Positions 1 through 64,000 of a stretch of 64,000 nt of DNA are shown in pieces. Made by a program: the position numbers and the translations under genes. The stretch spans positions 124,001-188,000 of the forward strand of contig JABANP010000032.1 of assembly GCA_013115135.1 (NCBI GenBank), given 5' to 3'. This DNA comes from Perkinsus olseni. Its lineage: Eukaryota; Perkinsozoa; Perkinsida; Perkinsidae. The notes under the pieces were generated by a model, which saw only the letters and a list, made by a program, of their open reading frames with translations, had not been told where the DNA came from and did not search any database. How positions within the stretch are numbered: the stretch's first letter is position 1; the number at the start of each line of letters is the position of its first letter.

Positions 1-2551
1 CAGGCTTAACCTCATTCTTGAACAGTAACAGGCCAACGAGCGACAAACCTCTTTCGAGTTCATCTCTTGCCATCTTCAGAACAGCACCGTCATCCAGCCC
101 AGAATCGAGCAACTTATATCCCATACCGAGAACATAGAAGTTGCCAGACGACAGACCTTCACAGACCTCCACATAATCCCGAGGAACCGCACTAGCCTTG
201 CATCCCGCCTGGACCCTCTCATAGGAACCCTTTATGATAACGATAAGACGCCCTTCCTCGTCTCTAACGACGCATCCACTGGTCATACGAGTGTGCTCGA
301 ACTCAAGCTGACGGACTACCCGAAGCTGGGATGAACCATCGGGCGACGTCAACACCATCTCGGCACTGCCGACCTCGGGGAGAGCCCAGCCGGATGCCTC
401 GACCATGGCAACCTCTACCTGATTACCAACCAGTCGACCACTCCTCATGGAGGTTACCGTATGGCATGCTGCCAAGCCGTACTGAAGTAGGAGTGGTGAT
501 TTGGCAACCTTGTCGCTGACCGACATAGAACCGCAGAGCTTGTCGCCCTCAGGGGTTCTACTGAGGTCTATCCGGGTGCTGAAGGTGCCGTCCTCCACCG
601 GTACAGCACCCGAGAGTTCCATACCATCCTTAGTGATGGTACCGGTCTTATCAAATACCATAACGGATATTTTACCGGCTACCGGTATCCTCTCAGGCTG
701 AAGGCAGAATATTTTATGATGATTACGTAGACGTTTGGCAGCCACTGTTTGGCCCATCACCATTGCTACTGGTAACATGGGGTTCAATGACTGCAGCACT
801 GACACCAACACCTGCATGACGGTGACGATCCAGTCGCCCATATCAGTAAGGACGAAGTAGAGGACCGACAGGAGTATGGCGTAGGCAAACATGATGCCAT
901 ACACGATCGGTAGCTGATCGTCATACTTGAACCTGAACGACTGGGCTAACGGAAAACCGACCGACCAACGGGGATCTTACCTCACAGACTGGGGGAACAT
1001 GACCATCCTGGACCAATTGGCCCTTGGTTGTTAGGCCACCGGTAGCCGTGACGACCATCACTGCATGGCCGAGATGCGATCCTGTGGACTGCATACAGAG
1101 AGTGCCTGATGAACACACGATGACTAGAGCCACTGAGCAACAACGAGCAGCAGCAAAAATTCATGCACTGTTCACTTGGTTCAACCAACCCCGAGCCTTC
1201 CGAAACTAAGATATGACCGACAGCCCAAAATACTACCCGCATACACCATGTTCTTAGCCGCAAACTTCGCTCCGTCGTACTTCTCCACGGCAACTTTTGG
1301 GACAGGCAAGGGCTCACCAGTGAGCATGGACTCGTTAGCCACCACTGCCCCATCCACGATATACCCATCACACGGTAGATGCTCTTGCTCTTCGATCATT
1401 ATGATATCGCCAAGGACAATCTCCTTAGAGTCTACCACTATCGAAGAGGAGTTACGCAGTACCCTCACGTCAGCACTGTGCTGAGCCAACTTGGAGATTT
1501 TCTTCTGACTGCGTCGCACAATGAAAAGCGCCTTGACGCATCCAGTGACTATCATCATTAGCAACCACACCAGGCCAACGTTCCATCCACTGTAGCCGAG
1601 GTAGGTCCACGAGCCCATACTCTGGACCACGTAAAACAGGCTGCTGAATTCGGTGACAAGACACTTCAGGACCGATGGCACTTCCACAACGATTTCGTTA
1701 GGACCAAGGACGGCCCGTCTGTCGGCCGCCTCCACCTGGCTGAGTCCACCACAGGCTAGTAGCCTTCTAGACTCCTCCGGTGTTATTTCAGTGCTCTCAG
1801 CGGCCGGGCGGAACCGAACCTTCTCTTCATCGTACAGATAACGCATGCATGTGTACTGGATAAATCGTTCGCCACCATCGCTCACTTCAACCGGTACGAT
1901 ACTCTTCTGAGATGCTGTCCTGAACCGCTGAATCACCTGTCGCCAGTTCGCCAAGATCCTACGAGAAATACTCGGCAGAGGCTCGTCGGACGTTTCACCA
2001 GGGTCGCCCATAACGGTCTCGTCCAGGGCGGGGACCTCTTCCTCAATCAGCACGTAGCCAGCGGTTGCCAACGATTGGGGCACCATAAACCAAGCGCGAA
2101 TGGCGTCATAGAAGGAGATGAAGAAAGCCGCCGTAGCATGAAAAACGACAAATGTGAAAAGATAGGGGCCCATGATACCGTTCCAATCGGTACCCATAGC
2201 AGCATACAGGGCGGGGAAGTAGCTCACAGGAGCCAACAGCACCATCACTACGAAAGCTGTAACCATAACCGCTAGCCAGCCTATCCGAGTGACCTCCCCC
2301 GCTTGGGAGACAGAATAGCCGGTTTGTACGAGGCATCTTCCCACCGAGCCATCAGCGCAGGCGAATGGGAGCTTTCGTGTTGCGGAGGACCCAGCCTTCG
2401 CCGCTCGGCCCTTGGCGGCTCTCCGGCGAACCAGTTCCCATCGGTATACCGAAAAACTAATGGTGATTAACGTTAAGATGATGAGAACTATTCCCCAGCA
2501 TAGTAGGAAGAGGGCTGGGAAATCCATATGGCACAAGCGGACGGTGTGCAA
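1..2551 (-). CDS. P5-type (ATP13A-like) cation-transporting ATPase, 5' part
   Basis: Membrane P-type ATPase of the P5 group; family members work in endomembranes, and P5B members transport polyamines. Three exons are readable on the minus strand: 2551–1237, 1105–981 and 940 to the window edge, separated by GT–AG introns of 131 and 40 nt whose removal restores the family sequence. Exon 1 carries N-terminal membrane segments and the actuator loop ending NESMLTGEPLPVPK, a TGES motif with Pro instead of Ser. Exon 3 holds a membrane helix with NPMLPVAM (P5B relatives have PPALP) and then the phosphorylation site FDKTGTITKDGMEL near position 650, whose Asp accepts the phosphate. The protein still continues at the left edge (GLLLFKNEVKP), so the ATP-binding and C-terminal membrane part is missing. 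Start could be at 2551 or at the second Met (2527). P5B is favoured over P5A, but the altered helix-4 motif leaves this open. Confidence 0.9.
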
Positions 2552-3050
2552 TGATGTATATCAATGCTGAAGAAAAGAGGAGTGGCCGACGCCTAGGTAA
2601 ACGCAACGATCATCGTTGTCGGATGATGCAATACTATGGAGTCCCTAGCAGCGCAATCACTGATCGTCTAGACGTAAAGGAAGAAAGTTCCTCTTAAGAA
2701 CTAAACGCAACCCGAGCAGGACGATCGGGGAGAACGTTGAAACGCTGAACATGAGCGGAATAAACGCTTACGCAACATTGTTTTCCGGTACAGCAGCTCG
2801 CTCGTAGTCACCACACAACTCGTTCTCTAACTCACTCTCACTCTCCTACCACACTGTGGTGGTGGCCACTGGGCCAGTCGACCGAGACAATCCACGGCGC
2901 GAAAGTACCTGATCACACAGAAAGTCATCCAGAAAATTTGAGGTGGGCTGTCCATGGCGGACAGCGACGAGCAGGAATCGATCTTAACGAGTGGTTCAGA
3001 ACAACCAGGTGTCTGGCGCAAGTTCCTGTGCGACACACGGCGCGCATATG
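2552..3050. other. Intergenic stretch, no gene seen
   Basis: Upstream region of the minus-strand P5 ATPase. Short open frames exist but none has recognisable motifs or spliceable continuation. The promoter of the ATPase should lie here, but no TATA-like or other element could be assigned. Confidence 0.5.
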
Positions 3051-3530
3051 GTGTGGGACCCACACTGTGGGTCACACCGTGTGACCAACATCACAGTGAA
3101 TATATAATCAACGCATAAAGGAATTGAAACGTGTAGTTGCAGTGCAACTGTTGCACTACGTCGTAGTGACTACGAACGTGACTCACGTTGCGTGAGTCAC
3201 GTTATGTGACGTACCAATGGCACGGTACCATGAAGCGGGAAGTCACTTCCCGAAAGTGTGACCAAGGAGCGACTCGATACGGGACCTACTGGAAATACAC
3301 ATGTCAACACAGAGAGCTTCACCGAGGTCAGTTATCTCCGAAGCTGGTGATTCAGGTCTCGAACGATCAGCTCAACACACTGCTGCCTCACTCACAGTGA
3401 AAGCGGTGCCTCACTCAATGAGGTGACTACATAATGTAGTAATACTACATTATACTACAGTAGCATACATTCCACTAGCACCATGCTACGTAATCTATTA
3501 TACTGTATATATGACGCTCAATCAGCGTCA
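3051..3530. repeat. Chain of overlapping short palindromes (hairpin array)
   Basis: A run of inverted repeats in which the right arm of one hairpin is the left arm of the next. Clear members: 3051–3065 (GTGTGGG/CCCACAC, 1-nt centre), 3057–3073 (8-bp arms), 3070–3086 (GGTCACAC/GTGTGACC), 3135–3149, 3141–3157, 3154–3168, 3161–3175, 3175–3189, 3175–3203 (13-bp arms AACGTGACTCACG, 3-nt loop), 3426–3440, 3431–3453 (10-bp arms), 3455–3463 and 3512–3530 (7-bp arms). Most have a centre of 1 or 3 nt. No open frame with coding character spans the block. Chance cannot explain so many overlapping arms in under 500 bp. Similar hairpins recur at 45.5–47.0 kb. Confidence 0.85.
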
Positions 3531-3867
3531 CAATTGTGCCCAATTCGCGCCAACCTCAACTGGGACGATCCTATCCAAGGCACGGAGTCGCAATAAAGGT
3601 GGCGACCATCAACTTGATGCCATCAAGGCAAGCCAACCGAGCAGGATGCTCACGCTCAGGAGAGACCAAACGCAACGGCTGCTTCGAGATCGGCTGGAAG
3701 TGGAGGAAAAATATCAAGATGGCGTGGCGAGACTGACGTAGAGAAACTCGTATAATTCGAAAGATTGTGGGATCTGATTTTCGTAAACGACCGCAGCAAA
3801 GGAACAAACAGACTGAGTGGAGTAAGGTGAGGACCTCACGAAGCCTGTTCAGTCTTTCAAACTGTTC

Positions 3868-4860
3868 ATGGGAATGCTCAACCTCAACAACCTCATCGAT
3901 TCGACCTCACTCGAGTGCCTTAACGAGGATCCGAAGCATCCTGTGAAAAACATCCTTCAACCCAACTCTTCCCTGTAGTGCTTCGACGGTCGTTATCACC
4001 TTCGCAGTCCCATCACTACGCGATGATCGCTTGTCGGAATGGCTCGATCGATTTTATGCCACCAGCCCATTGATAACGTGTCGAAAAAGTCGCCCTTCTT
4101 CCTGAGCATGGCAGCTCTCAGGGAGGCAGCCTGGGGTCTGGCAGGTTCCTACAGTCGGACCCGTCAGTAGATCATCAACTGTTGATACGGATTGAGTTCC
4201 GGCAGGCAGTGAAGCTGAGGGCTATCAAGGTTGAAGGGAAGCTACTAAAGGACTGCTTCGCGCAACTCTACGTCGTAGATAAACTGCCCATCAGACGAGA
4301 CATGCCCGACTGTGATGAAGCTGTTCACTAATGGGCTGTCGATGGGCTTTCAAGAGGCAGAGGGAGACGAGCCCGTCCAGGTCATACGGGAGAAGGGTTA
4401 AGACGTTTGGTCCCTGTAGCGAAGCGAATAGCATTGGGTTAGAGACGGAACCGTACCAGTGGTAAGCAGCCATCGGAGAACCCACGCTGTTCTTGTGGAG
4501 GCATTTCACCCTGCGGTTCCTGAGCGCGTCGGCAAAAGGGAAGATCATTTTTGGTGGCTGGAAGGAAGTTCTCAGGTCCTTCAGTTGGAAGACCCTTCAC
4601 AATCAGCCCAAGCTTTTCAGCTGAGGATAGCGAAGTTTCAGAATGTTAAAAGCCTGCAAATTTTTGTGGAGGATAATTTCGGATCGGATATTACACGAAT
4701 CAATAGCATCGAGGTCTTCGGTACACCGGCCGAAGTGACTGATATGAGTAGTACTCGTGAAAGAGATGGTGTCGGGCAAAGGGCGTTGCAGGCAAGTTTG
4801 AGAAGACTGGAGGCTGACGGAAGTAGAGCAGAGGTGGGAGCTCCTCAACGCTTGATGTGA
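3868..4860 (+). CDS. PITH-domain protein (thioredoxin-like-1 C-terminal domain family)
   Basis: PITH domains bind the 26S proteasome in thioredoxin-like 1 and occur alone in PITHD1; this protein appears to be PITH only, without a thioredoxin domain. Exon 1 (3868–3974) starts MGMLNLNNLIDSTSLECLNE, matching the PITH start. Exon 2 begins at 4145 with FLQSDPSVDHQLLIRIEF, then AVKLRAIK. A further exon holds TVMKLFTNGLSMGF and ends with DEPVQ at 4380. The last exon starts near 4576 and contains AKFQNVKSLQIFVEDNFGSD and ITRINSIEVFG, the best conserved PITH block, before a stop at 4858–4860. The junction between 4228 and 4295 is unclear; a short intron with a GTCGTA or GTTGAA donor is needed to keep frame. 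A tRNA-like sequence overlaps the stop codon. Confidence 0.8.
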
Positions 4861-4902
4861 GCATCATCGGGATGGTCGCGAGTTCTATCCCCGGTAACAC
4901 CA
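4833..4902 (+). repeat. Degenerate tRNA-like element
   Basis: About 70 nt beginning GGTGGGAGCTC and ending TAACACCA. It has a 4-bp D-stem-like GCTC/GAGC pair and a T-arm/B-box core GCGAGTTCTATCCC very like the cores near 34.69 and 35.06 kb. The anticodon arm does not fold properly, so it is not a working tRNA. It overlaps the end of the PITH gene. Confidence 0.4.
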
Positions 4903-5204
4903 TCACTCTCCTTGAGCAAAGCCGTGGCTCGCTCAGATCGGCCGTGTGCCTCGTTAGGTACTATGCAGCAGCGAATGAAGGGCCGTCATGAAAATGCAGA
5001 TTTTGGCGTCCTTGACAGACTGCTGGCCAATCGCCTACTAGTTTATCATGACCATACTTTCCACTACCTTCACTGCTGGTCTTGTGTTCTATCCTCTCCA
5101 ATGCTTGGGGTCGAGGGCGTGGCACTTTCCTTCACGCACAGCTATACTATGCTTTATACATGTCCGACCTCTCACCCGATCGTGAGCGTCCCGGCAGCGG
5201 TCCT

Positions 5205-6309
5205 ATGAAGCCGCTGAATGTCCTCCTGTGTCTGACAGGGTCGGTGGCTACTATTAAATGGGTGCCTCTCATCCAGGAGCTGACCGAGCAAGGAGCTGCG
5301 GTGAATTTGCAAGTCGGAATGATACGGGAGTCTTGCTAGGATTGACCCTTCCCGCCAGGTTAATATCAAAGTAGTGGCCTCCGATCGAGCCCTCCACTTT
5401 ATGTATTTGGACGGGCAGACATCTGATGCGGAGGTCTATACTGATGCCAAGGAGTGGGATGCTTGGCAGGGTAGAAGGGGAGGTACTAGGCGGTTGTCGG
5501 CGATCGTCGACGTCAGGTCGGGGGGATCCAGTAACGCATATTGAGCTACGCCGCTGGGCTGACGTGGTGTTGATCGCCCCTTTGTCTGCTAATACCCTCG
5601 CCAAGATCGCCAACGGTATCGCGGACAACCTTCTGACCAGCGTTGTGCGGTAATTTGGTACGGAATGAGAGGGTTCGAGTCACAGCGCGGCCGGGCAGGT
5701 GTCTTGATTTGAGCTCGGAAGGGTTGCGGAAGTGTCCGGTGTACCTGTGCCCAGCCATGAACACTATGATGTGGGACAATCCCTTCACGAGAGAGCACCT
5801 CAAGGTAGTAGAGTGGGACCGCCGCTGTCTCGGTGTCAATCAAATACTGCGAATATTGGGACATCATTTTGTCGAACACTCGTTCATGCATGCTGTGAAA
5901 GTCATACCACTCCTTTCGTAACTCATATCAGGTCTGTGTGTCGACGATGGGATTCCGTGTGATAATGCCCATATCTAAAACTCTTGTATGCGGTGACACC
6001 GGCCTAGGGGCGATGGCTGAGCCTCGCGACATAGCAGCCGCAGTACTGACAGGTCATATGGGTGACTCCCCTCCCCGAAGAGCTGGTCGAGGGATCGCAG
6101 CTCGAAGTGTGCTCTTGGAGTTTCTCTCATTGCAAATGCGACTCTGCTGTGCCTGCTGTTGTACAGAATTCGATCTCGTTGAAATATCATTCTATATGAC
6201 TTTCGTTGGGATCGAACCTGTGCGGGAATGGCAGCCGGGGGTTCGAGCAGCGTTTGCGTCTTATTGGTCTTTTGGCGTCCGTCGCCATCTCCAACCAAGC
6301 CTGCTGTGA
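5205..6309 (+). CDS. Phosphopantothenoylcysteine decarboxylase (PPCDC)
   Basis: Flavoprotein of coenzyme A synthesis that decarboxylates 4'-phosphopantothenoyl-cysteine. Five exons: 5205–5312, 5359–5470, 5517–5649, 5699–5804 and from 5932; the introns (46, 46, 49 and 127 nt) are all GT–AG and in phase. Exon 1 gives [20 protein letters not shown], the flavin-binding start. Exon 3 gives [20 protein letters not shown] (catalytic His) and [15 protein letters not shown]. Exon 4 has PAMNTMMW, the substrate-clamp motif. Exon 5 has [17 protein letters not shown] with the catalytic Cys. The C-terminal end is uncertain: the frame stays open to a TGA at 6307–6309, longer than in human PPCDC, so a last intron or earlier end may be missed. 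An upstream in-frame Met at 5160 would add 15 residues. Confidence 0.9.
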
Positions 6310-7655
6310 TGGGACGCAAGAACAAGCACTCGGAAGGCGGGTCCAAGATATTCCGCCCATTCTGTTACTATTGTGAGAGGGACTTCGATGACGAGAAGGT
6401 ACTTGCGACAAGTCTTGCCCCGCGACCCCGAACGTTTGTCCCCAAGGTCCTTATCCAGCACCAGAAGATAAAGCATTTCAAGTGCTCGACTTGCCAGCGG
6501 AAGCTCGATACTGGTAGGATTGGCCAGAGGGATTGGCTTCCCGTCCGTACTCTGATCTCATCTTTTTTCAGCCAGCGGTCTGGTGGCCCATATGCTCCAA
6601 GTGCATCGGGAAACTCTGAATAAGTGGGTGAAGGCTCAGCCATGGTCTGTAGCATCACCGGTCTCCTCAGGGTACCTGGTGCGATTAAGGGCAGGGAGAG
6701 AATCCGGACTTGCAAATTCGAGGCATGGAAGTAAGCATAGTGGCCACAACAGCAGTGGTCGGAATTGTTGTGTCAGAACGTCCCCATGGGAATGATACTG
6801 GACAAGGCGAAGGGCTCTGATATGGAGAACTTCTATATGAGGAAGCATATGGAGCAGAAGCACGATGCCTTGTGAGGAGACGCCCTCACTTCACTACTGT
6901 GCATCGCTCCGCTGTCGTCGTCTCAGGCCGCCACCGCCACCACGTCCAGCTGGTGGGCTGCCCTTCATGCCTGGTATGTTCATGCCGCCGCCCCCGCCGA
7001 CTCAGCTTCCTCATGGGCACCCCACCACCAATGCCAGGTGACTTCCTCGACCTTCTCTATTCGGCTGAACGCCCTCGGCTGTGCAGGTGCTGGCCCTCGA
7101 GGGCAAACGCCTCCCCCTGGTGGTATGCCTGGTCTGGGGGCGCCGCCAACTCCACCAATGCCGCCATTTTTCATGGCACATGGAGGCCAGCCGACGTCCT
7201 CGTCGACTAACCAGCCAGTGGCATCGCAACAGCAGCCCACTGGCTTGCCGCAGCCGCCCATGGGCGTACCGACCCCACCACCCTTCCCAGGGTTCCCTTC
7301 CCAACCCGCCAGTACAGCGGCACCTGGCGTGGTTGCAGCTGCAGCACCTATGAGTTTCCCTGCTCCTCTGGGCATGCCGCCACCATCGTCATCCCCTCCC
7401 ACCCAGGATGACACTAACAAACAGTTCGGCAACCAAGCAAGCAGCGCGGTGAGTCGACGCCCTCGGTTCGGTAGCGATGAAGTCAAGTACCTCAGGCAGC
7501 GGCAGCAGCGGCGGCGGCAGCGACAGCAGCAGCTCGGCTGCAAGGAGCGGTACCATGAAAGGTCCGAAGGCTCTCCCTATTCTATTTTTGGTCCTCTCAG
7601 TTCTCTGGCCGATCGCGAAGTCGGAGCAGGAGTCCTCGAAGGAACTACACGGTAG
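6309..7655 (+). CDS. BuGZ/ZNF207-like zinc-finger protein
   Basis: BuGZ binds microtubules and Bub3 at kinetochores and is linked to splicing. Exons 6309–6398, 6447–6513, 6572–6623 and 6671–about 6728 encode two adjacent C2H2 fingers: FCYYCERDFDDEKVLIQHQK followed by HFKCSTCQRKLDT and GLVAHMLQVHRETLNK, then VPGAIKGRERIR. This order and the DFDDEKVLIQHQK block are diagnostic. Later exons encode a Pro/Gly/Met-rich tail (APPTPPMPPFF, MGVPTPPPFPGF), typical of the family's disordered C-terminus. Between about 6890 and 7030 two frames must be joined; a one-base loss in the C5 run near 6990 would do it, so an assembly indel or missed intron is possible. The end at 7655 is tentative because the next gene's signal peptide starts at 7555 in another frame. 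The ATG overlaps the TGA of the PPCDC frame (TGATG). Confidence 0.85.
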
Positions 7656-10600
7656 TCGTAGCTCCTGTGTGAGGAGTGTTGTGCTTAGTCGACCCTTTCC
7701 ATTGTTTTTTCAGACATCTGATGGGACTCCGTCGGCTGGCCAGGGGGTACGGCTAGTCCACGGTTCGGGGCACCTGGCTGGAATCACCCTCACCTCCTAT
7801 CAAGACGACTTGCAGAAAGGAGATCAGGTTTGCTTCGTAAGGCTGTGGACGCGGCAGGCTATCGAGCATCGCAGTCGTCCATTGTCTCAGGAGGAGATGC
7901 GTGCCCTCGCAATGCTGAGTGCAACGGGGTAGTTGAGGTATAGTGGATGATATGATCGGATATTTGAGAACGTCCTTCGTTGTGGGAATCATCAGTTTTC
8001 CACCTTCCATGACGGTTTTGTTGTAAAACTTCAATTGGCATGGTCCTAGTAACGACGATGATGGCTCTGGGGTGAAGGCAGAGGCGCCATCAAAAATGTA
8101 CGCGAAACGACTCGCTGTGGCTTGGGAACCCGATTGCCAGGTCGGCACTCGGGTCTGCTGAGGATAGTCAGGCTAGATGAATCTTTCCAGAGCAGACTGG
8201 GGGCTTCATTTCCTCATAGTCGACGATTTCCTGCGGGTGGCATGAAGACTGTAGGCGTCAGACGCTCGACTGATCAAGCAGTAAAGATCTAACGACTCTC
8301 CCTGTTGAGAGGCCTTGCCTCGCCATTTATGGGTGCAAAGATGAAGGCGTGGCTCCTGCTGTTCAACGATTGAGTGTACTCGAGTCTACAGGTTTCAGCG
8401 AGACCGTCCTCATCTGAGCAAACGACCTTTGAAATTGTGATCATGTTATGATTACCTATGGTAAGCATACCATAAGCACCCGCTAGATGACATGCTCGTC
8501 TCCGTTCGAAGCTGTCGTGGTCACCACGAGTACATCGACGAAGTCCTAAAGACCTCTTCATGAGACTCTTCACGTGCCATCGAACTGGAGGATAATCGGA
8601 GCTCAAACTATCAAAGTAGGGATGGGGTTATGCCTATGCTATGCGTGCTACATCTGGAGCCCTGGAGCCTCCAAGACAGATAAGGCCTCGACGCCAGGCC
8701 AGGCGACGTGTGAGAGTAGCAAGGACGAGGAGCGAGTCATGGAACCACCCGCTGACTCGTCGATCCGATTGAACTGCTCGAGCTCCATCGTTCCAGCGCG
8801 GCGAGCTCTTCGGCGGCTGATCGAGCGCTCGCTGCTTCCCACCACGCTCATGCTACGAGACCGTTTCCTCGGGCGAAACTGAATGTCTCGATGGCGTAGG
8901 AGTCTTCGATCTCGCCTCCACCGTTGGCGCAACGTCGATGGCGTAGACGTCTGTCTGCTTCTGGGGGTTAACTCGCGTCTACCCCCAGGTTGTGTAAAGT
9001 TGCTACACTATGAGGACCATTTCCTGTGTTTTGCTGCTCGACTCCCTGATACAGTCGACGGCTGGGTCCTCACTAGGCAGGCTCTCAAATTCGGCCGCGC
9101 CATCTCGACCAAGGAGTCGCATGAGTCGTTATACTCCGCTGACTGCGGGCGAAGAGAGGGTGAGCTAGTGGCTGAAGATCTACGGCAGTCGGTGAATGCG
9201 CTTCCTTATATGTGTAACGTTGCTCTCACGGTCTAGTTGGCTCCTTGCGGTGCTAATCGGACTTTCCTTCGTATCAACGTGTTCAGGATATCGATATATC
9301 GGTCGTAAAAGTCGCACAGACTGGTGATACCCGGGGAGTGCGTAACATAAGCGTCTGTCAAGCAGCTCATGGGAGCAGCAGCATCGCATTCTCTGTGGAT
9401 AAGTGGACGAAAGAGGTCAGCACTACAGAATTCCAATGCAACAACTACAATTGGCTGCAGTGAGTCTTCTATTATGATTGCTCCTGGCCCTTATCGTCCC
9501 CTATCAGTGATATGTTCGACGGTGGACTACAGATGATCGCCATCGATGGCATCTACTACGATGTGGTTCACGACAAGGGAACATATCCAGAGCCCTCTGG
9601 CTGAGATCCTGCCTAATCGATTCAAGGGGTGGCTCCTGTGACCGAAGATTCCTGTCGGAAGATGGTCTCTGGCATGCGAGCACTAGCCTCACAACAGCGG
9701 AAAACACGTCATTATTCGACCACCTCTGCTCCTCCTACTATCTGCTCACTGAACAACTACTACTAGACCCGCAGGTGATGATTAAGAAAATATCATTCTC
9801 TCTTCTTCGACCCTCAAACTCCAACACGAGATGACTTGTACTGCAAGGTTCATCGCTCCCGCTTCTGGAAGCTCGACCACCAGTCGTGGATTCCAAGATC
9901 CTGCCGCGGCGGCACTGGCTCATGCGGCTACGGGCAGGCCGGCATGATCTTAAAAAGCCGATGGATCTCCAGCAGAGATCTTCGTATCCCCGTTGCAGCC
10001 ATGGAGGTAAGGCAGTAGCGCGGTGCCTCTGCAGTAGACGATGACAGGCTTTTAACACTCGTCTGCCGACAACCTTTGCATAGTCAGTGGAAGATGGCAC
10101 TCTACCCCCGCCGAATGACCGGGGCCTTGGTTTTACGAACTTCTCAGGGCGTGGGTATTGAAGTGCAGCAGATGGCCTATGACCGAAAAGGGGTGGAGCA
10201 AGTTATCCCCGTTTGCCGCGTGACGAAAGGAATAGAATTCTCTGACATTCGCCTTCAACACGAGATCCACAAATTTTGAAAGTGTCGATCTCAAGTGCGG
10301 TTCAAAGAATTGGTGGCAGTAAGTCATTCATCATCTTCCGTCCTCTCTGAGGATCTCTTCTCAGCGACCCCATCACCCGTGTCTTGATAGAGGAGACCAT
10401 CACTGGCCTCTGCCTCATCGTGGAGGACCCTCTCACCAGAATCTCAGATGTTATCGCCTCGTCCACGCTAGAGACGGTTCCAATCATGACCAGGCAGTTC
10501 TGCGGTGATGCCACGGTGAACCTCCAGCGTCTGTCGGTTGCGATGGGCTACGACTCTATTATCGATGCCCTATGCGCTGCGTACAGAAAGTGTTCCGAAG

Positions 10601-10725
10601 ACCCAAAGGTCGAGGTGAGCGGGCACAGCATGAGCTTGCCAATTTCACGGTTTCCGCTCGGTCCTGTTCAGAAAAGCGTATGCGGACAGATCAATCGATG
10701 GGTGTTGAAGGGGAGAGTGCACTAG
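7555..10725 (+). pseudogene. Secreted repeat-module protein, copy A (frameshifted)
   Basis: Not a family I recognise. The first exon (from 7555) encodes a clear signal peptide, MKGPKALPILFLVLSVLWPI AKS, followed by a GTAGTC donor. Later exons carry a module of about 60 residues ending in a Cys-x(3–5)-Trp-x-Gln motif: 7714 onward (ITLTSYQDDLQKGDQVCFV), 9280–9462 (VAQTGDTRGVRNISVCQ … CNNYNWLQ) and 10130–10319 (IEVQQMAYDRKGVEQVIPVC … SKNWWQ). Intervening exons at 9510–9776 and 9836–10001 (HRSRFWKLDHQSWIPRSC, GTGSCGYG) and a C-terminal block RQFCGDATVNLQRLSVAMGY (10493–10555) align with copy B at 15.1–16.7 kb. At least three frameshifts relative to copy B (near 9580, 9620 and 9685, plus one T4 run near 10278) suggest decay, though one may be an assembly error. 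Whether 7555 and 10725 belong to one gene or two is unsure. Confidence 0.5.
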
Positions 10726-11389
10726 AGAAGAAGTAACCATCATTTCACGTTCGGCCAGGTTGAATGAATTCTTTCGCTGACTCCACATTGTAAATATGCT
10801 GCTCGTAGGTTCCTTTAGCATAGCACACGAGTCGAGCGAACGCAGCATGACAATCACGCCATCATTTCGGCGCGCCCTTCCGTTCCGACACCTTGTTCTG
10901 TTGTTATGTCGATGTGTCTTGGTGTAGTTGTTGTGATCGGCGATGCCACTTCCGAGGTCGAGTTGCGTTTTCACTTCTACTGCTTCGGAGTACACGCCGA
11001 GTGTTTTCTATTGAGATAGACGCCTCATCGGCCTCGGAACTTCTGAGGCCGCTGAGGCTTCTCTGGCGAAGCAAAATGACCAGGGCGGTGGCGGGACGAA
11101 GTGGATTCCAGCCTAAATAACCAAGCGCCAGGCGGACGGGACACAGTGGCATTGCGCGTCGTACAATGTGCCGCGAACAACGTCGATTTCCATGGCACGG
11201 TTTTCGGTGTTCCTTCGAGCGCCAGCTCTTATGCTGTTGTTCTACCAACTTGGTGGAAAAGTTGAGCTACAACCGCCGTGGAGGTTGACTCTCTAGTGAG
11301 ATCGGGTCCTGCATTGGGCAAACACTAGACGTACTCCCGAAAGTTGGAGGAAGTCGTTGGTCTTCTTTCTCGACACGACTTCAAAAGCC

Positions 11390-11745
11390 CTCAGGGTTGC
11401 CGAACTCAAATGCAAGGACGGCACGTGGTGGCAGTGAGCCCTTGACCACGCCGCTCAATGTTTCACCACCTTCCATTCTCAACGGCACTGTCACCCGCAA
11501 CTTGGTGACAAGGATCCCTACTCACGGATGTACTCGTCGCGATCACCGCACCCGAGGCAGTCCCCACCGATCATCCACCCAGGCAGTTCTGTGGTGATGC
11601 CAGTGTTAGCCTTCTGAGACTGTCGCGAGCGACGAAGCCTGATTCTACGTTTCTCCACTCTCTATGCCAAGCGTATAAGAATTTTCAAGCAAGACGGGAG
11701 GTGAAGATAGGGGAGCATATCATTAATCATTCGGCAACATGATAG
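11390..11745 (+). pseudogene. Relic of the secreted repeat-module family (C-terminal part)
   Basis: A third, partial copy. A segment at 11414–11438 ends like the module (TCC-rich then GGCAGTGAG splice-like), and 11571–11700 reads RQFCGDASVSLLRLSRATK and LHSLCQAYKNF, aligning with the C-terminal block of copies A and B. The rest of the gene is absent or unreadable and frames are broken between the pieces, so this is best seen as a truncated duplicate. Confidence 0.5.
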
Positions 11746-12124
11746 CGTACTTCTCATTCAGCGTCGCGTCCCGTGCAGTCGGGTTGATCGATGAACACTG
11801 AAGGGAGTGAAGCATCCACTAAGTATTAGTGTTCACCAGGCAGGCGCTTCCAATGTAATCAGAGCTTCGTCTCTCCTGAGCGTGAAGTCCACAAGGAAGC
11901 GAAGAGCGTGGTGTGCTCGTGACGCGGCATGCCATGCCATCCCCTCATTTTCATACGCGCTTTGCCCATGCCGATGTGCCGTGATGTTACATCACTGATG
12001 TACATGTACTCAACAGAGTTACTGTCGAGGTAGCGTTGCGTTAGATGACATCTACGAGGAGAATTCGGAGTGGGTAGACAAAGTCAGAAGATCGAACTCC
12101 TTCCGTAGGAGGCAGTTCCCGCAG
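11746..12124. other. Intergenic stretch, no gene seen
   Basis: Region between the relic copy and the IFT54-like gene. Only short frames without motifs. Promoter elements of the next gene would be expected here but none could be named. Confidence 0.45.
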
Positions 12125-13247
12125 ATGCGCGATGCTTTGATCTATCTGATACGTCCCGAGTTTCGTTTCTATGCGTCATCACGAGCGGCATTGACATCGG
12201 GCATGCAGCATGAACAAAGTCACGAACTTGCGCATACCTCCGTGGAGGAGAACGCAACAGAGCAGACGACGACCGTTCCCTTTCCTGACGACAACCCTTT
12301 CGTAAATGGTGTGGAAGAAATGACGCTGTCACAATTAGTGGCGCAAAGCCAGCGCAAACTTGGTGGTCTAATCACACGGCCGAAGCTCACCGACAAGCTC
12401 CTATCGCGACCGCCGGTGAAGTTCCTTTACGACATCGTGTCCGAGGTCTCAGTCGTGACCGGCTTTGGTGAGCTATTCGGCGCTGAGGCGGGCGTCACCT
12501 CGGACACTTCCGCTCCTGCCTCTCCAGGAGCCGAGATCGTTAAGGAAGTTTCTTCCGAGGAACTCAGCACAAGAGAGGCCAAACTGAAGTTCATCACGCT
12601 GCTGCACTCGACTACAGAGCACGCCTTACGCCGACGGATCGATCTCGACCCTCTGCGGGGTGGTGAGCATTCGAGTGGGAACGACCAGACTTGTTGGTGC
12701 CAGTCATCTGCGGGAAGGATTCCGAGAAGACGAACAAGCTGCTCATCTCCTTGCATGAGGCGGCGACATCAGTTCCGTACAGGCAAGGGGCGACGTCTGC
12801 GGGTTAAACCGAGTGTGCTCGTGAAAGGTCGTCCGAGGCGTTCGAGCGGGCCCGGAACAGTGACCCCTTGCTCACCGAAGAGGAGTTGCCATCAGCGGCC
12901 GTGTCGGGAGGCAGCTCCTGTTCGGAATCAGAAGGCTCACTGACTCGGGTGAGGTGTGACTAGTGACGCACACGGTGCATGTGATGTTAGGACGACGAGG
13001 AGGAGCTCTCGTCGGACGAAGGCAGTATCGAAGAGACGGTCGATGCTTCGAGCAGTCGAGTAAAGGAAATGCTGTCCAAAGTCGGGAAGAGCTGGGCTTC
13101 CCTCAACAGAGGGAGCATCAATCACCACGTCCCCACACGGTCCCCTCTCAGATTGTTACGGAGGAGAAGAAGCTTTCGGAGCTCCTCAGCGAGATCGACA
13201 TCGAACTTGACGGGATTGACGCTGCCTCTCGCGTTCGCGAACGCAAG
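12125..13247 (+). CDS. IFT54/TRAF3IP1-like intraflagellar transport protein (C-terminus unresolved)
   Basis: IFT54 is an IFT-B subunit that binds tubulin through an N-terminal calponin-homology domain. The block TRPKLTDKLLSRPPVKFLYD then IVSEVSVVTGFGELFG matches the family's signature (KLLSKPPF…LHDI…TGF), and CGKDSEKTNKLLISLHEA matches its GxEPExTNxLLQ element. Exons fitting in phase: 12125–12662, 12689–12776, 12828–12948, 12991–13128 and 13152–13247, with introns of 26, 51, 42 and 23 nt. Exons 3–4 are acidic and Ser-rich, and exon 5 is helical (KKLSELLSEIDIELDG). Start is unsure: 12125, 12203 and 12320 are in-frame Met codons. The conserved coiled-coil C-terminus was not found; later sequence to about 14070 is open in one frame but unrecognised. 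Confidence 0.75.
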
Positions 13248-14071
13248 GTGTTGCCGCGTGATCGTAGACCGACCTCGATGACAGACGACTCCTGAAGTCA
13301 GGCGGAGTTCTCTCCTACTCAAGCTATGCTCCTCCACACCGGTACCCGAAGATGAGGGGTCTGAGGACGAAGATGCTCCTGCGTGAGAGTTCTGCCGCCA
13401 CCAGGGCAATGCTCAGCGCGCTGATCAATTTCAGTGAAGCCGCCTGGCCGACGGGAAGGCCAATGACCTCCAGTGAAGACTCGTCCACAGAAGAGGTCCC
13501 CGTGGGGTTGCGTAGTCGGCCGAAGGCGACGACTGATGCCACAATGCTGAGGGGGTCGGTGTCGATGCCGTATCACCTACAAGTCCGCCTCTTAGAAAGG
13601 AAGATGCCTTCTCGAAGTTGGTGGATAAAACTATATACTTTCGAATCTTGCTATGAGCTTAGCCCAACGGCGAACTCGCTGCTGCCTCTAACTAACCGTA
13701 CAAGAACTCTACAGGGCCACCGTTTCGTCGGTATGACACTGCCTGACAGCGCCGTTTGGGGGACCATTTCGAAACTCATTCGCTTTCCCTCTGCTCGGCT
13801 TTTGTCTGTTATTCGAAGGTACGACAGCCCCCAATCTCGTTACGAAGATACGGATATAACTGTCCTTGACCAGGCGACAGATCTCATAACGGTGGACTTG
13901 ACGATCTCAACTCTTCCGCAGGATTTACGGTCTGTTGCTCCTCCAGTTACTCCAGAGAGAGTTGAGCGAAGGATGGTTGGCGTACCTAACCTCCTCCCCT
14001 TCGTCAGTCCTCATTACCAAACACTCGGGGTCCCGGGTCGTAAGCTGTGGAGAATCCATGCCAAAACCTAA
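13248..14071 (+). other. Possible continuation of the IFT54-like gene
   Basis: A long open frame (13352–14071) and an acidic stretch in another frame (TPVPEDEGSEDEDAPA, 13336–13383) follow exon 5. Either could belong to the same gene's disordered middle region, but no family motif was recognised and the frames are not joined by a convincing intron. Treat as unassigned. Confidence 0.25.
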
Positions 14072-14185
14072 AGTATTCAGGGTTTAGGTGAGAGCCTTGC
14101 GGCATCTCCTCACTGTGCTGCATCCCTTAGCTGAAGAACACGACTTGAAACTGAGCGGTAGGTTGCTGGATGTAAAAGTAGAGAG

Positions 14186-14689
14186 ATGGCGGCCTCAGAT
14201 GGCGACCTCCTGCTAAGGGAGACTGAGTTAGACATTGATGATGGCCAGCAGCTCGAAGAAGCTGTCGAAAGGTTACAAGACGCCGTGATGGCGATTCTGG
14301 AAGAGCTACCCGAGAATGAAAGATGGGACTGGGGAGTCCAGTGATTCTCACGATCTTCGAGTGTCTGCCGACTTTACGAGCGAGTGCAACCACGACTGTG
14401 CAGCAGCCACAGCACGATGCCGTCTCATGCATGCTTCTTCGCACAAGAATTTCTCGTGTTCAGCTGCGAGTTCGAAGAGGACACTGAAACTGGTTATGAG
14501 CTGTTCTTTTATGTGATGAATAACTTGAAACTGCGGCGGAAGACGTCCCGTTTGTCGAGTGAGGAGAGATTCTCTGGCCTTCTCTGGCCTAGCGAATCAA
14601 CGCGGATTCGAAGAAGCTCGAAACTGTCGAACTCCATTGCGGTTGAAATACGTGATAGGTCAAACTTGCCTCTTGGTGGACGGAGCTAA
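14186..14689 (+). CDS. Hypothetical acidic/helical protein
   Basis: No family recognised. A first exon starting at 14186 (MAASDGDLLLRETELD, then EEAVERLQDAVMAILEELPE) is strongly amphipathic and acidic. A second exon near 14441–14689 reads EFLVFSCEFEEDTETGYELF FYVMNN, then a basic tail, stopping at 14687–14689. The intron between them (about 14340–14440) is inferred and its exact borders were not fixed. Coding character is good in both pieces; function is unknown. Confidence 0.4.
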
Positions 14690-15091
14690 CAAGTTCACAT
14701 CCTGACGTGCAAGGCATTCCCGATCCCCAGTGAAGTGTTACTCTTCGTTGACTCTGTATTCACTGTATTCGGTAACCGATTTGAAGTGAAGTATAAGAGT
14801 GACTCTCACGCAAATGGGCCATTGCCACTAGGGTCATCCCGCCTGGCTACTGATCTCTAGGTCGTAGCTCTTCGGCACCAGTGGGGCGATGCTTGCATAT
14901 TGTTGAGACGAGTTACAGCAGGTGCTCAATACGACGAATTCCAGGGCGAGATCTTCTGTCGTCCTTCGGGCAGGCCCTCTTCCACCAACTACGACGAAGC
15001 CTGTGCTCATCATGGCAACGGACTCCGCGGTGAGATCAAAGTCCGTGGTGCTGAAGGAATACGACAATACAAAAACTAGCTGGACGCCAAC

Positions 15092-16727
15092 GTGAACCTC
15101 GGGTCTCGACCTCAGCTTTCTCGATTTTCCTTCATACGATGCTGTCTACCGGTTTTACTACGAGATCAGGAGCTCTCCTTTGCTCCCTGGGTTACCTGTT
15201 TCACGCGGCGACTCCCCCTTCACCACGTGGTGGACCCATTCGGTCTGTCCGACATGAGGAGAGTGCAACCGGAGAGAGCCCCCAGGCAATTGTCCCGTCG
15301 AGGGCGGTTGATCCCGACTCTACCCTTCACAACTTCGATGTGGTGAATGTGGCGCAGACTGATGATAGCCGGGGAGTGAACGCAGTCCGTGCATGCCGAG
15401 TGAGCCAAATGAAGAACAGTCTAACGTTCTACGTGGATGATCGAGAAAAGAACGTCGTCAAAACTACTGAGGTTCGATGCGGTAGATACAATTGGATACG
15501 GTAAGATATGCTACCAATTTTGTGGTTCGAGAGCCTCTCCCTGCTCTCAGTGACTTCGACTACGGCGCTATACAGTTGGTGGGCATGGATGGTATCGATT
15601 ACAACGTGCTTTACGGCCGAGAAATAACCACAACTCCCCTCGACCGGCTCCTACCGGAGCAGTATGTGGGTAAATCCGTGACCGAAGAAAACTGTCGGAG
15701 TATGGTCCGGGACATCCGCGACTTCGCTTTTATGAAGACTGGAGCCCACTTATTCGGATATCTCTGCCCGTCGTACCTCACGCTGAATGAGGGGCTCTTC
15801 GTGGATCCGCAGGTGGGTTGAAGAGATCTCAATATCACTTTAACAGTATGTTGATGAGAGCCACACGTTGTGTTAGGTGCATTCTTCCCTCTTCTGGGAG
15901 CTGATGGGGTCCTCCTGGGTCCTTCGTTCATGCGGTGCTGGATCTTGTGGCTTCGGCCCGAGCGGCTTAGTCCTGACTCGAAGAGGCCTCGCGAGTTCGA
16001 GCAGGAATATCCCCTTCGTTCCCATTAGAGAAATTAAGGTGAGTCTCTGGCTTGACATCCCATCTGTGGTTGAATGTGCCGCGAGCTGAGCTTGCCTTCA
16101 TCGAGGAGGGTTTCGACCCCTCACACTGCTCAGGGCCACGAAATAGACGTGCAAGAGATGAGATTCTATGAAGATGGCATGGAGCGGTATGGACCAGTTT
16201 GTGAAATTTCTCGTTACGCGAACTCCTTGGCTTTCTCCCTCACCGCGGAATCAAGAGACTTGAATCTTGTCGAGTTAGGATGCAAGAGCTACACTTGGTG
16301 GCAGTAAGTCCTCGGCGGCCAGCAGCCACAACGACACTTCCCCACCCTCCCTCCTCAGCGACCCTCTTACCCATAGCTTGGTGAGAAGGACACCTGATGG
16401 TGAATGCCAAGTCCTGGAGGACACTCTCGGCGAGGTCACAGAGGTCCTCGCTACGACCACACTCAAGGCATCCCCAAGCGACCCTATTACGAAGCAGTTC
16501 TGTGGGGATGCCGTTGCTAACCTCATGAGATTGTCAACGGGGATGGGTTACAGAGAACCTAGAATGTACATCAGCTTCTTATGTTATTGGTATCGCACAC
16601 CTCAAGTGAATCGGAGGCTTAAGGTGAGACAGCACACCGTCATTCTCCGCGGCGTCGGCAGCAGCAGCTTCGTTTTCGGCAGAGTATCCCGTGCGAAGAG
16701 ATCGACCGGTGGAGGCCAAGTAGAATA
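15092..16727 (+). CDS. Secreted repeat-module protein, copy B
   Basis: Best preserved member of the same unrecognised family as 7555–10725. Exon 15100–15502 ends with a module FDVVNVAQTDDSRGVNAVRA CRVS … CGRYNWIR followed by a GTAAGA donor. The next exon (about 15558–15816) reads DYGAIQLVGMDGIDYNVLYG, SVTEENCRSMVRDIRDFAF and LNEGLFVDPQ, then GTGGGT. Exon 15877–16036 reads FWELMGSSWVLRSCGAGSCG FGPSG. Exon about 16125–16306 is another module (IDVQEMRFYEDGMERYGPVC … CKSYTWWQ). The last block, ITKQFCGDAVANLMRLS TGMGY near 16485–16550, aligns with copy A and the relic. Conserved Cys and Trp suggest disulfide-bonded extracellular domains. The N-terminal signal peptide seen in copy A was not found here, so the 5' end is incomplete or upstream. 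Confidence 0.6.
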
Positions 16728-17165
16728 AAGTACGCCCTAAAGTAGGGTAGGGCCTATGTGGACAGCGGCGTGCGGGAAACATGTGTTCTCCTCGCTAATG
16801 GTATCCGCCTAACTCCACCTCTCTTTAGGGTGATACGCATCGATGAGCATCATTCAAGTTGATGCCAAGACATGAATCCATCTCTATTGTTGTTATGCGC
16901 TGTCATGTTCATGTGTTGCGGTAGCTGCTGGAAGATGCTTCTCGAGTTCTCATATATCTGCAGCATCATCATCGAGAGTGCCGCGATAATGCCATCACTT
17001 CTGCAGCTGATGTGTAGGGCAACATGTTGCGCGTAGCGTAAAATAGCGGTGCGCCCGGGAGTTGATCCTTGTGCGTGCAATTGTGTACACAACCGTTTCG
17101 TCGACCGCCTCGGGTGTCGCGTTCACATGGTCGACGAACTCGGTGAGTACTCGTGTCTCGCGTAG

Positions 17166-17805
17166 TTGTGTGTCGCTCTGACATGTTTCTTTTTTCGACT
17201 GTACGAGCGGTACGGCGTGGACGGCATGCTTTATGAAGTATGCGTTGCATACTATGCGACGGCTCTCTTACTGGCTGATCAAGACTCCAAATCCCCTAAC
17301 ATCGAGATGTTCACGTTATGGTCGTACCAGATGACTATCAGCATGACGGCGGCTAGGAAGCACGTTGAGGCCAGATGTGTGGAAGGCACTATCTCACTGC
17401 TTTGGTAGAGTATACTAGGCTGGCGCAGATCACCGTCGACAAATCCCCATCGAGTCACCAAGCTCCGTCGTCTCCATCCACGGCAAGTTGCCGTCGGCAA
17501 CGAGTATTGGTATGACCGGCAACAACAACGGTCCGCCCGGTGGGAAGGGAAAAAGAGGCACCAAGCGATCTAATAATGCTCAGGGTCTATGCTACGAGTT
17601 CCTGGAGAACGGTGTGTGTTCGAGGCCCTCTTGCCGGTTCCGTCACGAGAATTCGAGCGACGACGGTAAGCAGAAGAAACAGAAGACGGATGCGAAGAAG
17701 TGTGTGCGTGCAGCTCTCTACGAGCACTCCGAGGCAGGCGCGATGATCGCTTGCCTCGCTTCGTTTCTTACTTCTGAACTTGATCGATATACTGCCCTTT
17801 TGTGA
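17166..17805 (+). pseudogene. CCCH zinc-finger gag-like remnant
   Basis: A CCCH finger CYEFLENGVCSRPSCRFRHE (Cys-x8-Cys-x5-Cys-x3-His) sits at about 17589–17648 between a Gly/Lys-rich stretch (GPPGGKGKRGTKRSN) and a Lys-rich stretch, as in nucleic-acid-binding gag-like proteins. An upstream segment 17205–17407 (YGVDGMLYEVCVAYYATALL) may be the same protein's capsid-like part in a different frame. Its position just 5' of a reverse transcriptase supports a gag role, but a host CCCH protein is possible. Confidence 0.45.
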
Positions 17806-18436
17806 TTGACGAGTTCTGATATTGCATTACGTGTCTTGCGTTGAAGTCCGGCGTAGCGGGTCGATATGCCCCTATGTGACCGGGCGGCCCCTCGCGTGGA
17901 AAGGTTTTTGGCCTTACGACGCCTCAGGAGGGGTAATGTGCATCGAGGAGTAACACGCCTGATTCGAAATGTCAGGGGGGGTTTTCCTGATGCGGCGGGC
18001 GTTCTAGGCGTCCGATGGCGACTCTTGGACCGTGGAAACGGGGCTCTGAGTGCCTTCGCGGAGGACTGAAGTACTGCGCAGAACGCGCTGTGTGAAAGGC
18101 TTACCATTTTCCGCATGCCGGAAAGCGTGGCGTTTCTGAGGTGTGAAATTCGACGCATGTCGTCGCAGTTTCATTTCCCGCTCTCTCAAACGTGATAGTC
18201 GTCCATCTCAGCGCATGTATTTGCCTGGTGGAGCGGATCTGTCTATTGGGATGTGCGGCCTCGAGGAACGCAATAGGGCGAGAAGCGGTCACGTGCCCCG
18301 ACACAAACGTGTGCCAGGAGTAATCGGGGGCCGAGGCCGCTCAGGAATCCTCGCGCATGGTGTCGTCTTCGTCATATTTATCGTCTCTCTCTCTTTCGTT
18401 TTTTCTTGGGCTCTGCCTCGGTAGAGGGGTACGCCG

Positions 18437-19261
18437 GTGCTATTACGCACTGATGAGGCGTGGAAGCACGCGAGCGTCGCTCGCCGAGCGAGTTGGCCGA
18501 AAAAGCCCTCTCGCATGCGAAGGAAGATCTGCGTCAGGGTCGCGCCGACCTTACCGACGGTACAGGTCTCTTTGGCTCCCTCGAGCAACTTCCCTCGGCG
18601 GCCTCGTGGTTTTTGCTGTAACCGCGTCAATGGAAGGATGGTATGTCACACCGCCTTGCCCTTCGGGGCGGCATCGAGTCCTCTCCATTTCTGTCGGTTA
18701 TCCGGGTCGGAGTCGGTGATATGCATGGTAATGTCTCTTCAGCTATACCTTCAGTCGGTTGATGACCGTGCCATACCTACGAAATTGCGGGATGCCCCAA
18801 CGAGCGTCCTCGTATCGGTTCTGGTGGACCTAATATGCGATTTCGAACCGGCCTTCGATAAGCTGTTCGTCTTGCCTCCACCACATTGCTTGGGGTTCAT
18901 CCTAAACCAGGCGAACATGATAATCACCCTCTCCGACGATAAGATCTCTACTTTCCGGTCGGACCTGGCAAGTGTATTCGTCCAGGGTCGGACGGTGAAG
19001 ACGAAGGCCCGCGAACGATTGCTCGGTCGAGTGTCGTGGGTAGCGATGCCTTTCATAAGGCTTCGCCCTTTCTTGAAGCCGTTCCATTTTTCTCTTGCCG
19101 TAGGCAAGTCACGGAATCTCCCTTCCGTGAGGGTCGGGAAGGAGTGGGCGGATGCGGCTCGGTTCCTGTACCGGTTCTTTGGGTCGGGAGCATCGGTTCC
19201 TATGCACAGTCTCCTACCGGATATGGGAGGGATGAACCGGACTGTGGTGAATCACTGGTGA
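18437..19261 (+). pseudogene. Reverse transcriptase remnant (DIRS-like)
   Basis: The frame contains CHTALPFGAASSPLHFCRL, the RT motif LPFG-x(5)-P-x-x-F, and LVSVLVDLICDF where active elements have a YxDD box; here it reads VLVDL, so the second catalytic Asp is lost. Downstream CLGFILNQANMIITLSDDKI matches the LGFxxN block and RERLLGRVSWVAMPFIRLRP the RT–RNase H linker (LLGxLxW). The N-terminal RT part upstream of 18500 is spread over other frames. Confidence 0.65.
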
Positions 19262-19590
19262 TAACCGATGCATCCGTCGGGTCTATCGGCGGTGCTATTC
19301 AACCGACGATTCAACCCACACGGCGCGGAGCAGAGAATGTTTCGGCGCAAGGTAGAGACGACCGATACCGTTCTGTTAGAGTTGCTGGGTGACTGTCTCG
19401 GGGGGCGATACGGGCCGACGATATTGGTAGCCCAGAGATGTGCCTACTTGAACTCACGGCGCTGTTGGTGGGGGCGCTTCAGTCGCCCACGACTAGCTTC
19501 GTGGTGGCGGTTACTGACAATGAGGCATGCTCGTGTGTCATCAAGTCTTTGCGAAGCAAGTCGGCACATCTGGCCCGTCTGAGCTCATCG
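19240..19590 (+). pseudogene. RNase H-like remnant
   Basis: Right after the RT, SLVITDASVGSIGGAI (from about 19252) matches the DxS-x-G start of DIRS-type RNase H. Further motifs are in shifted frames (for example VAVTDNEACSCVIK near 19510 in a third frame resembles the xTDNxA box). Frame changes near 19300 and 19500 show decay. Confidence 0.45.
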
Positions 19591-19879
19591 TCGTCAGGCC
19601 TGGGTTAGGCGGACGTAATTTCACGTCAGTTCATGTTCGAAGGGAAACGGAACTCCCTAGCCGACTGGCCGTCGCGGTCTACCATCACAGAGATAAGGGG
19701 TCACATCATGGGCCATGTGACTCACATGGCCCAGATCCCCCACTGCCAAGAGTTTGATGCGCGACCTTCTTTGAGGATGCTGAAGGATGCGCAAGTGCGC
19801 TGAGTCACAGGATGACACCATGAATCATTTTATGTTTCCGTTTTGGACTGTGATTCGAGTTTGACATCACCACGTATGT

Positions 19880-20757
19880 TTTGGGTGCCAGAAGGGTTCG
19901 TTGTACGTTGTCAACAATGTTCATACCATCGTGCCAGCAGGAGCTGCGCGGCCGTAAGCGGCCCGTGGCCCAGATGGTCCCCGAGAAGGAGCGTTCTCCG
20001 TCGGCAGTCAGGGCGGGAACGAGCAAGTGCTTACGCTCGCAGAAATGCGGGAGGGGAAGTGTGGGCTGTACGTTTGCGGCTTCCTCTTGGGCTTGAGCTG
20101 TGTGCTACGACTCGGTGAATTGCTAGCGTTATCTTGGGAGGATCTGACTATCGACACTGAGGCGAAGTCTGGGTTGTGTTTGTATACGCGGAGGCAAGAC
20201 CGATCAACAGGGAAGAGGGTCACTCGTATACTTTGGATGATCTGAGCCCTCGTCTGGCATGTCCCTTCCACCACCTGCTGGGATGGAGGGAAAGTCACAC
20301 AGCGATCGCTAACAAAACGAAGATGTTTGACGTTACAAGAAGCGAATTCACCAGCGGGCTTGGGCGTATGGTTAGCACGGCTCTCGGCGACACCGGGCTA
20401 TCGGAGGATTACTCTGGCCACTCTATGAGAAGATCGGCAGCACAGATCTTATTTTCATAGCGGAGTGAGTATCGAGCACATCGTCGAGCTAGGTAGGTGG
20501 CGGTCATCGAGTTCCTTGAGCTTGGCTTATCCGAGAGGTGGGGTTGATCAGAAGATCCGCCAAACGGCATTGACGAACGTGCTGCTACAGAATGTCGGCG
20601 TTCCGACGTTCGCACCGAGTAAGGGAGAGAGTGGGAGGAGACCGGATACCGGCACTTCATGGCGCGTCGAGCGTCACTCGGACAGGCGTGAAATAGCTAC
20701 CATCGTGAGCGATTCGGTGGAAATGCTCTACGAGTCGTTTCGCGCTGCTCTAGGATG
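19880..20757 (+). pseudogene. Tyrosine recombinase remnant
   Basis: Three frames together give a tyrosine recombinase: LSCVLRLGELLALSWEDLTI (box I Arg, about 20090–20150), YSGHSMRRSAAQILF (His-x-x-Arg, about 20407–20455) and, after a frame change, VSIEHIVELGRWRSSSSLSL AYPR with a candidate nucleophile Tyr near 20527. The frame change falls at a T4 run at 20450; removing one T restores HSG between the boxes. An earlier frame change lies near 20240. All four catalytic residues can be seen, so the copy is fairly young. Confidence 0.65.
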
Positions 20758-20760
20758 AGT

Positions 20761-21258
20761 GCACGGTCCCCGGCCTCGTGTTACGCAGTTATGACGGTTC
20801 GGGTATCCCCACCGTCACTCCTGCGTTCCACCTCTCCCAAACTCCCGGGAAGTAAAGCGGCTTTTACGGAGCATCGACAGGGCATGCGGATGATCATCGA
20901 TGATCAGCCTTCAATCTGGTGCTGCAGAGTAAGATAGTCCTGTCGCCGATGCTGAGTGGCATCTGACACTGTCACAGTTGGTGAGGGGTTGGCTACCACG
21001 TCTCCCCGAAACTGATCTTGACTGACCATCGGTTCCTTGACCGCATCGTGGCCTAGCCCTCACATGCGATGGGGTCGGGTGAACGGTGGAGCAAATTTAA
21101 GCTGGATATAACCTCCGTCCACATTCGACGGCAAAATGATGATACCCTGTATATAGATAACTGAACTCAAATCCTCAATAATAATTCCCCCAAGAGAAAG
21201 GTCAACTGATGCCGGCCGATCAACATCATCACACTGCTATCATACGTCGTCTAGTGCT
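20761..21258. other. Intergenic stretch, no gene seen
   Basis: Between the recombinase remnant and the 3' end of RPL23. It may hold the 3' end of the retroelement and the polyadenylation region of RPL23 (minus strand), but no terminal repeat or defined signal was recognised. Confidence 0.45.
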
Positions 21259-22014
21259 TTAAACGATGGTGGGAGCAGCGGAGGCGATCTTGGGCCAGAG
21301 CTCAGCGCACTCCTTGCCAACGGGGCCAGTGATGGCGGAACCCTTCATCTCACCCTTCTCGTTGACGATAACACCGGCGTTGTCCTCGAAGTAGACGAAG
21401 ACACCCTCACGACGACGCCAGGCCTTACGCTGACGGATGACGACAGACTGAAGGACCTTCTTACCTACAAACAGAAGAAATACAAAACACCGAGATGGCG
21501 ACGAGCAGCAGCAGTAGACTGGGAGACGCTTCCCCGCTTATTACGAAGCTCGGGCTTTCCCTTCTTGACGGAGGACATGAGCATGTCTCCGAGACTGGCA
21601 GCGGGAAGTCGGTTAAGACGAGCACCGGTACCCTTGACGGCGATGGTGTAGAGGTTCTTACCGCCGGAGTTATCAGCACAGTTAAGAATAGCTCCGGTGT
21701 TAAGACCGAGGGTGATGCGCATCTTAGCGCCTCCGGATCCGCGTCCTACAAAAAACAAATAATAACCAACGATACCAACCATAGCGAAGCCAACTCCAAC
21801 GCTTGTCTCACAACGTTAGTCATGCCAGTAGAACAATAATCGGTCTATCAATTCCACGATTGAGGGCACTACGATCACCCTCTGGCAATACCGTGACGAG
21901 CTCACTACGTACAAAATCGAAACAAACGCAGAGACCTCGGCACTAACGCGGAGCCCTCCCACGAGCCATAGTCGAATCCTTAGCACCATCGCCTTCCTTA
22001 TTACCTCTCTTCAT
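21259..22014 (-). CDS. RPL23: 60S ribosomal protein L23 (uL14)
   Basis: Large-subunit ribosomal protein at the subunit interface. Three exons on the minus strand: 22014–22005 (only 10 nt, MKR plus one base), 21745–21545 and 21464–21259; introns of 259 and 80 nt start GTAATA and end TTTGTAG. The product is 138 residues, close to the usual 140. Diagnostic blocks are [60 protein letters not shown] and [20 protein letters not shown], with the end [17 protein letters not shown]. Both introns share an unusual GTAATAAG 5' splice site, so they probably have a common origin or strong U1 pairing. The tiny first exon ending right after the start is typical for ribosomal protein genes with a regulated first intron. 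Confidence 0.97.
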
Positions 22015-22029
22015 TGTGATGGGGGTTGA

Positions 22030-22372
22030 TTGAGCTGACTCTCGAGGAGAGAATTGCCGGTATCGATCAAGCTGTTGGCGAGCGACATCTTAACGATTTT
22101 CGCGCACGCCACGATGATCGATCAGAGTGGTGCTGGTCTCTGGGAGGGGCCTGGCATATCTTGGACGCTGTTGTCTCGAGCAAGCGGTGCCCATACAGAA
22201 TGCCGGGGCCTAGGAGGGTGTCGCGCTCGGGTCGAAAACCGCAGTTAAATTCAGGGCGCGTGACGCTTCAATTATTCCGAAGATTATTGGAGCTTTTACC
22301 TTCTGAACTTGTATCGAATCATTGAGGTAGTTTTGCCACTTCTTCTTCTTCCTTCTATTACTTCTCTCTATC
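22030..22372. other. Divergent intergenic region between RPL23 and the ABCF gene
   Basis: About 350 bp separate the two divergent start codons (22014 minus, 22373 plus), so this likely holds both promoters. A pyrimidine-rich run (CTTCTTCTTCCTTCT, about 22337–22352) lies just upstream of the ABCF start, as often seen at translation-machinery genes. No TATA box was recognised. Confidence 0.5.
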
Positions 22373-24523
22373 ATGGTCAATAAGCGAGAGGCCGAACGTA
22401 AAAAGCTAGCCAAGCAAAAGGCTATGGAGAAACGACGAGGATACAAGTCCACTAAAAGTGACGAAGAGGTAAGACCGGTGATAGGCTTGCGAAAAATGTG
22501 GTATCGATTCTGTGGCACTTCAACCGACCAGCCCCGCTCCGTCGAACGTGGCTCAGTGTTGTGTGTTTTAGTCCGTGGACACTAAGGCCGAGCTTGAGAA
22601 GAAGATCCAGGACGTTGGTACTGTGCAGAAGTCCGAGCTCCTGCAGCACGCTACCATCACTGGTCATCGGACGTCGCAGTACTTGGCCAAGGATATCAAA
22701 ATCGAACAGTTCAGTATGATTATCGAAGGCAAGGAGTATATCAAGGATACCACTCTGGAGCTCAACATGGGCCGAAGATACGGTATGATCGGTCTCAATG
22801 GCAGTGGTAAAAGTACCATCTTGCAGGCATTGGCCGCCCGTATGGTAAGTGATGGGAGTGGCTCTTAGAACAGCTGTTGGCGTATTGGTGTTGTGGCTCT
22901 CTTCAGGTCGACATACCCGACTATGTTGATATCTGGCTTCTTCACGAGGAGTATCCTCCTTCTGAGCAGACTGCTCTTGAGGCCGTCATCAGTTATGTCG
23001 CGACTGAGCAGAAGAGGCTCGAGGCCCTCATGATGGATATTATGGAGAACCATCCGGAGAACATGGACCTGGTCGAGCAGATCGGTTTCCGCTTGGACGA
23101 GTTGGACCCTCAAACCTTCGAGATTCGGGCTAGGGAGCTTCTCACTGGTCTCGGGTTCAAGGAGGATATGGTCCAGAAGAAGACAAAGGACATGAGTGGT
23201 GGTTGGAGAATGCGAGTAGCGCTCGCCCAGGCGTTGTTCGTCAAGCCTACTTTGCTGCTACTTGATGAGCCTACCAACCATCTCGATTTGGAGGCATGCA
23301 TTTGGCTGGAGAACTACTTGTCTAAATACGACAAGATTCTCGTCGTTGTATCGCACTCGCAAGATTTCCTTAACGGCGTATGTACCAATATTTGGCATCT
23401 TACCTGCCAGGGGACCTTCGAGTACTACAGTGGCAACTACGACACCTTCGTACGTACTCGTGCCGAGAACGAGGCCAACCAAATGATGAAGTGGAAGAAG
23501 GAGCAAGATGACATCAAGCATTTGAAGCAGTTCATCGCCACTAGTGGCGGAATGGAGAAGGCGGTCCGTCAGGCTCAGTCCAAGCAGAAGATCATTGACA
23601 AGATGGTCGAGGCTGGCCTCACTGCTAGGCCCGTCCCGGACCCGGTGTACTCCTTCCGGTTCCCCGAGTGTGATAGGTTGCCTCCACCAGTGTGCTCCTT
23701 CAACGACGTCACTTTCGCCTACAGTGGTAAGGTCAAGGATATCCTTTACAAGCACATGAGCTTTGGTATCGATCTGGATTCTCGAGTGGCTCTGGTTGGC
23801 CCGAATGGTGCTGGCAAGACCACGCTCCTGAAGCTGATGGAGGGTAAGCTGGAGCCCAGCCTCGGTACCATCTCCCGTCATGCTCATTTGCGATGGGGAA
23901 GGTTCAACCAGCACTCCACCGATCAGCTTGATTTGACCAAGACACCTCTGCAGTTCATGCGCGATAAGTTCGCCGACGGTCTTGCCACGGTCGACGGCAC
24001 GAAGGTCCTCGGTGTGGAGGAGTGGCGTTCTAAGCTGGGCCAGTTCGGTATCACTGGTCAGTGGCAGACTCAACCCATGGAGACCATGAGCCACGGTTTC
24101 CAGGCTAGGGTGGCCTTCTGTCTGGTGGCCCTCGCTAACCCTCATGTTCTCCTACTCGATGAGCCTACCAATCACTTGGATATGTCCTGTATCGACTCTC
24201 TTGCTAAGGCCATCAACAACTACAATGGTGGTCTGGTCCTTGTTAGTCATGACTTCCGTCTGATCTCGCAAGTTGCCAAGGAGATTTGGGTGGTCGATCA
24301 CGGCGTGAAGAGGTGGGACGGCAGTATTGAAGATTATAAGAAGTCATTGACGAAGCAAGTACTACGGTCTGGCCACCGTAAGAGGGAGCCCCTCAAGTCG
24401 CTAAGACGGTCGTGGCCAAGAAGTAGCCCTGCTCTCGCCTCTCGTATCAACAGCGATAGCCACGCTGTTGGTGCTGTAATATACTATTCGAATGCTACAG
24501 CCGAGAGATGTCAACGTCAATGA
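22373..24523 (+). CDS. ARB1/ABCF2-type ABC-F ATPase
   Basis: ABC-F protein with two ATPase domains and no membrane part; ARB1/ABCF2 relatives act in 40S and 60S ribosome biogenesis. Exons 22373–22468, 22572–22844 and 22907 onward; introns of 103 and 62 nt are GT–AG in phase. The N-terminus is Lys/Arg-rich (REAERKKLAKQKAMEKRRGY). Domain 1: Walker A GLNGSGKST, signature MSGGWRMRVALAQAL, Walker B LLLLDEPTNHLDL. Domain 2: GPNGAGKTTLLK, signature MSHGFQARVAFCLVAL (the usual GGQ or DGQ replaced by HGF), Walker B LLLDEPTNHLDM, H-loop VLVSHDFRLI. The end is ambiguous: reading through gives a stop at 24521–24523, while removing a 20-nt GTAAGA…AAG segment (24378–24397) gives a Lys-rich end at 24426. 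Confidence 0.95.
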
Positions 24524-24639
24524 CTCTATTCTGACACCTCTAGCTGTAGTATTCTGTACAATCGTAGGCCAGTATCTCCTCCCCTTTGCAGATCCTGGCC
24601 TATCATAACCCACTGTTATCTCTCTCATTGAGGCTCCTC

Positions 24640-25030
24640 AGGCTCTCGTTGTGGTGGCCCAGTCTACAGCACTGTGGACTGGCTCCGCTATTTTCGTCCT
24701 GAGCTCGAGGGCCTCATGCTCGTCTTACCTTTGCTGCAACTATTCTCTCCAAAGGAAGCACCTTGGTCGTTGCGTTAGTATCATCACCAGTGGGGAATGG
24801 CAGGGGTACTGGTTCTCGTCGTCATCAGTTGTCTGTCCTTTCTTATTGTAATCATAAAGACATTCTATTCGGACTTTTGTTTAACCCTATAGACTGGATA
24901 CTCAACCGGAGTGGGTCGCGTCGGCGTCGTCGGTCCTCGACAACACGACGCTACGGTGCTTTGGAGGACATCCAGTCAGGAGAGGAATATGACAGTGCTC
25001 GAAGGTGGTAGGGCGAGGGTCGCTAATGGT
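24640..25030 (+). CDS. Putative small membrane protein with basic tail
   Basis: No family recognised. A helical stretch (VDWLRYFRPELEGLMLVLPL, about 24670–24730) is followed by a strong membrane segment (GVLVLVVISCLSFLIVIIKT, about 24805–24865), then after a TTTAACCCTATAG acceptor a basic and then acidic tail (NRSGSRRRRRSSTTRRYGAL EDIQSGEEYD). The order 'tryptophan-rich helix, membrane segment, basic tail' resembles the membrane proteins at 48.9 and 50.6 kb, so it might be a distant relative. Exon borders and the start are not fixed. Confidence 0.3.
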
Positions 25031-25269
25031 CCGTCCCGACTGTCCGATCACAGTAGTAGAATACGGCAGAAAGAGGAACTTGAATTAGCTCGTCATTGTT
25101 CTCGCGAGATTTGCAGTTTACCACATCGTCACGTGAAGTATATCATGGTATCATCGCTTGTGATGAGATTATCAGAGTGAGTGGACGATAGTCAGTGCTC
25201 CAGGGCGGGCTGGGAAATGTTATCTCATTTCCGTCAATTCTGTATCTGTTTTGCATCCTTCAGTTCATC

Positions 25270-26480
25270 GGCGTTGCCGTCAAGACGACGCAGGTCGTCG
25301 TCGAGCCGTATGGGCTCAACGTCATCTACTACGGCCGATACCAGAGACTGGACGTTAGCTCGGGAGTCGACGGAGATGGCTCGATTGCGGAGGAAGTATC
25401 AGTCCTTGGAGAAGGCGTACAAGGCTTTGGAGGATGAGAACGATACTGTGAAGGAACAGCTGTAGTGCGCGGAGGGGAGGGGCGTGCGTATCGGCATTTG
25501 GTAGAAAGAGTTGGTAGATGGACGGTCAGGGTCGTGTTGTGCGATATAACATTGTGAAGTGACTGTACATACACCCAACGCCGCAGTAAATACTATCACT
25601 CTTTTCAAAAGAGTCTTTCGCATGTGGCGTACTGGCCTCATTCTTCCACGTTAGATTTTCTCGTTATTTCATACTGTATTGCTAGCACCCTTGGCCATGC
25701 ATGATGGTGATGAATGAGCTACTCCGAAATGATCATAGTTAGAGTATGTGGCCACGTATTATTGGATAAAGCGCACGCCCTGGATCCCTGCACCTCTTGT
25801 CAATAATTTCTCCTCTTCTACAGGAAGCAACGAGAAGAAAGCTTAGAGGATGCCAACACCCAAGTGAGGGAGAGGGAGAGGCAGCTGCAGACAGCTCACC
25901 AAGTGTCAGGTCTCGTCAATCTCGCTCAGTGAGTGTAGCGCCATCGCCCCAGCTATGTGAGCTCATACTCCCTTTCAGAGTTCTCTGCGTGGGTTGCCTC
26001 ATCCCCGTGCTTGGAGCGCTGCTACTGCTACTTTTGGCCCAACCATTGCTACCGCCACCGCTCAAGGTGAGGTTTTGTTGGGTCGGTGGGGACGTCGGTC
26101 GGGGATAGTCCTGTCGCCTCCTACCTGGGAGTGGCGCCACTCTGGCGTGAGGACAGTCATAATGAGTAGATACACTGAGTCGGCCGATGTATCGAACTGA
26201 GAGTGGGCTTCCGATAGAAAATCCGTTAAGGTAATCTAGTTCCGATAAAACCGACCGGGTTTTAAATACCGGTGGGGTTGACTTCCTCTTTTTCGTCGTA
26301 GTCGTCGTAGCTGCTGTTGAGGTCCGGTATCTTTCATCGTCCTCAGGTTGAGTTGAACGCTAGTAGAAGCAGCACTCCATTGACCGATGCTGCTGGCTCT
26401 TCGAACCAATCAGTGTGGCGGCGAATTCTCAATTCTGGCGCAATGCCGAGTAGCCGATACTTCCCAACCCTCCCGCCCGG
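25270..26480 (+). CDS. Putative coiled-coil protein
   Basis: No family recognised. Exon about 25270–25462 is Ser/Arg-rich and then a coiled coil (MARLRRKYQSLEKAYKALED ENDTVKEQL). A second coiled-coil piece follows at about 25826–25930 (KQREESLEDANTQVREREREQ-like), then an Ala/Thr-rich exon (about 25978–26068) and a Ser-rich exon (VELNASRSSTPLTDAAGSSN, about 26347–26480). Introns between are inferred from AG acceptors and GTGAGG-type donors. The end was not located. Confidence 0.35.
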
Positions 26481-26979
26481 TCCTATGGGAGTATATCTGG
26501 TCACCGTGGAAGCCCGACGAGTCCCGTGAAGAACAGGCATCAACCCAAGATATGCTGCTGCCTGAGTATTGCCCCATTGCCCCACAGGACAGTGAGCAGG
26601 AAGGCACACGTAATAGAGGCGTTAGGCTTCCGCTGGGAAGTATGGCCGTTCTTAGGTTGATGGTGGTCCTCTCGGCGGCCATTGGTTTCCTCGACTCTGT
26701 TATATCGTCCAATTTCTGCATTAACTGTGCCTGCTGTTTCGTGGTCAATGGGTGGGGTCAGCGCAATTATCAACTTATTCTCTGCCAGTATCCCTCGTCG
26801 TGTTACACGATTCGTGTATGCTCGTCTCCGGTCTACTGGCTGCCGCGGCCCTGCCGGTGGTGCTCCCTTACAGGACAATACACCGCGGTAGAATCGCTGG
26901 TGCCCGTCCATCTTGGGTAAACGTCGCTGACAGGCACCCTATGCGAGTGCAACCATTTCAATAACTACTGGTTCAGCGT

Positions 26980-29350
26980 TGTGACTGCCATACAAAAGTG
27001 GGAAGCAATACCTGCTTCGCTCCGCTAATATCAGGCCGCTGCTGAGTGGTCATTTCAGATACGCAGAGCTGGAAAGGACAGGTGGGTTACTGGATGCTCG
27101 GAGGGTCCTTGCAGTCGAGGAGCAGCTGCCTATTACCTGCGAGGTGGGATGCCCTCCTGGGTGGTTCCTGATGGTGGTGAATGAACGAACCATGCGGTAC
27201 TTTCATGCTAGGCTAATCTCTTCGACTGTCCTCAGGAGAGAGGCCCATCTATGGTCTACGACATGGAGATGGTCCCCCTTGAACGTTTCCGATCCCTCAC
27301 AGCTATCGGAGCTGTTGTTGGTAAGCATGTCTCCTGGTAAGCAAGTCTGGTCATTACTGCAGCGTGTAGGACGTACTTGAAGCGGGAAGGAGTCAATTCT
27401 GGCCTCTTGTCTGGCTCAGCAAATTCTGCCTTCCTGGGCAGGTAGTAGGGAGGTGGACTACTCTCGCATGGTGCTCCCTATACAGTAACAATAGCAAGAG
27501 TCACTGCAACACTACTGTTCAACTAAACAACTCCTCGTGTGGCGTATTAGATTATGCAAAAGCCATCGACAGTAGTCCTTGAGCAATAATTACATACCAT
27601 AACATCCGTACATCAACAAGTCTTACAACGGTGCCAATCACTACTGAACGTTTGAATCGTGTGCAACTTGTTCCTTTCAGGCAGCGCTCATGGCTCTCTG
27701 TGCCTGGAAGCGGGCGTTAGAGGGCGACAGTGAGGGGGTCCTCAATTACATGGCCATGGGGACCGAGCTGATACAATACGGGTTGGCTGACCTCGTTAGT
27801 CGCCGCTGGATTGATGTGGTTTGGTATCTTTAGGATGTCCTGCATGCTCGAGCACAGCAGAGAAGATCTACCCCTCAACGCAACGGTATCATAGTAGTTC
27901 GAAAGGAATCTCTGAGGTTTCCCATGTGCTTAGGTGCTTTCAGACGTCCTGCAGGGCAGAGTGCCGTTGTCCCTACAGGGTATAGTCATCGATCCAGGCC
28001 AAGGGGAGGAGTATGCTGATACGGCCTATCGGTGAGTGTTGGCATGAATGATGGTGGAAGTGCCGCTGAGGAGTGTTGTCTGAGGGCTGTCGCCTCCTGG
28101 GCAGCTTCCTTCGACGACTTCTTGCGGGCAGGGCATAATTAAACCTTGTGACGTTCGCGGCCGAAAGTTTCGAGGAGTAATGAGGTATGCAGTTGCTGCT
28201 GGCAATCATCAACTCGTCCACGAGGGAGTTATTCGGTGCTGTTGTTCGTGGACCTGGAATGCACATCACGGGTGCCTCCTCCTCATTAATGTTCAAGCCA
28301 TGGCAAGGTCTTATCTCGGGTCCCATGGACATACCTTGGAGATGCGTCGGAAGGAAACGCTTTTGTTGTTCACTTTTGCTAAGCCCTTCCCAAATTATTT
28401 GGGCCAAATAGTCTAGTCCACTCAGTAGGATGCACGGTACATCACACCCCCTATAGTGTCGCAGAAGGAAACTGTGCGGGGATTACCAGTGTGGAGGAAT
28501 CCCAAACCGTGTATTGTGGTCAGGGCGTGCATCCCCCTCCAAGTCGAGGGCTGCTGGCCTTGGATTGCATGGACGACGCATGAGAGCTGTGAGATGTACA
28601 CTGTGTCGCTGTGTGCTGTACCATCAGCCGTATGGCATTACAGGTGTTGTGACCCTGATATCGAGGAGAAGCCCACTGCTTGTGGGAGGGATCTGAGGCG
28701 ATGCTGCAACCTAGGGGAGGAAGCTAGAGTCCAGCAGCCAACTTGTGAGGTCTCAGTCACATTGCGCTGGGAGGTCTCCGTCCTGATCAGCGCCGATTCG
28801 GCTGCTGCACGACACCGCGCCCCCGTGGGATGAGCTTCAGCGGTTGCGGACGAGCCTCAGAAATTGGCGGCAAGTTGGATGTTTATGGCCGAGGCTGGTG
28901 CAGATGTATACTCACAATCGAACCGAGGAAGAGTTGCAGGAGGCGGAAGCTGCTGAGTGGAAGAAGGCACGCGAGCTGGGAGTAGTAAGTAAGAAGCCAA
29001 TCTACGAATGTGGCGTGGAGTGGTACTCGATGGGCGTCGCTGAGGTGAGCTCCACGATGTCCGTACTGCCGCATCGCCGGAAAGCATAGCAGAATGGTGA
29101 GCCAGTGGGGAGCGCGTGAGAAATGAAGAGGTGGTTGCGCAGGTGGGAGCTGCCCGAGGGCCATCAGAGGGTCTTCCCGCAGGAAGATGTTTGGGCGATT
29201 AAAGGACCAGTCTGCTTCGACCTTCGTAAGCACGGGGCAAGGCATGCGCGCCGCGTTGTGCGACAGTACGCCCAACCTGCGCAGTCAGAGTATCACTTAC
29301 TGAGACGCGTCCCAGGCGCGACCGTCTCCCTCCTCATTCGCGTCACAATC
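26980..29350 (+). CDS. Putative multi-exon protein of unknown function
   Basis: Not recognised. Several short plus-strand blocks with good coding character are bounded by plausible splice sites: about 27030–27142 (AELERTGGLLDARRVLAVEE QLPITCE), 27234–27320 (MVYDMEMVPLERFRSLTAIG), 27683–27795 (AALMALCAWKRALEGDSEGV), 27935–28031 (VLSDVLQGRVPLSLQGIVID), 28810–29045 (PWDELQRLRTSLRNWRQ, then EEELQEAEAAEWKKARELGV) and about 29140–29255 (WELPEGHQRVFPQEDVWAIK). They may be one gene or two. No catalytic or binding motif was found. The stretch 27330–27680 shows no coding block and would be an intron. Confidence 0.35.
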
Positions 29351-29585
29351 GAACATATCTGCATGCGGTGTTGCTGGAGAGCCACCCAACCGACGCAACA
29401 CAACGCTGCAGCTCCTCCTCTACTAGCGGACCGTCAGAGGTCAACTCCATCCTTATGACGTTCAGCGCATCTGAGCCGCGCGGAGACGCCGCACGGCAAG
29501 CGTCACCGGTGCTTCCCGCTGGTTGTGAGCCGGGGATATGTTACCCCGTGGGGACTCTTACAAGTAGAGCATTGATGGACATAAG

Positions 29586-29659
29586 TGGTCGATGCAGGGC
29601 TCGAACCTGCGACCCTCGCGTTATTAGCACGATGCTCTAACCGACTGAGCTAAACGACC
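29586..29659 (-). tRNA. tRNA-Ile (anticodon AAT)
   Basis: A 74-nt cloverleaf on the minus strand. It starts GGTCGTT, has D-arm TAGCTCAGTCGGTTAGAGC (good A box), anticodon loop CTAATAA between 5-bp stems (anticodon AAT), and T-arm GCAGGTTCGAGCCCTGC (good B box) before the 3' acceptor strand ATCGACC and discriminator A. One T–T mismatch lies in the acceptor stem. No intron. A clear T-run terminator was not seen directly downstream. Confidence 0.92.
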
Positions 29660-30349
29660 TGTTGATATGTGAAGGTTTCCACGCTCTCTGATCGCCCCTG
29701 CCATGAAACTCGTCTTTCGTGGCCATTTGGAGCAATTAACTAGCCTCTCAAACTGCTCACCTTGCAAATGGAGAGACCGGGAATGCACTAGGCCAAATGC
29801 CGAAGAGATTCGCTTGATCGCTGGTCTGTACTGCATGTCGGCACGCTCGTGGCCCGCATGTATTAACTGGTCCTTGCGAGCACGCGATCCTTCCGCCCTC
29901 AGAGAGCGCTCAATGGACGACTGAGCTCGATATCGCGGACGGAATCGAAGTGGCCGATGCACTTCATGGTGAAAGAGTTTCCTCATGACGATATCTACCA
30001 CGCATCGCATTGCAGGCGTATGTGGTGAGGGCCTGCCCGTGGCCGAGTCGGGTAGCTGCTCCCTGGACGGCTCTCTCATTCCAAACCTACACGGATCTGA
30101 TTACGCGGCCGTGGAGAGAAGTGCTTTCGATGGCTACTCCCTCACTCTTATGAAGGTGGGTAGGAGGCCTATCACCCGCCGACGAGTGCGCTCCGACAGA
30201 CGAGACAAGCACCACCTCCTGCAAATGAGACGCTGCATCGTCATAGTGTGGCAGTGCTGATGGGGCAACTAAGCTGTAAGGTGACAGTCTCCTGGGCCAT
30301 TGCTATGTCACATAGCCCATGTGCGTATGGCGGTCGTTGTGATCATCAG
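29660..30349. other. Mostly unassigned region, possibly 5' exons of the glycosyltransferase
   Basis: One block (29985–30155) reads MTISTTHRIAGVCGEGLPVA and SLIPNLHGSDYAAVERSAFD GYSL and ends at a GTGGGT donor, so it could be a first exon of the GT61 gene. The rest has no supported gene. Confidence 0.3.
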
Positions 30350-31624
30350 CGAACATTTGGCACTTCGCGCAAGATTACGTTTGGCTTTGGAAGCTCATCC
30401 AGCTCGGGGTCCTCGATGGCAGTGTGCCGGGGACTGCTCACTCGGAAGACCCGCGATGGTGGCTGGTGGAGACCAAGTGAGCTCGAAGGTTGATTCATGT
30501 GTCGTCACAGCGACGCAGATACGCTGCTGCCGAGTGTGAGGTTGACGGCAAAAGATGTTGGCACTCGGATGGCGGCATCCCCGGACCGAAAGACCTCTGG
30601 CAAATGATGCTTCACAAGTTGGTGAGTGGGGGTCCGCTGCGGCCACCTTCGACGAGACCGTTTGCACTAGGCGATGTGCAGGTCCTGTCGACGAACTCTG
30701 TCGCTCAAACGGCGAAGTTTTCCCAGACTTATACTGAAGGAAAAGAACTACAAAAGAAGGGTATCAGACATGTGTGCTACGATGGAGCTGTGAGTCTGTT
30801 CCGACCTACTGCGCTAGCGAGAGACGATTTTCGCAGATTCAGCCGTGGCGTGCTTGGCCGTCGGGGAAAGAGATCTACGGCAGCCTTCGGCAGACCGTCA
30901 TAAAGGCCTGTGGGCTTCATGACTCGGGGATGACACGTGGGTGAGGTGCTCTTGCTGGACGCAATGATTGCTTGCTACCTCTAGGAAAAGTTGTTCTCCT
31001 CGAGCGAGGCTCGCGGCACAGACGCTGGTCCACTCAAACCGCCGCCGAGATGACAGATCTGATCGCCGACTGGGGTCGCCTGAATGCATTGACCGTCGGA
31101 TGGGTGCGCCCTGGAGGCCTCGACCCTTGCAACCAGGTCATCCAGCCCTCCACTAGCAGCTAGGCGGCTCGATAATGTCACAGCTCTACCGCTGCAGGTG
31201 GCGACTCTGGCCGATGCTGCTGTGGTCATCGGCATCGGGGGTGCTGATATGGCGAACATACTCTGGGTACCGGAAGGCGCAATACTTATCGAGGTGGGTG
31301 TCACACACTCTCAGGCTCATTAGTTATCAGCTTGCTGTGGTAGGTGGACGCCGGCTGTTACCTCACAACTTCAGCTATTGCGGAGAATGACTCGTCCTAC
31401 CGGTCACACGTGTGTCGGAATGGCCAGAGCGGGGTAGGGAGATGGCCTTCAACCCTCAATAGCGTTGCCTGTCACACCAGGTGCGGAAGCAGCACTGCCA
31501 CCCCAGTGCCCAACCTTACCCGTGGCGCGGCCCTGGTTTGGACTACAAAGGAGAACACTACGAGAGGGCGAAGAGGCTTTATGATGAGGCTATAACGAGC
31601 GGCCGCTGCATGGACCCTTCTGAG
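30350..31624 (+). CDS. GT61-family (DUF563) glycosyltransferase
   Basis: GT61 enzymes transfer xylose or N-acetylglucosamine in the secretory pathway (plant XylT, animal EOGT). Exon 30350–about 30479 reads NIWHFAQDYVWLWKLIQLGV then DPRWWLVETK, like the family's N-x-x-H-x-x-x-D/E start. Later exons: SDGGIPGPKDLWQMMLHKL (to about 30619), VLSTNSVAQTAKFSQTYTEG and IRHVCYDGA (30682–30789), WPSGKEIYGSLRQTVIKACG (about 30825–30930), KVVLLERGSRHRRWST (from about 30988) and the diagnostic C-terminal block QVATLADAAVVIGIGGADMA then ILWVPEGAILIE (about 31185–31292), where relatives have HGAxLxN. Two further exons follow, the last ending at 31624 (EHYERAKRLYDEAITSGRCM). The His of the HGA motif is replaced by Gly. 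The 5' end and any signal anchor were not fixed. Confidence 0.75.
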
Positions 31625-31647
31625 GTGACTCTCCTCATACGTCAGCC

Positions 31648-31952
31648 ATGGGGCAGGGCGAGGCTCAGACACCCCCTCCAGAAGGCACATTCTCTGCCGA
31701 TGGCTACCGTGCCGAGTTCGCTCGTATGAAGGGGCTGGCCTACAGTGCCATACACAGGTACCACTGTGAGTGGCGGACACTGTTGTTGTTAGTTGTGTTA
31801 GGTGCGATTGCCATGAGCCGAAGGGTCATGATTATGATTGTTATCACAGCTGGCTCCAAGGGGACATATCCATCGATGTTAAGAATACTTTGTTGCCACT
31901 CCTCAACACTCTAGTGCATGAATATTTACTCCACGCCTTCGACCTGGAATGA
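31648..31952 (+). CDS. Small hypothetical protein, or last exons of the GT61 gene
   Basis: Two exons, 31648–31757 and 31802–31952, join in phase across a 44-nt GT–AG intron and encode a protein of about 86 residues: MGQGEAQTPPPEGTFSADGY and GLAYSAIHR, then CDCHEPKGHDYDCYHSWLQG and a hydrophobic helical end (VKNTLLPLLNTLVHEYLLHA). The Cys/His cluster could bind a metal. It lies only 23 nt after the last GT61 exon; those 21–23 nt begin GT and end CAG, so it may instead be that enzyme's C-terminus. Confidence 0.45.
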
Positions 31953-32075
31953 TGTTTCTCTTCTTCGTTGTTGTCGTGTTCGCAAGTTCGTGAACGCAAA
32001 GCAGAAGTTAATACGGGAACATGCTGCAGTTCAAGTGTGAATAGAAAAGATGAAGCAGATGAATTGCTCAGAAAC

Positions 32076-36740
<4,665 letters not shown>

Positions 36741-37986
36741 GAGGCTCCTCGACTGAAGGACGACAGCGGCTCTGACGACCCCGAGCTGGACGACCCTATG
36801 CGACACCAGAGTCGGCCCTGGACCCCTCTAGACCCCTCCACAAATTCTTAGCGTACACTCATAATTCATCGAAGAAGCCGAGTTTTCCTCTGAAGTTTGA
36901 ATGCCATAGCCTTAGTAACACTATCACTAACCTAACAAGGCTTCAGTCTCCCCATCTACTCTGATTGACGCACTCAGAAATCTAGCTATGTCACCCATTC
37001 GAAGGATCGGTCGGGTCTTGGTGGATCTGTTCCACACTTACCCTTTTCGGGCTTGCTGTAGCTCTTGAGGTAGCCCGCATAATTCTCAGGCAAGATAAGG
37101 TCGTCAGAACCTCGCCCGTGCGCGGAGGCGTATCTTTGTTCTTGAGAGGATGCGGCCTCAGCGGCGACTAGGCAGCTATAGTAATCATCAGGGAGGAGGC
37201 CTCCTGCTGTAGGCTTGGCTGAGGTCCAGGACGCTGGGTTCATAGCGGTGGCATTGGAGGTCTGTAAAGCGGCATGGCTGCACGACGTTATGGTTGAGCT
37301 ATTCGCGCAGCGCACAAGGGATGTGGTACTATCGGCCTCGTCGAGCGCAGCTCCCAGGATAGAACCCATGCCCTCCCGCACAGAGGCTGTGACGCTGACC
37401 ACTAGGCCATGGTTCTCAGAATTCAAATTTATGTTTATTGCGCGGACAATAGGGCGCGCCTAGGTATTCGAAAGGTCGACTCCTCCTCCGAAAGGGCCAT
37501 CACTAGGCAACACAACAGTGGCAATTTTATAGCCGTAGAAGGGCGCGCTGTAGCAGAATGAGATCTGCACATGCATCGCACTCGAAGAACGGCATACCTA
37601 CCCAGCCCAGCGTCGTGAAAGTCTCCAACAGCGAGCGAGATGCACATGTCAAAGACAGTACAGGCCATCGCGATGGCTTCGGAAGACCACGTGTGATAGA
37701 TCAGGCCCTTAAAGGGTCTGATAGGCTGGCATAAGGCATAGATAGGGTAAGCACAACACGAAGGGAAGGGCCCTGCCGGAGATGACTTAGCCAACACGGC
37801 CACCACGGCCGTTTTGACGGCCCGTAGTCATCATCACAGCGATCGAAAATCTACTCGTCTTGAAAAATCTATGCGCGTGTTGCCTCAAAAATGTCGCGTT
37901 GTAGCGTTGAGAAAATCCAAGAGTGCAAGAGTCTGCAAGTTGCGTCTTCGTTACGATTCTCCTCTACCGTCTTGGTCGTCGTTGAC
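36741..37986 (-). other. Region with one possible exon and a tRNA-like sequence
   Basis: A minus-strand open frame (37426–36986) contains a natural-looking stretch with two related pieces, GGLLPDDYYSCLV and LILPENYAGYLKSYSK, so an exon may exist. Its upstream half is the tRNA-like sequence described separately, which argues against the full frame being one protein. Another minus frame near 37435–37806 is Cys/Ala-rich and unassigned. Intron or gene borders could not be set. Confidence 0.25.
37345..37417 (-). repeat. tRNA-like element with strong A box
   Basis: On the minus strand TGGCCTAGTGGTCAGCGTC fits the pol III A box and D-arm, and 30 nt later GGCATGGGTTCTATCC fits the B box. The stems are incomplete, so it resembles a tRNA-derived short interspersed element rather than a tRNA. 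Confidence 0.45.
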
Positions 37987-40900
37987 ATGAGTAGCAGTGC
38001 CGGAGCCCCTGCCTCTCGGGGTGAATCTACGCTGTAAGTGGAGCACTTCCTCTCGGGGTTGGCGACGGGAGGCGTAGACGCGTTTGAAACTACTTCCCGA
38101 CTGATCGTAGCATTTGCACGTTTCCCGCGAGAACTTACGTGTCCGTTTCACATCTGCTCTCTGACCGACGTTCTCACGGCCGGTCGCCCTGTAGGTACTT
38201 CCCGGTAGATTCCTCCGATGACTGGGTGTCGTTGGAGAGCAAGGATTTGCCGGAGGATGGTGACAAGATCCTCGACCTCCTTCGAATGGAGCTGGTGCCA
38301 TTGAAGTTGTGGCATGCTCTGGCAATAGAGTACTTCAGACAGAAGAATGATACTGAGAATATGATGAAGGTCCTGGAGGCTGCTACGGATAAGGAACTAG
38401 AGAGCATTCAGGTAGTACCACGGGGCGCCGCCCTAATGGTAGTGTAGATCGGGCTCGCGGCGAGTTCCTTGCTGCGCGTTGGGGCCACAACGTAGTCGGT
38501 ATCGCCGCGTCAAATGGGGCCAGCTTGACTGACTGGCCCACGGTAGGCTTCCGTAGGTTGGGAAGCTCGTGGATTTTCAAGGGCGCGATGATAGCTCTGT
38601 CATCAACGGGCAAGCTTCAATGCTCTGCATTGGTCGCCCGCAACACCACCCTGCTGTTCGTGTTGGCGTCTCCTTCTGACCGTTGTGCTGATCTCTTAGA
38701 TGTATGCCAGCCAGCTGCACCAGATGCAGTTCCTCATGTATGACGCTATGGGAGCCTCCTACACGCAGAAAGCAGTTTACGACGGCGATGAGGACGCGGG
38801 TAGTATTTCCAGTGGTATAATAATATTGTGGCGAGTGACGATAAACTGACTTCAGTGAAGAAGTCCGCCGAAATGTATCAGCGAGGGGAGAACCTCAACC
38901 CGTTCGATCCCTCGCACGTGGCTGTCGAGAGCCTGGACTGAGTTCTGCAAGTAGGCGTGCTGCTTCTCACCCGACCATGCCGAAGAACCTTATCTTGTCC
39001 AGTTACATAAGAGCGGCGGATTCGTCAGGAGGATCCAGTAGCGGTCATGAGTATCTCACGAAATGCGTATCCCATTTGGGAAACGTTATCAAAGCTGGCC
39101 CGATGGTCAACGAAGGAGGGATTGCTGATATGGTACGGGCGCGGCTACTCAGAGGTAAAGTGGTCAGGGTGGTTGGAAGGGGATGTGACACGAGGCTTAG
39201 GTGCTGCATTGTTGCTGTTGGAGCAGCCAAAGGAGGCGTTAACTGAGTATAGATTGGTGTTGCAGATGGCTGGTAGTCGGGATCCGGCTACGGCTAAGGT
39301 GGCCAACACGGCCAGGCTTGGTAGTACTTGGGGGAGGGGATTACTGCGTGCGGTTGAGGGAGGGAGAGCTGACCCCATGACATCATTGCAGTTCTCATCA
39401 CGTGAAGGGGGTGTTCAGTGAGCTGATCTCTGAAACTCACAGTTTTTGAACTTCTGTAACCGCAGTTCACGTCAAAAATCTAATTCTAGAAACAATTCAG
39501 AATCAGTTTGTTGAACGGGGGGAGGGTGGAAAGAGAAGCATCGGATGGAGTCTGTCTGTAGGTATAGCAGCATGCCACATGCGTCTGGGTAACCTTCCCA
39601 AGGCCCAGGAGGCGATCGTCAGGGCTCTGGCTGTGTGCAAGGAGGGCGCGCCGGACTCTGACGTCGTGGCCGCAACAGCAGCCATACTGCAGGCGGGAGA
39701 GAGCTCGACCGGGTAGTAGTCACGTGAAGGCCCGGGGGCTTCGGGGATAGGTCATGGTGCAGGTCTTTGGATGGTGCGCATCTGGCACGCGAAACAGCGC
39801 TCGCGGAGCAGGCTGGGGACCATCCGGTAGCCCTAACGATCCTAGCACGGCAGGTGATAACGCGGCTGTATGTAGCGGGGATCGAACCTGCGCGGTTTGC
39901 TGTCAGAGTTTGGTACTTGCTGCTGCGGGAGAGGATGAGGACAGTCGTAAGAGGTATCTCAGGACTGCACGTCGGCTGGTGGGTTCAGTTCCTCTGAGGG
40001 AGTGCGTGAATTGATCGTACTCGTAGGCTGAAGCGGCTGAGTCTCGGACGTGCGGTCAAGGTGCCCGCCCTCTCCTCACGGAGATAGGCCTCTTGAAGGC
40101 TAAGATCACCCACGCTGAGGGAGATATCGAGAAGGCTAAGAGCTTGTATGAGGAGGCGACTAAGCAGCTGCCGTTGGGCAATGTACATTACTCTCACACG
40201 TCTAGCACTAAGGACACTCCGATACCGTCTATGCTGCCTAGCACGGAGCGTCTGGCCTGTGCAGCGCTCTCTGGGCTGATCGCGACATCGGCGAATGATA
40301 CCTCGGAGACCGGGAAGAAGATGCACATTCATCACGGGAAGAAGTTGCTGCAGTTGCAGGCGGTCTCTGCGGCCAACACAGACAACACCGTCACGCACGG
40401 TGGCTTGCGCTTTGACGACGCTATTGCTTTGTTGTTGGCTCGGCAACTGGGCGATGCGCCGTTACCGAGTGATACGAAGAAGGCGTTGGAGTTGGTGGAG
40501 GGAGTCACCACTCATGCTAAGCAGGCCAAGGAAAAGTGAGTGCTGAAGCTAGTCCCTGGAAAATGCCATGCTCCTCGCGACGTAGGCACGGGACTTGCGA
40601 CCAGAGTCTGGACTATGAGCGCCACAAGTTGTATGTATCGTTGATACTGGGTGGCAAGAACATGGGAGCATTGACCAAGGCTGAGGTGATCTGCGCTGTG
40701 GATACTGGTGCTATCGTCGGACGTCGGTTGGTTTGATAGGCCCAGGACTGTCTCAAGGAGCTCAATGAGTTTTTGGCTGCCAAGGACGAGAACAAGGAGG
40801 AGGATGTGTCTGTAGTGCAGGTGAGAGGCCAGTGGTCCATCTTTGGGGCGTAGCGAGAAATGCTATCTAACCTCTGCGACAAGGCAACAGGACAGGTCAA

Positions 40901-43900
40901 AGGAGTACCGATTCCTCCTGTGAGTCTGTCGCCGCTCTAAGCGCTCGGGCGGTCGGTGGTAGACCGTAGCGCTTGTCCGGTTGGAAAAGGCTCACGGGGC
41001 AGTGGCTTTCCGTTTGTCAACCGTCGCCCGCTTTCCGATGCTGTGGTATGTAGGCATTGATCACGCGAGGGGCTTTGAGAGCCTCGGCCTTGAAGGAGCC
41101 CCGACGAGGGTTGGACGACCTGGCCAGGGCTAAGATAATCATGCTGAAAGCGGGGGAAAATGATGATAGCTCGGAGGAATACAGAGCCTTGTGGCGTGAG
41201 TCCATTACCGGTACTAGTCGCCTTTGGGAAGGTAGTGGCCTGTAGGCACGCGGGTTTTCAACAAGGGGCTTTGCTATGAGGCTATGGCCACGACCCATGG
41301 AGGGATGACTGGAGTGGATAGGGCTCTGAAAACGTGAGCTGGCAGGATGACTGGGCATGCTTGCCGGAGTGGCGGCGTTGTAGGTATCATCGTCTGCTGG
41401 AGAGGCAGCCCGATTACACGGATGCAATGGTCCGTATAGGGAAGATCTATGAGAATTTCAAGGGCGATTTGGCGAAGGCTGAGGAATGGTGGGAGGGTAT
41501 CTGGCTGGGGAAGGGGGCTATGCGCCGAGTAGGTACCGCAAGGCGATGGAGACAGTGCCATTGAAGGAGGGTGGCACCACTATGGGGGCACTGTGCCGAG
41601 CGTCCATGCAGCATCACAAACTGGTGAGTGGACTCCCGCGGGGTATCAAGCGGCATAGAGCTTTTGCTCAGCATAACGCGGCAGCTGGTATCAAGACGAT
41701 CAGGGACAACTGTGGATCTCATAATGATCCCTACGTTTATGAGGTGAGTTTGCTCGGTTGAGGGGCGGTGGTTGGACTGGTTCTTGGCAGCTGCTGGGTG
41801 ATATGCATGTTGACCATGTGAGATCGAACTATGCCAAAACGCCAATAGATGAGAAGGACAGCATGAACAGAGCCATCAAGTTCTACCTGAAGGTATGTCG
41901 GTTGAATATTACAGTGTTCTTGTACTGGATGATCACTGATGGCGCCTGAGTTGCAAGGAGGATGTGGGAGGTCCCATGGTTGTTTGTAGGCGATAAGTGG
42001 TTCGACACCACCGAAGCCTCATGGCACGCCTCACGGTACTCCTTCTTCGCCTCCCCATGCAGTGTCAGCTATAATGGGAATTGCTGCGGTAAACCTCGCC
42101 GTTGTTGATACCTTCACTGATTATTGATCGAACCAGGTTCTGGGTCACCGAGGGAGAAAACAACAGGCGATCGATTTGTTGACATCGGTGGAAGAGCATT
42201 CTACTGGTGGGTGGAAATTCAAACCGCATAGTGAGCATGAGTTTGGTGTGATGTAGGTTGGAATTGGGCGGCATCGGCGAATCTTGGTCATTTGTACGTT
42301 GATGAATATTATGCTGTGAAGACGGAAATAGACGAGAAAAAGAGAGCCGACAAGTCTCACGGAGCATCTCAAATTCCACCACAGCTACTTGCCGCAGGAC
42401 ATGCGGTAGGGTTCACCGTGTAGCCGAGTAAGGGTCTGAGGGTGGTTTTAATGACAGGCGGCTCGGCGGGCGGTGAAGTGCTACGAAGGAGCTATGAAGA
42501 CCTATACCGGAGCTGACAGCACGATCAAACAGTCGTTGGTACTGTACTTGTCCAACGCGTAAGTTGTGGCTTGGGCCGCTTGACTGACCTCGTCATCTTC
42601 CTGGTCTCTGTAGGTACTTCTTAGCGGAACGTCATAATGAGAGCATCGAGATGCTCAACGAGGCCGTCGTCACGTGGCCGGAGAATCTTCGGTTCAAGTG
42701 AGGAGATTATGAGCTCGTCTCGCTGCCTAGTTAACCCTGACCTCTCAGATATAACCTGGCTATGGTCCTCGAGAACTATGCCGCTGCCTCTTTGTTGGAT
42801 AGCTCTAAAAAGAACCAGGCTGAGTGGGTCAAGAAGGCTCTGCTTATGGTGGGACAATGCTGGCTCTCGATATGCTAGCGAGAGTGATATTTGTGAATAG
42901 GTTCGATGTGCGCTTGGACACTTCCGCTCAATCGAGAGCATCGCTGGCACGACACCGACCCAGGCGATTCCTAGGATTCTCAAACGGAAGATATTCAACG
43001 TGACTTATATTAACAATCCCGAGGGTAAGCAGTGGATGGAAGGGGGAGCTCGCGAGAGCGAGCCAAGGGCTTGTTTCACAAAACTGGATGACACGACTTC
43101 TGCTTAGCTTTCATGAAGGAGATGAAGTCCCCTGAGGACATCTTTTCGAAGGCTTTCAAGAGGCACTTTGAATACCTCCGAGATACGGTAAGTGATGCTG
43201 TAGTTTGGGAACCACGGCCACATATTCTCCCGTCCCGCTTTAGTCACGAAAGGCAGAGGACTGGTTGCGTAAACTCGAAGTAACGCAGAATGTTCATGAG
43301 GAGACAATGAGGTTGCTCGTGGAGCAGAGAAAGGAGCGGTACGTTGAGGGAGGTCGCTAAGGAATAGGATCCAGTACTTTGTGGGAAACCAACAACGCTT
43401 TCTCAGGGTCGAGAAGGAAAAACGCGAGCGCGAGGCTAGAGAAGAAGAGGAGAGGAAGCGAAGAGAGGTGAACAGGCCAGCAGACCGCTAGGTGAATGCG
43501 ACAGCGAACAAATGCTATTCCTAGGAGCTCGACCGGGAGGCCGAGAGCAGAATGGACGTCATCCGTTCGAGCGTAGCTAACATGGGTCAAGAAGTTGAAG
43601 AGGTGAGTCTCGTTTGTGGGATGCAAAGTTGGGATGCACTGGTCTCGTGTTCGCCCGCTGGTTGGATAGTCCCTCGGAGGGACTCCTCCTCGAATGGGTT
43701 GAATGCTCTTGAACGTGTACTCTCTCAGGAAGAGGAAGCTGCAGCCGGAAGAAAGCGCAAGCGATCTGCGAATGAAGGTACCTCATATTTTCTCGGCGTC
43801 GAATTGCGTTTGGAATCTCCCTCAGAATCTTTCCTCATCGTTTTAAAGTGTCTCAACGTTGGAGGATCGCTTGTGCTTCGGGAACATTCGGTGGCTCTAC

Positions 43901-44494
43901 TCAGTGATCTGTTTGTCCTTTTCTCAGAGCGACGAACGAAAGCCGCAGCGAAGAAGCGTTCCAAGGCGGTCGAAGAGGACAACTTTATCAACGACGAGCC
44001 GAGCTCATCGGGTACTAGTAGGTATCCTCGCTCTCGTCTGGGTTTGTGTCTGCCTGAGTATTGAACTGCTGGACCTGAACCGTCGAGCTGTCGGTTCCTA
44101 CAAGCATAAGCCTGTTCAGATTCTGAGTCCTCGTCGAGTTCTTCTTCAAGTAGCGATGAGTCTGAAGACGATGGCGCTTCGGGTTCTGCAAGCAGTGGTC
44201 CTGAGACGAAGGGGGACAAGAAGTCCAAAAAGCGTAAGTCTAGACTGGAGGCCGAACCCAGTGCGGTATCTGGCAGTGCACTCTGGCAGTCTGGCAGTGC
44301 GCTGTGCCAGTCTGGCAGTGCACCCTTGGTCGATGCGCCATGGATTCTCAGCTCGTCGCGTTATTATCGTAGGTGATTCCAAGCGTAGCAAGCGCCGCCT
44401 CCGAAAGCGTTCCGCGGGGGAAGATACCTCAACTGCTCGACAACAGACCGATGGAGAAGTGCTCGAAGAGCTTTTCGGCGATGTTGATATTTGA
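37987..44494 (+). CDS. CTR9: CTR9, TPR subunit of the PAF1 transcription-elongation complex
   Basis: Scaffold of the PAF1 complex that travels with RNA polymerase II and promotes histone modification. First exons are firm: 37987–38033 and 38195–38411, reading DDWVSLESKDLPEDGDKILD and LKLWHALAIEYFRQKNDTEN, as at the start of CTR9. About 25 further exons carry tetratricopeptide helices in family order, for example YDGDEDAG/VKKSAEMYQRGENLNPFD (38.8–38.9 kb), LLEQPKEALTEYRLVLQMAG (39.25), RLGNLPKAQEAIVRALAVCK (39.6), ITHAEGDIEKAKSLYEEATK (40.1), LLERQPDYTDAMVRIGKIYE (41.4), WAASANLGHLYVDEYYAVKT (42.3), YFLAERHNESIEMLNEAVVT (42.6) and YNLAMVLENYAA (42.75). The C-terminal part is a charged coiled coil (VEKEKREREAREEEERKRRE, 43.4) followed by Ser/acidic and Lys/Arg runs typical of CTR9, ending GEVLEELFGDVDI with a stop at 44492–44494. 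Only some middle exons were delimited exactly. Confidence 0.92.
44234..44371 (+). repeat. CTR9 last intron with tandem/inverted CTGGCAGTGC repeats
   Basis: The intron runs from a GTAAGT donor at 44234 to CGTAG at 44371. It contains four near-identical copies of CTGGCAGT(GC) between 44269 and 44332, and one inverted partner (TGCCAG), giving hairpins like those at 3.1 and 45.5–47.0 kb. Confidence 0.6.
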
Positions 44495-46439
44495 TGCTAT
44501 ATTCAAACGTGCGCGATTTACTTCAACATTTACGGGAACATTTCTAGAACGGTTGCTAGGTGCTTGTTCGGGAATGGATTCGATTGGGCGAGTCCATGGC
44601 GAGCGAGGGTGGAAGCCACTCACTGGCTGATTGACTTAGCCTGTCTAGTTCGTACTCCATGTCTCATTGCCTCAGTTATTTGATTCCCATGATGAGGTGA
44701 TTCACCTGGGCGAAGCGCACAATTACACGCCCATACTCTCGAAGACGGTACAGAGCCGTATGGCTAAACTCAGGTAAACCACGGCTCGCCAGGAGAAATT
44801 TGTACCCCAGAGCGCCGAGACGAGAAAGGCTGCGTATGCGAGCTTGCTTTTTGGTGGAAACCAAGTATGCTCGCATTGTGTCAGTACTGCTTCTTCGGCA
44901 CTATCGGTGGGCTAAAGTTCGCCAAGGGAATCTCTTTCTCGAGGAATCGGGATTGGTTAACCGCTTGTTGCTGAGTTTCATGTGATGTTCCTGGAATGTA
45001 GACGCTTCGAGGCAAAACTTTTCTGAGGAGCCTCTTCGGGCGTTCTAGGGCTGCCCAGTAGTTGGCAAAGCCGCAGCGATTGAGTCGCTGCTATCTGTGC
45101 ATTCTGCTAGAGCTGTTTTAGTACTCGACATACTTAGTAGTGTCCGCCACGCGGGGGGAGGTTGTCCCGCGCGCACTCCTCTTGCGAGGTTCACTGTGGT
45201 GCAGATCTCGGTTCGGTTTGTCGGGCATCGGATTTCGCACTACACGGATCGTGGCGGCTCTCAGTGGTGCTCGAATCGTTTTGTCAAGAAGATGAGTAGC
45301 CGAGGACTAGATACGAGACTCGTATTAGGAGTTTTACTCTGTACGGACGTGAGCTATTTAATGAGAATTTTTGGAATGTCAGTCGTTCGGCGTTAGTGAC
45401 GCCGCGTACCGCGTTAGTTCAGCAGAACCCCACTTATTTCATTTGGTTTATGCATCGAGTTCCGGCGGTGGTCAGCGCTATGGTTTGGAGTTGGGGAGCA
45501 CGAGTTTAAGAAGGATGAATGAAGTTACTTTGACCGTCAGAATCTGACGGCAAAACTTCTGATGTCTTAGACTAGTCATTCCATCCCAATTATGCTGTTC
45601 GGCTGCAGCAGCGACAGACTCTAATGATCTGAGTCCCATTTTGGAACTCGATCAGCGACTGACTACACTGGGGTGAGTCAGTGAACTATCGAACTCCTGT
45701 TTGGAGTGCTTGCTATCATCCTCGCACCCTTAGGGCTGGTGATTCAGAGCCTGGACTGCAGATTGGGCGTCTCTCCGACGGGGAGTCACCGTTGTCCGCT
45801 GTCGCGTGGGGTACTTCACTGACAGTGAATCACTGTGGGAGTGTTCCAGTTATGCGAGGTGGCTCAGTACCGAGTTCCCAAACCTGCCTATGTGAGCAAC
45901 GTATTCGGGGCACTCTTATTGATCGACGGGTGATGTTTCAGGCCAGCTTCAAGCGGTGGTTTGATGGACGGAACTACGTGGACTGCTCGAACACTTGCGA
46001 CTACTATATTACTTCAAGAGCGTCACTGATTGTGCGGTCACTATGTTTGCTTTGCTCTATTTCTCGATGGCGTCGTTCAGAGTCTAAAATGTGGACAGTC
46101 TAGTTTGAATGATGGTATCGCCTCTAAATCAATCTGATTCAATCAGATCCTCTGAGTACTCGAGCTACTCATGTACTCAGAAGTACTCGAGGAACCATTC
46201 ACTCCTACTGTGCTCGTCTCCTCCGCTCGACGGCTTTAGTTTGGGCTGTTCCTGGGTCAAGTTTGCGAACCCCGTGGGTTCTGGATCTCGAGGTGGTACC
46301 AATATCATATTCACTATCGTAGTGACATCTGCGGGGATCCCGCAGCGGGATCATCAGGGTATCGAATGTACGACGTAGGACTTCGTCGTGACCTGGGCAC
46401 AGGACTTTTTACCGTGTATTTTTCCGCATTCTGTTTACT
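44495..46439. other. Long intergenic region, hairpin-rich, no supported gene
   Basis: Two open frames of about 100 and 140 codons (45097–45396 and 45681–46103) lack motifs and overlap hairpin sequences, so they are probably not genes. The region would include the CTR9 3' end and the promoter of the gene starting at 46440. Confidence 0.5.
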
Positions 46440-47018
46440 ATGGTGAAGAAGACCCGAGCGTCGGTCAATGGGAATCGCAGCGTCGCTCGTAGTTCTGGGG
46501 TCCAATACACGATGCAGTAAGTATGGTTCAGTCCCATCGCGCTGGCATACTCCGTATGCACAATCTGAGTAGACTGAGTCTACTAGACCCTCCATTCTGT
46601 CAATTGAGCCTTTCGTTGGGCTTATTCAACTTTCAGGCAGTTCATCGTACAGTGTGCAACTCCGGAGGCTGTCCAGAAGCTCGTAAATTTCGCGACAACA
46701 ACTCCCGGAATCACGTGCTACGAGCAGCTTTTGCCGAAGAGTAATTCGTCGGTCACAGTAGATTCAGGGCGCTGTAGGGGTGCTAATCTAACCTTGGTTT
46801 CAGCCCGAATCGGTTTCGACTATGATGCGAGCATTGGTGAAGAAACGAGTGCCGAGAACCATCATCGTCATGTCCCTACTCCGAGGAAAGTAGTGGACAG
46901 TCCGTCCCGCAAGAGCATCAGTGGCCATCCGAAGATCCCGCAGAGGCTCAGTAATGGCGGTCTAATTCACCTGGTGTACTCTACTGCAGGACTCCGATTT
47001 GTCGTACTATTGGTACGA
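45534..47018. repeat. Second cluster of short perfect palindromes
   Basis: Scattered and overlapping hairpins: 45534–45550 (CCGTCAG/CTGACGG), 45815–45829 (TTCACTG/CAGTGAA, 1-nt centre) overlapping 45823–45835 (CAGTGA/TCACTG), 46132–46148 (ATCTGATT/AATCAGAT), 46568–46584 (AGTAGACT/AGTCTACT) and 47002–47018 (TCGTAC/GTACGA). Same small centres and arm sharing as at 3.05–3.53 kb, but different sequences. Two of them fall inside introns of the gene at 46440. Confidence 0.7.
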
Positions 47019-47617
47019 TGCTGATCGACTGAGTCGTGGCATCGTACATTCTATGTCGGTGTTTCGGACACCGCCGCCGGTGGAACCGCATTGTAATTCA
47101 CATTTTGAGTATCTCGGACTTATAATAGGACCCGATAATCGATTTTTTTGTGCGGCACTATGGTTGTACTGAAAGTACCCGTGTTTTTGGCTATCCCTTG
47201 GGCAGGCATACCATCCTGGCTCAGGACTCCTGGGGGTTCTACGAGGACCAAGCTAGTCTCAAGTATTTTCAAGCTAGTAGCCTGGAATGTTTTTAGTCGC
47301 AAAGTTCTTCTGTTTCGATGCTCGAATAAGAAAATGATAGCGAACTATCTCCCGTTGTATGAACTCCTCTTTTTTCAGCACCCAGCAGTCGCTCGACGGA
47401 CTCGATTCCTGACGGCGTAGATGCTGTGGAAAGAAGTCCAGTAATCCTTTGCGAAGGAGAACCAGTGAAGACGAAAGAGCTCACCGGAGTCTCTGCTAAA
47501 GCGCACACCGCGGCCGACGTCGTCGGCCGCCCGAGTCGTCGGCCCGACCACTCGGGCGGCTCGGCGGGAGTCAGTGGCTCAAGCTCCGATCATGTCCCGG
47601 CGTCTACGGACGGCTAA
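46440..47617 (+). CDS. Hypothetical nuclear-type protein (possibly the N-terminus of the chromodomain gene)
   Basis: No family recognised. Exons 46440–46516, 46637–46773 and 46804–about 46960 join in phase (introns 120 and 30 nt). They encode a basic start (MVKKTRASVNGNRSVARSSG), a helical part (QFIVQCATPEAVQKLVNFAT) and a Ser/Pro/Lys-rich stretch (HVPTPRKVVDSPSRKSISGH). The 30-nt intron contains a good branch site CTAATCTAAC. A later exon from 47379 is Ser/Asp/Val-rich (SRSTDSIPDGVDAVERSPVI) and runs to a stop at 47615–47617, 24 nt into the next frame that starts at 47592. The overlap suggests either a missed intron joining the two into one chromodomain protein or an incorrect end. Confidence 0.5.
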
Positions 47618-48482
47618 GCCACCGGCATCCAACAACTCTAGTGGTGACGGTGATGCGTCCACACGGGACTCGTCCAGTCGACGAGTCACGAAAACGCCGA
47701 AGACTAGACAACCGGGGTCGAAGAAGGCTAGAAAAGACTCGCACTCTCCCCCGTCATCGAGGACCTCTAATACAGGAAAGCGGAGCGAAGCTCATATGAG
47801 CCTCCAAGTAGCTGATAAGCAGATGGAGGCTGGTGGACACATAAGTCTTGCCAAGTAAGCCTGTAGTGTACGACCGACACCCCATGAAGTGCTCCTCCCC
47901 GAACAAGAATGTGTCTGAGCTGCCTGGGTCCCGAGTGGTGTACTGCAGGTTCCGCCAGGGTTTCGTCTCTCCAGAGACTGGGGAGATAGTGTATGTTGTA
48001 CGTGATATACTGGGATACCGGAGACGCGGAAAGAGCGTAGAAGAGTAGTCCCATGAGCCCCTTCTTTTCCTGTTATATGCTCATTCAACGGGTATAGGTA
48101 TAACGTCGCCTGGGAAGGGTATCCTGACTCGGCAGCCACTTGGGAACCGGCTGCAAACATTCCTGCCTCAGAGTGGAAGAAAGTAGGCATAGTCGGTCTT
48201 GAATTGATCCAGGGGCTCGCTCCAAGCCCCTACTGACTCAAGAGGCTCTCTTGAGCATGTCGTGACCCTCTCGGGTTCTATGTTATCTATCGGCCAGTCA
48301 TGTCGCTGAGTCGTTATCCTGATCTTTGGGCGCGGTTCCGACTCGATCCACTATCTTCGTAGGAGCGCGCCGATGCACGGCGGAAGTACGAGCTCGAGCA
48401 GAAGCTAAAGCACGGGGTGAAGAGGTCGCGAGATCCAGAAGTTCTCTCCGAGTTCGCCGAGGACATGATACCGCTCGACTGA
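47592..48482 (+). CDS. Chromodomain protein, copy 1
   Basis: Chromodomains bind methylated lysines on histone tails. A disordered, basic N-terminal part (MSRRLRTAKPPASNNSSGDG and TKTPKTRQPGSKKARKDS) precedes a chromodomain split by one intron: EIVYVVRDILGYRRRGKSVE joined, across GTAGTC…GTATAG near 48045–48097, to YNVAWEGYPDSAATWEPAAN IP. The aromatic cage is Tyr/Val, Trp and Trp/Glu as in HP1-like domains (YxVxWxGYPxxxxTWEP). A last exon from about 48364 (KYELEQKLKHGVKRSRDPEV) ends at a stop at 48480–48482. The region 47858–47980 holds an exon or intron whose borders are unclear. Paralogous to the gene at 49586. Confidence 0.75.
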
Positions 48483-48929
48483 GTTTTCCCGTGAAGCTGT
48501 TGTTCTTTCGCTGTTATCATTATCGCTCCTGTCGACGAATCTGTATTGAGAATATCTCCTTCGCCCATTGTAATGCTGCGTAATTCTGTATAATCAAGCT
48601 CACTAACGATAACCTTGAGTTGCACGATCAGTTGGGAGTGATTCTCGAGGCTCCCAATAAGAGGACGGTGCGGAACGACCGCATTGGAATCACTGTATTG
48701 TGTAGTAGCTGCTAGGCCACACTTTTCGAGCCGTTATTTCAAGCATGGTTACCTTGGCGCCTCGTCACTGGCCAGCACTTGGCCTCTCAGGGCTGTGCTC
48801 CCTAGCCCTGGCTGCGGACAGGCCGGGTCCTTCTTCTTCTCAAACTGGTATGCCTCATATTATCAGCAGTGAAATGTAGGTCTGGTGATGTGCGAAACGG
48901 CGGGCGAGGGCGCGCGGTTGCCGTCAGGC

Positions 48930-49571
48930 TAGTGGACTTCCAAGGTGAAGTATCGGCCTGGCTTCATAAGGTATATCAAGCCGTGTGGGTTGAGCAGCCA
49001 GAAGTTGTGTAAGTGATGGTATGGAATGCAGCATCGTACTCATCATCATCATCGTTGGCAATATTGACGCCCATCATCCTCATCTTGGTCTGCATTAATT
49101 CATACAGAACTCGTAGGTGGGGACCTGCTCAGACCGCAGTGTTCCTTCCGTTCCAGCCTTGCTATGCAGTCAGCGTCTATGGGTTGGATCAGAAGCTTCT
49201 TTGTGGGGCCGTTAGAGCTGTTGCCGTCTGAGATCCTCGTATTATTTTCGATTCGTGACTGATGATGATCCATACCGAGCATCTTTGGGTTCTGCTACGT
49301 TCTCAGCTTCAACCTCCTGACCTTCCTCCTCGGATTCTCCTCGGTCACCCTGGTCTTCGTACTCATGGTTAGACAGTACGTCTTCAAGGCTAGGAAAGAG
49401 GGTGAGGCTGTGGTCCATTCATACGATGCGAAACCGTTCCCCGCCTCAGATGATCGTTTGCGTCGCAAACAGAGAAAGCCATCGATCTCCGTGCGCGACT
49501 CGGCGTTCGAGAAGAGCTCTTCTGCCAAGAGGAGGGGCAGTACCAGTCGGGGTCGCCGCGATATCCCCTAA
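48930..49571 (+). CDS. Membrane protein with Trp-rich helix and basic tail, copy 1
   Basis: Family not recognised. First exon (to 49008) reads AWLHKVYQAVWVEQPEVV and ends at a GTAAGTG donor. A later exon from about 49275 encodes a long membrane segment (FGFCYVLSFNLLTFLLGFSS VTLVFVLMVRQYV) and a basic, Ser-rich tail (RLRRKQRKPSISVRD, SSAKRRGSTSRGRRDIP) ending at 49571. A Leu/Ile-rich stretch at 49050–49110 could be another membrane segment. The protein parallels the one at 50645–51590 in all three parts, and may be a reticulon-like ER-shaping or nuclear-envelope protein, but that is only a guess. Confidence 0.5.
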
Positions 49572-49585
49572 GGCCGAGTGAGACC

Positions 49586-50274
49586 ATGGGAGGTCGTTAT
49601 CAGTACTCACTCACCCTAGCCTTAGCTGATCGCTGCCCGGAGTTCCTCGGAGTTCACGGTCCTTGTATCGCTCGCTATCAGGCCATCCGGTACTCAGCCA
49701 CACAAGCCTGCTGCTCCTGCCATAGCATCCCAGGGCTCAACTCGAAGGTCACCATCGCACAGGGCCAAGCCCAAGTCTCACTCTTCCAGGACCAGTACGC
49801 CGCAGAAGCAGATGACTCCGGCGTCATCGATTATGGAGAGTGATAGTCCCGAGGAGCACATCAGATCGAGGTACCTCCCCTGGGTGATTCTGAGGAGCCA
49901 ATGGCCGACTGTTGCAGAATCCCCGGTAGACCGAGCCCGGTGCCGACTAAGATAGCAGGAGATGACGGTAGGGTGTACGAGATCGACAGCATCGTCGACT
50001 CGAGGATGGTGGGAGATGGGGAGGAGTAGGGAGGCACCGCGACGCTGTCCTGCCAAAGTCCTTCGCATTTGCAGATTCCTCGTCACATGGGTCGGATACC
50101 CCCCGACGTCGAGTACCTGGGAGCCGGCGCCGAATTTGCCGCGGTGAGATGCCTCGAGTGGCCGATGTGAAATTTCTGCCAATCGTCAGGCATCTGATCC
50201 AAGAGTTCAAGGAGTTCTCGTCCTCCTCGAGGGCGCGTCGTCATGTGAAACCGCCGCCACCGGATTCTGACTAG
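49586..50274 (+). CDS. Chromodomain protein, copy 2
   Basis: Same plan as the gene at 47592. A basic, Ser/Thr/Pro-rich region (RRSPSHRAKPKSHSSRTSTP, then SIMESDSPEEHIRS) precedes the chromodomain, again split at the same place by an intron: VYEIDSIVDSRMVGDGEE joined to FLVTWVGYPPTSSTWEPAPN LP. The intron (about 50027–50079) starts GTAGGG and ends TTTGCAG. The last exon (about 50146–50274) reads PRVADVKFLPIVRHLIQEFK and ends HVKPPPPDSD. The first exon is likely near 49586 (ATGGGAG then a GTCGTT donor) but not certain. Confidence 0.75.
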
Positions 50275-50644
50275 CGTCGTCGTCAGTCTCCTTAGGGAGC
50301 AGCGCTACGTCATTCCGTATATTACAAGATTACCCTCGCTGAATGCAATGAAGTTGAACTGAGTTCTATTAGAAGACAGTCTTCCCGGCTGCCGCTAATC
50401 CGCAGTATCTCCATTTCCACATCTTTCTTCAATCTTGTGTTCCTGTTAATCGTGCTGCGCTGATGCCATGCCACGGGAGAGCCCGGCAGTGATTCTTTCA
50501 CATTCCCATACAATCAGAATGCTCAAAAGCTTCCCACTCTCTTCCCCGTGCATCTCAAGGTCTCTTCGAGCGTTGATGGTTCTCGCCACGGAAGGGATGA
50601 CTGCGGTTGTGGCTGAGGGTGGCGAGACAGAGGGTGGAGGAGTA

Positions 50645-51590
50645 TGCTGGAAGACTCGGTAACGTCGTTACTTGTGTCCGCGCCGACGAAGCTGTTGTCC
50701 ATGCTCAGGATGGAAGAGGCTTGGCGAGAGGCAGTCGAGTGGTGGTCCAACGTCTACAAAGTTACATGGGCGGATCAACCTCAGAATGTGTAGCCCTCCA
50801 CCAGCTGGCATTTCTGAGTCTCACCTCATTCCTCGTCAGATACAATCTGATGGCGATTGGCATCTCCTTCATCATAGTCGTCGCCAGCTTCATCGTAGGC
50901 TCTAGGCACATAACCAGATCGATGGAGGAAGACGGTGAGGGTGGGCTACTGCCCTTTTGGATTGTCCTCTAACCCAATCTCACGGACATACAGTGCGAGT
51001 CTGGTCGCTCGAGCGGGTCCGGTGCGAATCCATACGCATTAAATTGTGGAGTTGGCGTACCGCTCCATCATCAGTCTCGTGCTGTATTGGAATCGGCAGT
51101 GTATCCACGTTGTTTTTTAGCCCGCATCGCTGCCGCCGTGAGCGCTGCTACGGCCTCGCCCGCCGACGCCTCGAAGGAAGAAGAGGAGGGAGGTGTTGGC
51201 GACGCGTCGGCTACTGAGGAGGAGGGTAAGCCGAAGGAGAAGAAGCCCGCGAAGAAGAAGGCAACCAAGACTGGTGGCAGCAAGGCTCGTGGCCGCTCCA
51301 CTGAGCGCAAGGCTGAGGATGCCGAGCCGCAGAAGAGGTGAGAGTGGTGTGGTATGGAAGTGGCTCAATATTTGGCTCCATCAGGTCCACTAGGGCTCGA
51401 TCCTCCTCGCGTGCTAGTGGCGCGCCTTCCTCGCCGGCTAGATCCGAGCCTAAATCTGGGAAAGGGTAGGAAGGGCTGCCAGCATCGACACAACCTGTTC
51501 CTTCGTCAGAACTCCGAAGAGCTCTTCCAAGCGTCGCGCGAGTCGGCCAAGAGCGTGATGGCTCAAGATTCGATTAATTCAGTTCAATAG
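50645..51590 (+). CDS. Membrane protein with Trp-rich helix and basic tail, copy 2
   Basis: First exon from 50645 reads MLEDSVTSLLVSAPTKLLSM and EWWSNVYKVTWADQPQN, matching AWLHKVYQAVWVEQPEVV of copy 1, and is followed by a GTAGCC donor at the same place. The next exon (about 50800–50925) encodes membrane helices (LTSFLVRYNLMAIGISFIIV VASFIVGSRH). Then come an acidic and a Lys-rich tail (PKEKKPAKKKATKTGGSKAR, about 51220–51290) and, after a GTGAGAG intron, a Ser/Arg-rich piece (RSSSRASGAPSSPARS). The tail is histone-H1-like in composition, suggesting contact with nucleic acid or chromatin from the membrane. The C-terminal end is not fixed. Confidence 0.5.
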
Positions 51591-51849
51591 ACATTATTGT
51601 CACTGTAGACTCCCTTTGATGACGATTCGTGCTGACGATGATTGTAATGCATACGAGCTCTGGGAATAGTGCCGCGTTCCTTTCGAGGGTCGGGTGGAGT
51701 TAGCTGTCAGCAGTTAGGAGAATCCAATGGTTTTATATTTAAACATCGTAGTGAAGAACAACAGCAGCATAGTGGAGGACAGCATTGAGAAACGGACGGG
51801 TCGAGGGATCTTGAGTGAGTTCAGACTGAGAAGGCTCTCGGTAGGCATG

Positions 51850-52758
51850 ATACTCATGGTCGTCAGGTCAAATGATGTACCACATAGCATCACTGATTAT
51901 ACAGGATACAGCAGTAACGGACAGGGTGGCTACGGCGTGCTTGGAGGGGTTGGAGGCCACCCTTAAAGGAGAGCACAGCCTGCAGGTCAGCATGATGGTG
52001 TATCATAGCAACTTGACGGTATATAATTATTCAACTTCACTGCACGGCGACTGATTATCATCGATAATTTCCAATCTAGAGGATCAATCAAAGTCCGGAC
52101 GTTTCTATTCTGGAACTGTCGATGCGACCTTTTGGCGATTTCATGCGTGATGCATTCATCTCGCTGACAGGGTGCTGTCGCCTAAGGGCAGTCCAGCGTT
52201 CAGAAGTGATGTGGTTCGTCTTCCCACAGGTTGAGGTCACTAAAAGAGGCGTGTGGGGTAACTACTTCGTACTGGAGGTGCGTTTGGTGGGAGTCCCTCA
52301 TGACGCAGTGAGCAAGAGCAAGGGTCTGCTAGTCGGAAGTAAGTGCCAAGTATCAAACGACCTCGTCGAATGCATTCCTCGAGGTATGATAAATCTGTTT
52401 CGAGTGACAGCATGCTCTGACGCCTCCTACACCAACGCCATGGTGTTCCGTAATGCAGAGAGGCTACTGCAGCAGAGGCTGCCCAGTGAGATCGCTCACA
52501 AGCTTGCGGAAAACGGCGTGGATGCTGATGTTGTCATTAAGGTTAGTTGCCTCTCTCCGTGATGTTGGCAGTTGTCCTTTTCAGAGTGACAAGAAGGAGC
52601 AGGAGCTCTACCAAACCGTCATGATGCATCAGGCTAGTCAAGAGGAAGATTCCGATGATGAATCGGACGACTGGAGCTTCGAGAGCGACTACGTCTTTGT
52701 CAACCGGTCGGATGCCATCATTGATGAGGCCTCTGCCGTACCGACCCTGACGCGATGA
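51850..52758 (+). CDS. Hypothetical multi-exon protein with acidic C-terminus
   Basis: Not recognised. Blocks with coding character: TACLEGLEATLKGEHSLQ (about 51930–51985), VEVTKRGVWGNYFVLE (about 52231–52278), SDASYTNAMVFRNAERLLQQ then RLPSEIAHKLAENGVDADVV (about 52420–52540), and after a 43-nt GT–AG intron SDKKEQELYQTVMMHQASQE and an acidic part (EEDSDDESDDWSFESDYVFV) ending at a stop at 52756–52758. The helical block before the acidic tail is the best defined. No catalytic motif seen. Confidence 0.5.
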
Positions 52759-53079
52759 CGACACGCTAATTCGGCACCAGCCACGTACACTGACCTCAAC
52801 AATTCTGGAACTGTCCTCTTCTCCTCATCCTCATGGTATCGATTTTACACTCGAAGATACGTTCTGTGATATTTTATGTCCCAAGTGTTGTGTTTTCGAC
52901 GGCAGTGATGGGAAGCTGCAGTGAGAACCCAACCTCACCGTGATCGATGTCGACTGCAACCGATCACCATTACGGACGAGGACTCACTGTGTGTGTGAGT
53001 TTGAAGTCCAACGCCGACAGTACGGCTTAGTTAGACTAGCACCGACGTACCTTTCTGAGGGTTATTAGCTCAGCCTGTT

Positions 53080-54473
53080 AAATAGACTTCTGTTCATCAA
53101 GCCAAAAAACGCTGCTGAGGACTCACTGAGCAATGTTGGTATGAGACCATCGTTGAATTGTATAATAACATCAATACGTGAACCAGGCCGGCAAAGGAGA
53201 CAGTCACGAGAGGCATTATGGTGTGAGACAGTCAATTTTGTACAACATTTCCTCACGGCTCTACGCGAAGGAAGAGCACTTGGCCGCGCCAGCCTCTATT
53301 ATGATGCCCTATCCATGACCATATCAGTGGAGGACCTACGCCATCGCTTCACGGAATTCCAAATCGACGGCTGTGTCGATATTGGAGCCTTTCATGAACT
53401 GGTATGCTATTCTACGCTTCCCCTTTGGGATGGAACGTTCCCGTGACGCCGTGGCGCGCTTCCACTCGACGTGGTCCGACTTCACGAACGAGATGATGTG
53501 TCCACTAGGTGCGAAGCTGCCACCTCGGGGAGGCCACTCTCAGTGACGGTCTCATCACAACCCTTTTCAAGTTGCTAGATGTTTCCCAGACGGGGCGTCA
53601 TCAACTGGGCGGAATTTGAGAGGTATGCCAGAGCCAACACCGAGCCGAGGAAATCTGCCCTCGGTCTGTCCACAGCGTTCTACCAGAGTTCACATTCCTG
53701 AACTCCTCGAGCGTGTTTTCGACAGGCTCGGCCGCGGGACACGTTATCATGGTAGATCGAAGGCTGATGTCCTGTCAGGCTGCCCTCACTGCTGATGAGC
53801 ATCGCTCTCAAACCGAGTCATCCAGGGGATCCTCTCCCGCCGTCAGGGACCGTCGAAATCCCTCCCGTAGCAGTTCCGATGAGCTCGAGTGTTCGGCCTG
53901 TCAAGTAGGAGATAAATCAGAACGATTTACGAATTAGCTGCAGTCCCTTCAGGCTCACTCTGCCAGCAGTCGAGGAAGGTCAGCTCGACAAAGGCTCAAC
54001 CTGGGCTAAACTTGGCCTCGAGATTGAGGACGACATACATCTGGCATCGAGGTGAGGTCAGTTCGCTTCTCCAGTGGCTGATAGCCCTCCAGCAAGCATG
54101 CTGGCTACACACAGGAGAAGGCCATCACTATGACGATCTACTCTTCGCAGTTCGATTGGTCGCAGTCGGAAGAAGTCCCAGCCGAGATTACTCAAGAGCG
54201 CCGAGCGTTTCGGTAAATACGAGGATTCTCTCACTGGCCGAAATGATGCAATCACGCCCGAGGTATATGATATTCCACAATAATTTCATCGCCCATTTGT
54301 CGCTCCGTGAACAGGTGTCGCAGAAAGCCGTTGATGGTGGGAGCCCTCCTCCCGTGGCTTCGAGACAATCTCGACGGCCGTCACCGCGTTCATCGTCTCC
54401 CTTTGCGCGGGTAGCTTCTGTGGAAGAGTGTGTTGCTTCATGGCTGAATGGTGGAGAGCCGCCGTTACTTTGA
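53080..54473 (+). CDS. EF-hand-like protein
   Basis: Exon about 53083–53400 reads VNFVQHFLTALREGRALGRA and TEFQIDGCVDIGAFHEL, a divergent EF-hand-like helix-loop-helix. The next exon (about 53509–53620) has SDGLITTLFKLLDVSQTG and, one base out of frame, GVINWAEFE; together they would form an intact calcium loop D-x-S-x-T-G-x-I-x-x-x-E. The frame break is one extra G in a G4 run at about 53595. Later exons are WAKLGLEIEDDIHLAS (about 54015), TMTIYSSQFDWSQSEEVPAE (about 54130–54211) and a Ser/Pro/Arg-rich end (RQSRRPSPRSSSPF, then VEECVASWLNGGEPPLL) with a stop at 54471–54473. Family not further defined. Confidence 0.5.
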
Positions 54474-55080
54474 ACTGATGAGTGTTGCGTCTATCGGAGT
54501 ATCGGGACGAAGATGATTAGGGAACCTCATCTTCCGAATATGAGGTTCGTACCACCGCCGAGACGACCCGAAGCATGCCCCTTGATCGCCCCGTTGGCAC
54601 TGACATAATCTTCCTGCCGGCGTGCTTCATTCTAGGTCGTTCTCCAGCGGCCACTCAAGGTTCGAGAACAACAGCGATCGGCGTGTGAAGGTTTGTAGCC
54701 CAACGCCGCTACCGTCTTTTTAGACTCTTGCGGATGTGCTCTGGAGGGAGGCACAGGCTATGCCAGCATTCGGTCGTCACTGTGACTCCAGCGCGTTTAT
54801 CCCGGTGTATACAACACCAGGGAATACAGATGGTGTTTAAACTTGGTAGCATCAAAAGTTACACAACTCGCAGATGCATCGATGCATTATTTTCTCACAA
54901 TTTTCCGCAAAGGAGTGGTACTCACCGGAAACACTTGCCGAACGCAAAGCACGCCCTCGAAATTCAGCGCGTGAGTAAATTTACAAATGTTCACATCATG
55001 CTTGCGCTCATCATCATTATCATTCCCGAGTTGGTCGATGGGAACTCGGAGACTTGAAGTCGGCAGAGAAAGTAGCTAAG
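54474..55080. other. Intergenic stretch, no gene seen
   Basis: Short frames only. A run of ATCATCATTATCATT lies at 55007–55022. No motif or splice-consistent exon found. Confidence 0.4.
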
Positions 55081-55081
55081 T

Positions 55082-55750
55082 AGCTCTCCAGCCTGACATC
55101 ACTCGCAACATCCGCGGTTCAACCTAAGATTCCCTCACTCGTCAGCCAGTTCGTGAACACGCCGCAAATCGCCGAGGTGCTGGCCCGAATCCAATCTCGG
55201 ATTCAGCATAAGGAATGCGTCCCTGAGAGGCGCCACCAAGATTCGATCGGTTGTGGTCAAAATCGACAGTCGGCCCACCGTTTGGACGATTCCTCCAATC
55301 GGAGCAACGCTCGAATGAGCAGTCGAGTGGCCGCCGCCCGACAACTGGAGAGAGCAGGAATCATTCCAGGATCGTTCCAGAGGGATTAAATTGATAGACG
55401 CGACTCAGTGAGGCCTCATGGAAGAACACAGGACCCCTTCACCCACCGGGTTTTGAGATTCCCTCAGGCGGCTAGCGGCGATCTCGAGGAGCCGACACAC
55501 AGACGCCGCCCCAGCGGGGTACTGATTACAGGGATCGGCAGTCGATTCTCCACAACAGGCTTTTCTCACAGCGAATGAAGGAGAAAGCCTCTCAATATCG
55601 TCAGCGTGGTTAGTGTGACCGTTGGTGGTGGTACTAGGGCTTGCTTCCTGGCTCTCGCGAGGAAGGGACACCGATCGACGAGGAGCCTGTAAGCGGCAGT
55701 ACGCCTACTCCCCAGCGCTGTGTACAGCTCCGAATACCCCGGACTTATTG
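55082..55750 (+). CDS. Hypothetical charged protein
   Basis: Family not recognised. Block about 55090–55380 reads SLTSLATSAVQPKIPSLVSQ FVNTPQIAEVLARIQSRIQH, then SSRVAAARQLERAGIIPGSF. A second block (about 55478–55611) is polar and basic: DTQTPPQRGTDYRDRQSILH and LFSQRMKEKASQYRQR, followed by a GTTAGT donor. A last piece (TPIDEEPVSGSTPTPQRCVQ) may end at 55750. Introns inferred; start not found. Confidence 0.4.
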
Positions 55751-56169
55751 ACCAACGCAGCTGGGGTGAACTGTGGTGGCATTAGCCTTACTTCAAGTTG
55801 AGGAGCCCTCGTACTTTTTTTGAGGCGCGCGACATGTACCTCCCATCGTCGCGCTTAGAGGTGTGCTCATTGACTGTTGTTGCGCAGGCAAGTGGCCTCT
55901 GATAGAGGTGAATGCCGCATGCAGCCGAGGCAAGTACCGATTATGATGATGATGATGGAGAGTTGGTGGGGGACAGTTCACAGCACTCTGATGCTGAGTA
56001 TAATACATGAAAGAAAATCACTAAGGATCCCCACCCGGGTAATTTCGCTCCGCCAACTAACTCAACAGCGAAAAGACGCTGTAGTGAGTAAACGTACACT
56101 AAGGGCAGCCTCATTCACTTGCGTTCACCAAAGTCTCTCACAAATACTGTTCTCTGGCACGCGCCAAGT

Positions 56170-57300
56170 AATTTACTTTCCAAAACGTCTGTTGCCTCCC
56201 TTCCCTCCCTTTGCCGCCCTTCCTGCTGCCGCCGCCTCCACTGTTGGGCTTGAGGATGACCTTCACCACTCCAGAAGGGCTCATGGTAGCCTGTCGGAAA
56301 CCACCGGAACGGCCCTTTCCTTTGCCACTGCCCTTGCCACCTGGAGGAACGACAAGCATATGGCAGCACATAGTAATACAGAACAACTAGCCTTGCATGT
56401 ACACGGACAAAAACGACTCGGAGAAGACAAACGATGCCTCGAGTAAGTACTTCGAAGCAGTGTGCGTGAGAAAATACACATCCATAATTGAAAGCAGGCG
56501 AGCAACAAAACTTCACGGAAGCCGATGAGTGATAGAGAGGCTCGGATGAGCTTGGCGATGGTAACACTGTCGAATGCACAACTCATACTGTTCCACTCAC
56601 CGAGATTTCTCAAACGCCCCGCTGATCCCATAGAAAGGGCAATCAACTATCCTACCGCTGAGCTGCTGATAACAGTGGGATAGCCTCCAACCATGCCCGC
56701 ATACCAGTGCACTCCCTGCCTACTACCGGGGCTCCTATTATTACTCCAATACCCTCCTTTCCGCGCCCTCAAATTGGGGGACTGGAACTGCCGTCCGTCC
56801 GACTGTTGACGATCATCTCTCGTCATCATAACGACATCATCTTCGCTTCCCATACGGTCGGAATACATACCCCTGAGAGAGATTACCGCTGCGCCACGAA
56901 ATTCATCTCCCTCTGCCCTACATGCTGGTGATTCCACGGACTTTAGCGTTGGGCACCCGACGGCTTTCGGCGCCGCCTGGGGAGCCTTCGTAGTCATCGT
57001 CGACCTTACGAGGGCCACATCGATCGTCATGTTGATCGTAACTACAACAAGGCACATGCAGGAGCCTCCATAGCCGCCTATAGTGACGTTGAAGCATCGA
57101 ACCCAGTCACGGCTACTAGAGAGCTAGTGCAAACCTACACGAGACTGTACGCAAACAGACGAGGGAAGGGCCTACCACTACTACCCCATCGTGGCCGCCC
57201 TTCCTGCCTCCTCCGCCATTGGCTCTCCCCCGCATGTCGAAGTCGTCCTCGTCGGAGTCGCCGCCCGACTTTAGGAAGATACTCTGCGTATCACACCTGC
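56170..57300 (-). CDS. Gly/Arg/Lys-rich (RGG-like) basic protein
   Basis: Minus-strand blocks in order: SIFLKSGGDSDEDDFDMRGR then ANGGGGRKGGHDG (57284–about 57180), DDDYEGSPGGAESRRVPNAK (about 57005–56945), DDRQQSDGRQFQSPNLRARK then GGYWSNNRSPGSRQGVHWYA (about 56815–56700) and GKGSGKGKGRSGGFRQATMS then VVKVILKPNSGGGGSRKGGK (about 56345–56190). Such low-complexity Gly/basic proteins usually bind RNA. Frame at the very end is unsure: one G less in the final G-rich part would give a basic end and a stop. The start lies upstream of 57300 and was not found. Confidence 0.45.
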
Positions 57301-57309
57301 GAGTCATCC

Positions 57310-58985
57310 GAATTCAAAGAACGACTGACGGCGGAAGATTTGTCCACCCGGGCCCTTACTAACCCAACTTAACTCAACAGCACAGGTCTCATAGTGACCC
57401 TATGATAGGCTGACTGCACGAAATCAGGGACTCTGCACAAAGCCAAGGAAGATTTCCGCTCGCCTGGGCCTGGCCTGGGGAGGTGCTCGTAGTTCACATG
57501 GCAGTAGAGTGAGCGTGTTCGGAGCTTGGGTGTAAGGCTGCTAGGCGTCAAAAAGTCGACCAAGACCTAGTGGAGCACTGACCGTAACCCCCATGAACCC
57601 GAAACCCGACTCAGGTCGCCCTTTGGGCCACCTTCACCTAAAACCAGAAGGCGGTGCAACGTAACAGACCAGTAGTTTCGGACGAGCTCTACCGTGGCCT
57701 TCGCTAAGTGCAGACTCAGCACTGCAGAGGTCCTTGGAGAAGTGAATTAACCCGCTCTCACACGAAGGACTACAGCGACCACGAGCACTGGCATTGCATT
57801 ATACACGGGGACTGATCGCGGAAACTTGGAAGCCGGAGTATGCAAGCCTCGAAGACGTGTGCGATAGCGACTCGTACTCGAAGGCTTCGTCAGCCTGAAG
57901 GAAATAAATAACAAATCCCGTTGGAGTTGAATCGAGACTCCACCACACGAAGGGGAGCGCCCCTTTATGTGCGACTGTTCGAGATGGATTTCAAAAACCC
58001 CGGATAGCGCCATCGTCAGGAAAACCGAGTTCATCCGAGCTGAGGCTGCCGATGACCTCCACGCCCGGCACGTATAACACGGAGCATCATGCACTTCACA
58101 CACAGGTAGTCTACTAACACGACGCCCACTCGCTATCAGCGCTGAGTTTGGTAAGGCAAGCACAACGACACAAATGACGTGTTAGTCTGCGAGACCGACT
58201 CCGCAGAAGGCTAATGTTCATGATTCAAGGCAGACGGAAAATCGATTAGCATGGCGTCCGCTAACATAAAATGCGCATTACCATTCCTGAGGAAGTGATC
58301 AAATTAGTTGCCTCGCACGCATGCGGATTAGAGTCGTCTGAGCGGCCTGTGAGCTTGCTAAAGAGGAGCGTGAGAGAGGAAGAGCTGCCGTAATAGGGTA
58401 ACACCGGGAGATCAAGTCGGAAGGCCGGCAGTGGCATTCATCGACTATTGTCCGGGCCGGGGTGGTTACAGTAAGTGGCTTGCTCAGGAAGCCGCTCGAG
58501 AGGTGACGTGTAAATGAGCCATCAGGGCAGCTTCGATGGTATTGGACTCGCCATTGCCCTTAGCATTGAGGGTTGTGCCGTCTGGGAGTCTCTATGTGTG
58601 AAGGCAGCGGCGGCATCGGTTTGCCTGATGGGCCTACCTGCCCAGCGTCCTGTGAAAATGTAGAAGGGTTGGGTTGTTGTGACTAGTGCAATGGTTCATT
58701 GGAGCTTCTCATCTAGCACCGCCCGTTAAGATGGTCGGGTGAATGAAGATCCAAACGGAGCGAGATTCCCATCCTGCCGAAGCAAGACTCTCTTTGGCGC
58801 AGCGAGTGGAGTAGTCGCCGCTCGAACTGGAGGTATCGGGCCCAGAGTGTTGTGCAGGCAGGGGCTGGTCCTCACGGCCCTGGTCATCATCTACTGGTAG
58901 CGGGGTGCTCTCGTGTGATTGACGAATAGGTTTCCGCGGCTCGCCTGTATTAGCATGCCTCTAGGTCTCACGATTGTGGTGCGTT
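57310..58985. other. Region without a supported gene
   Basis: About 1.7 kb. A 138-codon minus frame (58163–57747) exists but has irregular composition and no motif. Repeated short phrases such as GGGTTTAGG-type sequences are not seen. It probably contains the 5' part of the Gly-rich gene (minus) and the promoter of the coiled-coil gene (plus). Confidence 0.4.
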
Positions 58986-58989
58986 GAAG

Positions 58990-60243
58990 ATGACGGGGTG
59001 TTATGTCGCTGCTGCTTCCAGTCAACCTTCGTTGTTGCCGATGGTTTCCCCCGAAAGCGACCCTCCAGGAACGCCGCACTCCTCCCGCTGCCAGGCGAGG
59101 TCCCCCAGCCGCGTCGTCAACGGCCTAATTAACTCTCCCATAGACGCTACTAACACGAACAGCGTTGGTTACGCGTGTAGGGATTTTGCCGTTACACTGC
59201 GCCCGCTCTCGACTTGGTGTTCGTTAGATCGATCGCCCGGCCCGAAGCACTTCATGTTGAGTCCACGTGGCTCGGAGGGCGGGGATGATGAAATGGAAGC
59301 GTCGGTTGACCGACTGGTAAGCTGTGATGGTATCTGTCCTCGGGATGCTATTTGTTACACTGCTGTTGCTCATCGTGTTCGTCTCCCTTCAGGATGAGGT
59401 ACCTCTGATCGCCTCGGGGCACCATTATAGAGGTAGTCGAGGCTTGAGGGTAGTGAACCAGCCTGGTCAGAGAGAGTCCATGATAGCCGTTGTCAGGGAG
59501 CCTCTCTCACGTCGGGGTCCCTGTCCCTGGGGCTGCACCAGTCTAGTAGGCTCGGGCAGCTGACGTTGAGACAGAAGGTCGAGCGGGTCTCAGAAGGGAT
59601 AGACTTGCTTCGCCAGGTGATATGGGTGTGAGCTGGAGTAGCAGCGATAGGCCGTCGCTGACTCCGAGGGCGGCGTTTTTAAAATAGCTTCAGTGGCTGA
59701 AAAGGCGCTTCGAGTCGAGTCGCGCTCTAGACGAGGGAGATTCGACGCGATGCAGTCGCCTGGATTTGAACCCACGGCTTCTCGAATAGCAGTGTGCCGC
59801 GCTACGCATCAACTGATCGGACGCGGTGATTAGTGGCTCCATCTTGATTTCCGCAGGCTCACAATGAAGCAGTCTACAGTTCCCAGTCGAGGTGTGACGA
59901 CCTTTGGAGGGACATACAGGCCGTCAACGAGAGCGTAGCGCAGTGCAAAGAGGAGGCGACTGCCAGTGCCCGAGAGCAGCACCAGTGAGGTTAAAGTCCT
60001 TAACAGAAATGAGTGGGCTATTCTGCAACCTCAAGATACGTCGATGAGTTGAAGGCAATTCTTGAGGGTCACATCAGACGGAGCGAAACGTGCATTATGC
60101 ATATTCAAAACCAAGTGGAGAAGGTTGCCAAGAGGCAGGACCGTCTCGAGCGTGCAGTAGGTCATCTCGAGAATACGTCGGCTCTAGTCGTCATTCTCAC
60201 CCGGCGTCAGGTCCAGCTGTTAGAGGCTCAGGTGCTACGCTAG
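58990..60243 (+). CDS. Coiled-coil protein of unknown function
   Basis: First exon (58990–about 59178) is Ser/Pro-rich (MTGCYVAAASSQPSLLPMVS). Next blocks: GDDEMEASVDRL (to about 59318), DEVPLIASGHHYR (about 59395–59430), GQLTLRQKVERVSEGIDLLR Q (about 59552–59618), AHNEAVYSSQSRCDDLWRDI QAVNESVAQCKEE (about 59860–59985) and a long final exon (about 60028–60243) with YVDELKAILEGHIRRSETCI and VEKVAKRQDRLERAVGHLEN, ending at 60243. The later parts form heptad-rich helices. This layout resembles coiled-coil nucleoporins of the Nup62/Nup58 group, but no FG repeats were seen, so no name is given. One intron (about 59619–59857) carries a tRNA-like sequence. Confidence 0.5.
59752..59824 (-). repeat. 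tRNA-like element in an intron
   Basis: 73 nt on the minus strand starting GCGTCCG and ending CGACTGC (5 of 7 acceptor positions pair, one by G–T), with an A-box-like GTTGATGCGTAGCGC and a B box GTGGGTTCAAATCC at tRNA spacing. The anticodon stem is broken. Probably a tRNA pseudogene or short tRNA-derived element. Confidence 0.5.
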
Positions 60244-60445
60244 TGTGCATTAGTTCACCCGCTGTTAATAGTCATGAAACGTAGTAGCATAAGCACTCAA
60301 GACGTTGTTCAACATCTGACGGGCTCTTGAGTTGGAGTCCTGTTATCGACCGGGATGGGACCACCCAACCAGCAAGATGTGCCCTTACACGCCTATCAAA
60401 GACCCTGTTAGATTTTTTTCTAGCTCGGCGGCTTAGTCCGCGGGA

Positions 60446-62326
60446 ATGCTCTCGAAGGCGTTAACGCCGTCGCCGTACCGTCGCCTGGTTTCCTCGGCGG
60501 CATCGCGGCGGTTTTCCTCCACTACGACGACGGCAGAGGCTGTGTGGAGAACATCGGAGGCCTCGGCTGGCGATGGAGGAGCGCTGCAGGCACATGACGT
60601 GTCCTTTTACCAGCAGTTCGACATACCATCACTGGGCAAGTATCATAACTACTACCCGGAGAATACACCGTCATTCAACCTGATGGAGAGGTGGACACAC
60701 CGATGATGCTCTTGAGTACCAGCCATCGGCTTCTAGATGCGTGGATGAGGCCCATGCTAGAGGGGCAGAGCTGGCCTCCTCCTACGACCCCTACCTCCCT
60801 GTGGACCTCATGCAGTCTCTCATAATTACTGTACTGCCCCATTCCCTTCTATTTTGTGGATGGGCTTTGTTGCTTGTGGTCCCACACGCTTCGTCGTGGC
60901 AAGCGGTTAGAGAAATATGGAGAATGCCTTCCGATTCGTGAGTAATGTTATGCCTAGGAGAGACACCTTCTACATCAGATCCACGACTACATGCCGGGGC
61001 ACAGCTGGATGGCATCAATAGCAGCCGCGGCGACTGTGGTGGGTGGGGTTGGTGTGGTGGGTTGGGAGGCTACCCTACATCGTCAGGTTAGGATAATGGT
61101 GCTGCCGCTGCTGATATCATCCATGAGAGCTGGTCGAGTGAAGCAGAGGATCATGCCGCAGCTGGATGTGAGCCCCTCTATTGGTCTTGGTGGCGATCTC
61201 TCTGCTGCAGGCATTGAGTGCAGAAATGAAGGAGGCTGAAAAGAAGGGCAGTCAACAACAGCTCATCCGTGCCCAGACTAAAGTGCTGACGGCGCTGCGA
61301 CTTCTGCTGTGAGGCAGTCGTGCCCTAGCAGGTACTCCCAATTTATCAAGGAGCATGGGTCGATGGTGACGATGAAGGGCATGATGGGCATGTTCGTACA
61401 GATACCGATCTTCACCACCGCCTTCCTCGCGATGCGCCAGATGTCCAACCATCCACACATTTTCAAAGGTCAGGATGCTCCGTCAATGACAACCCCATCA
61501 ATAGTATGATGAGGGTAATCTTTGGTATGCTCAGGTTTCCCTATGGAGACGCCGTTGTGGCTGGATTCTCTGGCCCTCTCTGATCCGTAGGGGTCCTCTT
61601 CGGTACCATCATATTGCCTCACTGCTCAGGATAATAGTGCTCCCTGGTTTTGGCCTCGGCTCTGCTATTGACCAATATCGAGTTCTTCGGTTCGATCGAT
61701 TCGGCCCAGGCAGCGGAGGCCGGCGACCGACCTGACACTAAAAACAAACTCGGTGGGGCATCCTACTGGTCGAGGGGACAGCAGCTGTGTTTTAGGTATC
61801 GACCAGAAGACCATGCAGAAATACTCTCGTCACGGTTTCCGAGCCCTCTGCGTCATTGCCCTGCCCCGCGACTATGTACCTCCCTGCTGGCCTTTTCGTA
61901 TACACCTGTGAGCGCGGCTGAGGTGACTTGCCTCCCAGACGTCTCCGGCAGGCACGAATGCCATGTGGGCGATAACTCAGAACCGGATCTTGAGGCTTCC
62001 CATAGTCGAGCAAGCTCTCAATATACCGCACAATGTAGAAGCTCACCGATGCCATTGAGAAAGAATCTCTTGATGGCAGATCAAGAAGGAGGAGAAGAAG
62101 GATGAGACGTATTTCGACCCAGGCTCGATAGTTACCGTGGAGGAGGTGACGACAGATTGCCAGCCCGTTGCTGAAGTCGCCCGCACGTTACGGCTTTGCA
62201 CCTCCCCAGGCGCTGCGGATATCGAAGGAGAATAGTCAGCGAGCTGAGCAAATTGCCAGAATGAATCTGGAGCAAAAGCTGGTCAGGCGCCAGGCGCAGG
62301 TGGGGATGATCGGGGGGAGTTGGTGA
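60446..62326 (+). CDS. Mitochondrial membrane insertase Oxa1
   Basis: Oxa1/YidC family protein that inserts subunits into the mitochondrial inner membrane. The start MLSKALTPSPYRRLVSSAAS RRFSSTTTT is a typical mitochondrial presequence. Exon 2 begins near 60720 (CVDEAHARGAELASSYDPYL PVDLMQ). Core blocks follow: LLHQIHDYMPGHSWMASIAA (about 60965–61020), IMVLPLLISSMRAGRVKQRI MPQLD (about 61092–61165), SQFIKEHGSMVTMKGMMGMF VQIPIFTTAFLAMRQMS (about 61330–61448), ETPLWLDSLALSDP (about 61545–61585), LASALLLTNIEFFGSI (about 61650), a TMYLPAGLFVYT helix and TNAMWAITQNRILRLPIVEQ (about 61955–62010), then a Lys/Arg-rich matrix tail to a stop at 62324–62326. The helix before TMYLPAG is one base out of frame; dropping a C from the C4 run near 61865 restores it. 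Several introns are inferred. Confidence 0.85.
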
Positions 62327-62457
62327 TGACCCCAGCCCTGTCAGGCCGCGGTTGAAGCCTCTCTTCCTCAAGTTGTGAGCATGAAGAGAAAGCAGAAAGG
62401 CTGAGTGCAGGGCTTCATGTTATTGCGCTGTTTCTGACCATGTCTCGCTGTTGGTGT

Positions 62458-62928
62458 TCAATGAGATGGTGTCAGTGGATCACCAAGACCGCATACCAAC
62501 GACGCCGTGGCACGAAAAACCTCGTCCGTGTTGAACTGTAAAAGCACATTAGTCAGGACGACCTTCATCGCCTGAGGGTTGAAGCGAGCATGCTCGGTGT
62601 AGGGGCTCGATGTCACGGTGTGACCGTCACTTCGACTTGCTAAACGCTCGCATCGCCAGATTCGCAGAGCTGCGGTTATTGTCTCAAATACGAGGCAACA
62701 ACTCAGAACGATTGGCCGACTCCAGGATACACGGATCATGAGTGCTGTCCTTGCCGGATGCGCAGGGCTCACACGACGGCGTGCAGGAGGATCGGTGTCG
62801 CACTGAGAGATTGATCGTTCTATCACCGACGAGAACTCCGTAAAATCATGGCTTTTCGGCATGTGCTCCACACACTGACGAGACCGACTCTTCTCAGTCC
62901 ATGTGGTGCCGGAATTGCTCTCATTCAA
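62458..62928 (-). CDS. Possible protein-coding exon(s), unassigned
   Basis: A 156-codon minus frame. Its second half looks natural (FNPQAMKVVLTNVLLQFNTD, EVFRATASLVCGLGDPL), but no motif is recognised and part may be fortuitous. Confidence 0.25.
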   Translation of the reverse strand: MNESNSGTTWTEKSRSRQCVEHMPKSHDFTEFSSVIERSISQCDTDPPARRRVSPAHPARTALMIRVSWSRPIVLSCCLVFETITAALRIWRCERLASRSDGHTVTSSPYTEHARFNPQAMKVVLTNVLLQFNTDEVFRATASLVCGLGDPLTPSH

Positions 62929-62929
62929 A

Positions 62930-64000
62930 GGAAACGAACATACCGCTGGATATCATGGCGTCTATCTTCGATCATGCTGGAAGGATCATCTCGCAAAAGG
63001 GGGAAAAGGCTTCAAGGTGTAGTCCACTAGAGATGCGTGAACAAAGGGGAAGTCGCGAACAAGTCAATCCCTCCGCACCGATAATCCATGCGTCGCTGAC
63101 TTATCTACCCGAACACCGCAGCCGAGACCCGGCTCAGCGACGAAAGCCTGGGGCTGAGTCTCGCGAGACCTCGATATGACATAGCGGACTTCATCGGCCG
63201 TGGAGGCAACATTCTTCAGGGCTCGAGTGGACGCTGCAGAACACATGGCGTCCATTATGTGTAGGCGAGAACTTGCTGCTTCGTAATGGTCTATCAGACT
63301 GATTTATGCCACTGAGGGTCTCGCTAGTAATGAGGAGCCTACGATACAGAGCACAACACGGAAGTGCCTCTCTGTACTGGCTTCAATCTGGATGCGTCGG
63401 CGCGGTCGCGACCTACGATGCTTGCTAACAACAGGAACGACGCGCAGGGCCCAGACGAGAGACCTCGACAACCGTCGCGCTAGCGGAACTCGCAAGCGGC
63501 ACAATCGACGAGCACGTTCTGGACATATTCCTCATTAGGTAAAGTCGTAGACTTCGCCGCGGGTGAAGCATCATCGAGAGGATTGTATCAGGTTCCTCTG
63601 CGCCGCCAGGGGACAACAGAGCACACAACTAGCAGCTCATAGCGTCGACAGTAGTGCAAGTATGTTTCCGTCACTTTGAGAAGGACTCCTGTTCTGGTGA
63701 TAAGCGAGCGTAACTTCGCTCACGGAGAGAGGTCTGTGCTTCCCTGCGGAAACGCGTGGGTTGTCGCTCTCTTCGTTTTACCGCCCACTCAAGCCCAACA
63801 CGTTGGAACAGCGGACAAACCGAGACTACGAGCGAGTCTAGGCCGGTCTCCAATTCCGGTCTAGTCTGGGCGACCACGCACGGTGTACCGGGTCGTTGCA
63901 CGAAGAAGCAACACCACAACCGCTAGCCCGTGTTCTAACTCGGGCTTCAAATGCTGAGGAGGTGCCCTGTCGGCACTACGAGCCTATTGTCGCCTTCAGT
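62930..64000. other. Right-hand end, no firmly supported gene
   Basis: Short blocks with possible coding character occur on both strands (plus, about 62930–63010, IPLDIMASIFDHAGRIISQK; minus, about 63600–63490, LPNEEYVQNVLVDCAACEF), but neither could be extended into a gene model inside the window. Confidence 0.35.

Follow-up and report, generated by a model that had tools for sequence, protein, structure and literature searches.

Chained palindromes in the Perkinsus olseni genome as probable stacked excision scars of hAT-superfamily transposons

In V(D)J recombination, opened hairpins leave palindromic additions called P-nucleotides, which are usually very short and come without a target duplication. 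An analogy to this process has been drawn for hAT transposons (PMC2803484), whose transposition closes the flanks of the donor site as hairpins (PMC5873905, PMC1978519). Palindromes in hAT footprints are already known, and those described elsewhere are centred on the complement of the element-adjacent base (PMC5873905). Most recorded hAT footprints (Ac/Ds in plants, yeast, Candida; TcBuster in human cells) are short, varied insertions or deletions (PMC5873905, PMC1978519, PMC3499496): P-nucleotides in Candida reach up to 3 nt, and arms of at least 3 nt were present in 66 of 140 yeast footprints, the longest being 20 (both quoted in PMC5873905). One footprint can dominate at a single site, as in 11 of 17 cases for a Ds in Arabidopsis (PMC1978519).

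Here we describe a locus of Perkinsus olseni that resembles TcBuster in human cells and Hermes in its 8-bp duplication, and hAT systems in its putative hairpin intermediates (PMC5873905, PMC3499496, PMC10368747). It differs from known hAT footprints in that one full-length 22-bp format recurs at site after site, shorter classes being no commoner than chance, and in that the scars are dense and stacked; unlike V(D)J P-nucleotides, they retain the full inverted duplication. In the portions of open-licence PubMed Central texts covered by our literature search, we found no description of a uniform full-length product across sites, of its genome-wide density or of stacking.

The window, by which we mean the whole stretch of 64,000 nucleotides analyzed (contig JABANP010000032.1, positions 124,001 to 188,000), belongs to an assembly of 61.5 Mb in 968 contigs. 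A first-pass annotation had pointed to a chain of at least a dozen linked perfect inverted repeats with 1- or 3-nt centres at 3051–3530; all the coordinates it cited are correct, and 12 such repeats with arms of at least 6 are present. Allowing centres of up to 5 nt brings the count to 13 (11 with a 1-nt, one with a 3-nt and one with a 5-nt centre). In the slightly longer interval 3001–3640, 13 repeats with an arm of at least 6 have a centre of exactly 1 nt, whereas 500 dinucleotide shuffles averaged 0.16 and never exceeded 2. The palindromes are often paired and overlapping, with centres exactly 7 bp apart. As first described, the hairpins are unlike one another in sequence and do not form a single tandemly repeated unit; what they have in common is a format.

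For an 8-mer N1..N8, that format reads N1-N7, the reverse complement of N1-N8, then N2-N8: a 22-bp motif, which we call a scar, composed of two 1-nt-centred palindromes 7 bp apart. We consider it very probable that hAT-superfamily transposons, on excision, left at least eight scars stacked in this block. Within 2991–3660, nine scars collapse one by one with at most one substitution each, some becoming visible only after another has been removed, and eight of the nine lie within 3050–3258; of 200 shuffled versions of the block, just 2 allowed any collapse. The scars of the block and the perfect scars elsewhere in the window are as follows.

3051..3072, no strand: scar, target 8-mer GTGTGGGT, 0 substitutions; nested in the 3050..3085 scar
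3050..3085, no strand: older scar, target 8-mer GGTGTGAC, 1 substitution; seen only once the 3051-3072 scar is undone
3135..3156, no strand: scar, target 8-mer AGTTGCAC, 0 substitutions
3140..3175, no strand: scar, target 8-mer CACTACGA, 0 substitutions; overlaps the 3135-3156 scar, the full 22-bp scar itself being at 3154-3175
3175..3196, no strand: scar, target 8-mer AACGTGAG, 1 substitution; nested in the 3175..3210 scar
3175..3210, no strand: older scar, target 8-mer AACGTGAC, 1 substitution; seen only once the 3175-3196 scar is undone
3210..3231, no strand: scar, target 8-mer CGTACCAT, 1 substitution
3237..3258, no strand: scar, target 8-mer GGGAAGTG, 1 substitution; exceeds the unscarred paralogue in stretch L003 by exactly 14 bp
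3606..3627, no strand: scar, target 8-mer CCATCAAG, 1 substitution; beyond the 3051-3530 block
11981..12002, no strand: perfect scar, target GTGATGTA
17480-17501, 18470-18491, 28389-28410 and 45815-45836: further perfect scars

Adjoining the block is a P-type ATPase gene, with the block on its 5' side; the best named relatives of its frame are in Perkinsus chesapeaki (60% identity over 95% of the query) and P. marinus (60% over 63%).

1181..2551, minus strand: P-type ATPase open frame with E1-E2 ATPase and cation ATPase N-terminal domains

A tandem paralogue of this gene and its flank, about 6 kb away, provides a measure of what the scars have added. Undoing eight scars (112 bp) shortens 3045–3300 from 256 to 144 bp and, in alignment with the paralogue, cuts the internal gap columns from 84 to 4, with 111 of 144 aligned positions identical. 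The alignment score rises from 100.7 to 146.7 (96.2 after the first removal), whereas 1,000 random removals of eight 14-mers gave at most 120.3. Over the longer span 3041–3587, collapse lowers the gap columns from 146 to 92 only, for two reasons: scars do not account for the differences at 3380–3510, and an old scar of the paralogue itself was collapsed as well. Since scar collapse nearly restores collinearity with the paralogue, and few repeats are common to the two, most of the chain postdates the gene duplication and was built by repeated events confined to some 100 bp of the original sequence.

In 2991–3660, 12 of the 15 inverted repeats with an arm of at least 6 and a centre of up to 5 nt are centred in scars; among them is the one with a 3-nt centre, and the exceptions are 3426–3440, 3431–3453 and 3512–3530.

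3175-3203: 3-nt-centred inverted repeat, arm 13
3426..3453: overlapping pair of palindromes with arms of 7 and 11 and 1-nt centres; no scar fits within 2 substitutions
3512..3530: inverted repeat, arm 7, 5-nt centre; also in the paralogue (L003:6962-6980) and not a scar

Of the two overlapping palindromes, 3426–3440 is common to the paralogue (L003:6912-6926), where a scar with 2 substitutions is readable, and 3431–3453 sits in DNA that the paralogue is without. Compared with L003:6880-6960, the region 3380–3510 contains inverted and inserted segments that do not read as standard scars, among them a CTTTCGCTGTGAGTGAGG-like piece that appears to be inverted.

The first-pass annotation was right to see repeated hairpin-related events as the builders of the chain. 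The mechanism it suggested as possible was repeated template switching at hairpins in replication; in the short-range form considered here, a nascent strand copies a nearby complementary template in reverse and returns, repeatedly. Template switching is known to give rise de novo to perfect inverted repeats, a likeness to the chain, as well as to RNA hairpins (PMC8794818), and segments inverted relative to the paralogue are indeed present, for example around 3380–3425. It predicts variable lengths and centres, however, and the observed geometry is fixed: an 8-mer, 1-nt centres, a centre distance of 7 and a net gain of 14 bp. Nor does it predict the T2/A7 bias of the targets described below, and to our knowledge template-switch mutations have neither a target duplication nor a fixed 8/1/14 geometry. 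We therefore regard template switching as an exceedingly unlikely origin of the block.

The same geometry stands out well beyond the block. We scanned 324 kb of this one genome (the window plus 26 stretches of 10 kb) for motifs with word lengths of 6–12, centres of 0–3 and at most two mismatches. Length 8 with centre 1 gave 101 motifs against 1.3 expected in 324 kb (42 perfect, 27 with one mismatch and 32 with two), and the 42 perfect copies at centre distance 7 compare with 0 in five shuffles of 324 kb. Under perfect matching, word length 8 alone is in excess and lengths 6, 7, 9 and 10 are near chance, as an 8-bp target duplication would have it; the centre and length scans likewise agree with a footprint that has a 1-nt centre formed by the complement of the element-adjacent base.

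With 2 mismatches allowed, other settings show weaker excesses, which overlap the length-8 scars to varying degrees. Length 10 with centre 3 occurs 69 times versus 2.3 expected (67 overlapping length-8 scars), length 9 with centre 3 33 times versus 11.3 (13 overlapping), length 8 with centre 3 220 times versus 139 (39 overlapping) and length 7 with centre 1 43 times versus 9.7 (16 overlapping, none perfect). For length 6, the counts are 218 versus 147 with centre 1 (44 overlapping) and 25 versus 14 with centre 0 (none overlapping). A simple direct-repeat class reached 388 versus 82 in shuffles, which preserve dinucleotides but not microsatellites.

A density no higher than base composition predicts had been named in advance as the outcome that would count against the chain being unusual. 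In the 260 kb outside the window, repeats with an arm of at least 7 and a 1-nt centre number 150 against 15 expected, so the excess, being present outside the window too, is not one of composition. Over the same 260 kb, 0-nt centres (12 versus 15.8) and 2-nt centres (11 versus 12.8) stand at 0.8–0.9 of expectation; for centres of 3 to 12 nt the ratio is 1.0–2.1. The window outside the block contributes 25 such 1-nt-centred repeats, compared with 3.8 in the whole shuffled window. Counted by exact arm, the 1-nt-centred repeats of the 260 kb number 256 at 5, 86 at 6, 98 at 7, 32 at 8, 9 at 9 and 4 at 10; the second peak at 7, with approximately fourfold decay beyond it, looks as if arms of 7 were built and longer ones were luck. 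A 50-kb control from E. coli K-12 showed no comparable bias, with 6 repeats of arm at least 7 having a 1-nt centre and 3, 5 and 1 having 0-, 2- and 3-nt centres.

Perfect palindromes in intergenic DNA on the 5' side of a gene might also be read as a functional structure, such as a structured RNA, a protein-binding array or a selfish hairpin element, and the first-pass annotation had raised the first and last of these. An Rfam scan restricted to gathering thresholds gave no match in the block and just a tRNA elsewhere in the window. Copies of a selfish element would have sequence in common, whereas here the format alone recurs, in 16 of 20 scattered stretches and within repeats, and the paralogue exists without the extra DNA. 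We give a functional structure hardly any credence.

Recursive collapse recovered 120 scars with at most 2 substitutions in the sample, compared with 5.3 in shuffles. The window and neighbouring DNA, 124 kb together, accounted for 41 of them; the other 79 came from 20 scattered stretches (200 kb in total), of which 16 held at least one scar. At the density of the scattered stretches, 61.5 Mb would hold some 24,000 scars, a rough estimate because single stretches vary from 0 to 24 scars. The densest stretch in the sample, L012, has 24 scars per 10 kb, and the other 10-kb stretches have 0 to 9. From 0 to 4 substitutions, observed and shuffled counts were 42/0, 32/0, 48/2.8, 102/31 and 413/305, and because the excess extends through the classes (42, 32, 45 and 71 above shuffles at 0, 1, 2 and 3 substitutions), the scars appear to span all ages. 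They are under-represented in open frames of at least 150 aa, our proxy for genes (15 of 120 versus 37.9 expected), and they cluster: with the chain included, 8 neighbours lie within 30 bp of each other, whereas 500 random placements gave 2.8 on average and 7 at most. Five scars in the sample are nested, three of them in the 3051–3530 block.

Related copies with and without a scar allow the net gain to be read directly. Self-alignment of the sample produced 35 alignments with 16,932 columns, in which both of the two 14-bp gaps are a scar facing an unscarred site, as against none of the seven other gaps of 10–18 bp.

Window 3237-3258: scar facing the unscarred site in L003
L015:169-190: scar facing the unscarred site in its paralogue

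In the flank of a retroelement, a perfect scar is present in three stretches (L029, L030 and L031) and its 8-mer CTCAGAGC occurs singly in a fourth, L032; reciprocally, L032 carries another scar, with 2 mismatches, and is there 14 bp longer than L029–L031. Each of these four scarred and unscarred pairs differs by exactly 14 bp, that is, the relatives hold the site once.

Scars can also be found inside multicopy DNA. In a 555-bp repeat (L012:7191-7745), the same scar, CTGGTGA GTCACCAG TGGTGAC, is present in all 11 copies aligned (L012 and L036–L045), and there were 39 further matches among 40 scored of 283 candidates. We considered this repeat as a miniature transposon and dropped the idea; it is SINE-like, with a tRNA-like head recognized by eye and varying 3' flanks. 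As the scar is identical in all 11 aligned SINE-like copies, a single scar was probably multiplied by retrotransposition.

Taking over the cleavage chemistry by analogy with known hAT systems, we propose the following course. Insertion of a hAT element would duplicate the 8-bp target N1..N8. On departure, transposase would cut 1 nt outside each end and the flanks would be sealed as hairpins, the left one N1-N7 + N8'-N1' and the right one N8'-N2' + N1-N8. Both hairpins would then be opened not at the tip but close to the outer end of the duplication or past it, leaving the inverted target copies single-stranded and complementary. Annealing of N8'..N1' with N1..N8, which we infer as the joining step, followed by trimming, fill-in and ligation, would yield N1-N7 / N8'-N1' / N2-N8, a net gain of 14 bp over the empty site that would be identical whatever the precise nick. 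Re-entry at one spot would make scars overlap and nest, so that a single arm would come to be used by two hairpins. Donor hairpins of the hAT type would explain the geometry, the scarred and unscarred pairs and the target bias. The scheme draws on what can be read from the DNA itself: the format, its specificity for length 8 and a 1-nt centre, the additional 14 bp relative to unscarred relatives, the nesting, the target bias and the hAT elements with 8-bp duplications.

Those hAT elements are part of the same genome, in which we found 21 matches to the transposase domain PF05699 and 6 to PF14291, 4 of the latter above cut-off. One element of 2,675 bp (L029:2731-5405) has an open 666-aa transposase frame with both domains, related ends starting CAGTGGCGGC and CAGGAGCGGC, and an 8-bp duplication, TAGGGCTT; relatives of its insertion site in L031 and L032 are unoccupied. 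The second of its two copies found in all (contig C816:7489-10164) has a different 8-bp duplication, CCTGATTC, and was given as 100% identical, with at least one base differing at the right end. Near-identical copies with different duplications suggest recent movement. Within 6.5 kb, stretch L029 also contains 8 scars of at most 2 mismatches.

The target consensus of Hermes is nTnnnnAn (PMC10368747, PMC2803484). Among all 120 target 8-mers of the Perkinsus olseni scars, T occupies position 2 in a fraction of 0.42 and A position 7 in 0.33, compared with a background of 0.24; for the 77 with at most 1 substitution, the fractions are 0.44 and 0.40. T2 and A7 occur jointly in 16 targets versus 6.8 expected, so the preference is present as a bias and not as a strict rule. 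Position 1 is biased too (C 0.38, T 0.11), and at position 7 G is slightly above A in the full set. The duplications of the two intact hAT copies, TAGGGCTT and CCTGATTC, do not fit nTnnnnAn.

Duplications of 8 bp occur outside hAT too, and another cut-and-paste superfamily that makes them, such as Merlin or P, could in principle have left the scars. Perkinsus marinus has Merlin-related frames (PMC8101967). Of these two superfamilies, we searched for Merlin alone, and its transposase domain (PF12762) had no match at E 0.001 in an exon-by-exon search, which a split gene could escape. Donor-flank hairpins with a 1-nt offset are documented hAT chemistry (PMC5873905, PMC1978519), and the target bias is hAT-like. 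We consider an origin in another superfamily very unlikely, and hAT transposons the probable makers of the scars. The elements behind most scars were not found in the genome, and no scar site with its element still in place was seen in the one genome examined. A strict search of the sample for an 8-bp duplication with matching 11-bp ends recovered no element and no excess above other duplication lengths: all 4 matches lay inside one inverted repeat in L017 and had palindromic 'duplications', and other lengths gave 0 to 17. That repeat (L017:3248-6113) is large and near-perfect, with nested matching 22-base ends at four positions.

The uniformity of the product sets these scars apart from the heterogeneous short P-nucleotide and deletion products of plants and fungi, which did not appear in our scan, itself blind to deletion products. 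Shorter classes, with centre distances of 1–6, numbered 4 versus 5.6 expected, that is, chance, and the longer classes at distances of 14 and 21 had one member each. We treat the absence of short heterogeneous products as a difference in repair and not as a defining feature. Hairpin opening beyond the duplication, followed by annealing, would account for the lack of shorter classes and for the occasional longer product whose arms extend past it. Loss of classical end joining is not supported as the cause of the uniform product because a Ku match, weak and partial (28.3 bits), is present in the genome, as are matches to DNA polymerase A, Mre11 and ligase.

On balance, we lean towards a broader reading in which hAT breaks in this alveolate lineage are nearly always resolved by one route, with hairpins opened past the duplication and inverted copies annealed. 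The genome would then carry tens of thousands of datable 22-bp scars, excision rather than insertion would be the main mark left by DNA transposons, and some intergenic spots would have been entered and left many times. We hold this reading with only slightly better than even confidence because the annealing step is conjectural and the source elements are missing. As to why this spot was used so often, accessible intergenic DNA, local reinsertion and scars serving as favourable palindromic targets are all possibilities; Hermes reportedly favours nucleosome-free DNA.

Counts of transposons normally rest on surviving copies; here, it is the departures that become countable, through a signature that is nearly free of background. 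For a DNA-transposon superfamily, the history of excision could thereby be measured, with events roughly datable through substitutions, and so could the repair of hairpin-ended breaks in a protist, in which one product dominates. Site reuse as a builder of strange intergenic sequence likewise becomes measurable. By adding DNA in 14-bp steps, scars give rise to small insertions and palindromes that would escape ordinary annotation.

The rare longer products inform on the position at which hairpins are opened. Among the 11 SINE-like copies, one alone (L040, on contig C108) carries a 30-bp insertion with two hairpin arms of 8 and 14 nt and 1-nt centres, which surrounds an 8-mer present once in the other 10. 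Longer two-hairpin products with arms beyond the 8-bp target are also present at L024:6343-6385, with arms of 11 and 10, and at 19700–19735 of the window. Further along the window, 22877–24523 encodes an ABCF2-like ATP-binding protein that is up to 66% identical to its relatives.
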